Part shown: positions 1 through 64,000 of the stretch, in pieces
Layout of the letters: the number at the start of each line of letters is the position of its first letter
How positions within the stretch are numbered: position 1 is the first letter of the stretch
Assembly: GCF_009741925.1 (NCBI RefSeq)
Contig: NZ_WPCC01000003.1
Coordinates: 62,001-126,000 of the forward strand
DNA length: 64,000 nt
Source: Natronomonas sp. CBA1123
GTDB taxonomy: Archaea; Halobacteriota; Halobacteria; Halobacteriales; Haloarculaceae
Direction of reading: 5' to 3'
Made by a program: the position numbers and the translations under genes
Notes under the pieces: model-generated
Seen by the model: only the letters and a program-made list of their open reading frames with translations
Databases searched by the model: none
Told to the model about the DNA's origin: nothing

Positions 1-212
1 TTCCGGTTGTCGGGCTTGAAGTCCGTTGCCGACTCTCCGGCCCCGGCCTCGACGAGGACGATGAACTCGTTATCGGTGAGTTGGAGGACGAGTTCGTTCT
101 CGTCGCCGAGGTTCGGCCGCGGCTTCAGTCCGCGCTTCTCGAAAGAGGAGGCTATATCGTCGAGAGAGTCCCAGCCCGCGATGTCATTCGCGGTGATTTG
201 CTGGAGAGTCAT
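1..212 (-). CDS. N-terminal part of a probable Eco57I-like restriction-modification methylase (runs off the left edge)
   Basis: Reading leftward from an ATG at 210-212, 70 codons stay open to the window edge. The protein begins MTLQQITANDIAGWDSL and continues with a stretch containing FEKRGLKPRP and ENELVLQL. From memory this opening matches haloarchaeal proteins annotated as Eco57I-type restriction-modification methylases (large fused type IIG-like enzymes with an N-terminal nuclease-like region). No methylase motif falls within the visible part, so the call rests on the N-terminus only. Its place beside a HEPN protein and mobile genes fits a defence island. It could also be another large protein sharing this N-terminus. 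Confidence 0.45.
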   Translation of the reverse strand, partial: MTLQQITANDIAGWDSLDDIASSFEKRGLKPRPNLGDENELVLQLTDNEFIVLVEAGAGESATDFKPDNR

Positions 213-355
213 GAAAGTAACTGCGAGGTAAACTACAAAAAAGCGCCGCTGGCTCGGAGATCGTCTAGGGGATGCTGGCTTCTTTGTGGCCAAGGGGTGA
301 TAATCTTCTACCAGTATTGTTGACAAAATATTCAGGAGGCTATTCTATGTTGGCT

Positions 356-1096
356 TTACCGCTGGGAAGGCAGGAGGATCTCGATATTTCGCCCGAGTTT
401 CGGGTCGAAATCCGGCTGGTTTTTGCGAGGGAGCGAGTGGTAGGGCGGTTCCGAGGCTCTAGCAGTGACCGCTGCAACGAGTGCGTCCAGGATGTCGTCT
501 TCTGAGCCAATCATCGGGGCATACGCGGGCTTCCGATAGTTCTCAACCGCATCCGTGTAGAACTGTTTGACATCGAATTCGACAGCCTCCTCAAGAAGAG
601 AGAGACGCTCCAGCTTCCCTGCATCGTTCTTTTTTGAATTGTCGAGGGGATCGCCATTGAGCGCAGCAAAACACGCCTCGGGATGCGTCTCCAGCACCAT
701 TTCGCTCTTCTCACACTCACGCAAGAACGTGTCCACCTCACGGATTCGAGGGACGAGACTCCACGCCTGACTCTGAATGCCGAATCCGGCACCGTGACTT
801 TCGTGCTCTTGTTTACCCTGATCAATGTTTTTTGCGTACACGGCGTCGCGAGTCGGAGTGTAGAAGACACTACTCTGCTGCTTGCTGCCAACGTACTTCT
901 TTGCCTCTACGTCGCAGGCTCGCTTAGAGGCGCTACACAATCCAATCGGTATGTCTATCAGCATTTGGCTGAGATCCTCTTTTCGGTCGCGCCAAAGATT
1001 CCACAGTGTCGGATACACGTTCCCCTCTGGATTGCCGTTCTTGTCAATGAACACTGCAAACCAGCTTTTCCCTGCCCAATCAACACCAGCGTACAT
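356..1096 (-). CDS. DUF429 family protein (predicted RNase H-fold nuclease)
   Basis: The 246-residue protein opens with MYAGVDWAGKSW, the first acidic beta-strand of DUF429. It continues with IDIPIGL near residue 48, ETHPEACF near 136 and a C-terminal DDILDALVAAV helix around 200. DUF429 proteins adopt an RNase H-like fold with spaced acidic residues and are predicted metal-dependent nucleases; no substrate is established. Length is normal for the family and the gene looks intact. It stands alone between the partial restriction gene and a divergently transcribed transposase-type HTH gene. Its role here, possibly defence or element maintenance, is inference from location. Confidence 0.75.
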   Translation of the reverse strand: MYAGVDWAGKSWFAVFIDKNGNPEGNVYPTLWNLWRDRKEDLSQMLIDIPIGLCSASKRACDVEAKKYVGSKQQSSVFYTPTRDAVYAKNIDQGKQEHESHGAGFGIQSQAWSLVPRIREVDTFLRECEKSEMVLETHPEACFAALNGDPLDNSKKNDAGKLERLSLLEEAVEFDVKQFYTDAVENYRKPAYAPMIGSEDDILDALVAAVTARASEPPYHSLPRKNQPDFDPKLGRNIEILLPSQR

Positions 1097-1241
1097 AATC
1101 GAAGCAGCTCTTTACGGAGCCTCCCCCTCTGCTCTCATAACTTCCACCTGACAGTCTGGTCAGATAGAGCTTTCTACGTCCTGAAAGAGCCAATAATTTA
1201 TCAATCTATACTACTGAGTTGCTGTGCTACCTCCTATGACT

Positions 1242-1254
1242 AATAAATATATAG
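1242..1254 (+). promoter_or_regulatory. TATA-box region for the IS630-type HTH gene
   Basis: An AT-only stretch, AATAAATATATA, lies about 25-30 nt before the ATG at 1277. That is the spacing expected for an archaeal promoter giving a leaderless transcript. Assigned by position only. Confidence 0.45.
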
Positions 1255-1276
1255 CGGTGGCACAAATTCGGTAAAC

Positions 1277-1780
1277 ATGACCCGACGGGAGACGTTGTTA
1301 CAAAGACAGGAGGCTCGTCGGAAAGAAGCGATTACGCTCCTAAATGACGGATTTTCCCGTCAAGAAGTTGCTGATAAACTCGATGTTGATCCTTCGTCTG
1401 TATCACGGTGGAAAAAGACGTACGAGGAGGAGGGAATGATGGGACTTGACGCTAGTTCTCCCCCAAAAAGAGAGCCAGTCTTAGATGACGATCAGTTGTT
1501 GGAATTAGCCGCCTACCTCCGAGATGGTCCGAGACAGCACGGCTTTGAAAATGACTTTTGGACACACAAGCAGGTCATGGCTCTTATCGAAGAGAAATTC
1601 GATACCTCAATCGCCTTATCGACTTTATATAGCTATATGAAACGAATGGAATGGGAATACAGGAAGGCAAAAAACCCTCCCGGTGAACGAGATCTGGATG
1701 CGATTGAACGTGATCGCCAAAAGAAATTTGAACGCGTTCAACAAATGGCTTCGAGTGACAAGTCTATCCTTGAGCGGTAG
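1277..1780 (+). CDS. IS630-type helix-turn-helix protein (transposase N-terminal part without DDE domain)
   Basis: The 167-residue protein has a homeodomain-like HTH at about residues 15-50 (ITLLNDGFSRQEVADKLDVD, then SSVSRWKKTYEEEG). A winged-helix segment of the kind found in IS630/Tc1 transposases follows at about 75-135, including FWTHKQVMALIEEKFD and STLYSYMKRM. Full IS630 transposases continue into a DDE catalytic domain. Here the frame stops after ERVQQMASSDK and I found no DDE-like continuation. It is either a truncated transposase or a stand-alone regulator derived from one. The ATG follows a well-placed TATA box. Confidence 0.6.
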   Translation: MTRRETLLQRQEARRKEAITLLNDGFSRQEVADKLDVDPSSVSRWKKTYEEEGMMGLDASSPPKREPVLDDDQLLELAAYLRDGPRQHGFENDFWTHKQVMALIEEKFDTSIALSTLYSYMKRMEWEYRKAKNPPGERDLDAIERDRQKKFERVQQMASSDKSILER

Positions 1781-2033
1781 GAAATCTTAGAACGGATAAG
1801 TTGCATCGTTTCGATCTGGTGTATTGTTGTCTTCCATTTCCTTGGAGTAGCCTCGGTGAATTTGTAACGCATAATTCTCAGCTAATGATTGGTTCCCGCA
1901 GCATGCTGAATCCACAGCGCGAATATTCCACCAGACTCACATGATTTGGACATCAAAAAGTTTCGGCGTAGATAGGTTTCTGTATTACCAACGACCGTCC
2001 GGATGCATCACAGAGGATTGATGAACTCGCTGT

Positions 2034-2522
2034 CTAGACAGGCCAGGTAGGGAGCGAGGGCGCTCCATTCTTCCAGTGAATCGCACCTAGCGCGGGAAAG
2101 AACTGCTGTAGTCGGTCATCGAGAACGGCGAGTGGATGCGCATCGAGAAACGTCGCCTCGTGCCGATTAACCGGCGTGTCTTCGTGGTTGAGTTGGATAT
2201 GACAGGGCCCAAGGTCTGGATGATCGGCGTCCTGGTGGAAGCCAAGCATCAGGTTCCGGTCCGGTTCGACCCAGTTGATGCGGTAGTATTCGTGGTCGAC
2301 GCCGGCGGGGTACCAGAAGCGAATCTCCAGTCGCGCAGTCGTCGCGTCGTAAGAGTCACTCAGGAAAGTCGTCGGATCGACATCCGCGATGATGTACCGG
2401 GGTCGGCGTCGAGACGGGCGATAGCGGACCTCTTCACACCCTGGCTGGTTCGTCAATCGGTCGTGAACGTCGCGGAGGAGGGTCCGCTGTGTATAGCGGT
2501 CGCGACCGGCAAGAAAGATCAT
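2034..2522 (-). CDS. Hypothetical protein downstream of a DUF7342-like regulator (possible toxin partner)
   Basis: This 162-residue protein starts MIFLAGRDRYTQRTLLRDVHDRL and is rich in charged and aromatic residues. It includes a beta-rich middle (LEIRFWYPAGVDHEYYRINW) and a His-containing segment (GPCHIQLNHED). The start lies 17 nt after the stop of the winged-helix gene, so the two are very likely co-transcribed. The layout (HTH protein followed by a small single-domain protein in an accessory region) resembles haloarchaeal TumA/TumE-type toxin-antitoxin pairs, but I could not confirm a toxin fold or an active site. Treat the function as unknown. Confidence 0.55.
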   Translation of the reverse strand: MIFLAGRDRYTQRTLLRDVHDRLTNQPGCEEVRYRPSRRRPRYIIADVDPTTFLSDSYDATTARLEIRFWYPAGVDHEYYRINWVEPDRNLMLGFHQDADHPDLGPCHIQLNHEDTPVNRHEATFLDAHPLAVLDDRLQQFFPALGAIHWKNGAPSLPTWPV

Positions 2523-2539
2523 TCTGTGAGAGAGGAGGA

Positions 2540-3100
2540 TTAGCTCGTGGCGCGGTCAGCCATGTCGGTCATCTGCTCGCGGGTGGCTTCGACGTCTGAG
2601 TAGAGTTCCAGTGCGTGCTTGATGAGGCGGCGATCCTCCTCGTTCTCACGCCAGAACGCGATGACGTCGTGGCGCTCGCGGAGCTCGGCACTTGCGAGGT
2701 CGCCGTCGGCGAGCGACTGTTCGAGCTCTTCCCATGTCTCGACGTCGTAGGTCGCCTGCCACCCTTCGATCTCCTCGGTAATCGCGGCCAATTCGCTCCG
2801 AAGCTCCTCGCGGGTGTTCTCCTCGATGAGCGTGCGGATCTCCTCGAAGAGCAGTCGCGTGGTGTCCGGCTGGTAGCGGGTTGTCTCGCCGGCCTCGACG
2901 CGACGCAGCTGGCCCTGGTCGACGAGATCTTGGAGTTCCTCGTTGGTCGTACTCCAGGCGGCGTCGGCCTGCTCGCTGATCCAGTTGACCGACCGCGGTT
3001 CGCGGAGCGTCTCGGCGACCGCTCGAATGCGTTCGCGGGCACTCATCGACTGACTCCACGACTGGACCCCATCTCGCGATGATTCGGACATGCTTGGCAC
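2540..3100 (-). CDS. DUF7342-like winged-helix protein (possible antitoxin/regulator)
   Basis: The 186-residue protein has an N-terminal winged helix at about residues 20-80, with ARERIRAVAETL, VNWISEQADAAWSTT and LRRVEAGETTRYQPD marking helices and wing. A long, very acidic alpha-helical tail follows (EENTREELRSELAAI and similar). This is the layout of the haloarchaeal DUF7342 family, which I recognise from memory. It is the first gene of a two-gene unit with the hypothetical protein at 2034-2522. An internal Met at residue 4 (start 3091) is an alternative. A DNA-binding, probably autoregulatory role is inferred; no partner is proven. Confidence 0.6.
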   Translation of the reverse strand: MPSMSESSRDGVQSWSQSMSARERIRAVAETLREPRSVNWISEQADAAWSTTNEELQDLVDQGQLRRVEAGETTRYQPDTTRLLFEEIRTLIEENTREELRSELAAITEEIEGWQATYDVETWEELEQSLADGDLASAELRERHDVIAFWRENEEDRRLIKHALELYSDVEATREQMTDMADRATS

Positions 3101-3957
3101 CTCTTAGGACAGTGTTGGCGCTAAACTCGCATATATGTTTGTATCTTCTCGTATAATCAAGAATGCGTTGCGAGCGAAGGGGTCCGGATATTGAAATGCG
3201 AAACCGACGGAAAGTATGAACCAACCGAAGCATAACCGATATTCTGACTTTGCGAAACTACGGCTGACTGGCGAGGCGTCCCATATTCCGGACACGAGGC
3301 TGGACGACGGGTGTGAAGGTAATCCTCGACGGTAACGCGCCACGACGAGCTCTGGTGGCTACCCCGATGCGCCGTCGACCACCGACAGCGAGTGCCGGTC
3401 CTGTATGGCGTCAGGTCCAGGCAGCCCGACAAAGTGCCGGTTCTGTCTTCCCAACCATCTCGGGAGTGTCGGCCACTAGCACGGCCGAGTCAGCGTCGAC
3501 GACGTTCGAGGTGACCGCCTATCGGACGCTGTGGTTCGGGCTACAGTACGACTCGGAGACGGTCGAACAGGGAGGACGGTCGGGAACGGTGCGCTCGCGA
3601 CGGTGCGCTGGTACGACGGCGAGACAGTACCTGAAATGGGAGCTGGCCGAACGAGTCGAAGACCGACAGGAGCTGCTCATCCCGGCTGGTGAATCTCCCT
3701 TCGAGAAGGCGACCCTGAATCACTCCTAGTTCCATTTGCTTCCTAGCAGCTGCTGGTTTTCTGAATGGCTGAACCCCGCCATAGGCTCGTGATAGGGCGC
3801 GTGGCACTCCCACCAGTTCGTCGAACCGGAAACCCGAAGAGACCAACCAACTGCCCTTAGGTTAGCGTGAGAAGCCAACGATAACACTCGTGGGGGAATG
3901 TTACTTCTGAGTCGGGAAGGCAGGGTTTCAACAAAGCCTCTCGGCCACAACCATTCG
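3101..3957. other. 857-bp stretch with no intact gene
   Basis: This gap between two leftward genes holds no convincing intact coding region. A 138-codon frame at 3313-3729 on the plus strand has unnatural composition and is not accepted. A short zinc-ribbon-like relic is listed separately (3354-3479). Beyond about 3730 both strands look like decayed sequence. AT-rich DNA at 3110-3160 probably holds the promoter of the DUF7342-like gene. Confidence 0.5.
3354..3479 (+). pseudogene. Zinc-ribbon remnant (two CxxC pairs)
   Basis: In this frame 41 codons end at a TAG and encode DSECRSCMASG followed shortly by KCRFCLPNHL, a CxxC...CxxC knuckle. The pattern resembles the N-terminal zinc finger of some larger haloarchaeal proteins. 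The frame has a stop just upstream (3333), no start codon and no continuation, so it is read as a gene fragment. It could be chance, but two correctly spaced CxxC pairs plus a plausible linker make that less likely. Confidence 0.35.
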
Positions 3958-5577
3958 TCACTGGAGAGCGTTCCCAAGTGCCCCAAACTCGAGAGGCATA
4001 GCAGGCAACTCTCGGCTCGGCTTCTGTTCCTCTTCGAGATTGACAGAGAAGGCGAGGTAGATGAGTGCTGCTCGGGTTTTCCGCAGCATCGTGACTGCTT
4101 TTGTCTCAAATTCGTCTCGTGCCATCTTCGTCGCTAATTCATCTGTGAAATGACCCGCTTGTCGCTCCGTTGCCTCCCACGCTGTGAGTTTCACATACCG
4201 GTGCTCGACACCATTCCGCAGTTCAGTAAGCTCTCGCCCCGCCAAATCCAGCGAGTTCTCTATCCGTAGCGAATCATCTCGCAGGTCCTTACTCAACCAG
4301 TACAGTCCTCGAAGCGGCAGGTTCGCCCGGCCTGAAAATTTCTCTTGCAGGGTGCTCCCGTGCCGGTTCTGGAACCAGATGTCGGTAAATGAGACGTCCT
4401 CTGAGTCGCGGCCGCATTCGAAATAGTAGTTGATGAACTGCGCGATTTTGTCGAACAGAGAGTACGCTGTCCGGAGCGCAATCTTCAGCTGTTCACCGTA
4501 CACAGAGTGAACGGGGTAATCCAGCGTATTCGTCAGATGGACGTCCGCATCCGCGAAGTGCGGGCCGTTTGGGTGACTCCCCTCGTACAGCAGATACCGG
4601 GCAGTCACGAACTCCTCGACCAAGTGATTCCATAACCCCAGACAAGTCACGATTCGTTCCGTCCGTGCGTCCTGCAGCTGGCCCAGATGGAGCGTATCTT
4701 GAGCAGCAATCGGCTCGTCCGTTACCTCATTCAGCGTGTTCAAGAAGAGACGATGCCGGAGACACCACCGTCGATACGCTCGCTCCTCGTCGCTATCCCC
4801 GAGGTCACTCTCCTCGAATTCAAGAATCTCATCAGACGGGGGCGGAGACTCGAACTCGGCTGCGATTCGGGTTTGATACCGCTCGAACTGTTGGACTGTG
4901 TTCTCAGGAGAGAGCCCTACGAGGCGGTCCATCTTGGCCTTCTCTAGTTCATCGTATGCTTTCTTCAGCAGAATTCCACGATGCCCGTTGTCGTAGTCAT
5001 ACCTCGCATATGTGTAGAAGCCGATGCCGCGTTGGCCGCGGGCGGGGAAAAAGTACGGTTGGCGGATTAGCGCCTCATTCCAAAAGTCAAACGCCTCGAC
5101 GAACCGCCCGATGGTCGAATACAGATTTCCTAGGTTCGTGAACGACCGCCACTGTTCCAGGGGCGCGAGTTCGTCGACGGTATCCTCCTGAATTGCGAGG
5201 CGATAGTGCCGGATTGCGTGTTCCCGGTCGGTGTTCTCCCAGAGCCATTCGTCGCCCCGGTCGGCCTCCAAGGACATCCGGTTCGAATATGCTGTGCCAA
5301 GCCGGTAGTTCAACATTCCGCGGAGCTCGGCATCAAGCGAGGACGGGTCTAGGTCTTTGGCGAGGTCAATCCCTGCGGAGATTGCGATTCGACTGTCGAT
5401 GTCGGCGCCGTGGTCAACGAGCCAGCCGATTACCCTGAGCTGATTCCATGGTGAGAGATTTTTGACTGACTCGACCATCTTCAGGCGGTCGATGACCTCT
5501 TCCCGATATTCGGGAAGCAGAGCCCGGAGTGACCGGACTTCTAAAGCTGTCAGACGAGAGGTTTGCTCTGTTTCCAC
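3958..5577 (-). CDS. TPR protein with C-terminal LA2681-like HEPN domain
   Basis: This 539-residue protein has an N-terminal helical region, then TPR-like helices at about residues 85-190 (AIRHYRLAIQEDTVDEL; SFTNLGNLYSTIGRFVEAFDFW). A C-terminal all-helical domain of about 240 residues follows. It contains the HEPN RNase motif: Arg454-Asn-x3-His459 within ELRNGVEHRY, an RNx3H form of Rx4-6H. The architecture matches the LA2681-like HEPN family described as a predicted RNase of biological conflict systems. By family knowledge it would cleave RNA after activation sensed through the TPR part; that is inference here. The gene starts 2 nt after a small upstream gene, so they are probably one operon. 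Confidence 0.7.
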   Translation of the reverse strand: METEQTSRLTALEVRSLRALLPEYREEVIDRLKMVESVKNLSPWNQLRVIGWLVDHGADIDSRIAISAGIDLAKDLDPSSLDAELRGMLNYRLGTAYSNRMSLEADRGDEWLWENTDREHAIRHYRLAIQEDTVDELAPLEQWRSFTNLGNLYSTIGRFVEAFDFWNEALIRQPYFFPARGQRGIGFYTYARYDYDNGHRGILLKKAYDELEKAKMDRLVGLSPENTVQQFERYQTRIAAEFESPPPSDEILEFEESDLGDSDEERAYRRWCLRHRLFLNTLNEVTDEPIAAQDTLHLGQLQDARTERIVTCLGLWNHLVEEFVTARYLLYEGSHPNGPHFADADVHLTNTLDYPVHSVYGEQLKIALRTAYSLFDKIAQFINYYFECGRDSEDVSFTDIWFQNRHGSTLQEKFSGRANLPLRGLYWLSKDLRDDSLRIENSLDLAGRELTELRNGVEHRYVKLTAWEATERQAGHFTDELATKMARDEFETKAVTMLRKTRAALIYLAFSVNLEEEQKPSRELPAMPLEFGALGNALQ

Positions 5578-5579
5578 GG

Positions 5580-5894
5580 TTAACGGTCGGGATCAGGGTG
5601 GCGGTGTATTCGATACTTGTGCTCCGGGCTCACTGCCTCGAGGGAGTCGTTGATGTCTTCGATTAGCGTTAACTCGTTCTCCTCGCCCCAGCCGTTACAG
5701 GTTAGGTGTTTTCGGTCCATTACTTCGCTGTCTTCCTCAATGGCACTCCCGGCGCTCTGGAGTTCAAAATAATGGGGGTCTCTGAATTCAAGCAGTTCAT
5801 CGTTGGGGACCATCGATGACACCGTTTCGAGATCGAATACCGCTCGAACCATGAACACAGCAGTCAATACAATCATGTATTGTTTCTGTGTCAT
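5580..5894 (-). CDS. Small hypothetical protein upstream of the HEPN gene
   Basis: The 104-residue protein begins with a moderately hydrophobic stretch (MIVLTAVFMVRAVF, about residues 7-20) and then becomes polar, ending in a His/Asp-rich tail (KYRIHRHPDPD). I do not recognise it. Its TAA is two bases before the HEPN start, so translation is probably coupled and it may be a partner or regulator of that RNase. Internal Mets at residues 7 and 15 are alternative starts. Confidence 0.45.
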   Translation of the reverse strand: MTQKQYMIVLTAVFMVRAVFDLETVSSMVPNDELLEFRDPHYFELQSAGSAIEEDSEVMDRKHLTCNGWGEENELTLIEDINDSLEAVSPEHKYRIHRHPDPDR

Positions 5895-5934
5895 TTTGTC
5901 TTAGTACTGCTGTAATTCACACCGTAGAAGGGAT

Positions 5935-6366
5935 TCAATAACGCCGATTGGTGTTAATCGCCTCAGTATCCACACTCGGACGCGGCTTCTCGATTAACTT
6001 GAGGAATTCTTCGCTATGGTCAATTTGATCAAACATTTCACTGAGCGGCCCCGGTGCGAACATGTTGTTGCGGTCAAACACCTCCCGAGCTTCATTCGTG
6101 AGGTGATAATATCGGCGTGGTTCACCAGGGCTCTGATCTGGAGAATTCTCGTATGCGACAACACCTGACTCGCGGAGTTTGTTCAGTCGCTTACTGATCT
6201 GTGACTTCGAAAGCGGAGGATTGAGAATCGCGAATTCTTTCGGTGAAACGAGGCCTTTCGGGTGGGCTACAATATCGGCGATAAGGCTAGCACACTCTTC
6301 GTTATCGACGGCACTAATTATCTCGACTGTTCGGTCAACGGTTGGTGAGGTGGTGTTGCCTTCCAT
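5935..6366 (-). CDS. Winged-helix transcriptional regulator
   Basis: From the ATG at 6364-6366 the protein is 143 residues. It has a winged helix over about residues 15-95, with ECASLIADIVAHPKGLVS as helix 1, a recognition-helix region PLSKSQISKRLNKLRESG, and a wing ending EPRRYYHLTNEARE. This is an ArsR/MarR-like fold common among haloarchaeal regulators. A GTG three codons upstream is an alternative start. The gene heads leftward toward the small protein/HEPN pair and stops 40 nt before it, so it may regulate or belong to that unit. The ligand is unknown. Confidence 0.6.
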   Translation of the reverse strand: MEGNTTSPTVDRTVEIISAVDNEECASLIADIVAHPKGLVSPKEFAILNPPLSKSQISKRLNKLRESGVVAYENSPDQSPGEPRRYYHLTNEAREVFDRNNMFAPGPLSEMFDQIDHSEEFLKLIEKPRPSVDTEAINTNRRY

Positions 6367-6586
6367 ACTTATCACATGCTATCGTTTCCATTAAAGATTT
6401 CTAGTAAGAGAAATCTTGGGATAAATCTGCTAATAGGTCCAAATATCCCCAACCGGTTGTAAGTATTTGACTACGCAGATCGTTAATCGCTGCACCCAAG
6501 AAGACGCTCATCGAAATATTCGAAATAGCTCGACCTCGGCCGAAGGCTTGGCTTCAACAGCTCTAACGCCCGTTGTATTGCCGGTC

Positions 6587-6838
6587 CTACTCAGGACGAA
6601 CCGGCTTCGTTGTGGTGTGGCCAGGATACCACCAGACAGTATGCTTGCCGCTATGCTCCTTAGATTTGAGGAATCCTCTGTCTTCCAAGTCCTTCAGTCG
6701 CTTTAGTGCTCCTCGTCGTCCGATTTCGAGATCATCAGCGATTTCGCGAGTTGTGAGAACCGGATCTTCAGACGACATAAAAAGATTCAGAATTTCATCA
6801 TCCGTGACTGTCGGTTTCCGACCGGGGCCATCATTCAT
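6587..6838 (-). CDS. Small winged-helix DNA-binding protein
   Basis: From the ATG at 6836-6838 this is an 83-residue protein built almost entirely of one winged helix. DDEILNLFMSSEDPVLTTRE leads into EIADDLEIGRRGALKRLKDLEDRG, then a wing ending TVWWYPG. Small proteins of this type (GRKPTVTDDEIL start, VWWYPG end) are frequent in haloarchaeal accessory regions. A TTG directly before the ATG is a possible alternative start. No partner gene is evident. It probably acts as a local transcriptional regulator. Confidence 0.65.
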   Translation of the reverse strand: MNDGPGRKPTVTDDEILNLFMSSEDPVLTTREIADDLEIGRRGALKRLKDLEDRGFLKSKEHSGKHTVWWYPGHTTTKPVRPE

Positions 6839-6962
6839 CAACTAAATCGGCCGGATGGTGTCAGATATGAATTTGTTCCGGGAGAGGAACTAATACCTTG
6901 GAACGCATCTACTGGACACATGAACGAACGCCAATGCCCGACTACCTCCCATGGGAGTGTTT

Positions 6963-7334
6963 ATGACCGAAATCGATTCGGAATTTTTGTCGAACTTGTA
7001 CCATGCGCTTCGAGCAAACAGGAGACGGTTGGCAGTTCAAAAGCTGAAGGCTGCAGATGAGAACGTTCTCTCGGTTCGCAAACTTGCACGGGAAATAGCT
7101 GGCCACGAGATGGGGATTACCGCTCGGCAGGCTACTGGTGAACCCTACCGAAATGTGTACAACGCGCTTGCTCAGACGCATCTACCAACTCTCGCGGAGG
7201 TCGACATTATCATCTATGACCCGGAGCGTCAGACTGTTTCTCCCGGCCCGAACTTCACTATCGCACTACTTCTCATCATCGTGAATGAATCTACGGTCGA
7301 CGCCCTCTACGGGTTTGGTAGCGTTGAAATATAG
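6963..7334 (+). CDS. DUF7344-like HTH protein with hydrophobic C-terminus
   Basis: The 123-residue protein starts MTEIDSEFLSNLYHALRANR, the usual opening of the haloarchaeal DUF7344 winged-helix family. It continues with a recognition region (LSVRKLAREIAG) and a wing-like segment (HLPTLAEVDIIIYD). Residues about 95-110 (TIALLLIIVNEST) are hydrophobic, so membrane association is possible. An in-frame ATG four codons earlier (6951) is an alternative start. It is a presumed regulator; the target is unknown. Confidence 0.6.
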   Translation: MTEIDSEFLSNLYHALRANRRRLAVQKLKAADENVLSVRKLAREIAGHEMGITARQATGEPYRNVYNALAQTHLPTLAEVDIIIYDPERQTVSPGPNFTIALLLIIVNESTVDALYGFGSVEI

Positions 7335-7472
7335 ACGTCAACGGGTGATTGAGTAAGTCAGTGTACTCCTATCTCTATTCGTGAGTCAATATCCACCCCA
7401 ATCCGAAGCCAGGAACGCTACTTTGGACAAGCAGACGCTTATCCAACCTTACTGCACGCTCTCTGTTATGGG

Positions 7473-8582
7473 GTGGTGAGGGTGGCCAGTAGACATCAGG
7501 CGGATGTACAGAATATCTACGCCAGAATAGGTAGTGAGGCATTCAGAGACTGGTATCAACACCGACAGACCGTAGAAAACATCCGAAATGGCCAGCCGTA
7601 TTTCAACGGCCCTAGCCCGGTAACGCCACCGGAACGACACAGCCCAAGTCGTCTCTTGCAATGCCATCGAAAAACATACTATAGCCAGCTCAACGCTCCC
7701 GAGGAGACGACTGACCCTCGTGGAATCTTCTGGTTCGGAACGCATTTTGAAGAAGATCTCGTGCTCCCATTCCTCCAAGACGCTGTTGCTGATGAGGAGA
7801 CGTTTGTCTGTAATTCTCTTTGGGTGGACTTCGTCGTCGAAACTGATGTAGGTGAAATACGTATTCGAGGTGAGACGGACCCTGTAGTCGTCGACTCCGA
7901 TTCTACTCCTCTCCTGCTATTCGAGATTAAGACAAAGCGAACGGTCGACAACGTCACCGAACCCAATAGACATCACAAAGCCCAGGCGCATGCGTATATG
8001 CACGGTCTTTCTGAGAAGTACGAGAGAGACATCGATCAAGCCGTGATATTGTATGGGGGCCGGACGAGTCTCGAAATTCGGTCATTCCTCATTGAATTCG
8101 ATGAGGCGTTCTGGAATGAGACTCTCATTACGTGGGCTGAGACCCAGACCACGTATCGCCTCGATGAAGAACTTCCGCCAGCAACTCCGGAATACAATTG
8201 GGAATGTGAATTTTGTCCGTATCGCGAACGATGCGGTGAAGGAGACCTGGCATATGGGGACAGTACCCCGACCGGATTACTTCCAGGGTTTCCTGAGTAT
8301 CCGCGAAAAAAAGTAGTCGATTATCTTGAGGCTCACCAAGGGGTGGGACTCACTCCGACGCTTGCATGGGAATACCCCGACCTCGCGGAAGAGTATCGCG
8401 TATACGACTGGCAATGTAGCCGTTGTGACGCCACCCACGATTGGCAGATAGAAAACTCGACAGAGACTGACTATTCTACTCCTGACTGTCCCGCGTGTAC
8501 TGGTATCGGTCCGCCCGGACAACTCGTTGATCCTGGACTCAACGAGCAACAACCACCGGAGGGAATCAATGGCGGCACGTAA
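7473..8582 (+). CDS. Solo Cas4-like PD-(D/E)XK nuclease with Fe-S cluster and C-terminal zinc ribbon
   Basis: The 369-residue protein (GTG start) shows the full Cas4/Dna2-type nuclease signature: His91 in FGTHFEE, Asp136 in GETDPVVV, Glu151-x-Lys153 in LFEIKTKR, and the QxxxY motif Gln171/Tyr175. Cys64 plus the C-terminal set Cys245, Cys248 and Cys254 would bind a [4Fe-4S] cluster. An additional CxxC pair (315/318 and 339/342) forms a zinc-ribbon tail that standard Cas4 lacks. No cas genes or repeats are present, so this is a stand-alone Cas4 of the type carried by mobile elements. It is the first gene of an overlapping operon leading to a tyrosine recombinase and probably processes DNA ends for that element. 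Confidence 0.8.
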   Translation: MVRVASRHQADVQNIYARIGSEAFRDWYQHRQTVENIRNGQPYFNGPSPVTPPERHSPSRLLQCHRKTYYSQLNAPEETTDPRGIFWFGTHFEEDLVLPFLQDAVADEETFVCNSLWVDFVVETDVGEIRIRGETDPVVVDSDSTPLLLFEIKTKRTVDNVTEPNRHHKAQAHAYMHGLSEKYERDIDQAVILYGGRTSLEIRSFLIEFDEAFWNETLITWAETQTTYRLDEELPPATPEYNWECEFCPYRERCGEGDLAYGDSTPTGLLPGFPEYPRKKVVDYLEAHQGVGLTPTLAWEYPDLAEEYRVYDWQCSRCDATHDWQIENSTETDYSTPDCPACTGIGPPGQLVDPGLNEQQPPEGINGGT

Positions 8583-9150
8583 CTGGTACAGCGCCGATGA
8601 AACCCGAGAGAGTTGGCTGTTCTTGCTTTTAGATGTAGAACAGCACTCAGAGAACCCCACTCCTAATTTGGATGAATCAACTGATGGTGCCTCCTACATC
8701 TGTAGTTGGGAGCTTGGGATTGGGAATGCTGCCGGGTTAACTGAGTCTCACGCTGCTCGTATCGGTATCGGTAAGACCACCACTGAGACGGAATTACTTG
8801 AGGAACTGTACAGCCGGCTGAACCCGTATCGGTATTTGGATGTCGTCCTGATTACACCCTCAACCGAAACGCTTCAATTTCTCCGACGCCGTTTGGTATG
8901 CAATTCAGGAATCGACAAGCCATCGCTTCGAGGCTTCTATCATGCAGAGTTTGAGAATATCTTGGAGCAATATTTTGGCCAGACACTCGAAGACTTCGAA
9001 CTAAACGAATTTGCACGAAGCCGTCCATCTGAGGCTTACCGAAATTCAGCGAAAGCCGCCGCTTCGGGCAGCATTGAGAATTATTGGCGGATATGGGCCC
9101 AAGTATTCAGCCTATTCCCTCCGGACGAGTTGCGAGGTGCCCCCCTATGA
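8569..9150 (+). CDS. Unknown protein, possibly a degenerate RNase H-fold domain
   Basis: The start is taken at the ATG at 8569, overlapping the last 14 nt of the Cas4 gene, giving 193 residues. WLFLLLDVEQHSEN near residue 18 looks like a first acidic beta-strand. It is followed by a Trp-rich strand (YICSWELGIG), an alpha/beta section with DVVLITPSTETLQFL, and a helix FYHAEFENILEQYFG. The order loosely recalls DnaQ/PolB-type 3'-5' exonucleases, but the canonical ExE and C-terminal Asp motifs are not clear. I do not recognise a family. Overlaps on both sides tie it to the Cas4 and recombinase genes. Confidence 0.6.
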   Translation: MAARNWYSADETRESWLFLLLDVEQHSENPTPNLDESTDGASYICSWELGIGNAAGLTESHAARIGIGKTTTETELLEELYSRLNPYRYLDVVLITPSTETLQFLRRRLVCNSGIDKPSLRGFYHAEFENILEQYFGQTLEDFELNEFARSRPSEAYRNSAKAAASGSIENYWRIWAQVFSLFPPDELRGAPL

Positions 9151-9668
9151 GTCGTGAAGATGGGCCGGTGTTTATTCGGCGGAAGTTCACCATCCCAGAG
9201 CCTCAAGATGCCGTGTTAGTTAATTTGGCCGATCGGCACTATCAGGGAAATGTAAGTCTCTGTCTTCGGGCTGCTATCGAAGATCACAGAGAGTCCCTGA
9301 ACGGCCAAGGCAAACTTGCAACGCAACGTCTTGCAGGGCAGGTGGATTCAATCAGAATCCAACAGGAAGAGATTCTGGATGAGATTACTGAGATTCGGGG
9401 AGAAATACTGGAGGTGCCGCAGGATGAAATTGCCTCGTCTAAACGACTCGGAATGTCCGACGAGATGTGGCGCCTCTACAGTAGAATGAATGAGGCAAAA
9501 AGGCCTCTTCGGGTGGATGATTTAATCGAGCAGTTGGAATTACCGCTCTCTCGTGTTCAACCTGCCCTAGGTCAGCTCATCGATCAAGCGTATGTGGTTG
9601 AAATAGAGGAAGGGAGCCATCGCTATGGACTTCCTGGATATTGCCAAACTGGTGGATTCAATGAATGA
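9147..9668 (+). CDS. Recombinase accessory protein (RHH-like N-terminus, coiled coil, winged helix)
   Basis: The start is at the ATGA overlapping the previous stop, giving 173 residues. The N-terminal part (FIRRKFTIPEPQDAVLVNLA; NVSLCLRAAIEDH) looks like a ribbon-helix-helix DNA-binding domain. A coiled coil follows (RIQQEEILDEITEIRGEIL), then a winged-helix-like tail (PLRVDDLIEQLELPLSRVQP). It overlaps the recombinase gene by 8 nt. A clear paralogue with the same layout sits at 11609-12139, also directly before a recombinase. A role as recombination directionality or accessory factor is inferred from that repeated arrangement; haloarchaeal SNJ2-type integrases are known to need small operon-encoded partners. 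Confidence 0.65.
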   Translation: MSREDGPVFIRRKFTIPEPQDAVLVNLADRHYQGNVSLCLRAAIEDHRESLNGQGKLATQRLAGQVDSIRIQQEEILDEITEIRGEILEVPQDEIASSKRLGMSDEMWRLYSRMNEAKRPLRVDDLIEQLELPLSRVQPALGQLIDQAYVVEIEEGSHRYGLPGYCQTGGFNE

Positions 9669-10668
9669 GGAGTCCCAATCGCCGGTCAAATACCGGGTAC
9701 CCGACGAATACGCTCAGGAATATCTGCGCCGCAATGACGGGATTGTTCTTGCGAAAACGACGGTCAAATCGTACGACTCTCTATTGACACAGTACGTCGA
9801 ATTCCTACACAGTCGAGATTGTTCTGTACTGGATGCTCAATTGGAGGATGTCGTTTGCTTCATCGAGGATTGTGTACGACACGGTAATCGTGAATCAACC
9901 ATACAAGGTAAGCTGACGACAATAAGTGAGCTCTATCGATACATCCGACTCTGGACCGACGCAGGTGACGAACTCGCATTAGAGCCCTTACGACTCAGAC
10001 AAATAGACACTAGCAAATATCGGACGCCCCAGCCGATAGAACGAGTTGCGCTCTCTCGGGAAGAGATTCGTAGACTCTTCGATTCGTTCAACAGCTATCG
10101 AAATCGGTTAATCGCGATTGTCGCGATTGAAACCGCGCTGCGAAACTCTGACCTCCGGAGTATCCGAATAGAAGATGTCGATATTGAAGCCTCTACAATC
10201 TACGTTCCTAACCCCAAAAACTCGAAGCCCTACATCGTCCCGATAAGTGATGAATTATCGTATGAACTCGAAATTTGGATTCGTGGGCACCGTGGGGGAT
10301 TCGCACTAGGAGGTCCGTATCTATTTCCTGGTCAGACGAAAGAACAGCTCGGCCGGAATGAAAGCTTGAACAAAATCATCGTTGATGCCGCTGAAAAAGC
10401 AGGGATTCAGGGCGTGATTGGTCGATCTCGACTGTCCACCAAGCAGCAGCAAATGATGAATACAGAGAAGGAATACAGAGAGTGGAAACGGGTCACGGTA
10501 CATACTCTTCGTCATTCTTGTATCACTTTACTCGAGGAAGCAGGTGTGAGTCTACCTTACAGGCAACTCATTGCGAATCACTCCACCTCTGAGACGACCA
10601 AAGGATACTCACATGGCTCGAGAGATGGGTTCGAGTCTATTCGAGCGAAGTTTGATCCACCGCGATAA
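9661..10668 (+). CDS. Tyrosine recombinase/integrase (first copy)
   Basis: Starting at ATG 9661 the protein has 335 residues. It has an N-terminal SAM-like core-binding domain (about 25-110) and a catalytic domain with the full set: Arg161 (TALRNSDLRS), His281-x-x-Arg284 (HTLRHS), His307 (ANHS) and Tyr316 (KGYSHGS). It should cut and rejoin DNA through a phosphotyrosine link. It ends the operon Cas4, unknown, accessory, recombinase, in which every junction overlaps. It is closely related to the recombinase at 12132-13124 by motif context (AGIQ, ANHS, THALRH-like). It looks intact. Confidence 0.85.
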   Translation: MNEESQSPVKYRVPDEYAQEYLRRNDGIVLAKTTVKSYDSLLTQYVEFLHSRDCSVLDAQLEDVVCFIEDCVRHGNRESTIQGKLTTISELYRYIRLWTDAGDELALEPLRLRQIDTSKYRTPQPIERVALSREEIRRLFDSFNSYRNRLIAIVAIETALRNSDLRSIRIEDVDIEASTIYVPNPKNSKPYIVPISDELSYELEIWIRGHRGGFALGGPYLFPGQTKEQLGRNESLNKIIVDAAEKAGIQGVIGRSRLSTKQQQMMNTEKEYREWKRVTVHTLRHSCITLLEEAGVSLPYRQLIANHSTSETTKGYSHGSRDGFESIRAKFDPPR

Positions 10669-11608
10669 TCTGCCATATCTACACGATTTTGATGTTTTAA
10701 AGTACTTTCCCAACAGGTGCAATCTGTGAGAGTTACCGTATAATTCAACTTAATTTTATTCTCACATTCACTGCGGAGCTCCCTATCTACGGTAGTTGAC
10801 TTGGTGCTGTTTCGATGGTCTGATTATTGTTCTTTTGAAGCACTCATAATATAATTGGTATGAATATTCCAGTTTTGATTCTGGAGTAGATACCGAATAA
10901 ATACCCTCTGTTAGTCTGTATGCAGCCTGTTTCTAACGAAAACTGCTCCTGAATAAGATGCACCGATTTAATTTGCCGAAATGAGGCGCTTTAGACATCA
11001 TATTATCCGGTTTCCCATCTGTCTCCGCACTAGTATCTTCTAATAAATAAATAAAATAATGTATTATCTATTACTGAATAGTCTGTTAGTTACTGTTGGT
11101 TGATTAACAGTCACGCCACTCTTTCGAGAGTTCTTAGCCTTAACCGTCGACCTCCATTAATACCAGCAACAATTGCGGCAATATGGTTCTGAATACTTAT
11201 AGCCTTTAACATAATGTATTGGTTTCTATTACAAAATAAATAGAGAAAGTAAAAATACCATACCAAGTTCCATTATACTTACTGGTTTGCAATATTCTTA
11301 CGTCTATAATTAACCAAAAGTTATAATCTTCTTTGGCGTAATCGTCACACACCGGCTCGATGACATCGCAGATCATGGACTGTGCAGTTGTGCCATAATC
11401 TGCCCGGGGAGGCCACCCCGGACATAGAGCCGGTCTCGAACAATGCAAACACCAGCTCTAGCGGCCAATAGCGGCCGCACTGTAAAAAAGCACGTGAACC
11501 GTTCAGAAGGCGTAACCAAAAGCAACCGTTTGGGGTTCTCTTCTGTTGAAGCCGATAGTGTCCCCGCGTTTTCAGTCTGTATCGCGCAGATTATGAGGTG
11601 GACATAGC
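10669..11608. other. 940-bp AT-rich non-coding stretch between two recombinase modules
   Basis: No open frame here looks like a protein. The sequence is markedly AT-rich to about 11340, then switches to a GC-rich block (11341-11480) containing nested inverted repeats, listed separately. A block of this kind between two integrase modules could be an attachment or recombination region or a structured RNA; neither is shown. Confidence 0.55.
11351..11434. repeat. Nested inverted repeats between recombinase modules
   Basis: ACCGGCTC (11351-11358) is the exact reverse complement of GAGCCGGT (11427-11434). Inside lies a tighter hairpin, CCGGGG (11404-11409) with CCCCGG (11416-11421) around a 6-nt loop. 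Just downstream AGCGGCC occurs twice separated by AAT, near 11460. The block is GC-rich in an otherwise AT-rich spacer. Confidence 0.5.
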
Positions 11609-12139
11609 ATGCCTGAAAATCAATCAGGCAATGGGTCTCGATTCAATGCTCGGCGGTTTACTCTAACTGAATATCATGATGACCGTCTGAATGAAATAGC
11701 TGAGAACTGCTATGGTGGAAATGCCAGCTTGTGTGTTCGGAATGCGATCGAGGACCACTCGCAGACGCTTGAGGGGAGCGGAGATAATCTCCTTAGGGAA
11801 ATGTCCGTTCAATTGGATCAGATTGAGAAGATTTTGCTTGAATCCGACTGTGAGGAATCCACATCTCAGAGAGATAAGCCATCAAGAGAGAATCCAAATG
11901 CATTCAATATCCCCTCAGAGCAACAATTAAGTGATGGAACTGGTGAGGTGTTCGAATATATTCTTGAAAACCATCCCAATAGAACAACGTTCGAATCAAT
12001 CCTCACAGAAATTCCCGGATCAAAAACCGATGTTTCTCGGTGTCTCTTGGAGTTACAAGAATTAGGCCGGATTAATACTGAAGGTGTAGACTCTGTCACA
12101 TTCGGTATTAATCAATCAGGAGGACAAATTGATGACTGA
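11609..12139 (+). CDS. Recombinase accessory protein (second copy)
   Basis: The 176-residue protein repeats the plan of the protein at 9147-9668. It has an RHH-like N-terminus (RFNARRFTLTEYHDDRLNEI; NASLCVRNAIEDH), a coiled-coil segment (MSVQLDQIEKILL) and a winged-helix-like C-terminus (VFEYILENHPNRTTFE; DVSRCLLELQELG). The shared Cys-(V/L)-R-x-AIEDH stretch makes common ancestry clear. It overlaps the next recombinase start by 8 nt and has a strong ribosome-binding site for that gene inside its 3' end. It is probably a DNA-binding partner of that recombinase. Confidence 0.65.
   Translation: MPENQSGNGSRFNARRFTLTEYHDDRLNEIAENCYGGNASLCVRNAIEDHSQTLEGSGDNLLREMSVQLDQIEKILLESDCEESTSQRDKPSRENPNAFNIPSEQQLSDGTGEVFEYILENHPNRTTFESILTEIPGSKTDVSRCLLELQELGRINTEGVDSVTFGINQSGGQIDD
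12118..12123 (+). promoter_or_regulatory. Ribosome-binding site for the second recombinase
   Basis: AGGAGG, a near-perfect anti-16S match, lies 8 nt before the ATG at 12132. It favours that ATG over the in-frame TTG at 12129. Confidence 0.6.
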
Positions 12140-13124
12140 TCCTCATCGAGTCCGCCATGAGGTCTCTAAGAATTGGCTAGAGCTTAGAAAGGCGAGGAAA
12201 TCTACAGAGCACAGTATTCGATTATCGGCATGTAACGAGCGGCAGTATGTTGATTTCTTGCGGGATCTGGGTGTTGATTTGCTATCTGAAGATTTTAAAC
12301 ATTATTTGAAATTCTTATCGTACAAAACGTCCTTGGGAAGAGCGGAAGAAACCGTGAGGGGGTACAAGACAACCATTCAGAATATATATCACTATGTTGA
12401 TACCTTATCTGACAAGACTGCAAATTTGTCTTATGAAATTATCAAAGGACACAGTCTAAGGGGGTATTCTTTTGCCGGAGGATTTGAACGGCAAGCATTG
12501 ACCATCGAAGAAGTTGAAAAATTATTGAGTTCCTTCAAATATCTACGAAATAAACTAATGGCCTTTACTGTATTTTGTACAGGCTTACGAAATAAGGCAA
12601 TTCGTAACCTCCGGCTTGATGATATTGATTACGAACAATCAACAATTCGAGTTAGAAACCCCAAGGGTGGAGGTCCGGCTTACTCAGCTGCCATGCCTCA
12701 AATTCTTTCGCTCAAATTAAAACAATGGGAAAAGGTTGGGCGGAAAAGCCACTCATCACCGATGGAGCACAACTACGTATTTCCCTCGAAAAAGGGTATT
12801 GGGAAACTCGGGTGCAACGCATCTTTTGGTATACCTGTTAAAAAAGCAGCTGAACGCGCTGGTATTCAGGATATTTTAGGAACAACTACCGAAACTAGAA
12901 ATGGAAAAGAAATAACGAGAAAATGGTCAAAAGTCACGCCACATGCCCTACGGCACACCTATATTACATTTCTTAAGAACTCTGGGGCACCTAGTGAGGC
13001 GAGGCAGCAAGCAGCGAATCATAGCGATATGTCCACAACAAAGAGATACGAACATACTGAGGGGGAATACGATAACATAATTCGTTCGATTTTTGACTCA
13101 CAAAAAAGACTACGCGATTTCTAA
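12132..13124 (+). CDS. Tyrosine recombinase/integrase (second copy)
   Basis: This 330-residue recombinase has a core-binding domain (about 30-110) and a catalytic domain with Arg153 (TGLRNKAIRNL), His271-x-x-Arg274 (HALRHTY), His297 (ANHSDMS) and Tyr306 (KRYEHTE). All nucleophile-pocket residues are present. It pairs with the overlapping accessory gene, repeating the 9147-10668 module. Its codons and the surrounding DNA are much more AT-rich than the catabolic genes further right, which suggests separate acquisition. It looks intact. Confidence 0.85.
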   Translation: MTDPHRVRHEVSKNWLELRKARKSTEHSIRLSACNERQYVDFLRDLGVDLLSEDFKHYLKFLSYKTSLGRAEETVRGYKTTIQNIYHYVDTLSDKTANLSYEIIKGHSLRGYSFAGGFERQALTIEEVEKLLSSFKYLRNKLMAFTVFCTGLRNKAIRNLRLDDIDYEQSTIRVRNPKGGGPAYSAAMPQILSLKLKQWEKVGRKSHSSPMEHNYVFPSKKGIGKLGCNASFGIPVKKAAERAGIQDILGTTTETRNGKEITRKWSKVTPHALRHTYITFLKNSGAPSEARQQAANHSDMSTTKRYEHTEGEYDNIIRSIFDSQKRLRDF

Positions 13125-13183
13125 TCCTCTTCCAGACCTATCTGATTTACTACTTCTTCAATAAGTATACGCGATTTAGCCGA

Positions 13184-13200
13184 TGGTCACTCAGTAGCCA
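13184..13200. repeat. Imperfect inverted-repeat site, copy 1
   Basis: TGGTCACTCAGTAGCCA is a near-palindrome around a CTCAG-like centre and matches the site at 13237-13253 at 14 of 17 positions. It lies 60 nt after the second recombinase stop. Confidence 0.5.
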
Positions 13201-13236
13201 CTACAGTTGGTAAAAGACGGGTTTGAAGACTCAAAA

Positions 13237-13253
13237 TGGCCATTCAGTGGCCA
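13237..13253. repeat. Perfect inverted-repeat site, copy 2
   Basis: TGGCCATTCAGTGGCCA has perfect 6-bp arms (7 bp with the flanking A and T at 13236 and 13254) around a 5-nt centre. Two such sites 53 bp apart directly upstream of the third recombinase gene could be operators or recombinase core sites. Confidence 0.55.
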
Positions 13254-13310
13254 TCAGCTGATCTCAGGGGGACTATCCAGCACAAATGGTGGTGTAGCAG
13301 GGGGGGTCGT

Positions 13311-14240
13311 ATGAACCACTTCCATCGAGGGACACCGGCCCAAGCGAGGTCTCTGGAAGGTGCAGTTGACCGGTTTTGCAGCGAACTCACTGATTCAGTT
13401 TCTGACCCAACAGTCTCTTCTTATCGAACTACCCTCTCAAGCTTTATTGAGTGGTACTCGGAAAATAGCGAACCTCGGTCACTACCAACAGCGGACCACG
13501 CGTATTTGTTCATACGACATGCAGTCATACAATTAGAGAAATCCATAGACACGGCTTCCGGATATGCATCTTCCCTCTCGAACTTTCTAGCCTACATCAG
13601 ATCTCGAAGTCCGAGAGCTACAAAAATCGAAGTCGTGGCAAATCTCATAACGAGTGACTCTCCCCGACTGCAAGCCCTCGCACAAAATCTCTCGACGATT
13701 GTTGCTCGAAGCACCTCAACAAAAACAGCTCTCTCGAGAGCTGTCAACTGTCTCCTAATGTATCTGCGCCAATGTCTGTTTGGCTCCCGCGTTCACGTCT
13801 ATTCGGAACTGTTGATTGAGTCGAAAAGCTGCGTGGAACAACTTGTGCAGATTGACTGTGCTGATATTAATCTCCAGCAAGGGACCGTCACAGTGGATGT
13901 TTCGCAGGATTACGTTGTGGGCAGCGCAGGGTTGGTTAGCAAATACACTGCCAGCATTTCGGAGCTAACCTGTGAAGCACTTAAAATGTACCTCGAGCAC
14001 GAACGAGAACCCGTGAGCGGCAATAATGAGCCACTCTTTACCTCTCGAAATGGGCGGATGAGTGTCTCGACTCTCCGTCGTTCAATAGGAGATGCGAGCC
14101 GTACCGCCTCTCAGTTCCCAGTAGAACAGCTTGACGTATGTACTCCTAGTCACAACCCCAGCAGGTTATCCATGCCGGTTCCACTCTCTCCTAATGATCT
14201 CTACCAGTACGCTGCTTTGGAGGCGATTACGCCATCATGA
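13311..14240 (+). CDS. Recombinase-like protein lacking catalytic residues
   Basis: Starting at ATG 13311, behind a run of seven G, the protein has 309 residues. The first half resembles a tyrosine-recombinase core-binding domain (TVSSYRTTLSSFIEWY; ASSLSNFLAYI). The second half keeps the outline of a catalytic domain (DCADINLQQGTVTV; EPLFTSRNGRMSVSTLRR) but has no HxxR box and no Tyr nucleophile near its C-terminus. It ends in an ATGA overlap with the next, active recombinase. A non-catalytic partner or DNA-binding subunit is the likely role. An upstream ATG at 13236 lies inside the inverted-repeat site and is a less likely start. Confidence 0.6.
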   Translation: MNHFHRGTPAQARSLEGAVDRFCSELTDSVSDPTVSSYRTTLSSFIEWYSENSEPRSLPTADHAYLFIRHAVIQLEKSIDTASGYASSLSNFLAYIRSRSPRATKIEVVANLITSDSPRLQALAQNLSTIVARSTSTKTALSRAVNCLLMYLRQCLFGSRVHVYSELLIESKSCVEQLVQIDCADINLQQGTVTVDVSQDYVVGSAGLVSKYTASISELTCEALKMYLEHEREPVSGNNEPLFTSRNGRMSVSTLRRSIGDASRTASQFPVEQLDVCTPSHNPSRLSMPVPLSPNDLYQYAALEAITPS

Positions 14241-15364
14241 GCGAAGAAATAGCAACTGTGTTGTCTGAGATTGATGACCCTGAGATTGTAGATCAAATCC
14301 TCCAAGTGGTCAACTCCACCGGGGAGACAAATAATCCATTAGGCGACAGTTCGACTTCTGCTACCCTTTCGGAGCTCTATCAACGATTTCTTTCACGGAG
14401 ACAGAATCGTAGTCCAGCAACGAAAGCCCAGTACAAGCGTACAATTCCTGATTTTGTCGACTTTGCTAATGAGCGAAATATTACGTCCCCTGGCCAGCTT
14501 TCAACGGAAGTCGTCGACGCCTACGTTGATGAACTCCAAGGTGAGTACGATTCGGATGCAACCGTACTCACCTATACGAAGAACGTTCGAGGATGGCTTC
14601 GGTGGCTCAACGAGCGCCAATTGTGTGGTGAAGCGGTGTACCGAATTCTTGATAAGCAAGAATTAGGATTGACCCCAACTGCTCGAGACGAGGCGATACC
14701 GAAGAGAGTGATAACTGCTGTACTCGACAATCTCCAAAAGCATCGTCGAGGATCGCGACTCCACGCACTCGTCGCGCTCTTTTGGAACGCAGGTCCTCGT
14801 ATCGGGGGTGTCCATTCACTCGATGTCGATGATTTTGATACACAGGACAACGAACTCCGATTTCGTCATCGTCCCGAGAGTGGTACACGGTTGAAAAATG
14901 GCGATGACGATACCGGTTCCAGCGGCGATGGGGAACGGAATATCGTCCTTGAGGACACCGTCGCGGACGCGCTCCAGCTCTACATTCAGGTGGGGCGTCC
15001 AGCCGCTACTGACGAGTTTGGACGGAAGCCTCTATTTGCAACTGAATATGGCCGAGCTGCCCGATCGACGCTTCGACGGTGGGTCTACGAAGCAACGGGC
15101 TGTCGGTGGCAGCCTCAAACGAATTCTCATTCGTGTTGTGATGGTGGCTGCAATCCAGATTCGGACCCCTGCAACCAATCTTACTATCCCCATGCTATTC
15201 GACGTGGGTCGATTGTCAACCATCTCAGCGGTGGTTTGCGGCGGGAGTTGGCTAGTGAACGATTCGATGTCTCAGTTAAAGTCATCAAGAAACACTACGA
15301 CCCCCGTACCGAGCAGGATAGATTGAATGATCGACGGCAGGCGGTAAAGGGTGCTTGGGAATAG
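14237..15364 (+). CDS. Tyrosine recombinase with Cys-rich insertion
   Basis: The 375-residue protein has a core-binding domain (about 45-130) and a catalytic domain with Arg188 (AGPRIGG), His319-x-x-Arg322 (PHAIRRG) and Tyr354 (KKHYDPRTEQ). Between the Arg and His boxes sits a Cys-rich insertion (Cys289, 300, 301, 305, 312), probably a metal-binding finger. The second catalytic His is replaced in the ERFDVS segment, and the same change occurs in the paralogue at 45735-46748, so it is a family trait. Translation is coupled to the catalytically empty partner upstream. It is probably an integrase of a plasmid- or virus-derived element. Confidence 0.8.
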   Translation: MSEEIATVLSEIDDPEIVDQILQVVNSTGETNNPLGDSSTSATLSELYQRFLSRRQNRSPATKAQYKRTIPDFVDFANERNITSPGQLSTEVVDAYVDELQGEYDSDATVLTYTKNVRGWLRWLNERQLCGEAVYRILDKQELGLTPTARDEAIPKRVITAVLDNLQKHRRGSRLHALVALFWNAGPRIGGVHSLDVDDFDTQDNELRFRHRPESGTRLKNGDDDTGSSGDGERNIVLEDTVADALQLYIQVGRPAATDEFGRKPLFATEYGRAARSTLRRWVYEATGCRWQPQTNSHSCCDGGCNPDSDPCNQSYYPHAIRRGSIVNHLSGGLRRELASERFDVSVKVIKKHYDPRTEQDRLNDRRQAVKGAWE

Positions 15365-15551
15365 CGACGACTCAGGATATAGAAACAGACTCTCGTCCTG
15401 TTGTCGATCCGATTCCGTTCCTCACCGACGGATGATTGTGATACCCAATCCTGGGTGCCATTGGAGGGGCTGAACATATTCGAGTTCCACCGGACTAGGT
15501 GCAAAGGGCGAAGGGCATGGACTCACAAAACTATAACAAATGAAAACGCTT

Positions 15552-15572
15552 ACGTATTCATGCGTAATACGT
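15552..15572. repeat. Palindromic operator-like site (copy 1)
   Basis: ACGTATT and AATACGT form perfect 7-bp arms around CATGCGT, immediately upstream of the gene at 15580. A related block lies at 61320-61380 in front of an acyl-CoA synthetase remnant. The position 8-28 nt before the ATG suits an autoregulatory operator. Confidence 0.55.
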
Positions 15573-15579
15573 TGTGTAT

Positions 15580-15930
15580 ATGCGATATAGAACGCTGCTC
15601 GAACAAACGATTGAGACGTGGGAAGACGGATACGGCGTCGTCCAAATCGTCACGCCGGAAGAGACAGAGGACAACCAGCTCCGATTCTGCTACTACAAGG
15701 ACGGTGAGTTCGTCAATCGGCCGCTCACAATCGCTCCCACACCGGAGGTTGCAGAGCAAACCGGCGAAGTCATCGACACGATGTCGAGTCTCGCACGCAC
15801 CTTCTCGCCCGACGAAATCGAAGCGCTCGTCGAGGAGTTGGGCGAAGAGAAAATCCTCGAGTTGTCCGTCCTCATCGAGGAACTCGGGAAGAGCCGGCTC
15901 AAAGAAATCCTCGACGAGAAAACCGACTGA
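15580..15930 (+). CDS. Small acidic hypothetical protein
   Basis: From ATG 15580 (an in-frame GTG at 15574 is possible) this is a 116-residue protein with a beta-rich N-terminal half (GYGVVQIVTPEE; NQLRFCYYKDGEFV). The acidic helical C-terminal half has two similar segments (SPDEIEALVEELGEEKILEL and VLIEELGKSRLKEILDE). I do not recognise a family. It lies behind a strong palindrome, and the decayed start of a homologue occurs at 61342-61380. It converges on the SMC-like gene, stopping 18 nt before that gene's stop. Confidence 0.55.
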   Translation: MRYRTLLEQTIETWEDGYGVVQIVTPEETEDNQLRFCYYKDGEFVNRPLTIAPTPEVAEQTGEVIDTMSSLARTFSPDEIEALVEELGEEKILELSVLIEELGKSRLKEILDEKTD

Positions 15931-15948
15931 ATCTCCAGGTGGTGAATC

Positions 15949-17892
15949 TTAGATTTCGGTAATCCGATTGTAGGAGTCGTCCAGTGCTTGGGCGTCTTCG
16001 GTCAGTAGCGCGACGACGAGGAAGTCGCTGTAGCCGGCGAAGTAGTCGACGAGGCGGCTGATGCGGTCGGAATCAATCGCTTCCAGGGAGTCGAGCAGCA
16101 TGAACGGGACGGTCTCGTACACCTCGTGGGCGAGATAGCCCGCGAGGGCGAAGATTAGCCCTGTTACTTCGCGCTCACTCTCGGAGAGGTTCGTTATCGA
16201 ATCCTCGTAGGTCGTTCCCGACTCGGTTTGGCGGATGATGTGTAACTCGAAGACGCTCTTGGTTACCTTTCGACGGCCCTCGCGGACCTGCTGTTCCGTT
16301 CGTTCGAGCCAGATTCGAGCGATGTTCTCGTAGTCGAGCGTCTCCAACACCGTGTCCATGTGGTCGTTGAACCCCTCGATGGCTTGCTGTTCGATACGTT
16401 CGATTTTCGTCCGCAATTCCTCGATTTCGTCGTTGATGGCTTCGCGACGACTCTTGAGGTCGCTCTCTTCGTCGAGTCGGGCTTCGATGGACGAGATGTT
16501 GTCTTCGATGCGCTCTAGGTCACTCTCGAGGGATCCGAGGTCGTACTCGAGCTGGTTGGCCTCCTTGTGCAACTCAAGGAGTTCCTCGTTGGATTCGTCT
16601 TCCAGCTCTTCGACCTCTGCTTCGACGGTTTTGATTTCCTCCCGGAGGTCGTCTCGACGTTCGGTTAGGGTTTGAATCCGGGCTTCAGTGTCTTCGATTT
16701 CAGATTCGAGTTCTCGTTGGCGGCGCTCGAGGCGTTCGCGTTGGCGCTGTTGGTCTTGGCGTTCGCGGCGCTGCTCTTTGAGGTCATCGAGTTCCGCGTC
16801 AATCTCGTTGATGTCGCTGACGGTGTCTTTGCTGAGGTCTTGGAGTTTTTCGACGGTGGTTTCGATTTGGTCGGCTTCGACATCGCTGCCGCAGGTCCAA
16901 CACGTGATGGTGTCGTCGGGCAGTAGTTCGTCAGTCACGTCGTCGTTTTCAGCGCTGGTCTGGAGGGCGTCGAAGACGCCGTTGCCCGCATCTTCGAGCA
17001 TGTCTTGGTTGAACCCGATGACGCTCTGGAGTTCGTTGACTTCGGATTCCAGGGCCTGTTTTTCACTTCGGAGTTGGTCGATTTTGGATTCGATTTCGTC
17101 GAGGTCGCCAGCGGGCGTCTCGGGGAGGTTCTCGTAGTCGTCTTCGACCTCTTGTTTTTCGGCCTGAAGCGATTGGAGGCTGTCTTCTTCGGTTTCGAGT
17201 TCGTATCGGACGGTTTCGAGGTCTGAGCGTTTCGAGCGGAGGACTTCGAGTGTGTTTTCGAGTTCGGCTTTGTCGTCGCGGCTCTGTTCGACGTCGGTGT
17301 CCCGCTCCTCGATGTCGGCTTCGAGGTCTTGGAGTTCGGCTTGTTTCTCCTCGATTTGCTGTTGGAGTTGGGTGCGTTCTTCTTCGAGGGAGGGGAGGCG
17401 GTTTTTGAGTGAGTCGAGTTCGTCGAGTTCGTCGGAGAGCTGCCGTCGTTCGTCGAGGAGTCGGTCGATTTGGGCTTGAATTTCGTCAGTGTCGACCGGT
17501 CGCATAATGATGTCACGGAGGTTCGCATCGGTGACGACGGCGCGTCGGGCCTCGTTAGATTCAAGCAAGAACGCGAAGAGGTCGGCAACGGTTGGGTCGT
17601 CGAGATAAGGGTCGCCGCTGGTTTGAATCGTGCCGTTGCGGCGCTGGAGCGTCCGGGTGTACGTGTTTCCATCGATGGTGAGTTCGACGTGTGCTTCGTC
17701 GGCGTCAGCTTTGATAGAGACGTTGTCGCTGCCGAGAGCTGCCATGATTGATTGTAGCAGCGAGGTTCGGTTGGTGGCGTTTCGGCCCGAGAGGATTGTT
17801 ATCCCTGGTTCGAAGGTGAGTTCCGTCTCGTCGATACCACCGATGTTACGAACGGAAAGCGCTCCTTTCGGTTCAACTTTTTTTGTACTCAT
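15949..17892 (-). CDS. Archaea-specific SMC-related coiled-coil ATPase (Sph type)
   Basis: The 647-residue protein has an N-terminal ATPase half with a Walker A-like loop SGRNATNRTSLLQ at residues 35-47 that lacks the usual GKS/T lysine. Two long coiled coils (about 135-300 and 345-515) flank a Rad50-like zinc hook CWTC at 331-334. A C-terminal half follows with a signature-like NLSESEREV and a Walker B-like MLLDSLEAID. The GRNATNRTS loop is, from memory, typical of haloarchaeal archaea-specific SMC-related proteins. In Haloferax a relative is encoded beside the cell-shape gene rdfA; no rdfA-like gene is adjacent here. DNA or chromosome organisation is the probable role; it is intact. Confidence 0.8.
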   Translation of the reverse strand: MSTKKVEPKGALSVRNIGGIDETELTFEPGITILSGRNATNRTSLLQSIMAALGSDNVSIKADADEAHVELTIDGNTYTRTLQRRNGTIQTSGDPYLDDPTVADLFAFLLESNEARRAVVTDANLRDIIMRPVDTDEIQAQIDRLLDERRQLSDELDELDSLKNRLPSLEEERTQLQQQIEEKQAELQDLEADIEERDTDVEQSRDDKAELENTLEVLRSKRSDLETVRYELETEEDSLQSLQAEKQEVEDDYENLPETPAGDLDEIESKIDQLRSEKQALESEVNELQSVIGFNQDMLEDAGNGVFDALQTSAENDDVTDELLPDDTITCWTCGSDVEADQIETTVEKLQDLSKDTVSDINEIDAELDDLKEQRRERQDQQRQRERLERRQRELESEIEDTEARIQTLTERRDDLREEIKTVEAEVEELEDESNEELLELHKEANQLEYDLGSLESDLERIEDNISSIEARLDEESDLKSRREAINDEIEELRTKIERIEQQAIEGFNDHMDTVLETLDYENIARIWLERTEQQVREGRRKVTKSVFELHIIRQTESGTTYEDSITNLSESEREVTGLIFALAGYLAHEVYETVPFMLLDSLEAIDSDRISRLVDYFAGYSDFLVVALLTEDAQALDDSYNRITEI

Positions 17893-18431
17893 ATGTCTGG
17901 ATTAATGTGCGGGTCACACATTAACGCTTTGCAATTCTGATAGACAATAACAATCCTAACATCGTTATGGAATGTTCGAATCGCTTGGTACGATTCAGTT
18001 TTCGGTGCCAAGATCGACACTGTCGTGTTTGAGACGCCGTTGCACCTGATTCCATTATTACCTTGTAGAGCTGGCCCAGAAACATACTCCCTGATACATA
18101 TGACAAGTAGATACTTCATCAGCTATAGGGCCAGTTCACTATGAGATAACAAGCATAACGCTGTTATCAAAACTGTGGTCCTCGTTCACACGGGCCGAAC
18201 ACAAGTTCGCTAAGACTGCCATTCAAATCTGTCTCTTTCTGAAGAATTGTGTTATAAATAAGAGTATAGTAGTATACATATCTAAATTATGTGCGAAAAA
18301 TATGTTGTGTGGTTGTTCAAATATGTTTCTTGTTCTGTTCCTTAAACCCGAACATCAACACTAAACTGAATGTTTATTTTCCGCCTACCAGCACAAGTGT
18401 TTTTATACCGGGCGCATATTCGTGGAATAGG
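17893..18431. other. 540-bp intergenic region upstream of the IclR gene
   Basis: No gene is supported. It holds AT-rich DNA, a perfect inverted repeat GATAACA (18145-18151) with TGTTATC (18162-18168) around a 10-nt spacer, and the promoter of the IclR gene at its right end. An upstream in-frame extension of the IclR frame from 18291 has non-protein-like composition and is not used. Confidence 0.5.
18402..18407 (+). promoter_or_regulatory. TATA box for the first IclR gene
   Basis: TTTATA lies 24 nt before the ATG at 18432, predicting a start of transcription at or near the ATG (leaderless). It supports the internal ATG as the true start. Confidence 0.6.
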
Positions 18432-19196
18432 ATGAAGCCAACCCGAACGGTGAAGACGGCCGACACACTTCTCAGCGTGATTAACCAGCTACAGGCGCTG
18501 AACGGTGCCGGCGTTACGGAGTTGGCAACCCACCTAGAGATGGCGAAAAGCACTGTCCATGACCACCTCATGACGCTACACGAGCATGGATATGTGGTCA
18601 AGGAGGACGACACGTATTACCTTTCTCTTCGCTTTCTGGATCACGGAAGCTACACCCGTGAGCGTCTTGCTCTCAAAGAAGCCGTCACTCCGCCGATTAG
18701 TCAGCTGGCGGACGACACTGAGGAGACGGTTTGGTTCGTGGTTGAGGAGCGTGGTCAGGCAGTCTATCTCTATCGAGAGATTGGAGAACGGGGAGTTGAC
18801 CTCGTTTGTCGGTCCGGTACCCGGACCGGCCTCCACGCGACGGCTGCGGGCAAAGTGATACTGGCTGGGTACTCAGACGAGCGGGTCAGGGAAATCACGG
18901 ACAAGCAAGGGTTTGACCAGAAGACGCCGAAAACTATCGCGGACACGGAAACCCTACTGAAAGACCTCAAAGACATACGAGATACCGGTATTGCTGTGAC
19001 TTCCGATGAGACCAACCGTGGGGTAAAATCGGTTGCTGTAGCGGTGTCCGGCACAGAGGAAATCTACGGCTCAGTCGTCGTTTCAGGACCACGCCAGCGT
19101 CTGACGGGTGAACACCTCGAAGATACGAAATCCCTTATTCGTTCGGCAGCCAACGAAATCGAACTCCGAATTGATAACGATGTCTGCTTCCGTTGA
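18432..19196 (+). CDS. IclR family transcriptional regulator (cluster 1)
   Basis: The 254-residue protein has an N-terminal winged helix (about 5-70: TVKTADTLLSVINQL; GVTELATHLEMAKSTVHDHL; wing with YYLSLRFLDHG). The C-terminal IclR effector domain (about 75-250) includes HATAAGKVILAGY and ISGPRQR-like VVVSGPRQRL. IclR proteins bind small carboxylates or aromatics and control catabolic operons. It opens the catabolic cluster and is convergent with the amidohydrolase gene. A paralogue at 49957-50760 sits at the matching place of cluster 2. The effector is unknown. Confidence 0.85.
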   Translation: MKPTRTVKTADTLLSVINQLQALNGAGVTELATHLEMAKSTVHDHLMTLHEHGYVVKEDDTYYLSLRFLDHGSYTRERLALKEAVTPPISQLADDTEETVWFVVEERGQAVYLYREIGERGVDLVCRSGTRTGLHATAAGKVILAGYSDERVREITDKQGFDQKTPKTIADTETLLKDLKDIRDTGIAVTSDETNRGVKSVAVAVSGTEEIYGSVVVSGPRQRLTGEHLEDTKSLIRSAANEIELRIDNDVCFR

Positions 19197-19236
19197 GTGT
19201 TCCCAAGGGCCGAACGGAACGTTGCTTCGTGATTAT

Positions 19237-20082
19237 TTACAGGTTGAAGACGCGTCGAGCGTTCTCAGAGAGCAGTTTTCGCTCCGACTCGGTACCCAGA
19301 TTCAGGTCTGACACACCTGCCAGAGTTTCCCCAATCTCGATAGTTGGGTAACTCGTTCCCCATATCACTTTGTCCTGTCCCCGCCCTCGGACAAAATCGA
19401 CGAATTCCGTCTCCCAATATTGGGGAGAGTGTCCGGTCGTCGAGATGTAGACGTTCGGATGGGTCCATGCCAGTGCGGTCGCTTCGGTGGTCCACGGCCA
19501 GCCGATATTTGCCGCGACGATGTCTAGACTGGGAAATTCAAGTGCGATGTCGTCGAGGTACTTCGGACGCCCCGGATCGTTTGGCATCCGGACTGCCGTA
19601 TGACCAATCTGAATTATCACTGGAATGTCGAGTTCGGCACACTTCGCATAGAAGGGATAGTACCGTCGATGGTTGGTTGGCAAATGGAATCCGTGGGGAA
19701 CGATGTGTGCACCGACAAATCCGTGCTCCTCCACGTACCGCTCAAGTCTGTGAACGCCTTCCATCCCAGTGAACGGATCAATCCCGACCAAGCCTTTGAA
19801 ACGGTCCGGGTTCTCTTCACAGATATCCGCAACCAAACTTTCCGGGATTTTTACTCCATCTCGCGGATTATTATCACCGTCGAACTTCAAAGATGGAATA
19901 AGAGCCATATCCACGTTGTAGGCGTCCATATAGTCGACGAACTCAGCCGGCGTTTGTCCGGCATCTTGGTACAGTCCTTCTTCCCCCACGAGGTCTGCGA
20001 TATCCTGAATCGCAGAAGCTGCCATTCGTTCCGTAGCATCCTCCGTGAACGGGTTCACCCAGATATCTATCGCGCCCGTCAC
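19237..20082 (-). CDS. Amidohydrolase-2 family protein (ACMSD-like TIM barrel)
   Basis: The 281-residue protein has the pattern of the metal-dependent amidohydrolase_2 family (decarboxylases such as ACMSD and gamma-resorcylate decarboxylase, and lactonases). It has an N-terminal IDIWVNP strand, GAHIVPHG near residue 120, QIGHTAVR near 150, and a C-terminal GTSYPTIE strand followed by NARRVF. The usual HxH on strand 1 is replaced by IDIWVN, so one metal ligand pair is missing. It is divergent from the E2 gene and convergent with the IclR gene. The substrate is unknown; C-C bond cleavage or hydrolysis of a cyclic intermediate is plausible. Confidence 0.7.
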   Translation of the reverse strand: MTGAIDIWVNPFTEDATERMAASAIQDIADLVGEEGLYQDAGQTPAEFVDYMDAYNVDMALIPSLKFDGDNNPRDGVKIPESLVADICEENPDRFKGLVGIDPFTGMEGVHRLERYVEEHGFVGAHIVPHGFHLPTNHRRYYPFYAKCAELDIPVIIQIGHTAVRMPNDPGRPKYLDDIALEFPSLDIVAANIGWPWTTEATALAWTHPNVYISTTGHSPQYWETEFVDFVRGRGQDKVIWGTSYPTIEIGETLAGVSDLNLGTESERKLLSENARRVFNL

Positions 20083-20201
20083 AATGTCTCACCTCCGCTG
20101 AAACTCTCCATCTTTTTTTTCGGTTTGTACCTGTATTTTTTCCTTGACATGCTCAGGCGTATGACTTCCTATTTGATAAATTGTGGCTTAGACGAATAGT
20201 C

Positions 20202-20224
20202 TTTATACTGGGCGTGATATCACG
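20202..20224 (+). promoter_or_regulatory. E2 promoter with palindromic operator
   Basis: TTTATAC (20202-20208) lies about 25 nt before the ATG at 20233. The perfect 12-nt palindrome CGTGATATCACG (20213-20224) sits between the TATA box and the start codon. A factor bound there would cover the transcription start, so repression is the natural reading. Confidence 0.6.
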
Positions 20225-20232
20225 ATAGACAA

Positions 20233-21582
20233 ATGGCGTACTTAGTAAATATGCCCAAACTTGAACAGGGCATGCAACAGGGGGTGCTCATTGAGTGGCT
20301 GGTTGATATCGACGAGTCAGTCACTGAGGGGCAACCGATTGCAGAAATCGAGTCAGAAAAAACGGTTGCAGAAATCGACGCACGCGAGGATGGTGTACTA
20401 CGCCAGACGTTTGTTGAGCCTGGAGAAACCGTCTCTCCGGGAACGCCACTTGGCGTCGTCGCTGCACCCGACGAATCGATTGACGACCTCCTTGCATCGG
20501 TTGACGTAGACACGAGTTCCGAAACCGAACCGAATGCAGGTGACTCAGAATCTACTGACTCCAAACAGGACACTGATGCAGAGCGACGGGAAGCAAACTC
20601 CGAGAGCCAAGCGTCTGGAACACACGGTGGCGGCCCCTCGCACCCCAACCGCGTGAGCCCGGCGGCGAGACGGCGTGCAGAGGAACTCGGCATTGACGTA
20701 TCGAACGTTACTGGATCTGGTCCAGAAGGCGCGGTGATTTCCGAGGATATCGAACGGCGGGCGGAATCCGAGGGTAAAACGACTATTGATGCTCGGCAGC
20801 GAGCGTCCGAACTTGGTGTGGACCCCGCGACAGTTGAGGGAACAGGACCCCGGAATGTCGTCACCGTCGCCGATATCGAACGAGCTACTGAAGGCATCAA
20901 GGAGAAACGCGAACTCTCGGGGATGCGACGAACCATCGGACAGCGACTGGGACAGAGCCACCGCGAAGCACCGCATGTAACTGTCCACCGCGAAGTTAAT
21001 GTTGAGGAACTCCTCAAAGCGGCGGAGGTCGCTGATCGCTACGCAGAGGTTGACATCTCAATCACGGATCTCCTACTAATCTCTGTCTCAGCGACGCTCA
21101 CTGAATATCCCGAGTTCAATGGAACCCTCGAAGACGATGTTCACACCATTTATAACGACCAACACATCGGTGTGGCCGTCGATATCGAAGGTGGTCTCGT
21201 AACGCCTGTCATCAAGAATGTTGAATCGCGATTATTGACGGAACTCGCCGAACAGCGCCAGTCGCTCACTCAAAAGGTACTTGACGGAGATTACACGAGT
21301 GATGATATCACTGGCGGTACATTCACTGTCTCGAATCTGGGTGGTTTCGGTGTCGAGTCCTTCACGCCGATTATCAACCCTCCCGAGGTTGCGATTCTCG
21401 GTATCGATGCCATTTCGGAGGCTCCCGTTCCGAACGACGACAGTATTGCGTTCAAAAAACACATCGGGTTTGACCTATCGTTTGACCACCGCGTCGTTGA
21501 CGGTGCCGATGCAGCACGGTTCCTCGCAACACTCGATGAGCACGTCCGCGATCCGTGGCCCCTTCTGTTGGATCGCGTCTAA
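20233..21582 (+). CDS. 2-oxoacid dehydrogenase E2 (dihydrolipoyl acyltransferase)
   Basis: The 449-residue protein has a lipoyl domain (1-78) with the lipoylated Lys43 in EIESEKTVAEI. Two peripheral subunit-binding domains follow (about 138-175, RVSPAARRRAEELGID; about 184-220, TIDARQRASELGVD), joined by acidic linkers. The catalytic acyltransferase domain (about 228-449) has the active-site His419-x3-Asp423-Gly424 (FDHRVVDG). It moves acyl groups from E1 to CoA. It is transcribed toward the oppositely oriented E1alpha-E1beta-E3 genes and its stop overlaps the E3 stop. Substrate class (pyruvate, branched-chain or acetoin) is not evident. Confidence 0.9.
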   Translation: MAYLVNMPKLEQGMQQGVLIEWLVDIDESVTEGQPIAEIESEKTVAEIDAREDGVLRQTFVEPGETVSPGTPLGVVAAPDESIDDLLASVDVDTSSETEPNAGDSESTDSKQDTDAERREANSESQASGTHGGGPSHPNRVSPAARRRAEELGIDVSNVTGSGPEGAVISEDIERRAESEGKTTIDARQRASELGVDPATVEGTGPRNVVTVADIERATEGIKEKRELSGMRRTIGQRLGQSHREAPHVTVHREVNVEELLKAAEVADRYAEVDISITDLLLISVSATLTEYPEFNGTLEDDVHTIYNDQHIGVAVDIEGGLVTPVIKNVESRLLTELAEQRQSLTQKVLDGDYTSDDITGGTFTVSNLGGFGVESFTPIINPPEVAILGIDAISEAPVPNDDSIAFKKHIGFDLSFDHRVVDGADAARFLATLDEHVRDPWPLLLDRV

Positions 21583-22980
21583 ATATGGATTGCTTCGTTT
21601 AGTGCGTCCGCCGCCGCCTCCATAATCGCTTCAGAGAGTGTCGGGTGGGTGTGAATGGTTGATGATAGTTCATTGAGCGTCAGCTCTGCACGCATCGCGA
21701 CGCCCACTTCACCGAGCAACTCAGCTACCTCCTCGCCGACCACTTGACAGCCGATAATTTCCCCTGTCTCTGAATCTCCGACAAGTCGGACAAACCCATC
21801 CGTCTTATTCCTCGTCTGTGCGCGTCCGCTTGCAGTAAACGGGAATTCACCCACTACAGGATCGTATCCTGCATCAATTGCATCCTGTTCCGTCTTTCCG
21901 ATAGTCCCAATCTCGGGATCTGTAAAAACGACGGCTGGAATCGGCTGTTCGGATGTGGTCGGGTTCTCGCCGGCAATTGCCTCGGCGGCGACAATCCCCT
22001 CGTGGGTCGCCTTGTGTGCCAACATTGGCTCGCCAGCGACATCACCTACTGCGAAGACGTTCTCGACGTTGGTTTCACCATATCTGCCTGTTTCGATGAA
22101 CCCTGGTTCACTCGTTGACAATCCAAGTGCATTAAGCCCGAGTCCGTCGGTCACCGGCGTCCGTCCAACTGCGACGAGTGCTTTATCACTCCGGTATTCG
22201 GCTATCTCCCCGTCTTCGGTTTCGGTGAAGATCGTGATACTTTCGCCGTTTTCCTGCCAGTCGAGGGCCGCCTCGCCGAACTGGAACGTTACGCCCAGCG
22301 AACGAAGCTGTTTCACGACTGGCTGCGAGAGGTTTTCATCGTAAGCTGCCAACGCCTCGTCGAGCATTTCGATTACGGTGACATCAGTTCCGAGGCGAGC
22401 GAACACCGTCGATAGCTCCATACCAATGTAGCCAGCACCGATGACGACGAGCTTATCCGGGATATCGGACAGCGACAATGCACCCTGGGAATCGAGGATT
22501 CGATCGCCATCGAACTCGAAGTTCGGAACGGCGATGGGCTGGCTCCCCGTTGCGATGAGAGCTGCATCGAACGACATCTCCACGTAGCCTTCTGTTGTGT
22601 CTATGTGCGCTGTCGTTTTGTCGACGAATGTTACGTGTCCTTCGCGAATTGAAACGCCACTCTTCCGACAAAGACCGCCGATACCATCTGTGAGACTATC
22701 GACCACCTTGTCTTTCCAAGCGACCATCTTCTCGGCGTCGACGCTGGCAGTGGCGTCGATACCCATTCGATTGGCATTCCGGATGTTTTCCAGTTGTCCA
22801 GTTGCTGTGAGAAGTGCCTTCGATGGGATACACCCGTAGTTCAAGCAAGTCCCCCCCGACAGCGTCGCGATCGGCGAGCGTCGTATCGACCCCGCGTTGT
22901 GCAGCTTTAATTGCGGCTGCATATCCACCGGGACCAGCACCTACAACAAGCAGTTCTGTCTCCTGTTGCTCTTCAGCCAT
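21579..22980 (-). CDS. lpdA: Dihydrolipoamide dehydrogenase (E3), frameshifted at a poly-G tract
   Basis: The N-terminal part (from ATG 22978-22980) reads MAEEQQETELLVVGAGPGG, the FAD-binding GxGxxG. The frame then breaks at seven consecutive C (22851-22857, G on the coding strand). After the break the other frame gives GTCLNYGCIPSKALL with the redox CxxxxC, then the NAD-binding VVIGAGYIGME, a second FAD motif (NVFAVGDVAG), and the C-terminal dimer region with IHTHPTLSEAI. Six G would restore the expected AVGGTCLNYGC. The remainder is full-length and well conserved, so a sequencing or slippage error is likely. It lies 56 nt after E1beta in the same direction. Confidence 0.85.
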
Positions 22981-23036
22981 GAACGAAGGGTATTCGAGGA
23001 AGGGTATAAACGATTGGGTCGACGGAACGATAGTCC

Positions 23037-24002
23037 TCAGGGCGCTACGTCACGAATCGCTTCCGTAATTGTTTCTTCGTCAGGGATAACAAACTGTTCC
23101 TCCGGTGGACTGTACGAAACGGGAACGTCCGCACGTGTCACACGCTTAACTGGCGCATCGAGGTACCAGAACGCCTTATCCGAGATACGGGACGCTATCT
23201 CCCCGGCTGTCCCGCAGGTTCGGTTCGTCGCATCGACGACAACAGCCCGACCAGTCTTCTCCACGCTCTCAAGTATCGTCTCCTCATCGAGCGGTAGCAG
23301 GGTCCGTGGGTCCACGACTTCGATGCTCACCTCCGGTGCGAGGGTTTCAGCGACAGACAGAACGTCGGGGACGGTCTCTCCGATAGCGACGACCGTGACA
23401 TCTTCACCTTCGCGTTTGATGTCGGCCTCCCCGAGCGGTATCGTATAGTGCTCGTCCGGAACCTCTGCTCTATTGCCGATTACGGGTGCGGGCCAGAACA
23501 CCATCACAGGATCGTCCTCGGCAACGGCACTCCGGAACAGGCCGAGTTGGTCATATGGCGTACTTGGGACGACAGTCTTGATACCGAGATTGAGCAACGA
23601 CGGATATGGATTATCGGAGTGCTGGGCCGCGCTTCCCCCGGGAGTCCCGGCTTGTGGTACCGTAATCGTGAGCGGAATCGACACCTGCCCGTAAGTCATG
23701 TGTCGGAGCTTCTGGGCGTTGTTAACCAACTGGTCCATGGCCATGTACGCCATCGTGTTGATCTGGTATTCGATGATGGGTCGCTTACCGTCCATAGCTG
23801 CTCCGATAGCAAGCCCATGGAACCCCTGCTCCGATATCGGTGCGTCCCACACTCGCTCTTCGCCGAACTCGTCGACGAGGTCGCGAGTCGTTCCCATCAG
23901 CGCATGCTGGATGTCTTCGCCGATGATGAACGTGTCATCGTAATCGTTCAGTGATTCGTGGTACGACTGAATAATGGTCGAGATGTAACTTTGGTTGCTC
24001 AT
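23037..24002 (-). CDS. 2-oxoacid dehydrogenase E1 component, beta subunit
   Basis: From ATG 24000-24002 the protein has 321 residues. It shows the transketolase-like pyrimidine-binding domain (FIIGEDIQHALMGTT; WDAPISEQGFHGLAIGAAM; RPIIEYQ) and the C-terminal transketolase domain (EVVDPRTLLPLDEETI; VVVDATNRTCGTAGEIASRI). It pairs with E1alpha to decarboxylate a 2-oxoacid using ThDP and reductively acylate E2. Only one base separates its start from the E1alpha stop, so the two are translationally coupled. A longer upstream frame has no protein-like composition and is rejected. Confidence 0.9.
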   Translation of the reverse strand: MSNQSYISTIIQSYHESLNDYDDTFIIGEDIQHALMGTTRDLVDEFGEERVWDAPISEQGFHGLAIGAAMDGKRPIIEYQINTMAYMAMDQLVNNAQKLRHMTYGQVSIPLTITVPQAGTPGGSAAQHSDNPYPSLLNLGIKTVVPSTPYDQLGLFRSAVAEDDPVMVFWPAPVIGNRAEVPDEHYTIPLGEADIKREGEDVTVVAIGETVPDVLSVAETLAPEVSIEVVDPRTLLPLDEETILESVEKTGRAVVVDATNRTCGTAGEIASRISDKAFWYLDAPVKRVTRADVPVSYSPPEEQFVIPDEETITEAIRDVAP

Positions 24003-24003
24003 A

Positions 24004-25066
24004 TTAGTACTTCTCTGCGGGGAAGTTGGGGTACGACTGTTCGGAGTAGGTGTATTCGGGTGCTCGGTCGCCGCTTGGATACTCGCTTTCGAGTGCGAAT
24101 TCGGCGGCGTCTTCGAGGCGCGCTTTGACATCCACGTCAATCTGATCGAGGGTTTCTTCGGTGAAAACATCCTCCTCGATGAGTGCCTTCCGGAACGTGT
24201 CTATCGGGTCGCGCTCGCGTCTCCATTCCTCTATTTCTTCCTCTGCTCGATACGGCCGGTCCCTAAGCAAGTCCTTCTCGCCGGAGAAGTGGCCCTTATA
24301 CCGGTATGTCTTACACTCTACTAGCCGAGGGCGACTGGTTTCTCGTGTCGTCTTGACGGCTTCTTGGATGGTTTCATACACCTCAAGGACGTTTTGACCG
24401 TTAATCGTCTCTCCGTCCATGTCGTAGCTATCCGCTCGCCCCGAAATTTGTTCGCCAGCAACAGCGTCTTCTTGACTGGTGCTGACTCCGTACTGGTTGT
24501 TTTCACATAAGAACACGACCGGTAAATCCCAGATGGAGGCCATGTTCATCGTTTCATGAACGACACCTTGGTTCGAGGCACCGTCCCCGAAAAACGAGAC
24601 CGAAACTCGGTCGTCGCCGTCCATCTTCGAGCTGAAGGCCGCCCCCGCTGCGTGGGGGACGCTGGCTCCGACAATTGCGTTACATCCGAAGATTCCAAGC
24701 GAGAAATCCACCATGTGCATTGACCCCCCCCCGACCGCGGTTTAGTCCAGTCTCCTTGCCGACCAATTCCGCCATCATCCGGTCTATGTCGGCGCCTTTG
24801 GCGAGTACGTGGCCGTGACCTCTATGCGTACTCGCGATGACGTCATCCTCGCCGAGGGCCAACGACGCTCCAACTGCGACCGCCTCTTGACCGAGATAGA
24901 GATGAATCGGTCCTGGAATCTCTCCTGCGTCGCTCAAATCATCGGCCGTATACTCAAATTCGCGAATTTCGCGCATCATTCTGTACATCCGCCGTAGTAA
25001 CTCCGAATCGTAGTTCGATAACCCTGCCTGCTGGGTTTGTACCTGCTCGGGGTAATCTTGGCTCAT
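24004..25066 (-). CDS. 2-oxoacid dehydrogenase E1 component, alpha subunit, frameshifted at a poly-G tract
   Basis: The N-terminal part begins MSQDYPEQVQTQQAG and includes REFEYTADDLSDAG, PIHLYLGQEAVAVGA and RGHGHVLAKG. The frame breaks at nine C (24724-24732) within the conserved GRGGSMHM motif; eight would restore it. The other frame continues with HMVDFSLGIFGCNAIVG and the ThDP motif GDGASNQG...LCENN, then runs to the normal C-terminus. The protein would be about 354 residues. E1alpha holds the diphosphate end of ThDP and forms an alpha2beta2 tetramer with E1beta. A TATA box lies 27 nt before the ATG. Confidence 0.85.
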
Positions 25067-25092
25067 CTGAGTTGCGTGTTTCGTCTCGGTTG

Positions 25093-25100
25093 TTTTATAG
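25093..25100 (-). promoter_or_regulatory. TATA box for the E1alpha-E1beta-E3 operon
   Basis: CTATAAAA on the minus strand ends 27 nt before the ATG at 25066, the spacing for a leaderless haloarchaeal transcript. The E2 gene has its own promoter on the other strand. Confidence 0.55.
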
Positions 25101-25154
25101 CTTTTGTGCCTTGTTCCCACTTGTTTGGTGGCGGTCGCTTACGGGTGGAGGGTC

Positions 25155-26069
25155 CTATCCGGATAAGGAAACTACTGTTGCTCCCACCACGACGATAACT
25201 GCGGCGGCAATGAGGCGTCTGTTGATTTGCTCAAGCCGCTGTGGCAAGAAAAGCGCGGACAGTAGGAGTACAAATAGTGGAATCGTCTGTAAAATCGGCA
25301 CAACGATGACAACGGGTGCTATTTCTAGAGCCGCAAAATAGGAGATTAATCCCAGCGACGCCGCGACACCAGCGGCGATGTACCATCGAAAAATGGGTTG
25401 CCGAATCGGCACTCGAAAAGAAGATTTGAACCGAACGTATGTGCCGAATCCAATCGTTGCAGCCAACACTTTCACCGCCACGCCGGGAAGCACCGGCGTT
25501 CCTTCGGACAGTCCCAGCGAGGCGAACACCGGTTCGATTCCGGTTGCCGCTGCGGCCGCGAGTGGAACCAACAGTGAGATGCCGACTTCTCGAAGCGATG
25601 TCTCTGAATTCGATGCCGTCGCTGTCTCCCAAGAGATGAATGCCACCCCACCGACAATCAGGACGATACCGAGGAGGTGCGGCACCGTCAACGTCTCTTC
25701 TAAGAAAATGATTGCGAGAGCTGAAGCGAAAAAGACGCTTGAGGATATAATTGGTGTCGTACGACTCGCTCCGATGACCTGTATGCTCTTGAACAAAAGT
25801 ACTCGCGCTATCAGCGACCCGAACAGCCCTGCTGCGGCAAACGAGAGGAACGAAACCGGTGTAAATAGGTCCAAGTACGGACGTGGATAGATGATTACGA
25901 CGATTGGCACTAAGATGAGGACATTACAAATCAGCGAAGTCATCATAACGCCGGTGACATCCCCTTTCTCCGTCCCGAGGCGCACACAGGTGTTCTGGAC
26001 TGCGAACAGCATGGCAGCAACAACTGCGAGGACGACACCGAGAGATGCAGCAGTAACTGGGATCTCCAT
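25155..26069 (-). CDS. EamA/DMT superfamily transporter (cluster 1)
   Basis: The 304-residue membrane protein has about ten hydrophobic segments in two repeats of five, the EamA pattern: ASLGVVLAVVAAMLFAVQN at the N-terminus, ASRTTPIISSSVFFASALAI mid first half, and a second repeat ending LLSALFLPQRLEQINRRLIA. EamA proteins usually export metabolites or take up small solutes. The ATG at 26069 begins a normal first segment. It lies just upstream of E1alpha in the same direction but is separated by a promoter. A paralogue (52144-53049) occupies cluster 2, so a shared job in efflux of a pathway intermediate is plausible. Confidence 0.8.
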   Translation of the reverse strand: MEIPVTAASLGVVLAVVAAMLFAVQNTCVRLGTEKGDVTGVMMTSLICNVLILVPIVVIIYPRPYLDLFTPVSFLSFAAAGLFGSLIARVLLFKSIQVIGASRTTPIISSSVFFASALAIIFLEETLTVPHLLGIVLIVGGVAFISWETATASNSETSLREVGISLLVPLAAAAATGIEPVFASLGLSEGTPVLPGVAVKVLAATIGFGTYVRFKSSFRVPIRQPIFRWYIAAGVAASLGLISYFAALEIAPVVIVVPILQTIPLFVLLLSALFLPQRLEQINRRLIAAAVIVVVGATVVSLSG

Positions 26070-26229
26070 GTACCTCCACTCAACTTACGTTGTGATTAAA
26101 AGTTCCCCTGCTTTTCAAGTTGAGGCTATTGGAACAGGCGCCACCGAAATCAAGAGGGATTCGCTTATACTGGGTCACAATCAGTGAGACCGGCCGTTGT
26201 CCCCCGGTCCTGTTCGGTAACAGCTCTCG

Positions 26230-26661
26230 CTACGTACGGGCGTACACGACTGTCACCGGAATATCGGCATTGAGTAACACGGATTGGGTTACACTTCCCA
26301 ACAGCACTTTTCCTACTGTCGTCCGCTTCTGCCCACACATGATGATACGGTCCGCCTTAATCTCACCCGCGACATCAAGGATGGCTTTCGCGGGATCTCC
26401 GTGTACTCGTCGTTGCTTGACGCTTACCCCAGCATCAGTGAGATAGGCACTTGCCTGTTCGACACTTGATGGGAAATTTGTCTCATCGTACCAGTCTTCG
26501 GAACGCACAGACCCGCCTTCCGTTGAGACTTCGAACTCTTCTTCGACGTTCAGCATAGTCACGTGCACTTCTTCGGGTGCGTTCGGTAATGATACAACGG
26601 CTTCTGCCGCCGCTATCGCACGGTCGTCATCGGAATCGACAGGCAGCAATACTTGGAACAT
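26230..26661 (-). CDS. Universal stress protein (UspA family)
   Basis: This 143-residue single-domain protein starts MFQVLLPVDSDDDRAIAAAE and has the nucleotide-binding C-terminal loop around ADRIIMCGQKRTTVGKVLLGSVTQSVLLNADIPVTVV, the UspA G-x2-G-x9-G(S/T) type. UspA proteins bind ATP and act under stress or as regulatory partners of nearby transporters. UspA genes often accompany TRAP transporters; here the TAXI-TRAP genes start 150 nt away on the other strand. A paralogue is at 61848-62288 in cluster 2. Confidence 0.85.
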   Translation of the reverse strand: MFQVLLPVDSDDDRAIAAAEAVVSLPNAPEEVHVTMLNVEEEFEVSTEGGSVRSEDWYDETNFPSSVEQASAYLTDAGVSVKQRRVHGDPAKAILDVAGEIKADRIIMCGQKRTTVGKVLLGSVTQSVLLNADIPVTVVYART

Positions 26662-26808
26662 ATTCGTACCGATGCGTTAGGATGAGAAAAAGGTGTCTCA
26701 TGTAGCGGAAGTTCGTGAAAATCGGTTAATCACGCGTTCTTTTAAATACCGACACCAGTAATTTTATAACTTCTAAACAATACCACTCCTGTGAAGGTGT
26801 AACAATCT

Positions 26809-27900
26809 ATGACACGAGACTCTTCAGAGACTAGCGGGAGCGAATTATCAGACCGAATGAGTAGGCGGCGGTACATCCAAGCAGCGGCTGCAGGTGGGGC
26901 ACTAACCCTTGCCGGCTGTTCGGGTAACGGTGGGTCGAATGGAAATGGAAACGGCAACGGAGATTCTGACGGTAACGGCGACTCTGATGGCAACGACGGC
27001 TCTGGTGGCGGTGCCACCGAACTGGTGGTGAGTATGCACCAACAGGGAACGAACGCGTTCGCTCAAGGTCAAGCTACCGCGGCAGTCGTCAACGATGCAA
27101 CCGATGAGATTCGACTGGACGTTCGTCCGAGTGGCAGCGTCCGTGAGAACATCGGCCGGTTCGCCCGTGGCGAAACTGACCTCGCGTTCGTCGGTAACTG
27201 GGAACTTGCCAATCTTGAGGCGGGGAACGAGCCGTATGCCGACATTGGTGTCAGTCTTGACCAAGTGGTCACGTACAACTATTCTACATGGATGCTAATT
27301 ACCAACGACGAGAGTGTTCAAACTATTGAGGACTTAGACGGTCGTAGTATCGGAGCGGGCCCAGAGGGTGCAGCGGTGAATCAAATCACCAGGCGTATCT
27401 GTGATATGTATGGTGTTGATGCCGACTTCCCCGATGTCGCTTTCGGCGACAAGCAGGGAGCGTTCAGTGAAGGGATCATCGACGCGGCTGCAATAACCCT
27501 CACTAACTTCGAAGTCATAGTCCCATGGGTCGAACAGATTATGGCGAGTGAAGACACGTACGTCGTCGAGTGGCCCGACGGCGGTGATATGATTGTCGAA
27601 GATGAACTTATTAGTTCGGTCACCTGGGAACAGGAACAGATCCCCGACTTCGACAGGGTGCCGGATGGCGATCACATCGGCTGGGATATCGGATTCTTCT
27701 TGGCGTCAACCACGGAGGTCTCTGACAGCTCGATCTCGACGATGTTGAGCACGATGAATAATAATTTAGACGCACTGATAGAGGCCAACAGCGCCTTTAG
27801 CTTCCATGAAAATATGGATTACTGGACTCGGGCCTTTTACGACGGAGGAGGCATCCATCCCGGAGCACAGTCTTTCTACGAGGATCAGGGCCTGCTGTAA
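26809..27900 (+). CDS. TAXI-type TRAP solute-binding lipoprotein (cluster 1)
   Basis: The 363-residue protein begins with a twin-arginine-type signal (MSRRRYIQAAAAGGALTLAGC, residues about 17-37) with a lipobox Cys. A haloarchaeal Gly/Asn/Asp-rich linker and a TAXI periplasmic-binding domain follow (AFAQGQATAAVVND; FARGETDLAFVGNWE; DLDGRSIGAGPEGAAVNQI). TAXI proteins capture carboxylic acids and pass them to a fused TRAP permease, which follows 76 nt downstream. The ligand cannot be told from sequence. A paralogue is at 56076-57197. TATA-like TTTTATAAC lies about 45 nt before the ATG. Confidence 0.85.
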   Translation: MTRDSSETSGSELSDRMSRRRYIQAAAAGGALTLAGCSGNGGSNGNGNGNGDSDGNGDSDGNDGSGGGATELVVSMHQQGTNAFAQGQATAAVVNDATDEIRLDVRPSGSVRENIGRFARGETDLAFVGNWELANLEAGNEPYADIGVSLDQVVTYNYSTWMLITNDESVQTIEDLDGRSIGAGPEGAAVNQITRRICDMYGVDADFPDVAFGDKQGAFSEGIIDAAAITLTNFEVIVPWVEQIMASEDTYVVEWPDGGDMIVEDELISSVTWEQEQIPDFDRVPDGDHIGWDIGFFLASTTEVSDSSISTMLSTMNNNLDALIEANSAFSFHENMDYWTRAFYDGGGIHPGAQSFYEDQGLL

Positions 27901-27976
27901 CGGCGGTCATTTCACAACAGAATCGCTTTCGGCGATAGTTTTATGACTTCCTGAACAGACGACAGAATCAGACCCC

Positions 27977-29971
27977 ATGATAACCCGTTCAATAATTGAC
28001 GATGAGATTGATTTTGACTCTTTGGCTACTGCAGGTATTTACTTCTTCAGTATCTACCTAGTCTTCCTGCTCCTTTGGTACGCTGCTACGCTTGGAATGA
28101 ACCGAGTCCGTTTTCTTAACCTCTTCCTCGGTCCGGGTCTCGCTGTTTTCTACCTCCACCAGTTCGTGGATAGGGATGACTGGTCTTCGTTTTCGCAAGC
28201 AACTGACGACCGATTTTCGGCGCTGTTAGCCCGAATGAGACCACTTCGAAAGATCGCTGTCTATGCGTATCCGTTGATCGCGGTCCTGTCTCTTGCGTTT
28301 TCGGTGTATGTCGAGTATCACTTCGACCGGATTCGTGTCGATGTACCGCTCGCAGGGATGACTTCCGCAGATTTGTACGTCGGTATCCTCATCATGCTGA
28401 TTATCCTCCACGCTACCAAGGTTGCCTTTGGATGGATCATTTCTCTCTTCACCGTGTTGACCGTCTTGTACGGCTTTGCCGGCCCATGGATGCCCGGGAT
28501 CTTCAGTCACTCGGGGATGGACGTCAATCAAATCGTCTTCAATAATACGATGGCTCTTAACGGGGTTTATGGATTTATTCCGCGGGTCGGTGCAACGTGG
28601 GTCGCCATTTTCATAGTCTTTGCTGGCATGGCTAAATCACTTGGTCTCCTAGATTATGTCATGAGCGTCGGAACGGAGATTGGATCCAAAGTCACGACGG
28701 GAATAACGCACGTTGCGGTCGTTTCGAGTTTCATTATTGGTTCGATGACCGGTGCCGCGGCAGCCAATACGGCGACGACCGGGACGTTTACTATTCCATT
28801 GATGAAAGACCAGGGCCTCAAAGACGAGTACGCCGCCGCAATTGAAAGCGTTGCATCATCAGGGTCTCAAGTCCTCCCGCCCGTGATGGGGATTGCTGCG
28901 TTCCTGATGGCTGAAATTATCGGCATCTCCTACTTCGAAGTTATACGTGGTGCTGCTCTCCCAGCGCTACTGTTTTTCATTTCTATTGCGATTATCATCC
29001 ACTTGCTGATACTGAAAAACAACTGGACCATCGACACATCGGACGAACCAATCGATTACTCAGTGTTCTCGACGGGGTACTACTTTATTGTCCCGCTGGG
29101 TGTGTTGCTGTTTACGCTTGTTGTTCTCCGAATGACGCCACTGGGTGCGGGTTTGTACACGATTCTCTCGCTCATCGCGATTAATTTCCTTTGGACCGTC
29201 TATCAAGAAAATATCACTGTTGACACGTTCAAAGAATTGGGCGCTTCGTATCTCGAGGGGGTCAAGGAAGGCGCCCTTGAAATGGTTCCGCTGCTCGGAG
29301 TCCTCGGTGCGCTCGGAATCGTCGTCCAGATGGTCACACAGACCGGGCTTTCGGGAAAGATTAGCGCTCAGATGCTTGGCCTTGCAGGTGGCGTTTTTGT
29401 GCTTCTACTATTGCTTGCGATGCTTACGAGTCTCTTGTTCGGCCTCGGAATGCCGACACCGGCAGCGTACATTCTTGTCGTTTTCCTCGTCGCACCAGCA
29501 CTTCTTGAGTTCGGCGTCCAGCAGCTCACCGGACACCTGTTCGTGTTCTACTTCGCGATGCTCTCGGCAATCACACCACCTGTTGCCCTCTGTTGCGCCA
29601 TCGGCTCACGCATAGCGAATTGTAGCTTTATAGGTACCTGCAAGCAGGCGCTCCGAATCGGTGCGCCAGCGTTCGTACTCCCGTTTGCCTTTGTTGCCAA
29701 CGACTCGCTCATCTTCTGGAGTTTCCCAAGTACGGTGTTAGTATTCCTTGGCGTTCTGTTTGGGTTCGTGATACTCGGAATGGGACTAAGTGGACACAAC
29801 GGTGCAAGGTCTATCGGTATCCCCTTGAGAGGATTATACCTCGGACTCGGATTGGCCATCCTCGTCGGCCCACCGACGGTCATGGTTGCTGCCGGAGGGG
29901 TCTCTCTCCTCTTTCTGATTGGCGATGTGTTCGGCCTAGCGAAAGTCCGGTCAACACTGAGCAACCAGTAA
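27977..29971 (+). CDS. TRAP transporter fused permease (DctQM type, cluster 1)
   Basis: The 664-residue membrane protein combines the small four-helix DctQ-like part (about residues 1-150) with the large DctM-like part (about 150-640). DctM motifs include IGSMTGAAAANTATTGTFTIPLM, ASSGSQVLPPVMGIAAFLMAE and LTSLLFGLGMPTPAAYILVV. With the TAXI protein it makes a complete ion-driven carboxylate importer. The frame is intact here, and the same conserved GLGMPT segment is where the paralogue at 57205-59210 is broken. It is probably co-transcribed with the binding protein, although a TATA-like element lies between them. Confidence 0.88.
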   Translation: MITRSIIDDEIDFDSLATAGIYFFSIYLVFLLLWYAATLGMNRVRFLNLFLGPGLAVFYLHQFVDRDDWSSFSQATDDRFSALLARMRPLRKIAVYAYPLIAVLSLAFSVYVEYHFDRIRVDVPLAGMTSADLYVGILIMLIILHATKVAFGWIISLFTVLTVLYGFAGPWMPGIFSHSGMDVNQIVFNNTMALNGVYGFIPRVGATWVAIFIVFAGMAKSLGLLDYVMSVGTEIGSKVTTGITHVAVVSSFIIGSMTGAAAANTATTGTFTIPLMKDQGLKDEYAAAIESVASSGSQVLPPVMGIAAFLMAEIIGISYFEVIRGAALPALLFFISIAIIIHLLILKNNWTIDTSDEPIDYSVFSTGYYFIVPLGVLLFTLVVLRMTPLGAGLYTILSLIAINFLWTVYQENITVDTFKELGASYLEGVKEGALEMVPLLGVLGALGIVVQMVTQTGLSGKISAQMLGLAGGVFVLLLLLAMLTSLLFGLGMPTPAAYILVVFLVAPALLEFGVQQLTGHLFVFYFAMLSAITPPVALCCAIGSRIANCSFIGTCKQALRIGAPAFVLPFAFVANDSLIFWSFPSTVLVFLGVLFGFVILGMGLSGHNGARSIGIPLRGLYLGLGLAILVGPPTVMVAAGGVSLLFLIGDVFGLAKVRSTLSNQ

Positions 29972-30067
29972 CCGCACGACTCTTTTAAAAAATACAGTAT
30001 CTGGTAGTCTATGGGTCCTGTGTGTTTGGTTGGTGTTGAGGAGCTATTGGAATGTACTCACTCGAAA

Positions 30068-30075
30068 TTTATATG
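30068..30075 (+). promoter_or_regulatory. TATA box for the acyl-CoA dehydrogenase at 30100
   Basis: TTTATATG ends 24 nt before the ATG at 30100, consistent with a leaderless transcript. Confidence 0.55.
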
Positions 30076-30099
30076 TTGCTATGACCTAACGTGATTTGT

Positions 30100-31286
30100 A
30101 TGGGTCAAGAGCTCACAGACGAGCAGCAGATGCTTGTCGATATCGCGCATGATATCACTGAAGACTTCGGTGATTCGTATTTCCGGGAGAAGCGGTTGGC
30201 CGACGAGGAGCCAACCGAGTACATTGAGGCTATTGCCGAGGCCGGATTCTTCGGCATCCCGATTCCCATTGAACACGGTGGCGAGGGAATGGGAATGGAA
30301 GAACTGGTGTATGCAATCGAGGCACTTTCCGAGGCCGGAGGATGGCTGCTTGGTAGCCGGTTTACGCTGAATACGGTTTTCGGCGGCATCGTGCTTTCAA
30401 GATATGGAACCGATGAGCAGAAAGAAGAGCATCTCTCGGCCTTGGCTAAGGGTAAAAAGAGCTGGGCGCTCGGCGTCACCGAACAAAAAGCCGGCTCGAA
30501 TATGCTTAACACCCAGACGTTTGCCGAACGAGATGGTGACGAGTTCGTCATCAATGGCGAAAAGGTGTTCAATTCCGGACTAGACCACGCTGACGGATAC
30601 ACTTTCCTCGCACGAACAAAAAAGCCGGAAGAAGCGGACAACCGAACTGACGGTCTCACCGTGTTCTTGGTGGACCCGGAAGCCGACGGAATCGAATACG
30701 ATCCGGTGGGCCTTGACATCTACTGGCCAGCAGGCGAACGAACATTCACCGTGCATATTGACGACCTCCGTGTACACGAATCACAGGTTATTGGAGAGGT
30801 TCATGGTGGCTTCAAGCCGATATTCGACGTACTCAACCCAGAGCGGATTAGCGTTGCTGCCGAACATATCGGTCGGGGTCGGTGGGTTCTAAATCAGGCG
30901 GTCGAACGCGCGAAAGAGCGGGAAGTCTGGGGGGGGGGGAGCCGATCGGTTCCCATCAGGCTATCCAGCATCCACTAGCGGAGTCACACGCCAATTTAGA
31001 GACTGCCCGGACCATGACGACACGAGCGGCACGAGCCTACGACGAAGGGTATGATAACGTCGGCGAGCTTTCCAATATCGCCCATTTCAAGGCTGGAGAG
31101 GCAGGCTTCGAAGCGGCCGATAACGCGCTCGAAACGTTTGGTGGAGCTAGCGCAACGGAGGATTACGGTATCGCCGCTATCTGGAGCTACGCCCGCCATC
31201 AGCGAATCGCTCCCATTACAGACCAAATGAAACTGAACTATATCGCTAATAACGTCCTTGAACTACCCCGGTCATACGGTATCTGA
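30100..31286 (+). CDS. Acyl-CoA dehydrogenase, frameshifted in an 11-G tract
   Basis: The first part (30100 to about 30930) carries the N-terminal helical domain (LTDEQQMLVDIAHDI; GFFGIPIPIEHGGEGMG), the FAD/substrate beta-domain (WALGVTEQKAGSN; VINGEKVFNSG) and VLNPERISVAAEHIGRG. It breaks in eleven G at 30929-30939. A shifted frame continues EPIGSHQAIQHPLAESHANLETARTM to the C-terminus (FEAADNALETFGGASATEDYG). Family members have a short, fixed-length turn here, so the G run looks expanded as well as frameshifting. The enzyme would oxidise an acyl-CoA at the alpha-beta bond with FAD and pass electrons to ETF. Confidence 0.8.
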
Positions 31287-31358
31287 TGTCTCTATATCGT
31301 CCTATGCTGTCGCGGTGAAAATGAATATCCGAACGTCAGGATGGTGTAATTGATTGGA

Positions 31359-32207
31359 TTAGAGGCCGAGAATCCTCCGGGCGTCGTCGGGGGTCGCCAC
31401 GGGACGATTGAGTTCATCCGCGATTCTCACGGCCCGCTGGACGAGCTGAGCGTTACTTTCTGCGAGTTCTCCCTTGTCGTAGAATACGTTGTCTTCCATT
31501 CCGACCCGGACGTGGCCACCCATCGACATGGCCATTGTGGTCAGCGGTAGCTGGTGTCGACCGACTGCCAGACACTGCCATTCGGAGGCATCTGGAAGAT
31601 TATCGACTGCGTTCACGAGGTTCCGCGGCCGGGCAGGAATCCCGTTCTGCATGCCAAACACGAGCGTACACCAGTATGGCTCTTCGAGTAAATTCTCTTC
31701 AACAAGATACTGCATCTCAGGGAGGTGCCCCGTATTGAAAATTTCCAGTTCAGGCTTGACCCCGTTTTCGAGCATCTCGCGGGCGTATGTTTCGTTCTGT
31801 TCTCTCGTGTTGAGTGCTGAGGTGTCGTATCCGAAATTGAGTGGCCCGAGGTCAATCGTTGCCATGTCTGGTTGTGGTTCAACTTCAAGGGCGGGCCGTA
31901 GGCGGTGGGGCCCGAGTTCGAACCCACCGGTGGTGAAATTGACGAGAATGTCGTCGCAGTGGTTGTCTATCGCGTCACGTATCTCTTGGAACTTCGAAAC
32001 GGAGGTCGTCGGATTCCCGTCCTCGTCTCTCGCGTGAATGTGAGCTATCGACGCTCCTGCCTCCTCACAAGCAGCGAGGTCAGTCGCAATCTCTTCAGGT
32101 TGCTCGGGGAGGTTCGGATTGGCTTCCTTACCTTGGGCGCCCCCCGTCAATGCGACGCTGAGTATCACTGGTTTCTCGAAGTAGTCTTGATAACCGTTGT
32201 ACGGCAT
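31359..32207 (-). CDS. BKACE family beta-keto acid cleavage enzyme (DUF849)
   Basis: From ATG 32205-32207 the protein has 282 residues. It carries the BKACE hallmarks: KPVILSVALTGGAQGK at the N-terminus, the metal-binding HIHARDEDG, SMGGHVRVGMEDNVF near residue 225 with its metal-proximal His, and TPDDARRILGL at the end. These Zn-dependent enzymes condense a beta-keto acid with acetyl-CoA and split it into acetoacetate and a new acyl-CoA (the archetype is Kce of lysine fermentation). Its presence suggests that a beta-keto acid forms in this pathway. It lies downstream of the amidohydrolase/DUF59 pair in the same direction. Confidence 0.85.
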   Translation of the reverse strand: MPYNGYQDYFEKPVILSVALTGGAQGKEANPNLPEQPEEIATDLAACEEAGASIAHIHARDEDGNPTTSVSKFQEIRDAIDNHCDDILVNFTTGGFELGPHRLRPALEVEPQPDMATIDLGPLNFGYDTSALNTREQNETYAREMLENGVKPELEIFNTGHLPEMQYLVEENLLEEPYWCTLVFGMQNGIPARPRNLVNAVDNLPDASEWQCLAVGRHQLPLTTMAMSMGGHVRVGMEDNVFYDKGELAESNAQLVQRAVRIADELNRPVATPDDARRILGL

Positions 32208-32376
32208 ACTCAGTAGTGTGTACATACATCTGTATCAACATTTTCATACAATAATTGTCATATTGGGGTGGGAATTATTCGGTGAGATCGGGTAGAGTCG
32301 TTCACAATCGGCCCATTATGGGACTGTCTCTAAAAATAATGACTTTCGGTGAAGGCAGTCCTCTGGGTTCGTTCGG

Positions 32377-32736
32377 TTACTCAGGTGAATTTTTGATGAG
32401 CTGTCCAGCATCTCGTGCCTTCTTAAGATCTTCGGACAGCCGCTCCGGTCTCCACATTTTTTCGGTGGCGTTAATTATCTCAATGTCAACATCATCAATG
32501 GCGTCAATCTTCTGTACTTCTCGCTCAGCGTCCCTCATTATTTGTCCCATGTAAAGACACATAGGCGAGGTTGGGAGCAAACGGATTGAGACTGATCGGT
32601 CTTCCACCTGTATCTCTTCGACTAATCCGAGCTCAACGATACTGACTGGGCTTGCGGTGTTGCAGCTGCAGGGATCAAGTACCTCCTCAAGTTGCTGAAC
32701 GACGTGGTCCTGCGTCGCTTGACTCTCAACCGACAT
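32377..32736 (-). CDS. DUF59/MIP18-like protein with CSC motif (cluster 1)
   Basis: Starting at ATG 32734-32736, one base after the amidohydrolase stop, the protein has 119 residues. It has the DUF59 (metal-sulfur cluster assembly) fold pattern: QQLEEVLDPCSCNTASPVS, IVELGLVEEIQV and LLPTSPMCLYMGQIM. Three cysteines (CSC plus the later Cys) could bind metal. Classical DUF59 proteins help deliver Fe-S clusters. Here the tight pairing with an amidohydrolase, repeated at 62292-63820 with the same motifs, suggests a dedicated partner such as a metal-loading factor or subunit. That role is inference. Confidence 0.75.
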   Translation of the reverse strand: MSVESQATQDHVVQQLEEVLDPCSCNTASPVSIVELGLVEEIQVEDRSVSIRLLPTSPMCLYMGQIMRDAEREVQKIDAIDDVDIEIINATEKMWRPERLSEDLKKARDAGQLIKNSPE

Positions 32737-32737
32737 C

Positions 32738-33826
32738 TCAGTCGTCACCCGCTGCTGGCTCGGGTTCGACATCTATCCCTGCACACGACCACGGCTCCGG
32801 CCGACCCTCTTCTTCGAGACGCTCTGCCCACTTGTCGTTCTGGACGTGCTCTCGAAGTTCGTCGGCGTCCCAGTCGTAAAGATTAATGAGGTTCTCGCCG
32901 AGAATTCCACGTTTCATCTCGTCGGTTAGCTCTGGATAGCCATATTCTTCCTGCATGTCTTCCGGGAACTGGTACTCCCAGAAGGCCTCAATGTATTGCT
33001 GGGCATGGACAAGCGGTACCCCTGTCGCCCAGATGATTTTACTCGGATCACCATGAAGGACCAGTTCCCCGAGAACTTCGGCGAATCGTCGCGGCTGGAG
33101 GGCGAGGATTCCCAGCGAGAGCTCCAGATTGAGCCAGATATTATCGAAGTTGGCTGTCATCGGCTTAATTTCGTGAATGTAGTGGATATCGGGATGGAGT
33201 AACTCGAACTGGATGTCTGGATACATCGCGGCTATTTCCGCGACATCGTTCGGGTCGACGTTGTGGATGCCAACGGGTCCGAGGGGGAGCACTTTATGAG
33301 AGCCGATGTGCTTGATACCTAATTCGTGTGCCTTCTCTACTATGGGAAGTAGGTCGTCATCAAGCCGTAGTTCGCGTACTCGTCCGTCATTGCGGTAGTA
33401 CGTAGGATACGTTTTGAAGCCATCAACACCGTACTCCTCGACCTGCCGTTCCATTTCATCTATTGCGTCTTTCCCTAGTGGGTCTACGTCACCCAAGAGT
33501 TTCACACGCTTGGGATTGTTTTCTTTCAGTTTGAGGCCGGTTTCCAACGAGGAATACCCGTCATAAAAAAGGTCATAAATCGGCGTCGAGTGGTAGACCC
33601 CGAAGTCAACATCGCTTTCTAGAAACGTCGCTTCCTCGATTTCATCGGCGGTCCAGTTCCTGCACCACTGTTCTCTGGAATGTGCAAGTTCTGGTTCCAG
33701 GGCTTGCCCCTTCTGGAGCTCTACGACATTTTCCATCAACCGTTCGGCCTCTTTGTTTCGTAGGTTCTCGTCGGAGTTGTTCAGGGAATGGAGTACCCCG
33801 TCACCGATGAGCATATCTTTGTACAT
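32738..33826 (-). CDS. Amidohydrolase family protein paired with DUF59 (cluster 1)
   Basis: From ATG 33824-33826 (a TATA-like GATTTATCCC is 35 nt upstream) the protein has 362 residues. Features of an amidohydrolase_2 TIM barrel are DGVLHSLN at the N-terminus, VDGFKTYPTYYRNDGR near 165, KHIGSHKVLPLGPVG near 205, FELLHPDIHYI near 235 and IIWATGVPLVHAQQ near 300. The tail contains YPELTDEMKRGILGENLINLY. The paralogue at 62744-63820 shares this tail, so the two are duplicates. The family includes decarboxylases and ring-opening hydrolases; the reaction is unknown. An ATG eight codons earlier (33850) is too close to the TATA box. Confidence 0.75.
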   Translation of the reverse strand: MYKDMLIGDGVLHSLNNSDENLRNKEAERLMENVVELQKGQALEPELAHSREQWCRNWTADEIEEATFLESDVDFGVYHSTPIYDLFYDGYSSLETGLKLKENNPKRVKLLGDVDPLGKDAIDEMERQVEEYGVDGFKTYPTYYRNDGRVRELRLDDDLLPIVEKAHELGIKHIGSHKVLPLGPVGIHNVDPNDVAEIAAMYPDIQFELLHPDIHYIHEIKPMTANFDNIWLNLELSLGILALQPRRFAEVLGELVLHGDPSKIIWATGVPLVHAQQYIEAFWEYQFPEDMQEEYGYPELTDEMKRGILGENLINLYDWDADELREHVQNDKWAERLEEEGRPEPWSCAGIDVEPEPAAGDD

Positions 33827-33860
33827 ACCCAAAGCACCATGATAACACATAACGTGGTAT

Positions 33861-33870
33861 GGGATAAATC
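33861..33870 (-). promoter_or_regulatory. TATA-like element for the amidohydrolase/DUF59 operon
   Basis: GATTTATCCC on the minus strand resembles GATTTATTACCC in the same place before the cluster 2 amidohydrolase. Conservation of sequence and position between duplicates supports it as the promoter. Confidence 0.5.
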
Positions 33871-34048
33871 TACCGGTAAAAATTGTAAACTGATGGCTAA
33901 ACCGGTGTTAAATCGGTTATTCGGACCGTCTGATAGCGGTGTGCGACCTCGGTGCTGCTGATTTTCAGCAGTCGAAAACGTTGTTATACGCTGTGCTCTC
34001 TGCGTGTATCCTCACTAATGCCTGGAATATATCGGGGAGCGGGGAAAA

Positions 34049-34054
34049 TTATAT
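34049..34054 (+). promoter_or_regulatory. TATA box for the metallo-beta-lactamase-fold pair
   Basis: TTATAT lies 28 nt before the ATG at 34083, the spacing of a leaderless promoter. Confidence 0.5.
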
Positions 34055-34082
34055 GCGGACGTAAATCTATTGCGCACACGCA

Positions 34083-35117
34083 ATGGTTTTCGATACAAAT
34101 CCTTCGGAGGTCTCGGAGTCCGAAGGCGAAGAATCGGGAGAGACGGAGCAGCAACGGGATGAAATTCATTCGAGGCGAATCGACGGTCCTGATTCGTTCC
34201 TCAATGAGCCAACAGAACTCACCGAAGGTGTCTATCTTCTTGAGGAATGTACTATCAACCCTCATCTCCGCGAACTAAAAGCCGCTCAGAACCCACAGTG
34301 GTTCAAGCGCGGTCACGAGTTCCACACGCCGATTAATACGTATCTGCTGGTCGGTGAGGACGAAGCCCTGTTGTTCGACACGTCGTCTCCGAATGTCAGA
34401 AACGCCATTACCGACGGGGTTCGAGAGATTCTTGAGAAGGAAGATGTGGAATTGTCGTATCTCGTGTTATCCCACGACGAGGCTGCTCATGTGGGGAACG
34501 CATACCCGATTAGTAGGGAAGCGGCCATGGTGCACCCAGATTACCAAGAAGACGCCGACGATACCTACGAACTACAAGAAGAACTCCATTCGACGCTGAT
34601 TGCCCGGAAGCCGTCTCGAGTTGCTCCTGAATTCCACTACTTCGATGACGCGGAGTTAGTTGAACCTGGGCATACGATTGACTTGGGTGGCGGTCGAGTT
34701 GTCGAATTCATAGAACCTGTCTGGCAGGACGGGGCACCGACACTGTGGATGTATGACCACAAGGATAAGGGCCTCTACTGTGTCGACTCCTATGGATTCC
34801 CCCATTGTAGTGGTGACTGCGGCAAGTGGGCTGATGAACTCGAACACCGTGTTTCCCAAGACCAAATGATGGAGTACAACGGGCGGGCTTTCCGGTATAT
34901 TCCGAACTGTAATCCGTGGAAAATAATCGACCAACACAATCATCTCTACGACAACTACGATATCGAACATATCTTCCCCGCTCACGGACAGCCGATTCGA
35001 GAGGAAATCGACCGATACCGGGGGCTGATGGATTCAATGGTTGAGCGCATCTCTCGAGACGGCTCACTGGGTACCGAATACGTTAGCGCGGAAGAACTCA
35101 CCGACATATCGTTCTAA
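34083..35117 (+). CDS. Degenerate metallo-beta-lactamase-fold protein, ODP-like (A)
   Basis: The 344-residue protein has an acidic disordered N-terminus (about 1-40) and then an MBL fold: TYLLVGEDEALLFDTSS, a metal-loop equivalent YLVLSHDEAAHVGN, GRVVEFIEPVWQDG, LYCVDSYGF and IFPAHGQPI. The loop recalls the HxExDH of flavodiiron/ODP-type domains, with the Asp changed to Ala. A Cys-rich turn (PHCSGDC) follows the LYCVD strand. It is followed after 4 nt by a second, more degenerate MBL gene. A di-iron redox or hydrolytic role is possible; no substrate is apparent. Confidence 0.7.
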   Translation: MVFDTNPSEVSESEGEESGETEQQRDEIHSRRIDGPDSFLNEPTELTEGVYLLEECTINPHLRELKAAQNPQWFKRGHEFHTPINTYLLVGEDEALLFDTSSPNVRNAITDGVREILEKEDVELSYLVLSHDEAAHVGNAYPISREAAMVHPDYQEDADDTYELQEELHSTLIARKPSRVAPEFHYFDDAELVEPGHTIDLGGGRVVEFIEPVWQDGAPTLWMYDHKDKGLYCVDSYGFPHCSGDCGKWADELEHRVSQDQMMEYNGRAFRYIPNCNPWKIIDQHNHLYDNYDIEHIFPAHGQPIREEIDRYRGLMDSMVERISRDGSLGTEYVSAEELTDISF

Positions 35118-35121
35118 ACCA

Positions 35122-35892
35122 ATGGTCCGACAAATCACAGACAGTCTGTATTGGATTCATGAGTGCACCGAAGCACCGGATGCAGATCACCACATCCACA
35201 CCTCGCTCTACATCATCGAACACGAGGGGAGCTACATCTTGCTTGACGATGGTCCGTTCCTTCACGCCGAGGGACTAAAAGAACAGGTTGAGGACATTAC
35301 GGGTCCCGAAGGTCCGGATGCAAATTTCATTTTCAAACCCCACACTCCCCATTCCGGGAACGCAGGTCATTTCAAGGAGACGTGGGAGAACATGGAGGTG
35401 GTCTTCCCCATCGGAGGCGCGAAAGTATCGGGAATCCCGACGCCGGTTACCGGCTTCGACGAACTGGTCGGGCCGATATCCATCGAGGGCCGGAAAATGA
35501 GTCTCACCGAAGTACCGGTAATCGACGTTCAGACGACCACTTGGGTGTTCGACGAGGTCGACAACGTGTGGTTCACACTGGAAGGGTTTGGATACTTCCA
35601 TGAAGGAAACCAGTGTAATTTGGTATCAAACGAATACGGAGAAGGTCTCGAATACAACTATATCGACGACTACTACGCGGATGACTTCGTGGCGTGGGCG
35701 AAGTACGTGGATGCCGAGCGTACCGTCTCGCGAATCATGGGCTTGCTGGACAAATACGAACCAGAAGTTATCGCACCTGCACACGGCGCCCCGATAATCG
35801 GCGACGACATTGACCACTACATGCGTCAGTTCGCCGAATCGATGGAGGTCAAAGACGAGAGTTTCGAATTACCGCCGTACGGTGAGTATTAA
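35122..35892 (+). CDS. Degenerate metallo-beta-lactamase-fold protein, ODP-like (B)
   Basis: From ATG 35122 the protein has 256 residues with MBL-fold strands (SLYIIEHEGSYILLDDGP, VVFPIGGAKVSG, VIAPAHGAPIIGDD). In place of HxExDH it has FKPHTPHSGN, keeping only two His, and the Asp-bearing strand reads WFTLEGFGYF, without the metal-ligand Asp. Only the last His (APAHG) is standard. Tight linkage to gene A and similar length suggest a heteromeric complex with one metal-poor subunit. The function is unknown. Confidence 0.68.
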   Translation: MVRQITDSLYWIHECTEAPDADHHIHTSLYIIEHEGSYILLDDGPFLHAEGLKEQVEDITGPEGPDANFIFKPHTPHSGNAGHFKETWENMEVVFPIGGAKVSGIPTPVTGFDELVGPISIEGRKMSLTEVPVIDVQTTTWVFDEVDNVWFTLEGFGYFHEGNQCNLVSNEYGEGLEYNYIDDYYADDFVAWAKYVDAERTVSRIMGLLDKYEPEVIAPAHGAPIIGDDIDHYMRQFAESMEVKDESFELPPYGEY

Positions 35893-36220
35893 ACAGAGGT
35901 GTGGAATTGGTCCTACCGAATAGAGAATAAGTGGGTTTCACAGTTCGTAGATCAATGTAATCTCTGGCGCAATGAGCGTCTAAATTACTAATGACCATCG
36001 AGGAACTCACAGAACCATCAGCAGAAACATACTTTTCGAAGTATCTGCAATTCGACCTGGTACATGCGTCCATGAGTGTAGCACACTCAGTCGTCGTACG
36101 ATATGCTGCATAAAAACACAGACATCTCGGTATATACGAAATTAGAGAATTGCTGTTTGGATGTAAGCTCACGGAGCTGCCCATAAATTTATCATTCCAT
36201 ACGAAAAAGGGTCGAGCGTG
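35893..36220. other. 328-bp intergenic region
   Basis: It holds a 40-codon open frame (ATG 35991, TAA 36111) that I cannot assign and do not call as a gene, and an AT-rich AAATTTATC near 36184-36192 that may be the promoter of the next gene. Nothing else is recognisable. Confidence 0.4.
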
Positions 36221-36559
36221 ATGTCGAACCAAGATAACGACGATAGGCTTTCTAATCCGTCCATACTCAAGTCTCGGTTCAACGAGACGGAGGACGGAAA
36301 ACGATTCTTGGGTATCCACAGACGCGGTCAACATAAAGTGGAAAACGAGTACGTTGTTGGAGACGACAGGGAAACCCTCTATCTAACTACTCGGCGATAC
36401 GACGAGGAAGGGGAGGTGATTGAGGGGACGTCACAAGAGTGGGGACTCACGGAGGATTCGAAACACGTTGCAGAGTCTGGTGAACCAATCAAGGTGTTCT
36501 GTCAGTCCGACCATTTTTCGGGTGAGTTTTTTGGCTTAGCTGGTGGTGGCGTAGAGTAA
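36221..36559 (+). CDS. Small hypothetical protein
   Basis: From ATG 36221 (a GTG sits directly before it) the 112-residue protein is polar and beta-rich: KRFLGIHRRGQHKVENEYVV, then ETLYLTTRRYDEEGEVIEGT, with a hydrophobic end (FSGEFFGLAGGG). I do not recognise a family. It stands between the MBL pair and the convergent thioesterase and may belong to the catabolic cluster. The AT-rich element about 30 nt upstream suits a leaderless start. Confidence 0.5.
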   Translation: MSNQDNDDRLSNPSILKSRFNETEDGKRFLGIHRRGQHKVENEYVVGDDRETLYLTTRRYDEEGEVIEGTSQEWGLTEDSKHVAESGEPIKVFCQSDHFSGEFFGLAGGGVE

Positions 36560-36645
36560 TCTCAGCGCCGCCGATTCTGTAAGGAGTTGACCGTCTGTAG
36601 TTTGCCAACGCATCGAATCGCTTGGTATTTTCTTTTACACTTCAG

Positions 36646-37035
36646 TTACCAGCCATGAGCGTCGTACACGCCTCTGACAACCGCGATTCGAGTGTCCTCA
36701 TTATCGGTTATGTTCACATGAACGACCCCTGCCGACCTAGAGACACGTTCCACAGTAGCTTCCGCAAACAGTGTTCCGGTCCCTGCATTCAGATAGTCGA
36801 CACGCATATCGATTGTTGGCGGAGGTTGGTTTATTTTGGACATCATCGCTGCGCCCCCGACCGTATCCGCGAGTGAATACGTCACGCCGCCATGAGCGAT
36901 TACCTTATCCGAGTGTCCAGAAAGTTCCTTGCGTAAATCTAACTTTCCCTCCGCGTATCCATCGTTTGCTTCTGTAATTTCGATCCCCAAGAGCTGGACT
37001 AATGGTGCAGAATTGATGAATTCTTCTGTACTCAT
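36646..37035 (-). CDS. PaaI/YbgC-like hotdog-fold thioesterase
   Basis: The 129-residue single-domain protein shows the hotdog thioesterase order: LVQLLGIEITEANDGYAEG, then HSDKVIAHGGVTYSLADTVGG with the catalytic-region His-Gly-Gly, then DMRVDYLNAGTGTLFAEATV. PaaI-type enzymes hydrolyse dead-end or aromatic acyl-CoA thioesters and recycle CoA in degradative pathways. Length and motifs are normal. It is convergent with the small gene at 36221 and fits the CoA-based pathway around it. Confidence 0.85.
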   Translation of the reverse strand: MSTEEFINSAPLVQLLGIEITEANDGYAEGKLDLRKELSGHSDKVIAHGGVTYSLADTVGGAAMMSKINQPPPTIDMRVDYLNAGTGTLFAEATVERVSRSAGVVHVNITDNEDTRIAVVRGVYDAHGW

Positions 37036-37368
37036 TCTCGTGTCAGAGGGTTATTTACAGCGGTGTATATGCTTTGCTGTCGCTTCAGCCGTGCAAAGGG
37101 TACTGTTCACGGTAGGGCCTTTGCGGACCTCTGCCAGTATAAGTCCTGAAGGTGATGCCGCAATTTTCATTGCATATGCAAGAAATCCGCCGCCTCATCA
37201 AAAGCAACGTGTCCTCCGACGCTGTGAGCACTGGAGAGCGAGGGGACATTTGAATTGAGGATGCAGGTCGTCCCCGACTGAATATGACCGGATGATGGCT
37301 GTCAGATACCGTCTCTATCGTCAACGGTCTTAATGTCGACCCACCATTCACAAGGATTCACATCCGAA

Positions 37369-37446
37369 TTTTTGGCCACTGACGAGACCGAAATCTGGGT
37401 GAATAATATGCATTACTGGCTGATTGCTGCGGTTGACCTCGAGACT
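37369..37446 (+). pseudogene. IS6-family transposase fragment
   Basis: A short frame encodes ATDETEIWVNNMHYWLIAAV followed by DLET, which matches the first catalytic-Asp region of IS6-type haloarchaeal transposases (VDET...W-L-AAVD). No start, second Asp or Glu region follows in frame. It is a relic of an insertion between the thioesterase and the ligase. Confidence 0.5.
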
Positions 37447-37714
37447 ACTGCCAGCTATCCGGCATCTGTTCTACAACCAAGCTTTGAGCGATCTCATTCT
37501 TTACTGAAGGCGTAAATCGGTTCAAAATAGCTAAACCCTCTAGCTTTAACATGTCCTCCAGTATGGGGGTGATATTGAACCGGCTATGAACGTGAATCGC
37601 CAGGGTTCTTTGTCTAGCAAATAGACATGTGGATTCGAAACCCGCAGGACTGGGTTGTAGTTTTGCCACGAATTCCAAACAGCAAATTTGAACAATATGC
37701 TATGGGGGTAAATT

Positions 37715-37720
37715 TTTATA
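37715..37720 (+). promoter_or_regulatory. TATA box for the acyl-CoA ligase
   Basis: TTTATA lies 22 nt before the ATG at 37743, so the transcript should begin at or just before the start codon. Confidence 0.55.
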
Positions 37721-37742
37721 TGTGTTCGTATAATCGGCTTCC

Positions 37743-39293
37743 ATGGATATCGTCTCCGGTGGAAACATCCGTAAGCTATGGAAAGACCGAGTGGCCACCT
37801 CTGGTGATGACTCGTTTTTAATATACGAGTCGGCTGAAGGTGACGAAGAAGTATATTCGTACAAAAAATTTAATGAAAAGATAGATACGACAGCGAGAGC
37901 ACTCCACGACGAACTGGGGGTTCGGAAAGGAGACCATGTAGCGATTCATCTCCCGAACTGCTCGCAGTACGTTCAGGTCTGGTTTGCCTTGATGAAGCTC
38001 GGTGCCGTAGCGGTTCATTCCAATACACAGCACACACCTAGAGAGATCGAATACACGCTGGATATCGCGGATGCGGAGTTACTGATTACCGAACCCGATT
38101 TTGAGGACGACATTGCGGCGGGGATCGAAGAAACTGATATCGACGAAATCGTGTGGGCTCGTCCAGAGAAAATCGAAAAAGAGCGGGATTTGCTGCTCTC
38201 CTCACTGGTTGAGAACGCCGAACCGGACCTCCCTGATACAGAGATTGATACCGAAGACCACGCCGAAATCCTATTCACATCAGGGACGACGAGTATGCCG
38301 AAACCGGCCCTTCACACTCACGCTACCCTAATGACTGGCGGCGAGCGTATCGCCAAACATCTGGCCCTGCAACCCTCCGACCGTAACCTATCTGCACTAC
38401 CACTGTATCACGGTAGTCCACAAATTCTAGCAATTTTCTCATCACTAACCGCTGGCGCTACAGCTATTCTGTATGAGGAATTCAAAGCCTCAAAGTTCAT
38501 GGATCAGGTGCGTAAACACCGAGCAACAGTAACCACTTGCATTGGGACACAGGTTCGTGCACTGATGGCTACTCCTGAATCGGGAACCGACGGGGATAAC
38601 GACCTGCGACACGCCTTTACCGCGTTTAATGTCCCTGAGGAAATGAAGAACGAATTCGAAGATCGGTTTGATGTCTCCTTGCTCAACAGCTACGGGTGTA
38701 CCGAGGCGCTCATTCTTCTGACGCTCGCTCCTGTGTACAATGAGCGTCGATGGCCGTCCATAGGCCGCCCTGTGTTAGGGAGAGACCTTCACATCTTGGA
38801 CGATGAGGGGAACAAAGTCGATATCGGGGAACGGGGTGAAATAGCTGTCAACGCAAAACGTGGCCGGACCGTCCTGAAAAAATACTACAATATGCCGGAA
38901 AAGACTGAGGAGGCTTTCAACGAAGATGGACTGTTCCTCACGGGAGATTTCGGTCGGTTTGATGACGATGGGTTCCTATATTTCGTAGATAGGAAAAAGA
39001 ATATCATTGAAACCCGTGGTGAGAACGTTAGTGAAGCTGAAGTCGAAGAAGTTCTCGGAGAACATCCCAACATCGATGAAGCTGTCGCCTTGGGTATACC
39101 CCACGAAATCTACGGCGAAGCTGTGAAAGTATATATAAAATTGTTTGACGATCTCACCGAAGAAGAGGTTTTCGAGTACGCGCAAGAGAATTTAGCGAAT
39201 TTCAAGGTCCCCGAAGAAATCGAGTTCGTCGATGAATTTCCCCGAACCAGTATCGGAAAAATCGAAAAGAGCGCACTTCGAGAGGAAGAATAG
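37743..39293 (+). CDS. AMP-forming acyl-CoA ligase (ANL superfamily)
   Basis: The 516-residue enzyme has every ANL motif: the P-loop ILFTSGTTSMPKPALH near residue 175, LNSYGCTEALIL near 315, LTGDFGRFDDDGFLYFVDR near 400, the hinge IIETRGENVSEAEVEEVL, and the C-terminal catalytic Lys region TSIGKIEKSALR. It activates a carboxylic acid with ATP and couples it to CoA. It is the only intact ligase in the window and likely acts on the acid brought in by the TRAP importer. Similarity is to medium-chain/aromatic and fatty-acid ligases; the substrate is not resolved. Confidence 0.88.
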   Translation: MDIVSGGNIRKLWKDRVATSGDDSFLIYESAEGDEEVYSYKKFNEKIDTTARALHDELGVRKGDHVAIHLPNCSQYVQVWFALMKLGAVAVHSNTQHTPREIEYTLDIADAELLITEPDFEDDIAAGIEETDIDEIVWARPEKIEKERDLLLSSLVENAEPDLPDTEIDTEDHAEILFTSGTTSMPKPALHTHATLMTGGERIAKHLALQPSDRNLSALPLYHGSPQILAIFSSLTAGATAILYEEFKASKFMDQVRKHRATVTTCIGTQVRALMATPESGTDGDNDLRHAFTAFNVPEEMKNEFEDRFDVSLLNSYGCTEALILLTLAPVYNERRWPSIGRPVLGRDLHILDDEGNKVDIGERGEIAVNAKRGRTVLKKYYNMPEKTEEAFNEDGLFLTGDFGRFDDDGFLYFVDRKKNIIETRGENVSEAEVEEVLGEHPNIDEAVALGIPHEIYGEAVKVYIKLFDDLTEEEVFEYAQENLANFKVPEEIEFVDEFPRTSIGKIEKSALREEE

Positions 39294-39384
39294 CTAAACC
39301 AGAGACTCAAACACTCCCTGAAGCGCCGGAGAGAACTGTCAGAGTCGATTCTTTGCCTCGAAACCGTTGTTCTCTTATTTACAC

Positions 39385-39792
39385 TCACTCGTGAGGTACG
39401 ACAACCGCTGTCCCGTCGGCACACCGCCCTTCGTCAGATTCTGTCCACACTTCGAATTCGATACGACCATGCTCTTCGTCAATTGCAGTGATTTCCGCAT
39501 TGGCGGTTAATTTTTCATCGGGCACGGCCCGACCTACGTTACTCCACTCAAGCTCGGCTAACCGTCCGTCAGCAGGCAACCAGTTGAGAAGTAGTTGTTG
39601 GATCGAGGCTCCATGGAAGTGTGCCTGAACGAGAACGTCTGGGTGACCTTCGACGTCTTTTGCGTACTCTGGGTCGTAGTGGATTCGATGTGGGTTCCAC
39701 GCCATCGCACTGAAGCGGAACAGTTGGGGTCGACTCGGCTCTTTCTCCAGCGTCAGTCGATCCCCCACCGATACGCTGTCGATATCGTTCAT
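39385..39792 (-). CDS. MaoC/hotdog hydratase, small subunit of a two-subunit FAS1-like dehydratase
   Basis: The 135-residue hotdog protein carries RFSAMAWNPHRIHYDPEYA, the catalytic (N/D)xxxxH...H region of MaoC-type enoyl-CoA hydratases, then VQAHFHGASIQQLL and a closing beta-sheet. Its ATG overlaps the stop of the upstream hotdog gene by 4 nt. Together they correspond to the two halves of FAS1-like/mesaconyl-type hydratases, the present half being the catalytic one. It would hydrate an enoyl-CoA made by one of the acyl-CoA dehydrogenases. The exact substrate is unknown. Confidence 0.8.
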   Translation of the reverse strand: MNDIDSVSVGDRLTLEKEPSRPQLFRFSAMAWNPHRIHYDPEYAKDVEGHPDVLVQAHFHGASIQQLLLNWLPADGRLAELEWSNVGRAVPDEKLTANAEITAIDEEHGRIEFEVWTESDEGRCADGTAVVVPHE

Positions 39793-40298
39793 TGTCTGTC
39801 CCCCACAATCACGGTTTCATCACAACTCAACACCCTGGTCTCAGCATCGGTGAAATACTCCGACTGTAACTCCAAAAACGTGAGTTGCCCCATCGACGCG
39901 CTCTCACGCTGATATATGTCGACAAACGTTTCGTGGATCGTGACTCTGGATCCTGCTGTCGCGTACGTCTCAATGGTTAATTTCTGTCCACCACCCATGA
40001 GAATCGAATCCGATGGTAACTCTATCGGATACAGATGAGGGTCGAGTCCATCTTCTCGAAGATTGTCATCAGGACATCCTGTGGACCGTTCAATAATCGC
40101 AGGAAGAAAATTCGGCGGGATAACCAGGTCGTCGTACTCTTGGCTTCGGGCCGCTTCGACATCGTGAAAAATCGGATTGTCGTCCTCAACGGCACGTGCG
40201 TATCGGCGAACATCACGCCGGGTAACTAAACCGTATTCGTATACGTCGGTAGTCCCGAGATCCTCCTCGTAGTCCTCGGGTGTAATTTTGGAACTCAT
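39789..40298 (-). CDS. FAS1-like dehydratase region protein (N-terminal MaoC partner)
   Basis: The 169-residue protein opens with an acidic segment, then YEYGLVTRRDVRRYARAVED, NPIFHDVEAARSQEYDDLVIPPNF and MGGGQKLTIETYATAGSRVT, the pattern of the N-terminal MaoC/FAS1_DH region. This half usually lacks the catalytic pair and shapes the substrate tunnel. The ATGA overlap with the next gene ensures equal synthesis. In relatives the two halves are fused; here they are split. Confidence 0.8.
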   Translation of the reverse strand: MSSKITPEDYEEDLGTTDVYEYGLVTRRDVRRYARAVEDDNPIFHDVEAARSQEYDDLVIPPNFLPAIIERSTGCPDDNLREDGLDPHLYPIELPSDSILMGGGQKLTIETYATAGSRVTIHETFVDIYQRESASMGQLTFLELQSEYFTDAETRVLSCDETVIVGDRQ

Positions 40299-40652
40299 TC
40301 GGATCTGGTTCTTCGCAAATTCTTGGCATACGATTTCCTGTCTTGCAGGTCCCGGCTATCCGCACTTGTACAGCGGGTAGCGCTTACCGGAACGGAGCGC
40401 TCTACCTTTCCAACTGGTTCAATAATTGCAACCATGATTACTGAGTTTTGTTACCCTCCGAGTCGGATATTCAAATCCAATCCATGATAAATTTCACGGC
40501 TATGCTCAAATTCATCTCGTGTGAGTACATCGGTCGAATATGGTTGCCAATCTGTTATACCTGGCCTCAATAGATCACGCTGTCTGCTGGTGTCATCACG
40601 AGTATCTGCATCAATGGCAAGTATTTTGCCATATGATAACAATCTCTGTGAT

Positions 40653-42350
40653 ATGTTTGACCAAAAAGACCTTGACTCGATCCGTGAGTCTCGTCAGGAG
40701 TGGGAATCCGAGACGCTGGAGCCGTTTCTAGAGAAAGGCGAGCGCAAGGAGCGATTCGCAACGGTTTCGAACCACGAGGTCGACCGGCTGTACACGCCGG
40801 AGGATGTGTCCAACATCGACTACGACGAGGACCTCGGCTATCCCGGGGAACCACCGTACACGCGTGGTCCGTACCCGACGATGTACCGCGGTCGGACGTG
40901 GACGATGCGGCAGTTTGCGGGGTTCGGCACGGCCGAAGAGACCAACGAACGGTTCCACTACCTAATTAATGAAGGCCAGACGGGACTGTCGACGGCTTTC
41001 GACATGCCGAGTCTGATGGGTATCGACTCCGACCACCCCATGAGCGAGGGCGAGGTTGGAAAGGAGGGCGTCGCTGTCGATACCCTCCGAGACATGGAAA
41101 TTCTCTTCGACGGCATCGACATCAGCAAAATTTCGACGAGTTTCACCATCAACCCCAGCGCTGCCGTTATCTATGCGATGTACATCGCGTTGGCCGACCA
41201 GCAGGGTGTTCCCCGTGAGGAGGTCCGCGGAACCCTTCAAAACGACATGCTCAAGGAGTTCATCGCACAGAAGGAGTGGGTCATCCCACCTGAACCCTCG
41301 TTGGATGTCGTCACCGACACCGTCGAGTTCGCCGTTGAGGAGACGCCGAAGTTCCACCCGATCTCGGTGTCAGGGTATCACATCCGCGAGGCGGGATCGA
41401 CCGCTGTACAGGAGGCAGCGTTCACGCTGGCGGACGGCTTCGCCTACGTCGAGGACTGTCTCGACCGCGGCCTCGAAATCGACGAGTTCGCGCCGCTACT
41501 GTCCTTCTTCTTCAACTCACATAACTCCATCTTCGAGGAAGTCGCGAAGTTCCGCGCCGCACGACGCATTTACTCTCGCGTGATGGAAGAATGGTACGGC
41601 GCCGAGGCCGACGAGTCGAAACGTCTGAAGTTCCACACCCAGACGGCGGGTCAATCGCTGACAGCCCAACAGCCGCTGAACAATATCGTCCGAGTTACGA
41701 TTCAAGCCCTAGCAGCAGTCATGGGCGGTTCCCAATCGTTGCACACTAACAGCTACGACGAGGCACTCGCACTGCCGAGCGAGGAGGCCGTTCGGGTGGC
41801 GCTGCGGACCCAGCAGATTATCGCAGATGAGTCCGGCGCTGCCGACATCGTCGACCCGATGGGCGGCAGTTTTACTATCGAAAAACTCACTAACGAGATG
41901 GAGGCCGAAATAATGGCCTACATCGAGGAGATCAAAGAGATGGGTGACGGATCTGTCCGAGACGGTGTTCTAAACGGCATACCACAGGGGTACTTCCACC
42001 GCGAAATCCAGGATGCCTCTTATGAATACCAGAAACGTGTTGATTCGGGCGAGGAGGTCGTCGTTGGCGTCAACGAGTACACCATCGACGAAGAGGCCGA
42101 TCCGGACATCCTGAAAATCGACCCTGAAACCCGTAACCGGCAACTTGAGCGGCTTAAGGCGGTCAAAGATGAACGCGACGACGCGGCCGTCGAAGAGATG
42201 CTTGAAGAGCTGTCGGAAGCCATTGACAACGGCGAGAACGTGATGCCCTACATCATCGACGCGGTGAAAGCGTACGTGACGATGGGTGAAATCATGGAAG
42301 TGTTCGAGGATCATCACGGCGCTTATCAAGAGACGGCGAGTCTAGCATGA
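40653..42350 (+). CDS. B12-dependent acyl-CoA mutase large subunit, isobutyryl-CoA mutase-like signature
   Basis: Starting at ATG 40653 the protein has 565 residues and the whole methylmalonyl-CoA mutase TIM-barrel catalytic domain (TMYRGRTWTMRQFAG; STAFDMPSLMGIDSD; GTLQNDMLKEF; SVSGYHIREAG with His243; TAGQSLTAQQPLNN; SLHTNSYDEAL). Aligning to P. shermanii MutB, Tyr89 is Phe88 here and Arg207 is Gln206. Those two residues hold the free carboxylate in methylmalonyl-CoA mutase. Phe/Gln is the pair reported for isobutyryl-CoA mutase (IcmA, about 566 residues). Ala115 argues against the 2-hydroxyisobutyryl type. The B12-binding subunit is the next, overlapping gene. Automated annotation would say methylmalonyl-CoA mutase. 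Confidence 0.85.
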   Translation: MFDQKDLDSIRESRQEWESETLEPFLEKGERKERFATVSNHEVDRLYTPEDVSNIDYDEDLGYPGEPPYTRGPYPTMYRGRTWTMRQFAGFGTAEETNERFHYLINEGQTGLSTAFDMPSLMGIDSDHPMSEGEVGKEGVAVDTLRDMEILFDGIDISKISTSFTINPSAAVIYAMYIALADQQGVPREEVRGTLQNDMLKEFIAQKEWVIPPEPSLDVVTDTVEFAVEETPKFHPISVSGYHIREAGSTAVQEAAFTLADGFAYVEDCLDRGLEIDEFAPLLSFFFNSHNSIFEEVAKFRAARRIYSRVMEEWYGAEADESKRLKFHTQTAGQSLTAQQPLNNIVRVTIQALAAVMGGSQSLHTNSYDEALALPSEEAVRVALRTQQIIADESGAADIVDPMGGSFTIEKLTNEMEAEIMAYIEEIKEMGDGSVRDGVLNGIPQGYFHREIQDASYEYQKRVDSGEEVVVGVNEYTIDEEADPDILKIDPETRNRQLERLKAVKDERDDAAVEEMLEELSEAIDNGENVMPYIIDAVKAYVTMGEIMEVFEDHHGAYQETASLA

Positions 42351-42769
42351 GCGCCGAACACACGGATGGTCAGCGGACGATTCGGTGTCTTGTGGCGAAG
42401 GTGGGACTCGACGGCCACGATCGCGGCGCCCACGTCATTGCTCGGGCCTTCCGCGACGCTGGATTCGAAGTCATCTACTCGGGGCTCCACCAAGCGCCAG
42501 ACCAAATCGTCCAGGCGGCAGTTCAGGAGGACGTTGACGTGCTCGGTATCTCGATTCTGTCGGGGGCCCACGACACCCTCGTCCCGAAAATCATCGATGG
42601 GCTGAAAGAGTACGACGCATTCGAGGACACCCTCGTGTTGGTCGGCGGTATCGTCCCCGACGACGACCGAGAGGAACTCTATGAGCTGGGAGTCTCCGAA
42701 ATCTTCGGTCCCGGTTCGTCGATGCAGGACACCATCGATTTCGTCCGAGAGAACGCCCCGGAACGATAG
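42347..42769 (+). CDS. Acyl-CoA mutase small subunit (cobalamin-binding domain)
   Basis: The 140-residue protein is a stand-alone B12-binding domain. KVGLDGHDRGAHVIARAF has the DxHxxG with the axial His that ligates cobalt, SILSGAH the SxL motif, and VLVGGIVPDDD the GG motif. Its ATG overlaps the large-subunit stop (ATGA), as expected for a 1:1 complex. The 565+140 split equals that of IcmA/IcmB-type and archaeal mutases. No mutase chaperone or epimerase gene lies nearby. Confidence 0.88.
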   Translation: MSAEHTDGQRTIRCLVAKVGLDGHDRGAHVIARAFRDAGFEVIYSGLHQAPDQIVQAAVQEDVDVLGISILSGAHDTLVPKIIDGLKEYDAFEDTLVLVGGIVPDDDREELYELGVSEIFGPGSSMQDTIDFVRENAPER

Positions 42770-43014
42770 ACGCGAAACCTCTCTTGAATCGATGTGGTAC
42801 TCTTGGCTACCGAATCCAAGAGTGGTTGTGAAATGACGTGGAGAATATCAACAAGATGGTGGCATACTATATGGAGCATTGCAGAAACTAGTCTCCGTGA
42901 TTTTGGCAAACACGATTTGTCGCGTTTCCAGGTGCTTTTACTCTAGAATTACGCTTGAACGCAGCCATTAGTGCGGGGGAAGAGTTAATGTAGATTCTTT
43001 TCAAAGGTTATTGT

Positions 43015-44145
43015 ATGCTTGACCTAAACGACGAGCAACGGATGATAGTATCGTCATTGCGAAATATTGTTCAGGAGGAGTTCGAGAAGACCGCATCTGA
43101 CTGGAACGGTGAAATGCCATGGGAGAACCTGCAAATTCTCGCAGACCACGGGTTTTATGGTATCAACTTTGACGAAGAATACGGTGGCGCGGGGATGACG
43201 GAGTTTGAGGCCATACTCGCGACGGAAATAATCGGGCGTGAGTGCCCGTTGACCGCTTGGCACTATGGTGACCAGCATCTCATTTCTCCGCGTGCTATTC
43301 AAGAGTTCGGTAGCGAAGCTGTCAAAGAACGATATCTCCCATCGATTATGGAGGCCGAAGACCGAATCGCTGTCGGGATGTCTGAGCCAGAAGCGGGGTC
43401 CGATTTGAAGGCAATGACAACGGCGGTTGAGGAACGAGATGGTGAATTGGTGCTGAACGGCGAAAAAATTTGGATGAGTTCGGCACCAGAGTGTGTCGCT
43501 ACTATCATATGGGCGATGTTCCCTGAAGGGATGGGGACCCTTATTTTGAATCTTGACGCAGACGGTGTTGAGTTCGTTAGCGACTTCACAAACATGGCAG
43601 GAGAAGTTCAATCCCAGATTCGCATGAACGATGTCATCATCCCGGAAGAGAACGTTTTGACCCGGGGTGAGGGATTCAAACTCCAGATGAAAGCGTTGAA
43701 TTGGGAGCGTCTTGCGGGAACCACTATCGCGAACGCAACCGCGTTGTGTGCGCTCGATAAAGCGCTTGACTACTCTCAGGACCGAAAACAATTCGGTCAA
43801 CCTATTGGAGATTTCCAGGGTATCGAATTCAAACTCGCCGATATGGTCACCGAGTTGCAGGCCTCCCGCCAGCTCTTGTTCCAGACGGGGAAGAACGCTG
43901 TTGACCAAGGGCGAGTTCCCGACCCAATGGAGACACTGATGGCGAGCTTGTACGCAGCACAGACTGCGGGAACTGTCGTTGACGAGGCGCTACAGATTCA
44001 CGGTGCCAATGGTTACATGCAAGGCCATGATCTCGAGTACCTCTATCGATTCGCAAGAGGGTTCCGCATCGGTGGGGGTACCGATGAAATTCTCAAAAAT
44101 GAAATCGCGAAATTCTTGAAAGAGGAAGGTGCTCCCCGACTTTGA
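43015..44145 (+). CDS. Acyl-CoA dehydrogenase (cluster 1, second)
   Basis: This 376-residue enzyme has the three-domain acyl-CoA dehydrogenase plan: LNDEQRMIVSSLRNIV; GINFDEEYGGAGMTEFEA; VGMSEPEAGSDLKAM; LNGEKIWMSS; FGQPIGDFQGIEFKLADM; QIHGANGYMQGHDLEYLYR. The usual C-terminal Glu of IYEGT is replaced (RIGGGTDEI). The probable catalytic base is Glu in ALNWERLAG, as in isovaleryl-type enzymes. It is clearly paralogous to the gene at 50851-51990 of cluster 2 (shared FGSEAVKERYLP and TNMAG). It lies 245 nt after the mutase and would act on its product or substrate. Confidence 0.85.
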   Translation: MLDLNDEQRMIVSSLRNIVQEEFEKTASDWNGEMPWENLQILADHGFYGINFDEEYGGAGMTEFEAILATEIIGRECPLTAWHYGDQHLISPRAIQEFGSEAVKERYLPSIMEAEDRIAVGMSEPEAGSDLKAMTTAVEERDGELVLNGEKIWMSSAPECVATIIWAMFPEGMGTLILNLDADGVEFVSDFTNMAGEVQSQIRMNDVIIPEENVLTRGEGFKLQMKALNWERLAGTTIANATALCALDKALDYSQDRKQFGQPIGDFQGIEFKLADMVTELQASRQLLFQTGKNAVDQGRVPDPMETLMASLYAAQTAGTVVDEALQIHGANGYMQGHDLEYLYRFARGFRIGGGTDEILKNEIAKFLKEEGAPRL

Positions 44146-44332
44146 TTCTGGTACTGACCATCTAGCGTTTGGATAGACTACGCCAGTGTTCTCTTCGTAG
44201 GGCAAAAATATTCTAAATTCTATACGTCTGCCTAAGACGTCGTTAGAACCTGTCTCTACACCGTTCGCCTTCAGCGCTTCCATCCGGATTTAGTTCCCTC
44301 GAGACACAACTGTCGACTGGAGTCTTGACCTT

Positions 44333-45100
44333 TCAGTTCAATGATGCTCCAACGCCGCTGTCGCAGTTGCCGTCCAGTGCGTGACTGGCCGGTCCGGTCG
44401 CCTCGCCACGACATTGTTCGATGCGATATCGTGTTTTGGCGAGGGCATGCAACGCTGGAAATTGGGTCTTGAGGTCGCTGTAGAGGTAGGCATTGAGAGC
44501 GTGTGCCCCGACGTTCGCGTGCTCGTCAATGGTTTGCCGCTCGGCGATGTGGTGTTGTCGCTGTTCGGAACGTTGGTCACATCGCTCGACAGCCTCTTCG
44601 TAGGTCTCCCAGATGTCCACGAACCTCTCGAACTGGAGGCATCCCAACGTACAGGCCGGCAGTTCCTGAAGCATATCCTCAATATCGATGACTGCCTTCT
44701 GGACCGTTCGCACCGACTCGTGTTCGGTCTCCAGTGCCTGTATAAATCGGGTACGCGATTCGATAGCCTCGGTCGTCGCAACCAGCAAATTCCGCTTGAA
44801 CTGCTGTGTCACCGGTTCGTCCTCCTGGAGCGCATCGGCCAGCGACGGCGTGAATTCGGCTTCAAGGCTTTCAGAAACCAGTTCATCGTAGGTCGCCTCG
44901 AAGTCTGGCGTCGACATAACCGTCTTTTTGTATGCTTCGAGGAGACATCCGGTCCTTGTTCCACCGTTGCCGGTGGCTGTCTGGGCCTGGCTGACCGACT
45001 CGCGGAACGTTTCGAATGCCCTACGCTCTTGCTGTAGGCTCTGCTTTTCCTCCGTGACACGCTTTGCTGCCCGATCGAGTATCTCACATTCGGTGGTCAT
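44333..45100 (-). CDS. DUF7260 family coiled-coil protein (copy 1)
   Basis: The 255-residue protein is almost entirely helical and charged (ILDRAAKRVTEEKQSLQQER; AFETFRESV; AYKKTVMSTPDFEATYDE; Cys-containing LPACTLGCLQFERF). I recognise it as the haloarchaeal DUF7260 family of unknown function. A paralogue lies at 48141-48878 on the other side of a recombinase gene. Both share the order AFETF, then KKTVMS/QQTVMS, then a long helix. The role is unknown. Confidence 0.65.
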   Translation of the reverse strand: MTTECEILDRAAKRVTEEKQSLQQERRAFETFRESVSQAQTATGNGGTRTGCLLEAYKKTVMSTPDFEATYDELVSESLEAEFTPSLADALQEDEPVTQQFKRNLLVATTEAIESRTRFIQALETEHESVRTVQKAVIDIEDMLQELPACTLGCLQFERFVDIWETYEEAVERCDQRSEQRQHHIAERQTIDEHANVGAHALNAYLYSDLKTQFPALHALAKTRYRIEQCRGEATGPASHALDGNCDSGVGASLN

Positions 45101-45734
45101 GGTGTTACTGTAGGCTACCGCTGGGTCTGCAACCTGTCGCGAACCTATGTGACAGATATTAACACGATAGGACTTAACACTATTTCATCACTTATTTTAA
45201 ATATAGTTCTGGTCGGGACTGATTCGTCACCCTGATCATTCACGTGCAACTGTCTGTGGTCATATTTTGGAGCACGTAGTCAAAATACCTTGTTCAAAGG
45301 TGCTTAATTCCTATTCTCACAACGTAAAACGCATATGTAGCCAAGTGAATTTGGTTATGTGTCAGTTATAAATTTAATTTTGAAACGGCGGCTGGGATTC
45401 TGCAAATGCATTAGTTCCTATCACTTCGAAAGAAACAGCTTTTATCTTTATGTAAATTTTTTACTATGATGGAAATCAAATTTTCGTGCGACTGCGGGCA
45501 CGACACTCCGGATTTCACACGATGTTAGGTGACAAAAACGTAAAATTAGAGTGCTCGAACTTCGGGATCGTGTGGGCGCCCCCATCGACGAATATCCGAG
45601 GTGACGACAATGAAGCACAGGGTAACTAATCACTGAAGCCAACGGGAAGCGCAGACACAACTTCGATTCAAGGAAACAGATATGGTACAAACTGATCTTC
45701 TACCTCGTGCAAAACAATATGCACCGAATGAAAG
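45101..45734. other. 634-bp AT-rich intergenic region
   Basis: It contains one broken micro-gene (45466-45629) and otherwise AT-rich sequence without a supported gene. Confidence 0.45.
45466..45629 (+). pseudogene. Broken zinc-finger micro-protein
   Basis: After a TATA-like TTTATCTTTATG about 17-27 nt upstream, ATG ATG opens MMEIKFSCDCGHDTPDF with a CxC pair. The frame soon hits a TAG. Shifting one base after Phe17 restores HTMLGDKNVKLECSNFGIVW and a normal stop at 45627-45629. The second knuckle reads CSNF, where a Cys would be expected in place of the Phe. It looks like a roughly 53-residue zinc-ribbon protein that has lost its frame and one ligand. Confidence 0.4.
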
Positions 45735-46748
45735 CTATTCATCAGGAAGGTACCGTCGCCTTTGCTGAACCTTCTCTTGTTCTGTGCGCTGGTCGTAATG
45801 CCGTTCCAACACGCCCAGTCCAACGTCCATCCGGTCGCTGACTACTTTCTCTGGTGTATTCGACTGCAAGTGGTGGGTGATTGCACCGCGCCGAACCGGG
45901 TGCGGACTCAGCGCTGACGGGCAGGAGTGTGCCTTTTCGGTTCGATATGCATCACAGTCGTCGATTTCCCGGCTGTGAGGACACTCTTTTGCGTAGATAC
46001 ACGGCCGAGTATACTGATACGCGATCGTCCTACCGCGGTTCCTGCTTAGTCGACTTCTGGACGTAGCAAACAGCGGATTCCGACCGCAGTCATCCACGAT
46101 ACCGGGATGATTGTGCTCAAGCCAATCATCGAGTATCCGGCAGACGCTATCGCTCAGTGCGACCAGTCGCTCACTCTTTGAGGCGTTCTTGAGTGCCGTT
46201 CCCTGCTCGGGGCGATGGACCATCGCGAGGTACTGTTCGTCTGGATCGTAATCCTCGATGTCAACGCCAACTGCGGCTCCGATCCGCAGCCCAGTGTGCC
46301 AGAGTACTGCGAGTAGCGCATGCTCCAACTGGGCGTATCTGTACTGGTCGAGGAATTCGAATATGTCGCGGGCTCTATCGGCTTCCAACAACTCTTCACG
46401 AGCATCGGCTTCGGTGGTCGTCGGGAGGATGATTTTCTCATCGAGGCCACCTTTGACCGCATCGATACTGGCACAGAATCTGAGGAACACGCGCATCGTC
46501 GCCATCTGGCCTTTCATTGTCGCTGTAGCCAGATTATCGTCGGTTCGGCGTTTGACCCGGAAGCGATGAATATCACGCCCGGATAGCTCGTTGATGTTGT
46601 CGATGTCTTCGGTATCACACCACGCAACGAACTGCTTCAGTCGATACCCATGCGCCTGGATGGTCGCATCCGCGAGTTCGTGGCGTCGTTCGTCGAGATA
46701 CATTTGCCGAGCTTCTGCCGGTGATAGTGGTTCCAGTTCGTCTGTCAT
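45735..46748 (-). CDS. Tyrosine recombinase with Cys-rich insertion (44-49 kb patch)
   Basis: The 337-residue protein is the same type as the recombinase at 14237-15364. It has a core-binding domain (EARQMYLDERRHELADATIQ), Arg in HTGLRIGAAVG, the Cys-rich insertion (PCIYAKECPHSREIDDCDAY), the box PHPVRRGAITHHL and Tyr in ERHYDQRTEQE. The third-position His is again replaced (SDRMDVG). It appears intact. It has no accessory gene, and no attachment site was identified. It marks a separate accessory insertion between the two catabolic clusters. Confidence 0.82.
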   Translation of the reverse strand: MTDELEPLSPAEARQMYLDERRHELADATIQAHGYRLKQFVAWCDTEDIDNINELSGRDIHRFRVKRRTDDNLATATMKGQMATMRVFLRFCASIDAVKGGLDEKIILPTTTEADAREELLEADRARDIFEFLDQYRYAQLEHALLAVLWHTGLRIGAAVGVDIEDYDPDEQYLAMVHRPEQGTALKNASKSERLVALSDSVCRILDDWLEHNHPGIVDDCGRNPLFATSRSRLSRNRGRTIAYQYTRPCIYAKECPHSREIDDCDAYRTEKAHSCPSALSPHPVRRGAITHHLQSNTPEKVVSDRMDVGLGVLERHYDQRTEQEKVQQRRRYLPDE

Positions 46749-46846
46749 TGGTCTGAGTGCGAAGCTACCGACAACAACGACGATTCTGACCCGGCACGTT
46801 GTGGACTGTTAGGCCGATATTCGGCTGGCTGAGCGTCCCGAACGTT

Positions 46847-46875
46847 CTGGATGGCCCCCGGCAGGGCCCATCCAG
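46847..46875. repeat. Hairpin followed by a T tract
   Basis: CTGGATGG (46847-46854) and CCATCCAG (46868-46875) form an 8-bp stem around a GC-rich 13-nt loop, followed by ATTTT. It looks like a terminator, but no rightward gene precedes it. It lies 100 nt upstream of the recombinase start, so an attachment-site role is also possible. Confidence 0.45.
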
Positions 46876-47650
46876 ATTTTGCACGATTCGTAGCCAACGG
46901 ATTCGTGCGTATTAGCGTCTCTAAGATGGCTTTTCCCCTTTCTATTCCATACTCGTGATATGGTCTCGTTTGGAGTTCAACCAACGGTTAGATGCGGGTC
47001 GCCGCTGTCATGCGTTCGCGAATAGTCGAAAAGGGGAGTACACCGATCCGTGGTTGCGTCTTGAGGGATTCGTCGATTGGAGTCGTGAATCCTATGATGG
47101 CGAGAGGGGACTCTCACGTGGGACCCTGTCGAAGGAACGAGTACCTGTGGTGTGTGACGACGCTCGGTGAATCGACCGACCGCTCTGGCAATCTGCCATT
47201 ACCGCCGACGCCGTAAAGCGGCGCCACCTGCCGACTCCGTAGCCCGGCGACTCCTGTCATAGACTCCGCCCTGCTCGGGCGGATAACGCGACACTGTATC
47301 ACGTGACCACGCCGTTTTGGGCTGACGTTCGTACAAAATAACCCTGGTGTGGTTCTACTGTTGGTAGTCTCGGCCGTACACCTCGTCGCAGTTGGTTCGT
47401 CGACTCCGGTAGCCAGTTGCCAGTCTACAATATTCTTAGAATGTATATCTCATGTGTAAACTAGCGTCTATCGCTTATGTAGCTAAGCGTTAAACGTTGT
47501 GGAAGCTACTCCAGAGCCGGTTTCGTAATTTTGTGCTCCCGTTGCGTTTAGTATCTGGTAGCGTTTGCATACGCTCCAACCGGTGTGCGTTCTCACTCCG
47601 AGAACAGTTGGAGGAAATAAGCCCTCGAAGATCGAGCACTTTCCACCAAA

Positions 47651-47674
47651 TATAACAAAATTAAGCTTGTTATA
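47651..47674. repeat. Perfect 8-bp inverted repeat
   Basis: TATAACAA (47651-47658) and TTGTTATA (47667-47674) flank an 8-nt spacer in non-coding DNA. The arms resemble the GATAACA/TGTTATC repeat at 18145-18168. It is a candidate protein-binding site. Confidence 0.4.
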
Positions 47675-48108
47675 GAAGGTGGGCAGAGTAATGATTACGA
47701 ATTCCTTCCGCTTGATACCGGCTCGAGTTGCGCTGGGCTTGACATACTGACAATTAGCCCAATCAGCTAGGTGGTTTAGACTTTCCCTCGATGATTCCGG
47801 TCGCTGGAGTCTGCCCCTTGGTTCGATTCACTCGACTCGAGACGGTGTGATGTTCTGGGGCGGAACCCCGTTCAACTATTTATATCAAGCTCGTTTACCT
47901 GGGGATTCAATCGAGCCATCTCAGCCAGTTCCGTCTTATCGAACAGGCCGCTACACGATGGAACGATAGGAAACGACGATCAACGGACTCGAAATTTGTC
48001 CATCTAGACGGACCGGACGGCAGTTCCGAAGTTCGTATTCGACTCGACTCGCGTTCGAGTTCGGTTGAAACGAATAAAGGACGTGACAGTAGTATGGGTA
48101 AATAAATA

Positions 48109-48114
48109 TTTATA
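48109..48114 (+). promoter_or_regulatory. TATA box for DUF7260 copy 2
   Basis: TTTATA lies 26 nt before the ATG at 48141, favouring that ATG over an upstream in-frame TTG at 48120. Confidence 0.55.
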
Positions 48115-48140
48115 TGTGATTGTGTACAACTACCACACCG

Positions 48141-48878
48141 ATGGCGTCGACCGCTGAGTACGACTCGTCCACCCAGTACTTCGAGTCGCTTCGAGGTTAC
48201 GTCCTCTCGCCGTTCCCTACCGCACTCCGAATCATCTCGCATGAGCGAGAGCAGGTCAAAGCCGAACTGCGAGCCTTCGAAACGTTCCTTGACCGAGTCG
48301 AGGAGATCGAATGTGAGCCGCCACAGTGGAGACACGCTGACGGAATCGACGGTGCGAAAAGCCGGAAACTCCCAAAGGTACGTGATGCCTACCAGCAGAC
48401 GGTCATGAGCGTGGGTCACTACGACGACGTCTACAACAACACGCTGCTTGCGGACGTTGAGGCGGAGTTTGGCTCAGAACTCGCCGCCGTAGTCCATCCG
48501 ACCACGGAGACATCGTTCACCGAACGGACACGAGGACTCGTCGTCACCGCTGCGAAAAACAGTATCCAACAACGGACCGCGATGCTTGAGCGACTCGACG
48601 CGGAGGAGCAGTCACTGGAGACGGCACAAGAACAGATTCGGGACTTCGTTGAAGAACTGGACGGCGCTCATATCCCCTACTGGTACGCCAAGACGTTCCT
48701 CACACGTATCGACGAAGTCGCATGCAACCGGCAGGCAATGATTAGACGCACTCGAACGTCCGGTTTCACCAACGGCCACCAGCTCTGCGAATACCTCTAT
48801 GGCGACGAACAGTGGACGTACCCGGTACTTACTGGTCTCGGGCGCCTCCGTGAAACGATCGTCGTCCCGGAAAAATGA
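48141..48878 (+). CDS. DUF7260 family coiled-coil protein (copy 2)
   Basis: From ATG 48141 the protein has 245 residues, mostly long charged helices (RIISHEREQVKAELRAFETF; KVRDAYQQTVMSVGHYDD; SIQQRTAMLERLDAEEQSLE), ending in a conserved GHQLCEYLYGDEQWTYPVL. It follows the same plan as 44333-45100, whose end reads ALNAYLYSDLKTQFPAL. The family has no assigned function. It is transcribed toward the lipoprotein gene, with 190 nt between. Confidence 0.65.
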   Translation: MASTAEYDSSTQYFESLRGYVLSPFPTALRIISHEREQVKAELRAFETFLDRVEEIECEPPQWRHADGIDGAKSRKLPKVRDAYQQTVMSVGHYDDVYNNTLLADVEAEFGSELAAVVHPTTETSFTERTRGLVVTAAKNSIQQRTAMLERLDAEEQSLETAQEQIRDFVEELDGAHIPYWYAKTFLTRIDEVACNRQAMIRRTRTSGFTNGHQLCEYLYGDEQWTYPVLTGLGRLRETIVVPEK

Positions 48879-49065
48879 ACGTCGGTGTCTTTCCACTCCT
48901 TGGAGAGCGACTCCGAGTCGGACCGCGACTAGCGAACCACTTAGGTGGACAGCGGACGTGTGATACCCAATGAAATCGTCCATGGCTCTGGACTACGATT
49001 CGAACGAATCCACCATCATGCCAGCACGACACTGGCCGAACCGAGACGAGAGAAGGTAACCGCCC

Positions 49066-49899
49066 GTGGCGAGTACATCTGCTGGACGGTACGGAGCGGT
49101 GTGGCTACTTGTCATATGTTTGCTGCTCGCCGGCTGTCAGGGATTGGTTGGAGTAGACGAGCGCTCCTCTGACACACCCACCGTAACCCCCGCCGTCGTG
49201 CCGGACCAAGCAAGTGAAGCCTTCTCGGCAGAGGGCGTCGACGCCGGTCGGCTTGCCGAGCTCCACCGACAAGCTCTGATGCGGACGAACTACACGCTCA
49301 CACTCTCGGAGCGGCTCGTCATCGATGGGGACCCCCGCCGTGTCACGACCCGTCGTCGTCAGGTTGGGGCGGAGGCACGGGCTTACGGAATCACTCGCAC
49401 CGAACGGACGGAAAAGTTCGCGCCGTCGAACTACGCCGGTATCGAGGGCTACTGGTACAACGGGTCAACGGAGTTGATTCGGTACCCCCGGAGCGCCGGA
49501 CAGCGATACGAAGAGGTCGAGAATCCGGGCCAAGGACTACTTACTGACCCGACAGAGCACCGGACCATCGAGGGGATGGTGAGTGCGTTCGATACCAAAG
49601 CCGGGACGCGAGAGCGGCTTCCAAATGGTTCGTATCTAGTCCGCACCGGTGAACTATCCCGAGCGGACCGGATACCGGGGCTTGGCTACTTCGTGGACCC
49701 ACGGAACGCCACGCTCAGCCTGGTCGTCAATCCCCGTGGATTCGTCGAGCGCTACCGAGTATCGTACTCCGCCACTATTGCCGGCACGGACCGGCAGGTC
49801 GAAGTCAGCCGAGAACTGGAAGTAACACGTGTCGGGAGGACGGCTGTACGACCACCGGCGTGGGCCGGAGCGGGTCAGTCGGGTAACGGGACCGACTGA
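49066..49899 (+). CDS. Haloarchaeal lipoprotein (DUF7537-like)
   Basis: The 277-residue protein (GTG start) has a signal peptide with the lipobox LLLAGC (about residues 19-24), a Thr/Pro linker and a beta-rich domain of about 200 residues (YTLTLSERLVIDGDPRRV; YWYNGSTELIRYP; SLVVNPRGFVERYRVSY). The pattern matches DUF7537 lipoproteins of haloarchaea, exported and anchored at the outer face of the membrane. No function is established. It ends 58 nt before the convergent second IclR gene. Confidence 0.65.
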   Translation: MASTSAGRYGAVWLLVICLLLAGCQGLVGVDERSSDTPTVTPAVVPDQASEAFSAEGVDAGRLAELHRQALMRTNYTLTLSERLVIDGDPRRVTTRRRQVGAEARAYGITRTERTEKFAPSNYAGIEGYWYNGSTELIRYPRSAGQRYEEVENPGQGLLTDPTEHRTIEGMVSAFDTKAGTRERLPNGSYLVRTGELSRADRIPGLGYFVDPRNATLSLVVNPRGFVERYRVSYSATIAGTDRQVEVSRELEVTRVGRTAVRPPAWAGAGQSGNGTD

Positions 49900-49956
49900 G
49901 ACCGCATGGTGTAGAGAAAGACGGTGATTCGACCGCCGTTTCATAATAGCGAACGC

Positions 49957-50760
49957 CTATCCGTGCGCGATTTCCAGTTCGATTTCGTTAGTAACGCTCA
50001 ACAAAAGATCGACGTAGTCGTCGGTCATCTTCTCGGCTTCCATTCGGTGTCTCGGCCCAGAAATGGTGCAGGTACAGTGAACACGGCCGTCCGGGGTTGT
50101 AACTGGTGCCGCGACTGCACAGAGCCCCCGCGTGCTCTCGCCGTAATTGTACGCCACTCCACGCTCTCGTATCTCCTCGAGTTCGGTCCGCAGTTCATCG
50201 CGTTCAGTAATCGTCGCGTCAGTGGCTGCCGGCAGCCCGTGCTGGTCGACGATCTCGTCTACGCGCTCTTCGGGTAACTGTGAGAGAATCGCCTTCCCCG
50301 AGGCAGTCTGGTGGAGGTACATCCGTTTTCCCGGCCGGGTCCGTGTCGGGAGGCCGTTGACGCCCGTTTCACGATAGAGAACGATTGCCTGGCCCTGCTG
50401 TTCAGTCATGCACTGCGAGATTTCCCCCGTTTCAGCCGCCAAGTCCTGTAGCTTCCCTTTGATGAACGTCGCGTTGTGGAACTGTGCGCGAACGTAGCCT
50501 CCGATGTCCAAGAACCGGAATCCGAGTTCGTACGACCCACTATTTTTCACCACGTATCCGTGCTCACGAAGCGTGGCGAGATGCTTATGAACGGTGCTCT
50601 TCGAGAGCCCGGTGTCGTCGACGATGTCGGTGATTCGAGCCCCGTCACGTCGCTTGAGCGCATCGATGATGGTGAACGCTGTTTCAAGGCTCTTGATTCT
50701 GCTCCCGGAACTGGTGGGTGCCGCCGAGTGCGCGCCGCCCGGGTGGGTGTTGTCCGACAT
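49957..50760 (-). CDS. IclR family transcriptional regulator (cluster 2)
   Basis: The 267-residue protein has an extended N-terminus, then a winged helix (about 22-85: SLETAFTIIDALKRRDGARI; IVDDTGLSKSTVHKHLATLR; YELGFRFLDIGG) and an effector domain (QTASGKAILSQLPEERVDEI; CTISGPRHRME). It is paralogous to the regulator at 18432-19196. It is the last gene of the leftward set CaiB, EamA, acyl-CoA dehydrogenase, IclR, and probably controls it. The effector is unknown; in this family it is usually the pathway substrate or its CoA ester. Confidence 0.85.
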   Translation of the reverse strand: MSDNTHPGGAHSAAPTSSGSRIKSLETAFTIIDALKRRDGARITDIVDDTGLSKSTVHKHLATLREHGYVVKNSGSYELGFRFLDIGGYVRAQFHNATFIKGKLQDLAAETGEISQCMTEQQGQAIVLYRETGVNGLPTRTRPGKRMYLHQTASGKAILSQLPEERVDEIVDQHGLPAATDATITERDELRTELEEIRERGVAYNYGESTRGLCAVAAPVTTPDGRVHCTCTISGPRHRMEAEKMTDDYVDLLLSVTNEIELEIAHG

Positions 50761-50850
50761 GAAGAAGTCGGAAGTACTGGAGTCTCATAAAGACTTCCGT
50801 ATAAGAAACAATTTGAAGATTCTGTTTCTTAATAACGAACTTCCCGTTCG

Positions 50851-51990
50851 TCAGGCGAGCGGCGGGAGGCCGTCCTCTCTGAGCACGGCGGCAATCTGGT
50901 TCTTTTGGACCTCGTCGGTGCCTGCGGCGATGCGACGACCGCGTTGCAGCCGGTAAAGATACTCCAGGGGATGTCCTTGCTGGTAGCCGTTGGCGCCGTG
51001 GACCTGGAGTGCCTCGCTAACGACGGACTCGACCATCTCCGCCGAGTAGAGTTTGGCGATGCTGGTTTCCATGCGCGCCGGAATGCGACCGCGTTCGATG
51101 GCCGTCGTCGCCGCACGGTAGGTGAGTGCGCGCGATGCCTCCAGTTGCTTCATCATATCCGCGAACTTCCACTGCATGCCCTGGAACTCGGCAATCGGTT
51201 GGTCGAACTGTTCACGGTCCTCAGCGTACTCCAGCGCCTTCGAGAGCGCACACCGTCCCATCGCGTTCGCGACCGTTGCGCTCCCGAGCCGTTCCCAATT
51301 AAGCGCCTTCAGCTGGTTCTTGAACCCATCCGGGCCGCGGGTGAGGACGTACTCTTCGGGAACGGGCACGTCCTCCATGTAGAACTGCGTCTGGGTGTAC
51401 CCGGCCATATTGGTGAAATGCTGAGCAATCTCGATGCCAGGGTCATCCAGTGGAACCAACACCGTTCCGAGTCCCTCCGGGAATTTCGTCCAGACGACGG
51501 CCGCATCGGCGTCCTCTACGCTACTGACCCAGATTTTTTCGCCGTTCAAAACCATGTCGCCGCCGTCGGTCTCGGTCACCTCGGTGTCCATCGAAGCCAC
51601 GTCCGAGCCCGCTTCCGGTTCGGAGATGGCGATGGCGATACACGTCTCACCGGCGGTAACCTGTGGTAGGTAGCGCTCCTTGACCGCTTCGGAGCCGAAC
51701 ATTTCGATGGCGCGGGGAGCGACCATCTGCTGCTCGTAGAGATACTGTGCCGTGTCCGGGCAGACTTCACCGACGGCCTCGATGGTGAGCATAGCAGCGA
51801 GTTCGTCCATTCCGCCGCCGCCGTATTCCTCGGCGATGTTGATGCCCAAGAAGCCGCGGTCAGCGAGCAATTCAATATTGTCCCACGGAGTTTCCCCTTG
51901 CCAACTGAAGGCGTCGTCCGCGAATTCCGACTTTGCGAGGTCCTGCAACGTCTCCAGTACCATCCGTTGCTCGTCGGTTAGCGAGAGCAT
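50851..51990 (-). CDS. Acyl-CoA dehydrogenase (cluster 2)
   Basis: The 379-residue flavoenzyme matches the cluster 1 gene at 43015 nearly motif for motif: LTDEQRMVLETLQDL; GINIAEEYGGGGMDE; FGSEAVKERYLPQV; ISEPEAGSDVAS; LNGEKIWVSS; ALNWERLGSATVANA; QVHGANGYQQGHPLEYLYR; AAGTDEVQKN. As there, the probable base is the Glu of NWERL. The shared sequence outside the usual family motifs points to duplication of a pathway module. The frame is intact. Confidence 0.88.
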   Translation of the reverse strand: MLSLTDEQRMVLETLQDLAKSEFADDAFSWQGETPWDNIELLADRGFLGINIAEEYGGGGMDELAAMLTIEAVGEVCPDTAQYLYEQQMVAPRAIEMFGSEAVKERYLPQVTAGETCIAIAISEPEAGSDVASMDTEVTETDGGDMVLNGEKIWVSSVEDADAAVVWTKFPEGLGTVLVPLDDPGIEIAQHFTNMAGYTQTQFYMEDVPVPEEYVLTRGPDGFKNQLKALNWERLGSATVANAMGRCALSKALEYAEDREQFDQPIAEFQGMQWKFADMMKQLEASRALTYRAATTAIERGRIPARMETSIAKLYSAEMVESVVSEALQVHGANGYQQGHPLEYLYRLQRGRRIAAGTDEVQKNQIAAVLREDGLPPLA

Positions 51991-52143
51991 GTCTCAACTA
52001 TCGGACCGTCGTGGATTAAATTCCCCGGCGCCAACACGCCGACGACTACAGCGCGTGTTTTGGAGGGTGAATACTAGAAGCGTCTGATATTTCCCCTCCA
52101 CGCGGAGCGGACCGAGCGTCTCGGGGCTTGGCCCAGAGGTGGT

Positions 52144-53049
52144 TCATCCGACGGTAATCAGAACGACCCCACAGACGGTGACGACCGCACCGGCAATCGT
52201 CGCCCGCGTCGGTGACTCCGTTCCCTCGAAGAGAAGGAGACCGAGCGCGACAGTGAACAGGGGACTGGAGTTGAAAATCGGGACCACCACGACGGCGTCA
52301 GCCAGCGAGAGCGCGAGGAAATACGTGCTGATTGAGGCTGTCCAGCACAGGCCAGTCGCGAGCAAATACCATCGGCTGTCCCCGGAAAGTACCGCTCGGA
52401 GCTGACCGGCATCTCTGTACAGCGAGATGGCGACCCCGACGGCGAGCCCGACCGCGAAATTCAGTGCCAGCGCAGGTACGAGTGGCGCGCCGAGTTCCGA
52501 GAGACCGAACTTGCGGATGACCGGCGTTGCGCCGAACCAGACGACGATGACCACCGAGACGAGCACTGCGGTCCGGGGGTCGACTGACTCGTTGGCCTCC
52601 TTACTGGAGCGGGTGAGGACAATGAGACCAGCAACCACCAGTACGATGCCGATAGCGAGCGGTGTCGTTAGGGTTTCGCCCAAAAAGGCGACGGCGAAGA
52701 CGACGGCGACGACCGGACTCGCGCTCTTGACCGCATGAGCGATGCCCGCACCGACGAGGTCGATAGCGTTCGAGAGGAGAAATCGACCCAGCCCCGTGCC
52801 TAACAGACCACTCAAAAAGAACACGCCGGCCATCGACGGCGTCAATCGGGTCTGTCCGGTCGCCACCGCATACGGGACGAGGACAGCGACGCTCACGGCC
52901 GCGGTCACTGCAACGAGCGCCTCGGGGCTAGCGTCAGAGAGCCCCTGTCGAGCAGCAACGTATCCGAACGACGAGAGCAGTGCTGCCAACAGCGCGACGA
53001 CTTCACCCGGGACTGCACCAACTGCGAGCACCAGCGGAGTACCGGCCAT
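52144..53049 (-). CDS. EamA/DMT superfamily transporter (cluster 2)
   Basis: The 301-residue, ten-segment membrane protein has two EamA repeats (LSSFGYVAARQGLSDASPEAL; GLLGTGLGRFLLSNAIDLVGA; AVKSASPVVAVVFAVAFLGE; PIFNSSPLFTVALGLLLFEG). It starts 2 nt after the CaiB stop, so the two are co-transcribed. The resemblance to the cluster 1 EamA gene in position and type supports a shared role, perhaps efflux of an excess acid. Confidence 0.82.
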   Translation of the reverse strand: MAGTPLVLAVGAVPGEVVALLAALLSSFGYVAARQGLSDASPEALVAVTAAVSVAVLVPYAVATGQTRLTPSMAGVFFLSGLLGTGLGRFLLSNAIDLVGAGIAHAVKSASPVVAVVFAVAFLGETLTTPLAIGIVLVVAGLIVLTRSSKEANESVDPRTAVLVSVVIVVWFGATPVIRKFGLSELGAPLVPALALNFAVGLAVGVAISLYRDAGQLRAVLSGDSRWYLLATGLCWTASISTYFLALSLADAVVVVPIFNSSPLFTVALGLLLFEGTESPTRATIAGAVVTVCGVVLITVG

Positions 53050-53051
53050 TC

Positions 53052-54230
53052 TCAGACGACACCGTCGCTCACGAACCGATCGATTTCCTCGTCGTTATAG
53101 CCGAGTTCCGAGAGCACCTCCTCGGTGTGTTCGCCCAGCCTTGGCGGGGCCTGACTCGTGTCGGTCTCGAGGTTCTCGAATTTCACGGGGTTGTTCGGGG
53201 AGCGGAACGTGCCGAGGTCGGGGTGTTCCATCTCTGCGAGCATATCGTTCTGTTCGATGTGTGGGTCGTTCACGATGTCTTCAACGGTGTTCAACGGGGT
53301 TGAGGGCACGCCTTCGGCGTTGAGACACTCCATCCACTCGTCGGTGGACCGCTCAGCAAAGAGCTCGTCGAGCTTGGCGTCGAGGTCGGCCCTGTTGGAG
53401 ACACGGTCGGTGAACGTGGCGTACTCCTCACGGTCGATCCACTCCTCGCGGTCGATAGCCCGACAGAACGGCTCCCAGTGGCCCTCGCTGATTACGCCGA
53501 CGACGAGGAACCCGTCAGCCGTCTCGAAGGCTTGATACGGCATCAGGTTCGGGTGTCGAGTTCCCATCCGCTGGGGGTTTTCCCCCGAAGCGAGGAAGTT
53601 CGTAACGTGGTAAAACAGGAACTGGAAACTCGAATCGAGCATCGCCAACTCGATGTGTTCGCCCTCGCCCGTCCGCTCGCGGTGGTAAATCGCGGTGAGG
53701 ATGGCGTACAGCGAGGTCATCGCCCCAGAGATGTCGGCGACGGAGATACCGACGCGAGCGGGCTGGTTCTCAGTACCGGTGACGCTCATAATGCCCGAGC
53801 GGCCCTGAAGTACGATGTCGAACGCTTTCTGGCCACTGTAGGGACTGTCCTCGCCATATCCCGACACGTCGCAGTAGACGATTTCATCGTTCAGTTCGGC
53901 GACAGTGTCGTAGTCAGCGGCGAATTTCTCGGCGTCGCCCGGGCTGAAGTTCTGCATGAAGACGTCCGCCTCCTCGAGGAGGTCATGGAGGATGTCTTGT
54001 CCGTCTTCGCTGGTCAAATCGAGCGTGAGGCTTCGCTTGTTGCGGTTGAGACTGACGAAGTACGCGGAGAGGCCGTTGTACCGTGGGGTGTAGGCACGCG
54101 TGAGATCGCCGTTGGCGGGGTGTTCGATTTTGATTACCTCCGCACCGAGGTCGCCCAGCGTTTGCGTGGCAAGCGGTCCGACTAGAGCCTGTGTGGCATC
54201 CACGACTGTAATGCCCTCTAGTGGCTGCAT
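53052..54230 (-). CDS. CaiB/BaiF family (class III) CoA-transferase
   Basis: The 392-residue protein shows the class III CoA-transferase pattern: LEGITVVDATQALVGPLATQ; LGAEVIKIEHPANGD; NRNKRSLTLDL; DVFMQNFSPGDAEKF; and the probable active-site Asp166 in SVADISGAMTSLY. The C-terminal part has LDSSFQFL and GVPSTPLNTVEDIVNDPH. It transfers CoA between carboxylic acids through a mixed anhydride on that Asp. A ThDP-dependent enzyme starts divergently 120 nt away, an arrangement that recalls formyl-CoA transferase with oxalyl-CoA decarboxylase. The actual acid is not identifiable. Confidence 0.87.
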   Translation of the reverse strand: MQPLEGITVVDATQALVGPLATQTLGDLGAEVIKIEHPANGDLTRAYTPRYNGLSAYFVSLNRNKRSLTLDLTSEDGQDILHDLLEEADVFMQNFSPGDAEKFAADYDTVAELNDEIVYCDVSGYGEDSPYSGQKAFDIVLQGRSGIMSVTGTENQPARVGISVADISGAMTSLYAILTAIYHRERTGEGEHIELAMLDSSFQFLFYHVTNFLASGENPQRMGTRHPNLMPYQAFETADGFLVVGVISEGHWEPFCRAIDREEWIDREEYATFTDRVSNRADLDAKLDELFAERSTDEWMECLNAEGVPSTPLNTVEDIVNDPHIEQNDMLAEMEHPDLGTFRSPNNPVKFENLETDTSQAPPRLGEHTEEVLSELGYNDEEIDRFVSDGVV

Positions 54231-54337
54231 ATCCGAGGGTGAGTACCGCCGGTATTAGTCGTTACGCCAAAACCGGTCAGGAGGGGATTTTATTTTGCTC
54301 CCTCCTCAACAGGAACTCGATGATTGTGAACTATCAC

Positions 54338-54344
54338 AGGAGGG
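54338..54344 (+). promoter_or_regulatory. Ribosome-binding site of the ThDP enzyme gene
   Basis: AGGAGGG lies 6 nt before ATG 54351, a strong Shine-Dalgarno. This implies a leadered transcript, unlike many genes in the window. Confidence 0.55.
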
Positions 54345-54350
54345 TGCTGC

Positions 54351-55985
54351 ATGACCGTCGGTAACGAAGTCGTGGCGCGACTCGCTGCGGAGGGTGTCGA
54401 GACCGTATTCGGCATCCCCGGAAAACAGACGCTTCCGCTGAACGAGGCTATGGCAGAGCATGGTATCGAGTATATAATGGCGCGCCACGAGACGGCAGTT
54501 AGCCACAACGCGTGGGGCTACGCTGAAACAAGTGGGGAGGTCGCTGCAACCGTCGTGATTCCAGGCCCAGGGGATATGAACGCGATGAACGGGCTCAAGA
54601 ACGCCCTCAACGACTGCACACCGCTGGTCCACATCGCCGTCGAGACCGACCCCGAGGTTCGAGGTGGCGACGGCATCCACGAAACGCCGCCGGACACCTA
54701 TGACAACGTCGTGAAAGAGAACTACCTCGTGGCGGAGCCACAGGGGGCGGTAGCTACCCTCACGGAGGCGATTCGGACAGCTAAGACGGCTCCGAAGGGG
54801 CCGGTCCGCGTCGGGATTCCCAAGAACTTCCTCGGGATGGACGTACCACAGGCCGCACCACCGACGGCGGACTCGTCTGCGCCACCCCAACCCGACTCGG
54901 ACGCGGTCACCGAAGCCGCTGCCCTACTCGCCGAGGCTGACGAACCGGTCGTCATCGCGGGCGGTGGCGTCCGCTCCTCGGAGGCGGCAGACTCCCTCGT
55001 CACCGTCGCGGAGCGCCTCGATGCACCCGTCTTGACGACGTACAAGGGCAAAGGGACCATCCCAGAGGACCACCCGCTTTCGGCGGGCGTTCTCTGTGGC
55101 GGGACGAGTCCGGAAGTGGCCGCCGTGTTGGCGGACTCGGACGTGGCGCTGGGAGTCGGCACCGACTTCGACGCCGTCACGACCGGGCACTGGAGCCTCG
55201 ATGTGCCTGACAATCTCGTCCACGTTACGCTCGATGCCGACGACATCGGCACGGGCTACGACCCGGCGCTTGCCATGGTCGCGGACGCCGACGCAACGCT
55301 CTCGGCGCTGGCGGAGGAGCTCCCGGACGTAGAGCGAAACGGCTCCGAGCGAGCGCGAACGGCCCGCGATTCCGACGATGACCGAATCGACGACCTTCTC
55401 GATGACGAACCGCCGATTACCTCCGCTGCTGCACTGCGTGCGGTCCGGTCGGCGCTACCCAAAGACACCGTGGTCGCGGCCGACGCTGGCGGGTTTCGCA
55501 TCTGGACACTGGTCGCCTTTTCCGCCTTCGGCCCCCGTTCGTACGTGAACCCCGGGTCGTGGGCGACGATGGGCACCGGGCTCCCGTCGGCTATCGGTGC
55601 GAAAGTGGCCAACCCGGACAGCGACGTTGTCGCGTTGACGGGCGATGGCGGCCTCATGATGTGTATTCACGAACTGCACACGCTGGCAGCCGAAAACCTC
55701 GATGTGACCGTTGTCGTGTTCGCCAACGACGACTATGCGATTATCAGCGAGGAGGCAGAGCGGTCCTACGGGCTGTCGGAAACGGCGTATGGATGGGTGG
55801 ACGCACCGCTCTCGTTTACGGACATCGCCGAAGGGATGGGCGTCGACGCCACGACCGCGGAGAGTCCAGCAGCGATCAAGAACGCGCTTACGGAAGCTCT
55901 TGACACGGACGGGCCGACGTTGATCGCAGTCCCCACTGACCCGACGGAACCGCAGGCCAGCGAGTGGATGGGCGCCGAGCGCTGA
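54351..55985 (+). CDS. ThDP-dependent enzyme of the acetolactate synthase/decarboxylase superfamily
   Basis: The 544-residue protein has the three-domain layout. The pyrimidine domain carries catalytic Glu47 (MARHETAVSHNAWGYAE); a middle domain follows (VVIAGGGVRSSEA; TTYKGKGTIPEDHPL); the diphosphate domain has the metal motif GDGGLMMCIHELHTLA ending FANDDYA. It would decarboxylate a 2-oxo acid or acyl-CoA, or carboligate. The neighbouring CaiB transferase suggests an oxalyl-CoA-type decarboxylase or 2-hydroxyacyl-CoA lyase; the TRAP/CoA-transferase context suggests a larger acid. Sequence alone does not decide. The frame is intact and GC-rich. Confidence 0.82.
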   Translation: MTVGNEVVARLAAEGVETVFGIPGKQTLPLNEAMAEHGIEYIMARHETAVSHNAWGYAETSGEVAATVVIPGPGDMNAMNGLKNALNDCTPLVHIAVETDPEVRGGDGIHETPPDTYDNVVKENYLVAEPQGAVATLTEAIRTAKTAPKGPVRVGIPKNFLGMDVPQAAPPTADSSAPPQPDSDAVTEAAALLAEADEPVVIAGGGVRSSEAADSLVTVAERLDAPVLTTYKGKGTIPEDHPLSAGVLCGGTSPEVAAVLADSDVALGVGTDFDAVTTGHWSLDVPDNLVHVTLDADDIGTGYDPALAMVADADATLSALAEELPDVERNGSERARTARDSDDDRIDDLLDDEPPITSAAALRAVRSALPKDTVVAADAGGFRIWTLVAFSAFGPRSYVNPGSWATMGTGLPSAIGAKVANPDSDVVALTGDGGLMMCIHELHTLAAENLDVTVVVFANDDYAIISEEAERSYGLSETAYGWVDAPLSFTDIAEGMGVDATTAESPAAIKNALTEALDTDGPTLIAVPTDPTEPQASEWMGAER

Positions 55986-56075
55986 TTCGAACCGACTCAA
56001 ACATAATATTCCTAACAATATTCTCTCTATTTTTCCCCAAAGGTTAAGCCGATAGCCCATTCCTTAGAGTATTGT

Positions 56076-57197
56076 ATGACACGGCTTAACAGGAGACGAT
56101 TCGTTCAGTTGACGGGTGCCGCAGGTGTCGCCGGTCTGGCGGGTTGTGTCGGTGGGAACGGCGATGGTAACGGCAACGGTAATGGAGATTCCGGCAACGG
56201 TAACGGCAACGGCAACGGAAACGGTGGCGGCGGTACGACGAGTATCGCAGTAGGCATTCCGTCCGCAAGCACCACGACTGGCGCGGCGTCGAATTCCTTC
56301 CAGCGTGTCGTGCGAGAGGAATCTGCTGACACGGAGCCGGCTGGTGAACTGCGTTGGCAGAATCAGGAAACCGGCGGTGACCCGCCAAGCCTCCGACAGT
56401 TCAGCCAGGGTAACGTCCAGGCGATGACTGGCGGGAACTTCATTTTAGCGTCGGCGGTCCAGGAAGAACCGCCGTTCAGCGAGCGGCCGGTCGAAAACAT
56501 CCCGCACCAGATGTTCTCGATTGCCCCGCTTCACATGCACATCCTGTCGCTCAACGGATCGGGCATCGAGACGACCGACGACCTCGTCGGCAGTAACTTC
56601 TGGCCGCTCCCGCCGCAGTGGGGCCTGCGCCAGCAAGCCGAGACGGTGTTCAAGAACACGGGCCTGTGGAGCGAACTGCAGGACACTGACTCCATCGTCA
56701 ATGCGGGAACGGGAGACGTGGCTGGTCTCATCGAGCAGGGGAACGTCGACGCGCTGGTCGCCTACGGTGCCGGGTTCGCGAACCTCGCAGGGTGGGCGAC
56801 GGAGGTCGACGCCCGTGCCGACCTGCAACTGGTCGACTTCACCGACTCCTTCATCGAAGGGGTCAACGGAACACGCGGGACCAGCCACTCGGCCATCGAG
56901 CCCTACGGCTGGGAACAGCAGAGCTTCGAGACCAACGAGATGGACGTTTACGGTGCCGACTTCCAGTTCTGGCTGGGCGGCAGCGTTTCGCGCGACGTCG
57001 GCTACGAGCTGGCGAAAATCAGCAACGAGAACGCTGCGGCTATCCAGGAAGGACAACCGGCGTATCTCGACCACAGTGACGCCGAGAGCATGGCGTCGCT
57101 GTATCTCGAAGACATCCCGGTCCATCCGGGCCCCTACGACTACCTAGAGGAGCAGGGTGTAGACATGAGCGCGTACACCCGCGGCGAAGAGATGTAG
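56076..57197 (+). CDS. TAXI-type TRAP solute-binding lipoprotein (cluster 2)
   Basis: The 373-residue protein has a twin-arginine signal (MTRLNRRRFVQLTGAAG) with lipobox GLAGC and a long Gly/Asn linker. A TAXI domain follows (IAVGIPSASTTTGAASNSFQ; LRQFSQGNVQAMTGGNFIL; LWSELQDTDSIVNAGTGD). It lies 7 nt before its permease, so they are one unit. It is the counterpart of 26809-27900, but the domain sequence is divergent, suggesting a related but different ligand. Confidence 0.85.
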   Translation: MTRLNRRRFVQLTGAAGVAGLAGCVGGNGDGNGNGNGDSGNGNGNGNGNGGGGTTSIAVGIPSASTTTGAASNSFQRVVREESADTEPAGELRWQNQETGGDPPSLRQFSQGNVQAMTGGNFILASAVQEEPPFSERPVENIPHQMFSIAPLHMHILSLNGSGIETTDDLVGSNFWPLPPQWGLRQQAETVFKNTGLWSELQDTDSIVNAGTGDVAGLIEQGNVDALVAYGAGFANLAGWATEVDARADLQLVDFTDSFIEGVNGTRGTSHSAIEPYGWEQQSFETNEMDVYGADFQFWLGGSVSRDVGYELAKISNENAAAIQEGQPAYLDHSDAESMASLYLEDIPVHPGPYDYLEEQGVDMSAYTRGEEM

Positions 57198-57204
57198 GTC
57201 GAGG

Positions 57205-59210
57205 ATGAGTGAAACCCAGAGTGACCCGCCGGTATGGTCGCCCTTGGGGTTCAAGCGAGAGCACTTGCTGAACAACCTCGTCACCATCGCGGCACTGGTT
57301 TTTTGGGGACGAGTCCTGATGTACGCGGTCAACCAGAAAGCCCCACGCGCGAAGTACGCCGCCGTCTTCCTGGGAACCGCGCTGCTCGTATATGTGCTCC
57401 ACGAACTCCACCAACTGGACAGCGATAAGCGTCTCGAACGACTCGGGTTGTGGCTCTGTGCCGTCGTTGGCGTCAGCGTCCCGGCCTACGTCTGGCTAAA
57501 CTACCAGGTACTCGAAACGACGCGTGTCGGATACGCACTCCAACACGAGTACGTCATCGGTGGCGTGTTCGCCATCGTCGTCCTCTACTTGACCTATCGG
57601 GCGTTCGGGGCGGCCTTCGCCGGTGTCGTCGTGCTGTCGATACTGTACGCCTACTTCGGCAACCGAGTCGGCGGCTTGCTCGGCCACAGTGGCATCGCCG
57701 CCGAGCAAATTATCAACCTGCTGACGATGGAGTTCGACGGATTCTTCGGCTCCATCACCCAAATCGTTGCCGCGTGGGTCGCGTTGTTCCTGCTATACGC
57801 CGGGTTGATGCGTGGGTACGGGGCCTTCGACCTCATCATGCGGGTTTCATTCAAGACCGCAAAGTACCTTCGTTCCGGGGTAGCACAGTCGGCCGTCATT
57901 TCGAGCCTCATCGTCGGCTCGATTAACGGCGCCCAAACCGCAAACGCCGCGATGACCGGGTCGTTCACCATTCCATTGATGCAGGAGAGCGGAATGAAGG
58001 GCGAATCGGCCGGCGGCATCGAGGCCGTTGCCTCCTCGGGTGGTCAGATTATGCCACCAGTTATGGGTGCCGCGGCGTTCGTCATGGCGTCGCTCATCAG
58101 CGGTATCGGCTACGTGGACGTCCTCATCGCGGGTATCATCCCGGCGCTCGTGTTCTACATCTCCGTCGCCGTGGGCGTCCACTACATGTCCATCAAGCAG
58201 CTGCCGGAGGGTGGCATCGACATCGAGTCACGTATCGAGGACCTCGACGATGGGTTCCACCCGGTTATCGAGTTCGTCCGGTTCGGTGTACCGTTCGCTG
58301 TACTGCTGTACACGCTAGGCATCGCCCGGTACACGGTCATTTATTCGGCGCTGTTGACCTGTGCGACCATGGTGCTGACCGGTGCGGGGATTCCGTTGGC
58401 CCTCAGTTTCGTCGGCGACGACATGGCTCCGGTCGCGACGTTCAAAGACGCGGTGAACAACACCGTCTCCGGATTCAAATTCGGCGCGATTACGATGGCA
58501 CCCATCGCCATCATCATCGCAGCGGTCAACGGCATCGTCGACCTGCTGAACGCGACGGGCCTGCCCGGCAAACTCTCGCTGGCGCTGGTCGGCCTCGCCG
58601 GCGGCGTCCTGCTGTTGACGAGCATCTTCGCGATGATCGTTTGTTTGGTGCTCGGACTCGGCATGCGACGGTGGCCGCTTACACCATCGTTGCATTGCTG
58701 ATTGCACCGACGTTTACCGGCGAGTTCGGAATGGCACCGCTGTCCGCTCACTTCTTCGTGTTCTACGCGGCCATCCTCTCGGGAATCACACCGCCGATTG
58801 CCATCGCTGTGGTAGTGACGACGGGCATCGCGGGCTCGAACTTCTGGCGCACGGCGCTCGAGGCGCTGAAACTCGGCATGCCGTTGTTCGTCCTCCCGTT
58901 CACGTTCCTCTACAACCCCGAAATCGTGACGGGTGGATTCAACGCCGGGACTGCGGGATCCGGTCTCATCGTCCTGCTCGGAGCAGTCGCCATCACCCAT
59001 GGGCTCAACTGCGCTCCGAAACCGTTCGGCATCCCGTCGCCGCTCAGCTACGGGGCGCGCGGTCTCTACGTGGCACTCGGGATTTTCGCGATGGTCTGGC
59101 CGGCGACGGTTCCGCGAATCGGGGCCGCCGTCGTCGCGCTAGTCCTCATCGCGGCACAGACGGGACTACCACGGTTCCGTGAAATCGGGGCTGCCGTCAA
59201 CCAGAAGTAG
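57205..59210 (+). CDS. TRAP transporter fused permease (cluster 2), frameshifted
   Basis: The frame starting at 57205 covers the DctQ-like part and most of DctM (GSINGAQTANAAMTGSFTIPLMQ; ASSGGQIMPPVMGAAAFVMA) up to LVLGLGM near 58665, then goes out of frame. A second frame resumes TVAAYTIVALLIAPTF and continues to 59210 (GMAPLSAHFFVFYAAILSGI). One missing C in GGCATGCGACG restores the family motif GLGMPT seen intact in the paralogue at 27977. The total would be about 668 residues, normal. A sequencing error or recent mutation is likely, since both sides are conserved. Confidence 0.85.
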
Positions 59211-59298
59211 CAGTCACTCTCGGCTCCCCTGTTCTTTTCCGCCTCGACAGCCGCTGTGGGAGCACGTCTCGAATCGTCGTAAAGCGAATTCACCGAAC

Positions 59299-60048
59299 TC
59301 AGAGATAGACCCCGTCTGGGTCCAACTCCTCGCGGATGAGTTGTAGCGTATCGTCGCTGGGGACCGGCGTCGTCGTGAGGTCGTCGGAAAACTGCAGCTC
59401 CCAGCCGGTCGCCTCTTGAACTGCCGAGCGCTCGACGCCCGGGTGTAGGGACTCGACGACCATCTCACCGTCCTCGAAGCCCATCACCGCCATATCAGTG
59501 ATGACGGCTGCGGGGCCGCCACGGAGGCCGAGTTCCTCTCGCTCGCCGTCGCCGTCGAGGTATCCCGGCGAGGTGACGAAGTCGACCTTCTCGGGGAATC
59601 GGCGACGGTCGTGTGGCGTGACGACCAGTGTCCGCTCGACGTTGCTGGCTATCTCGCAAGCCCCACCGCTCCCTGGCAGGCGCACGTCGGGGTCCTCGTA
59701 GTCCCCAATCACTGTCGAGTTGATGTTGCCATGGCGGTCGATTTGTGCGCCGCCGAGGAATCCAGCGTCGAGCCGACCGGCCTGGAGGTAGTAGTTGAAC
59801 CCGCCGTGGAGCGACTCGAGATTCATCGCACCGGAGACGAGCACCGGGTCGCCGATCGACAGCGGTAGCGACGAGGGGTTGGCGTCGATGACTCCTGACT
59901 CGTACACCATCGTCAGGTCCGGCGCGTGCGTACGCTTGGCGAGGTTACAGGCTAAGTTCGGGACGCCGATCCCGACGAGCACTGAGTCACCGTCCCGAAG
60001 GCGATTGGCTGCGGCGGTGACCATCAGCTCCGTGTCGGTATACTCCAT
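59299..60048 (-). CDS. CoA-transferase subunit B (glutaconate/3-oxoacid type)
   Basis: From ATG 60046-60048, overlapping the subunit A stop, the protein has 249 residues. TELMVTAAANRLRDGDSVLVGIGVPN opens it; LTMVYESGVIDANPSSLPLSIGD holds the likely active-site Glu region (YESG); FLGGAQIDRHGNINSTVIGD and LPGSGGACEIASNVERTLVV follow. It is the beta-type subunit of a family I CoA-transferase. With subunit A it would move CoA to an incoming acid, a second route besides the CaiB protein. Confidence 0.85.
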   Translation of the reverse strand: MEYTDTELMVTAAANRLRDGDSVLVGIGVPNLACNLAKRTHAPDLTMVYESGVIDANPSSLPLSIGDPVLVSGAMNLESLHGGFNYYLQAGRLDAGFLGGAQIDRHGNINSTVIGDYEDPDVRLPGSGGACEIASNVERTLVVTPHDRRRFPEKVDFVTSPGYLDGDGEREELGLRGGPAAVITDMAVMGFEDGEMVVESLHPGVERSAVQEATGWELQFSDDLTTTPVPSDDTLQLIREELDPDGVYL

Positions 60049-60959
60049 CAGGATCCCCCCAGATCGACCGGCACGGAGTAGCTGTTTCCGGCCTGTAAAT
60101 CGAGCAAACGGTCGCTCGACAGCTTCCGGATGTACTCCTCGCGGTCCGCGACGCCGTGGACGTACTCTTCCAGCCACGCTTCGGTATCTTCAACGGTTCG
60201 GGCGGTTTCGTCCCAGTTCAGATACGCCTCGTTATCGCGGTCGTAGTACCCCTGCGCGTAGGAGGGATGTGAGCCGTACGGGCAGTTAACCACGTAGTCT
60301 ACCTCGTCGCCGGTGACGAGCGTTCGGTTCGGGTCGCTACGGATGGTCGCCGTGTCGACGAGTTCCTCGACGCTGAGGATGACGGTATCAGCCGCGAGCG
60401 CCGCCTCCTTCTGCTCGCCGTGGATGCCCCAGAGGTGGCAGTTACCGTCCTCGTCGGCGCGTTGTGCCCGAACGACGGCCACGTCAGGCGTCAGTGGCGG
60501 GACGGCGTAGACCTCTTCGTCACCGAAGGGTGACTCGACGGGACGGATGTTGTCGTTGTGGTCCGGGAGGTCCGAGCCCGCGAAGGTCTTCAACGGGACG
60601 AACGGAAGATCGACCGCGCCGGCGTACAGACGAGTAGCCATTCCGAAGTGTGTGTACTCCTCCAATTCGATGGCGTTCGGAACGTCGTCCTCGGCCGCTC
60701 GCCGGAAGGCGTGGAGGCTTCCGACGCCCGGGTTACCGGCCCACGAAAAGACTACCTTCTCGACACAGCCGGCCGCTATCATTTGATCGTACACGAGGTC
60801 AGGAGTGGCCCGGCCTATCGTGAGGTTGCTGTACTCCTGTCGAATTATTTCGTGCCCGGCCGCGAACGGGATAAGGTGGGTAAACCCGGCCAGATACACG
60901 CTGTCGCCGTCGTCGATGGCCGAAGAAACGGCCTCGGACATGGATGTGACGCTGCTCAT
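60048..60959 (-). CDS. CoA-transferase subunit A (glutaconate type)
   Basis: The 303-residue subunit has the alpha-type pattern: MSEAVSSAIDDGDSVYLAGFTHLIPFAAGHEII; DLVYDQMIAAGCVEKVVFSWAGNPG; PPLTPDVAVVRAQRADEDGNCHLWGI; DTVILSVEELVD. The gene overlaps subunit B at 60048 (stop/start overlap). The pair is convergent with the TRAP permease. The closest recognisable type is glutaconate CoA-transferase-like rather than succinyl-CoA:acetoacetate transferase, but the substrate is unresolved. Confidence 0.85.
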   Translation of the reverse strand: MSSVTSMSEAVSSAIDDGDSVYLAGFTHLIPFAAGHEIIRQEYSNLTIGRATPDLVYDQMIAAGCVEKVVFSWAGNPGVGSLHAFRRAAEDDVPNAIELEEYTHFGMATRLYAGAVDLPFVPLKTFAGSDLPDHNDNIRPVESPFGDEEVYAVPPLTPDVAVVRAQRADEDGNCHLWGIHGEQKEAALAADTVILSVEELVDTATIRSDPNRTLVTGDEVDYVVNCPYGSHPSYAQGYYDRDNEAYLNWDETARTVEDTEAWLEEYVHGVADREEYIRKLSSDRLLDLQAGNSYSVPVDLGGS

Positions 60960-61319
60960 GATGCTCGTGGCTCGTGTTCGCTCTAACTCGCCGCCCCGAG
61001 TTAAAACCCCACGCCGACCGTTATTGACCGTTCCGTGGCCGATTCGGCGATACGATTCACCGGGGTTCGACTCCTCGACGAGGTGGTCTCAGGGAACGAA
61101 CCCTCGGACGGTCATTCGTGACGTCGGACACGGTCAAAGACACTCTCCTCGGCTCCAGATACACTCGGACCGCAGAGTAGTTGAGACTGGCTATCTCAAT
61201 GCATATGAATCGTAGAACGAGGCGTTTTCGACCTCCATCGAACTGGTAGTCGCGTCCTCTTAATCGACGGGCGACTCCTCAGACCTTATTATATAAAATT
61301 TTCACAACCTGAAACGCTT
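60960..61319. other. 360-bp intergenic region
   Basis: No gene is supported. It carries the promoter of the CoA-transferase operon on the minus strand and decayed sequence leading into the repeat block at 61320. Confidence 0.45.
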
Positions 61320-61380
61320 ACGTACTCATGCGTATTACGTTACGAATACGCACTATTGGGTACTGCTCGAACAGACGATT
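61320..61380 (+). repeat. Decayed copy of the palindrome and gene start at 15552-15612
   Basis: Sixty-one bases align without gaps to 15552-15612, with 47 identical by my count. The palindrome core (ACGTA...CATGCGTA...TACGT) is kept. The start codon equivalent to 15580 reads ACG, so translation would be lost. The shared LLEQTI codons run directly into an acyl-CoA synthetase tail at 61381. Confidence 0.6.
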
Positions 61381-61760
61381 GACGCGCTCAACGTCGCCGG
61401 CCGCAAAGTCGGCCCCGCCGAGATGGAAGGTGCTGCGATGGAACACGAGGCTGTCAATCAGGCCGCTGCCGTCGGCGCTCCCGACGACATCACCGGCACC
61501 GCCGTCGTCCTGTACGTAGTCGTCGAGGGAGGCTACGAGAAAAGCGACGAGTTACGCGAGGAGGTCCGTTCGAAGGTCGGCGAGGAACACGGCAAACCGT
61601 TCGGGCCGCAGGAGGTGCTGTTCGTCGACGAGTTCCCCAAAACTCAGTCGGGAAAATCATCCGACGGGCCGTCGAGGCGACCTACACCGGCGAAAGTCTA
61701 GGCGATATGTCCTCCATCGAGAATCCCGACGTACTCGACGAACTCGAAGACGCTCGGTAG
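61381..61760 (+). pseudogene. C-terminal fragment of acetyl-CoA synthetase-type enzyme
   Basis: The translation begins DALNVAGRKVGPAEMEGAAM, the C-terminal domain of acetate/propionate-CoA ligases. It continues through AAAVGAPDDITGTAVVLYVV and VDEFPKTQSGK. There a one-base loss shifts the frame. In the other frame RRAVEATYTGESLGDMSS and the normal end at TAG 61758-61760 follow. The N-terminal four-fifths of the enzyme is missing. It is a fusion relic attached to the repeat block upstream. Confidence 0.75.
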
Positions 61761-61847
61761 CGTTATCGCGAGCTGATGCCGTGACGATGTCGAAACGCGG
61801 CGACCGGGGACAGACGGTGAGATGCCGGTAGTGGGTGTCGATAGGCA

Positions 61848-62288
61848 TCAGTCGGCTGGCGCAGGGACAGTAACGACTGGACACGCTACGGAGAGCAGGA
61901 CGTCCTGTGCGGTCGACCCGAAGAGGGCCTTCCCCGTCGGACTCCGTTTTCGGAACCCCATCACGACGATGTCGGTGTCGAGCTCGTCCACCGCTTCGAG
62001 GATCTTCGCCGACGGACTGCCGTCTTCGACGACGGTATCGACCTCGACACCGTGTTCGGTTGCGAGGTCGGTGGCTTCGTCGAGAAGGGATCGGGCAGCC
62101 TCGCGTTCGGCGGCGTACCAACCTTCCTCGCGGCCGCGGCCCCCGCGAACGAGACTGGTCTTCTTTTCCGTGTACTCGATGACGGTAAGCAGCGTGATGT
62201 CGGCGTCGGCATAGTGCGTGACGGCGTGTTCGACTGCAGCCATCGCCTGCGGCGAGTCGTCGACCGGCACTAGTATCTGGAGCGTCAT
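61848..62288 (-). CDS. Universal stress protein (UspA family, cluster 2)
   Basis: The 146-residue protein begins MTLQILVPVDDSPQAMAAVEHAV and ends with the ATP-binding loop (DIVVMGFRKRSPTGKALFGSTAQDVLLSVACPVVTV). It starts 3 nt after the DUF59 stop, so amidohydrolase, DUF59 and UspA form one operon. The cluster 1 UspA instead lies near the TRAP genes. It probably plays an ATP-binding stress or regulatory role. Confidence 0.87.
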   Translation of the reverse strand: MTLQILVPVDDSPQAMAAVEHAVTHYADADITLLTVIEYTEKKTSLVRGGRGREEGWYAAEREAARSLLDEATDLATEHGVEVDTVVEDGSPSAKILEAVDELDTDIVVMGFRKRSPTGKALFGSTAQDVLLSVACPVVTVPAPAD

Positions 62289-62291
62289 GGC

Positions 62292-62741
62292 TCAGTCGGA
62301 CCGTTCGGCGTAGGGGGTGATGTCGGCGGCTTCGATGCGCTCATCGAATCGCTCGCGGCGTTCGGCCCGCTGCTGTTCGGACATCCGTTCGGCGGTCCAC
62401 ACCTTCCCGCTGGTCACCTGGTGGACGTCGGCCGACTCGATACCGTCGAGGGATTCGACCCGCTCGCGGATTTCGTCGGTTATATCGATGACGTACATGC
62501 ACCGCTGTGAGGTCAGCAGGATGTCGATGCGTGCCTCGCTGGCCGCCTCGTCGACCGTGATGTCATCGACGAGTCCGAGGTCGACGATGTCGATGGGGTG
62601 ATCGCTCATGCAGCTACATGGATCCAGTACCTCTCGGAGTTGGGCCTTGACGGCCGTCGCGAGGTCATTATCGAACTCGGTATCGGGGGTGACGTGGCCG
62701 AGGTCGGCCTCGGGGTCCGTGTCTGTGTCGTAGATGCTCAT
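62292..62741 (-). CDS. DUF59/MIP18-like protein with CSC motif (cluster 2)
   Basis: From ATG 62739-62741, two bases after the amidohydrolase stop, the protein has 149 residues. After an acidic N-terminus it repeats the cluster 1 pattern: QLREVLDPCSCMSDHPIDIV, DLGLVDDITV, LLTSQRCMYVIDI, then VTSGKVWTAERMSEQQ. The DPCSC motif and third Cys are shared with 32377-32736. They define a DUF59 subgroup tied to these amidohydrolases. A metal- or cluster-handling partner role is inferred. Confidence 0.78.
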   Translation of the reverse strand: MSIYDTDTDPEADLGHVTPDTEFDNDLATAVKAQLREVLDPCSCMSDHPIDIVDLGLVDDITVDEAASEARIDILLTSQRCMYVIDITDEIRERVESLDGIESADVHQVTSGKVWTAERMSEQQRAERRERFDERIEAADITPYAERSD

Positions 62742-62743
62742 GG

Positions 62744-63820
62744 TTATGCAGGTGTGTCGTAGGTCGACCACGGTTCGGCCGGGAACTCACCCGTCTCCTT
62801 GCGTTCTTGGCGTAACTGGTCCCACTTGTCGCCCTCGATGTCCTTCTTGACCTGCTCGGGGTCCTTGTCGAGGAGCCGAAGGGCGTTCTTTCCGAGGACT
62901 TTCTCCTTGATCTCGTCGGTGAGTTCGGGGTAGTCGTTTCCGGCGCGCATGTCCTCCGGAATCTCGAAGTCCCAGAACGATTCGATGGCCGCCTGCGGGT
63001 GCAGTGCGGTCGACCCGCCGGAGAAGACGATGCGGTCCGGCCCGGCCCAGTACAGCATCTCACCCAGCGAGCGGGCGAACTTCCTGGGGCGTGAGCAGGC
63101 CATGTGGATGGTGTTCTCGAGGTTCGCGTAGACGTTCTCGTGGCTCGCCATCGCGAACACGGTCTCTTCGAGGAACGAGAAGCCGGCGTGGATGACCTCG
63201 AAGTTGAGCTCGGGGAAGGCGTTGGCGGCGTCCTCGACGTCGCCCATCCGGAAGTACCGGACGGGAGCGGTCGCGAATGGAATGAACTTGTGGATTCCGA
63301 CGGAGGTTACGTCGAGGTCGGCGGCCTTCTCCAGTACCGGACGGACACAGTCCTCGTTCAACTGCAGTGAGAGGTCCTGGCCGTTCTGGTAGCGGGCGGG
63401 ATAGAGCTTGATTCCCTCGACGTCCTTCTCCTTGACGTAGTACTCGACCTGCTCGACCGCGTCGTCGTCGAGCGGGTTGATGTCGACGTACATCGAAACG
63501 CGGTCGGGATTGCGGTCACGCAGTTCGAACCCCTTGTCGCGGGCGACCAGGCCATCGTGGAAGTAGTCGTCGAGTGGTAGAGAGTGATAGTTCGTATAAT
63601 CGACCTGACTCTCGAGGAACAGTAGCCGCTCGAGTTCCTCGACCGAGTGGTCGCGGAAAAAGACTTCTTTGGGATGGACGTACTCCTCGGGTTGCAGTTG
63701 CTCGCCCAGCTCGAACGTTTCCCTGTCCCAGCGCTCGGCGTGTGGGTGTTTCCGGTTCTCCTCCGTATGGTTGAAACAGTGTGAAACTGAATCAACGACT
63801 AGTGCGCCACTCTCTAACAT
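62744..63820 (-). CDS. Amidohydrolase family protein paired with DUF59 (cluster 2)
   Basis: Starting at ATG 63818-63820, 28 nt after a TATA-like GATTTATTACCC, the protein has 358 residues. It has VVDSVSHCFNH at the N-terminus, VEGIKLYPARYQNGQ near 165, TSVGIHKFIPFATAPV near 205, FEVIHAGFSFLEET near 240 and RIVFSGGSTALHPQAA near 300. Its tail (DYPELTDEIKEKVLGKNALRLL) matches the cluster 1 enzyme. Metal-ligand positions look partly changed (SHCFNH for HxH). It is the first gene of the amidohydrolase-DUF59-UspA operon. The reaction is unknown. Confidence 0.77.
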   Translation of the reverse strand: MLESGALVVDSVSHCFNHTEENRKHPHAERWDRETFELGEQLQPEEYVHPKEVFFRDHSVEELERLLFLESQVDYTNYHSLPLDDYFHDGLVARDKGFELRDRNPDRVSMYVDINPLDDDAVEQVEYYVKEKDVEGIKLYPARYQNGQDLSLQLNEDCVRPVLEKAADLDVTSVGIHKFIPFATAPVRYFRMGDVEDAANAFPELNFEVIHAGFSFLEETVFAMASHENVYANLENTIHMACSRPRKFARSLGEMLYWAGPDRIVFSGGSTALHPQAAIESFWDFEIPEDMRAGNDYPELTDEIKEKVLGKNALRLLDKDPEQVKKDIEGDKWDQLRQERKETGEFPAEPWSTYDTPA

Positions 63821-63847
63821 AGCATCGTATGGTTTCTCTGAGTGGGT

Positions 63848-63853
63848 AATAAA
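63848..63853 (-). promoter_or_regulatory. TATA-like element for the cluster 2 amidohydrolase operon
   Basis: On the minus strand TTTATT sits within AGATTTATTACCC, about 28 nt before the ATG at 63820, and resembles the element before the cluster 1 counterpart. Confidence 0.5.
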
Positions 63854-63950
63854 TCTTCGGATGGGTCTCGTTCCGTTTCCGGCCCGCGATTGGTCGGATA
63901 CATCGACGCACAAGCTATTTGTCGAGATAGTGTGTTCGATTCGAACGCCG

Positions 63951-64000
63951 ATGTCCGAGAACGCAGACACTGCGAGTAGCGACCAGTACGACCTGTGGAT
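63951..64000 (+). CDS. Start of an unidentified gene (runs off the right edge)
   Basis: ATG 63951 opens 16 codons (MSENADTASSDQYDLW) to the window end, with a typical acidic haloarchaeal N-terminus. It is divergent from the amidohydrolase operon. Too short to identify. Confidence 0.4.
   Translation, partial: MSENADTASSDQYDLW

Follow-up and report, generated by a model that had tools for sequence, protein, structure and literature searches.

We describe a family of amidohydrolases that is spread over haloarchaea and at least 5 bacterial phyla and whose genes nearly always lie next to that of a small protein, either of the DUF59 type or with a NifU domain. We propose that the two proteins constitute a two-component catabolic enzyme in which the task of the small partner is to load or to hold an iron or iron-sulfur (Fe-S) centre, a reading to which we assign a probability of about one half. 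The pairing itself is real and ancient, and it is found far more often than expected by chance. On the tree of the enzymes, the type of partner follows the clades, one of which has a NifU-domain protein in the place of DUF59, and in the clade of the two pairs that started this analysis, part of the usual metal site has been lost.

Two amidohydrolase-DUF59 pairs in a haloarchaeal genome

The window, a stretch of 64,000 nt of Natronomonas sp. CBA1123, is part of a 3.45 Mb haloarchaeal genome and encodes two such pairs, both on the minus strand. The features discussed here are as follows (clades are defined below; the promoter boxes are called from the consensus).

31359..32225, minus strand: beta-keto acid cleavage enzyme (BKACE), immediately after pair 1 on the same strand (PF05853, 320 bits)
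32377..32736, minus strand: DUF59 partner of pair 1, 119 aa, DPCSC...TSPMC (ORF; PF01883, 44.3 bits; alignment)
32738..33826, minus strand: amidohydrolase of pair 1, clade B, 362 aa (ORF; PF04909, 50.6 bits; clade and lineage from the tree)
33863..33868, minus strand: putative TATA-like box of pair 1, TTTATC, centred 39 nt before the start codon
61848..62288, minus strand: universal stress protein, immediately after pair 2 on the same strand (at the corresponding position in an annotated relative and in L061)
62292..62741, minus strand: DUF59 partner of pair 2, 149 aa, DPCSC...TSQRC (ORF; PF01883, 39.9 bits; alignment)
62744..63820, minus strand: amidohydrolase of pair 2, clade B, 358 aa (ORF; PF04909, 91.7 bits; AlphaFold2 TIM barrel)
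63848..63853, minus strand: putative TATA-like box of pair 2, TTTATT, centred 30 nt before the start codon

Both enzymes exceed the Pfam cutoff for Amidohydro_2 (PF04909, 26.4 bits) and both small proteins that for FeS_assembly_P (PF01883, 23.5 bits). Together with the open reading frames, these matches confirm what a sequence-only reading of the window had claimed, namely, two pairs with the same gene order and gaps of 1 nt (pair 1) and 2 nt (pair 2) between the stop codon of the enzyme and the start of DUF59. The motifs that it had listed are likewise common to both DUF59 proteins: DPCSC, V[ED]LGLV and a later Cys, which belongs to a T-S-x-x-C motif. The TATA elements that it had called similar do share TTTAT, at unequal distances of 39 and 30 nt. 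Its description of the pair as duplicated, by contrast, does not hold in the sense of a recent event: the enzymes of pairs 1 and 2 are only 37% identical and fall into separate lineages of the tree, each with its closest relatives in other organisms (for pair 1, L006, with 63% identity), so that recent duplication was rejected. A third, ordinary Amidohydro_2 protein is encoded at 19237-20082 (minus strand) without a DUF59 partner.

The pairing across genomes

Among 292 haloarchaeal genomes, 108 of which encode the amidohydrolase family, all 33 clade B enzymes adjoin a DUF59 protein with the DPC motif, and 33 of the 34 DPC-type DUF59 proteins have the enzyme alongside (enzymes matched at E <= 1e-127, partners on the same strand with at most 164 nt between the matched domains). 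The DPC type is clearly separated from other DUF59 proteins, with E <= 1e-36 against >= 1e-19. The lone orphan (G058:C2) adjoins AFOR (aldehyde ferredoxin oxidoreductase) and BKACE genes and thus resembles a remnant of the pair 2 neighbourhood. For bacteria, we inspected the best 60 DUF59 matches, from 44 genomes and with E-values up to about 2e-18: 51 lie beside a listed enzyme, 5 more proved on inspection to have one, and the other 4 are ordinary DPE types without the enzyme, so that all 56 bacterial DPC-type proteins adjoin a family amidohydrolase. Conversely, 64 of the 65 family amidohydrolases in these 44 genomes have a partner of the DPC, DPE or NifU type. Given that the bacterial genomes were found through the enzyme loci, both counts measure linkage rather than frequency. 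The one partnerless enzyme of this count is a second copy that abuts a transposase gene (L132, 2765-4006); it is one of a few second copies that have no partner of their own, another being at L111 (5969-7255). Over haloarchaea and bacteria, a DPC-type DUF59 without the enzyme occurs in 1 of 90 cases. The pair is common and linked, contrary to the rarity or lack of linkage that would have refuted the sequence-only reading, and these counts support its notion of a partner reserved for a single enzyme family.

The two genes mostly overlap by ATGA or TGATG or are separated by 0-6 nt, although start codons were taken nearest the stop, which biases the spacing toward short gaps. In Thermomicrobium and L206, the gene order is reversed, and in Actinomadura madurae, an alpha/beta-hydrolase-like gene is located between the amidohydrolase and its DUF59 (L118, 11081-12247). 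No natural fusion of enzyme and DUF59 was found among about 150 loci. Enzyme and partner are also inherited together: in a mirror-tree comparison of 41 DPC pairs, the distances among enzymes and those among DUF59 proteins are correlated with r = 0.55 (maximum over 1000 permutations, 0.23), a value to which the relatedness of the species in general contributes, and each window DUF59 has its nearest relative at the same locus as the nearest relative of its enzyme.

Distribution of partner types on the enzyme tree

In the tree of 57 enzymes (LG+C20), the DPE-paired clade, the NifU-paired clade and the main DPC-paired clade each have 99% SH-aLRT support, and three changes suffice to account for the distribution of partner types. 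Clade A enzymes have a canonical metal site and an ordinary DPE-type DUF59 partner. In clade B, the first His and the strand-8 Asp of the site are lost and the partner is of the DPC type; both window enzymes are placed outside the DPE clade and within the DPC clade. In clade C, a NifU-domain protein stands in place of DUF59: the partners match PF01106, one of them being annotated as 'NifU family protein', and the pairing extends to at least 6 genera of Actinomycetota and Pseudomonadota (Thermocatellispora, Paraburkholderia, Amycolatopsis, Shinella, Ensifer and Mesorhizobium). Two loci with DUF59 variants that contain CC or DPCC, L055 and L168, are positioned near the NifU clade. As the position next to the enzyme is taken by carriers of two unrelated folds, the property that they share is most likely the provision of iron or Fe-S, and the exchange of DUF59 for a NifU domain favours such provision over a generic role.

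A remodelled metal site

The canonical ligands, the strand-1 HxH and the strand-8 Asp, fail in both window enzymes, which have V12-x-H14 and G269 (pair 2 numbering) and retain the His residues of strands 5 and 6; the amidohydrolase was therefore rightly singled out as unusual, two of its usual metal ligands being gone. This pattern is general. In all 97 DPC-paired enzymes aligned, Val, Ile, Thr or Ser is found at position 12, and position 269 holds Gly or Ala, whereas H14, E70, K138, Y140, H177, K178, H211, N229, E235 and H274 are invariant. All 27 DPE-paired enzymes keep H12 and D269, with Ala in place of E235 and a variable position 274, whereas neither of the two NifU-paired enzymes aligned has H12, and both carry Glu at 269. 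This correlation between ligands and partner type depends on few phylogenetic events. Because clade A combines an ordinary-looking site with an ordinary DUF59, remodelling is not a prerequisite for having a partner.

The AlphaFold2 model of the pair 2 enzyme is a TIM barrel (pLDDT 94.7, pTM 0.93), in which the invariant residues are predicted to lie at the C-terminal ends of strands 1, 4, 5, 6 and 7 and just past strand 8; judged from these strand ends, they would be close to one another. The active site of a TIM barrel is usually found on this side. The best Foldseek matches are decarboxylases and hydratases similar to ACMSD, with 12-16% identity. A profile search retrieved no close solved structure, only 3irs (E = 4.7e-6), and neither window enzyme matches an NCBIfam family.

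The DUF59 partner

The window DUF59 proteins lack the DPE motif and have DPCSC with an inserted loop instead. Aligned to solved DUF59 structures, the DPC Cys replaces the Glu of DPE and is accompanied by a five-residue insertion, and the second Cys, that of TSxxC, coincides with the conserved Cys of TM0487 (1uwd); both are invariant in the sampled alignment. In TM0487, the DPE position and the conserved Cys are, presumably, close in space. The two proteins do not reach the cutoffs of the characterized families, namely, SufT TIGR02945 (49.7 and 49.9 bits against 143.4), PaaD NF041868 (37.2 and 49.2 against 180) and PaaD TIGR02159 (29.8 and 22.7 against 108.15). A read-through construct of the in-frame Halorientalis salina pair, with Gly in place of the stop codon, was modelled with AlphaFold2 at pLDDT 93.0 and pTM 0.76; compared with about 0.69, our own estimate for independent placement of enzyme and DUF59, this weakly supports contact between the two, their relative placement in the model being uncertain.

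Genomic neighbourhoods

Clade B pairs are surrounded by genes for AMP-binding ligases, SDRs, sugar-type ABC transporters, thiolases, acyl-CoA dehydrogenases, AFOR, ALDH and BKACE (neighbourhoods were clustered with genes chosen by codon-position GC). In the window's genome, genes for ALDH, AFOR, a ribose-type ABC transporter, an SDR, BKACE and IclR are found upstream of pair 2, past the window, with the BKACE gene about 9.3 kb beyond this pair (L194). In Pseudomonas simiae, an SDR, a BKACE and a thiolase form the core of the oxidative deoxyribonate pathway (PMC6365646), so that a step at the level of a sugar acid or lactone is a reasonable guess for pair 2.

Other genes in the window include two sets for TAXI-type TRAP transporters, comprising an NMT1_3 binding protein and DctM, one near each pair (26809-29971 and 56076-59210, plus strand), the DctM of the second set being apparently split between two frames. 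Adjacent genes divergent from pair 1 (34083-35117 and 35041-35892, plus strand), the first of them metallo-beta-lactamase-like (PF00753), both have counterparts close to the amidohydrolase gene of genome G061 (L052). Several genes are disrupted: an acyl-CoA dehydrogenase (30091-31286, plus strand) has a frameshift near 30933, its intact relative in L053 (88% identity) spanning both pieces; a 2-oxoacid dehydrogenase E1 (24004-25120, minus strand) has one near 24725, again with an intact relative in L053; and a remnant of an AMP-binding ligase, the last ~150 residues with a change of frame (61357-61757, plus strand), corresponds to a ligase that accompanies pair 2 in relatives.

The surroundings of clade A are of another kind: in bacteria, it resides within SDIMO operons together with GroEL and ADH, and in haloarchaea and Thermomicrobium beside ADH without SDIMO (the plasmid annotation being incomplete). 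The SDIMO subunit PF02332 has no match in the window's genome. This type of di-iron monooxygenase is rare in the class, its subunits being present in 3 of 284 haloarchaeal genomes (G149, G174 and G274), so that SDIMO maturation was rejected as a general role of the pair. A defence function was rejected as well, there being no PADLOC match.

Discussion

Under the explanation that we favour, the amidohydrolase would be the catalytic TIM barrel and the small partner a dedicated carrier of iron or Fe-S that provides for the centre of the barrel and may remain bound to it. In clade B, where the strand-8 Asp and the leading His of HxH are missing, the usual mononuclear site would have been rebuilt around the invariant His14, Lys138, His177, His211, Glu235 and His274, and the partner would offer two cysteines, the ordinary one of DUF59 and a second where DPE has its Glu. 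The reaction is probably a non-redox step, that is, hydration or dehydration, lactone opening or decarboxylation; candidate substrates are sugar-acid, alcohol- or ketone-derived intermediates upstream of CoA activation or BKACE cleavage.

Alternatively, the partner could be a permanent subunit, its cysteines and residues of the barrel jointly binding iron or an Fe-S cluster where the two proteins of an obligate heteromer meet. The translational coupling, which suggests near-equal synthesis, the invariance of the DPC and TSxxC cysteines and the pTM of the read-through model all point in this direction. However, DUF59 and NifU domains are known carriers, a structural subunit would be hard to swap for an unrelated fold, and fusions are lacking among the loci surveyed, so that we consider such a heteromer unlikely. 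The partner might also have no role in the metal centre of the enzyme and be co-transcribed with it only to meet the need of the entire pathway for an Fe-S factor, given that DUF59 proteins such as SufT serve general Fe-S maturation (PMC4982691). Yet, what stays constant across differing neighbourhoods is the enzyme and not some other Fe-S protein, and the near absence of DPC-type DUF59 proteins without it makes this account quite improbable.

The roles could even be reversed, with the amidohydrolase itself being part of a maturation module for metalloenzymes encoded nearby, for instance di-iron monooxygenases or aldehyde ferredoxin oxidoreductase. The location of clade A in SDIMO operons with GroEL and the AFOR genes beside pairs of the second type are in line with this possibility, which is nevertheless highly improbable: SDIMO subunits are far rarer in haloarchaea than the amidohydrolase family, many loci have no such metalloenzyme nearby, and the residues of the catalytic face are strongly conserved.

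Part of the family has been sighted before. The sequence-only reading, which knew of no description of such a system, overlooked the sister pairs of clade A downstream of the propane monooxygenase genes prmABCD, recorded as a 'metal-dependent hydrolase' and a 'metal-sulfur cluster biosynthetic enzyme' with no function given (PMC4428276, PMC6849523, PMC9213486). Its statement stands for clades B and C: among the open full-text papers searched, we found no description of these clades, of the ligand remodelling or of the NifU swap, and no paper on the function of the pair apart from the notes on neighbours of the prm operon. The prm pairs of Rhodococcus, Gordonia and Mycobacterium belong to the same amidohydrolase family as the window pairs and are just as tightly linked, but they keep the canonical ligands, a long DPE-type DUF59 and GroEL, ADH and SDIMO neighbours, all of which the window pairs lack. 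With 2,6- and 2,3-dihydroxybenzoate decarboxylases, 5-carboxyvanillate decarboxylase and the LigJ hydratase, the window enzymes have the TIM-barrel fold in common; from these ACMSD-like Amidohydro_2 enzymes they differ by their low identity and the loss of two metal-ligand positions. Similarly, their partners share the PF01883 domain and the conserved Cys with SufT, PaaD and MIP18 but have DPC and an insertion instead of DPE and are dedicated to one enzyme family.

Amidohydrolases are regarded, to our knowledge, as dependent on zinc, nickel, manganese or iron and as having no need for Fe-S machinery. Urease, an enzyme of the amidohydrolase superfamily, has dedicated nickel-loading proteins; it thus shares with the window pairs the existence of metal-delivery partners, although the partner families and the metal are unrelated, the window partner being of the Fe-S type. 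It is possible, if still doubtful, that the family represents a class of the amidohydrolase superfamily that needs an iron-sulfur or iron centre from a dedicated, exchangeable carrier, either DUF59 or a NifU domain, and in which the classical site was rebuilt in the derived clades. If so, these pairs would amount to a novel class of enzymes, would give DUF59 proteins a role not assigned to them before, and would bear on two long-unassigned genes in the operons of propane monooxygenases.
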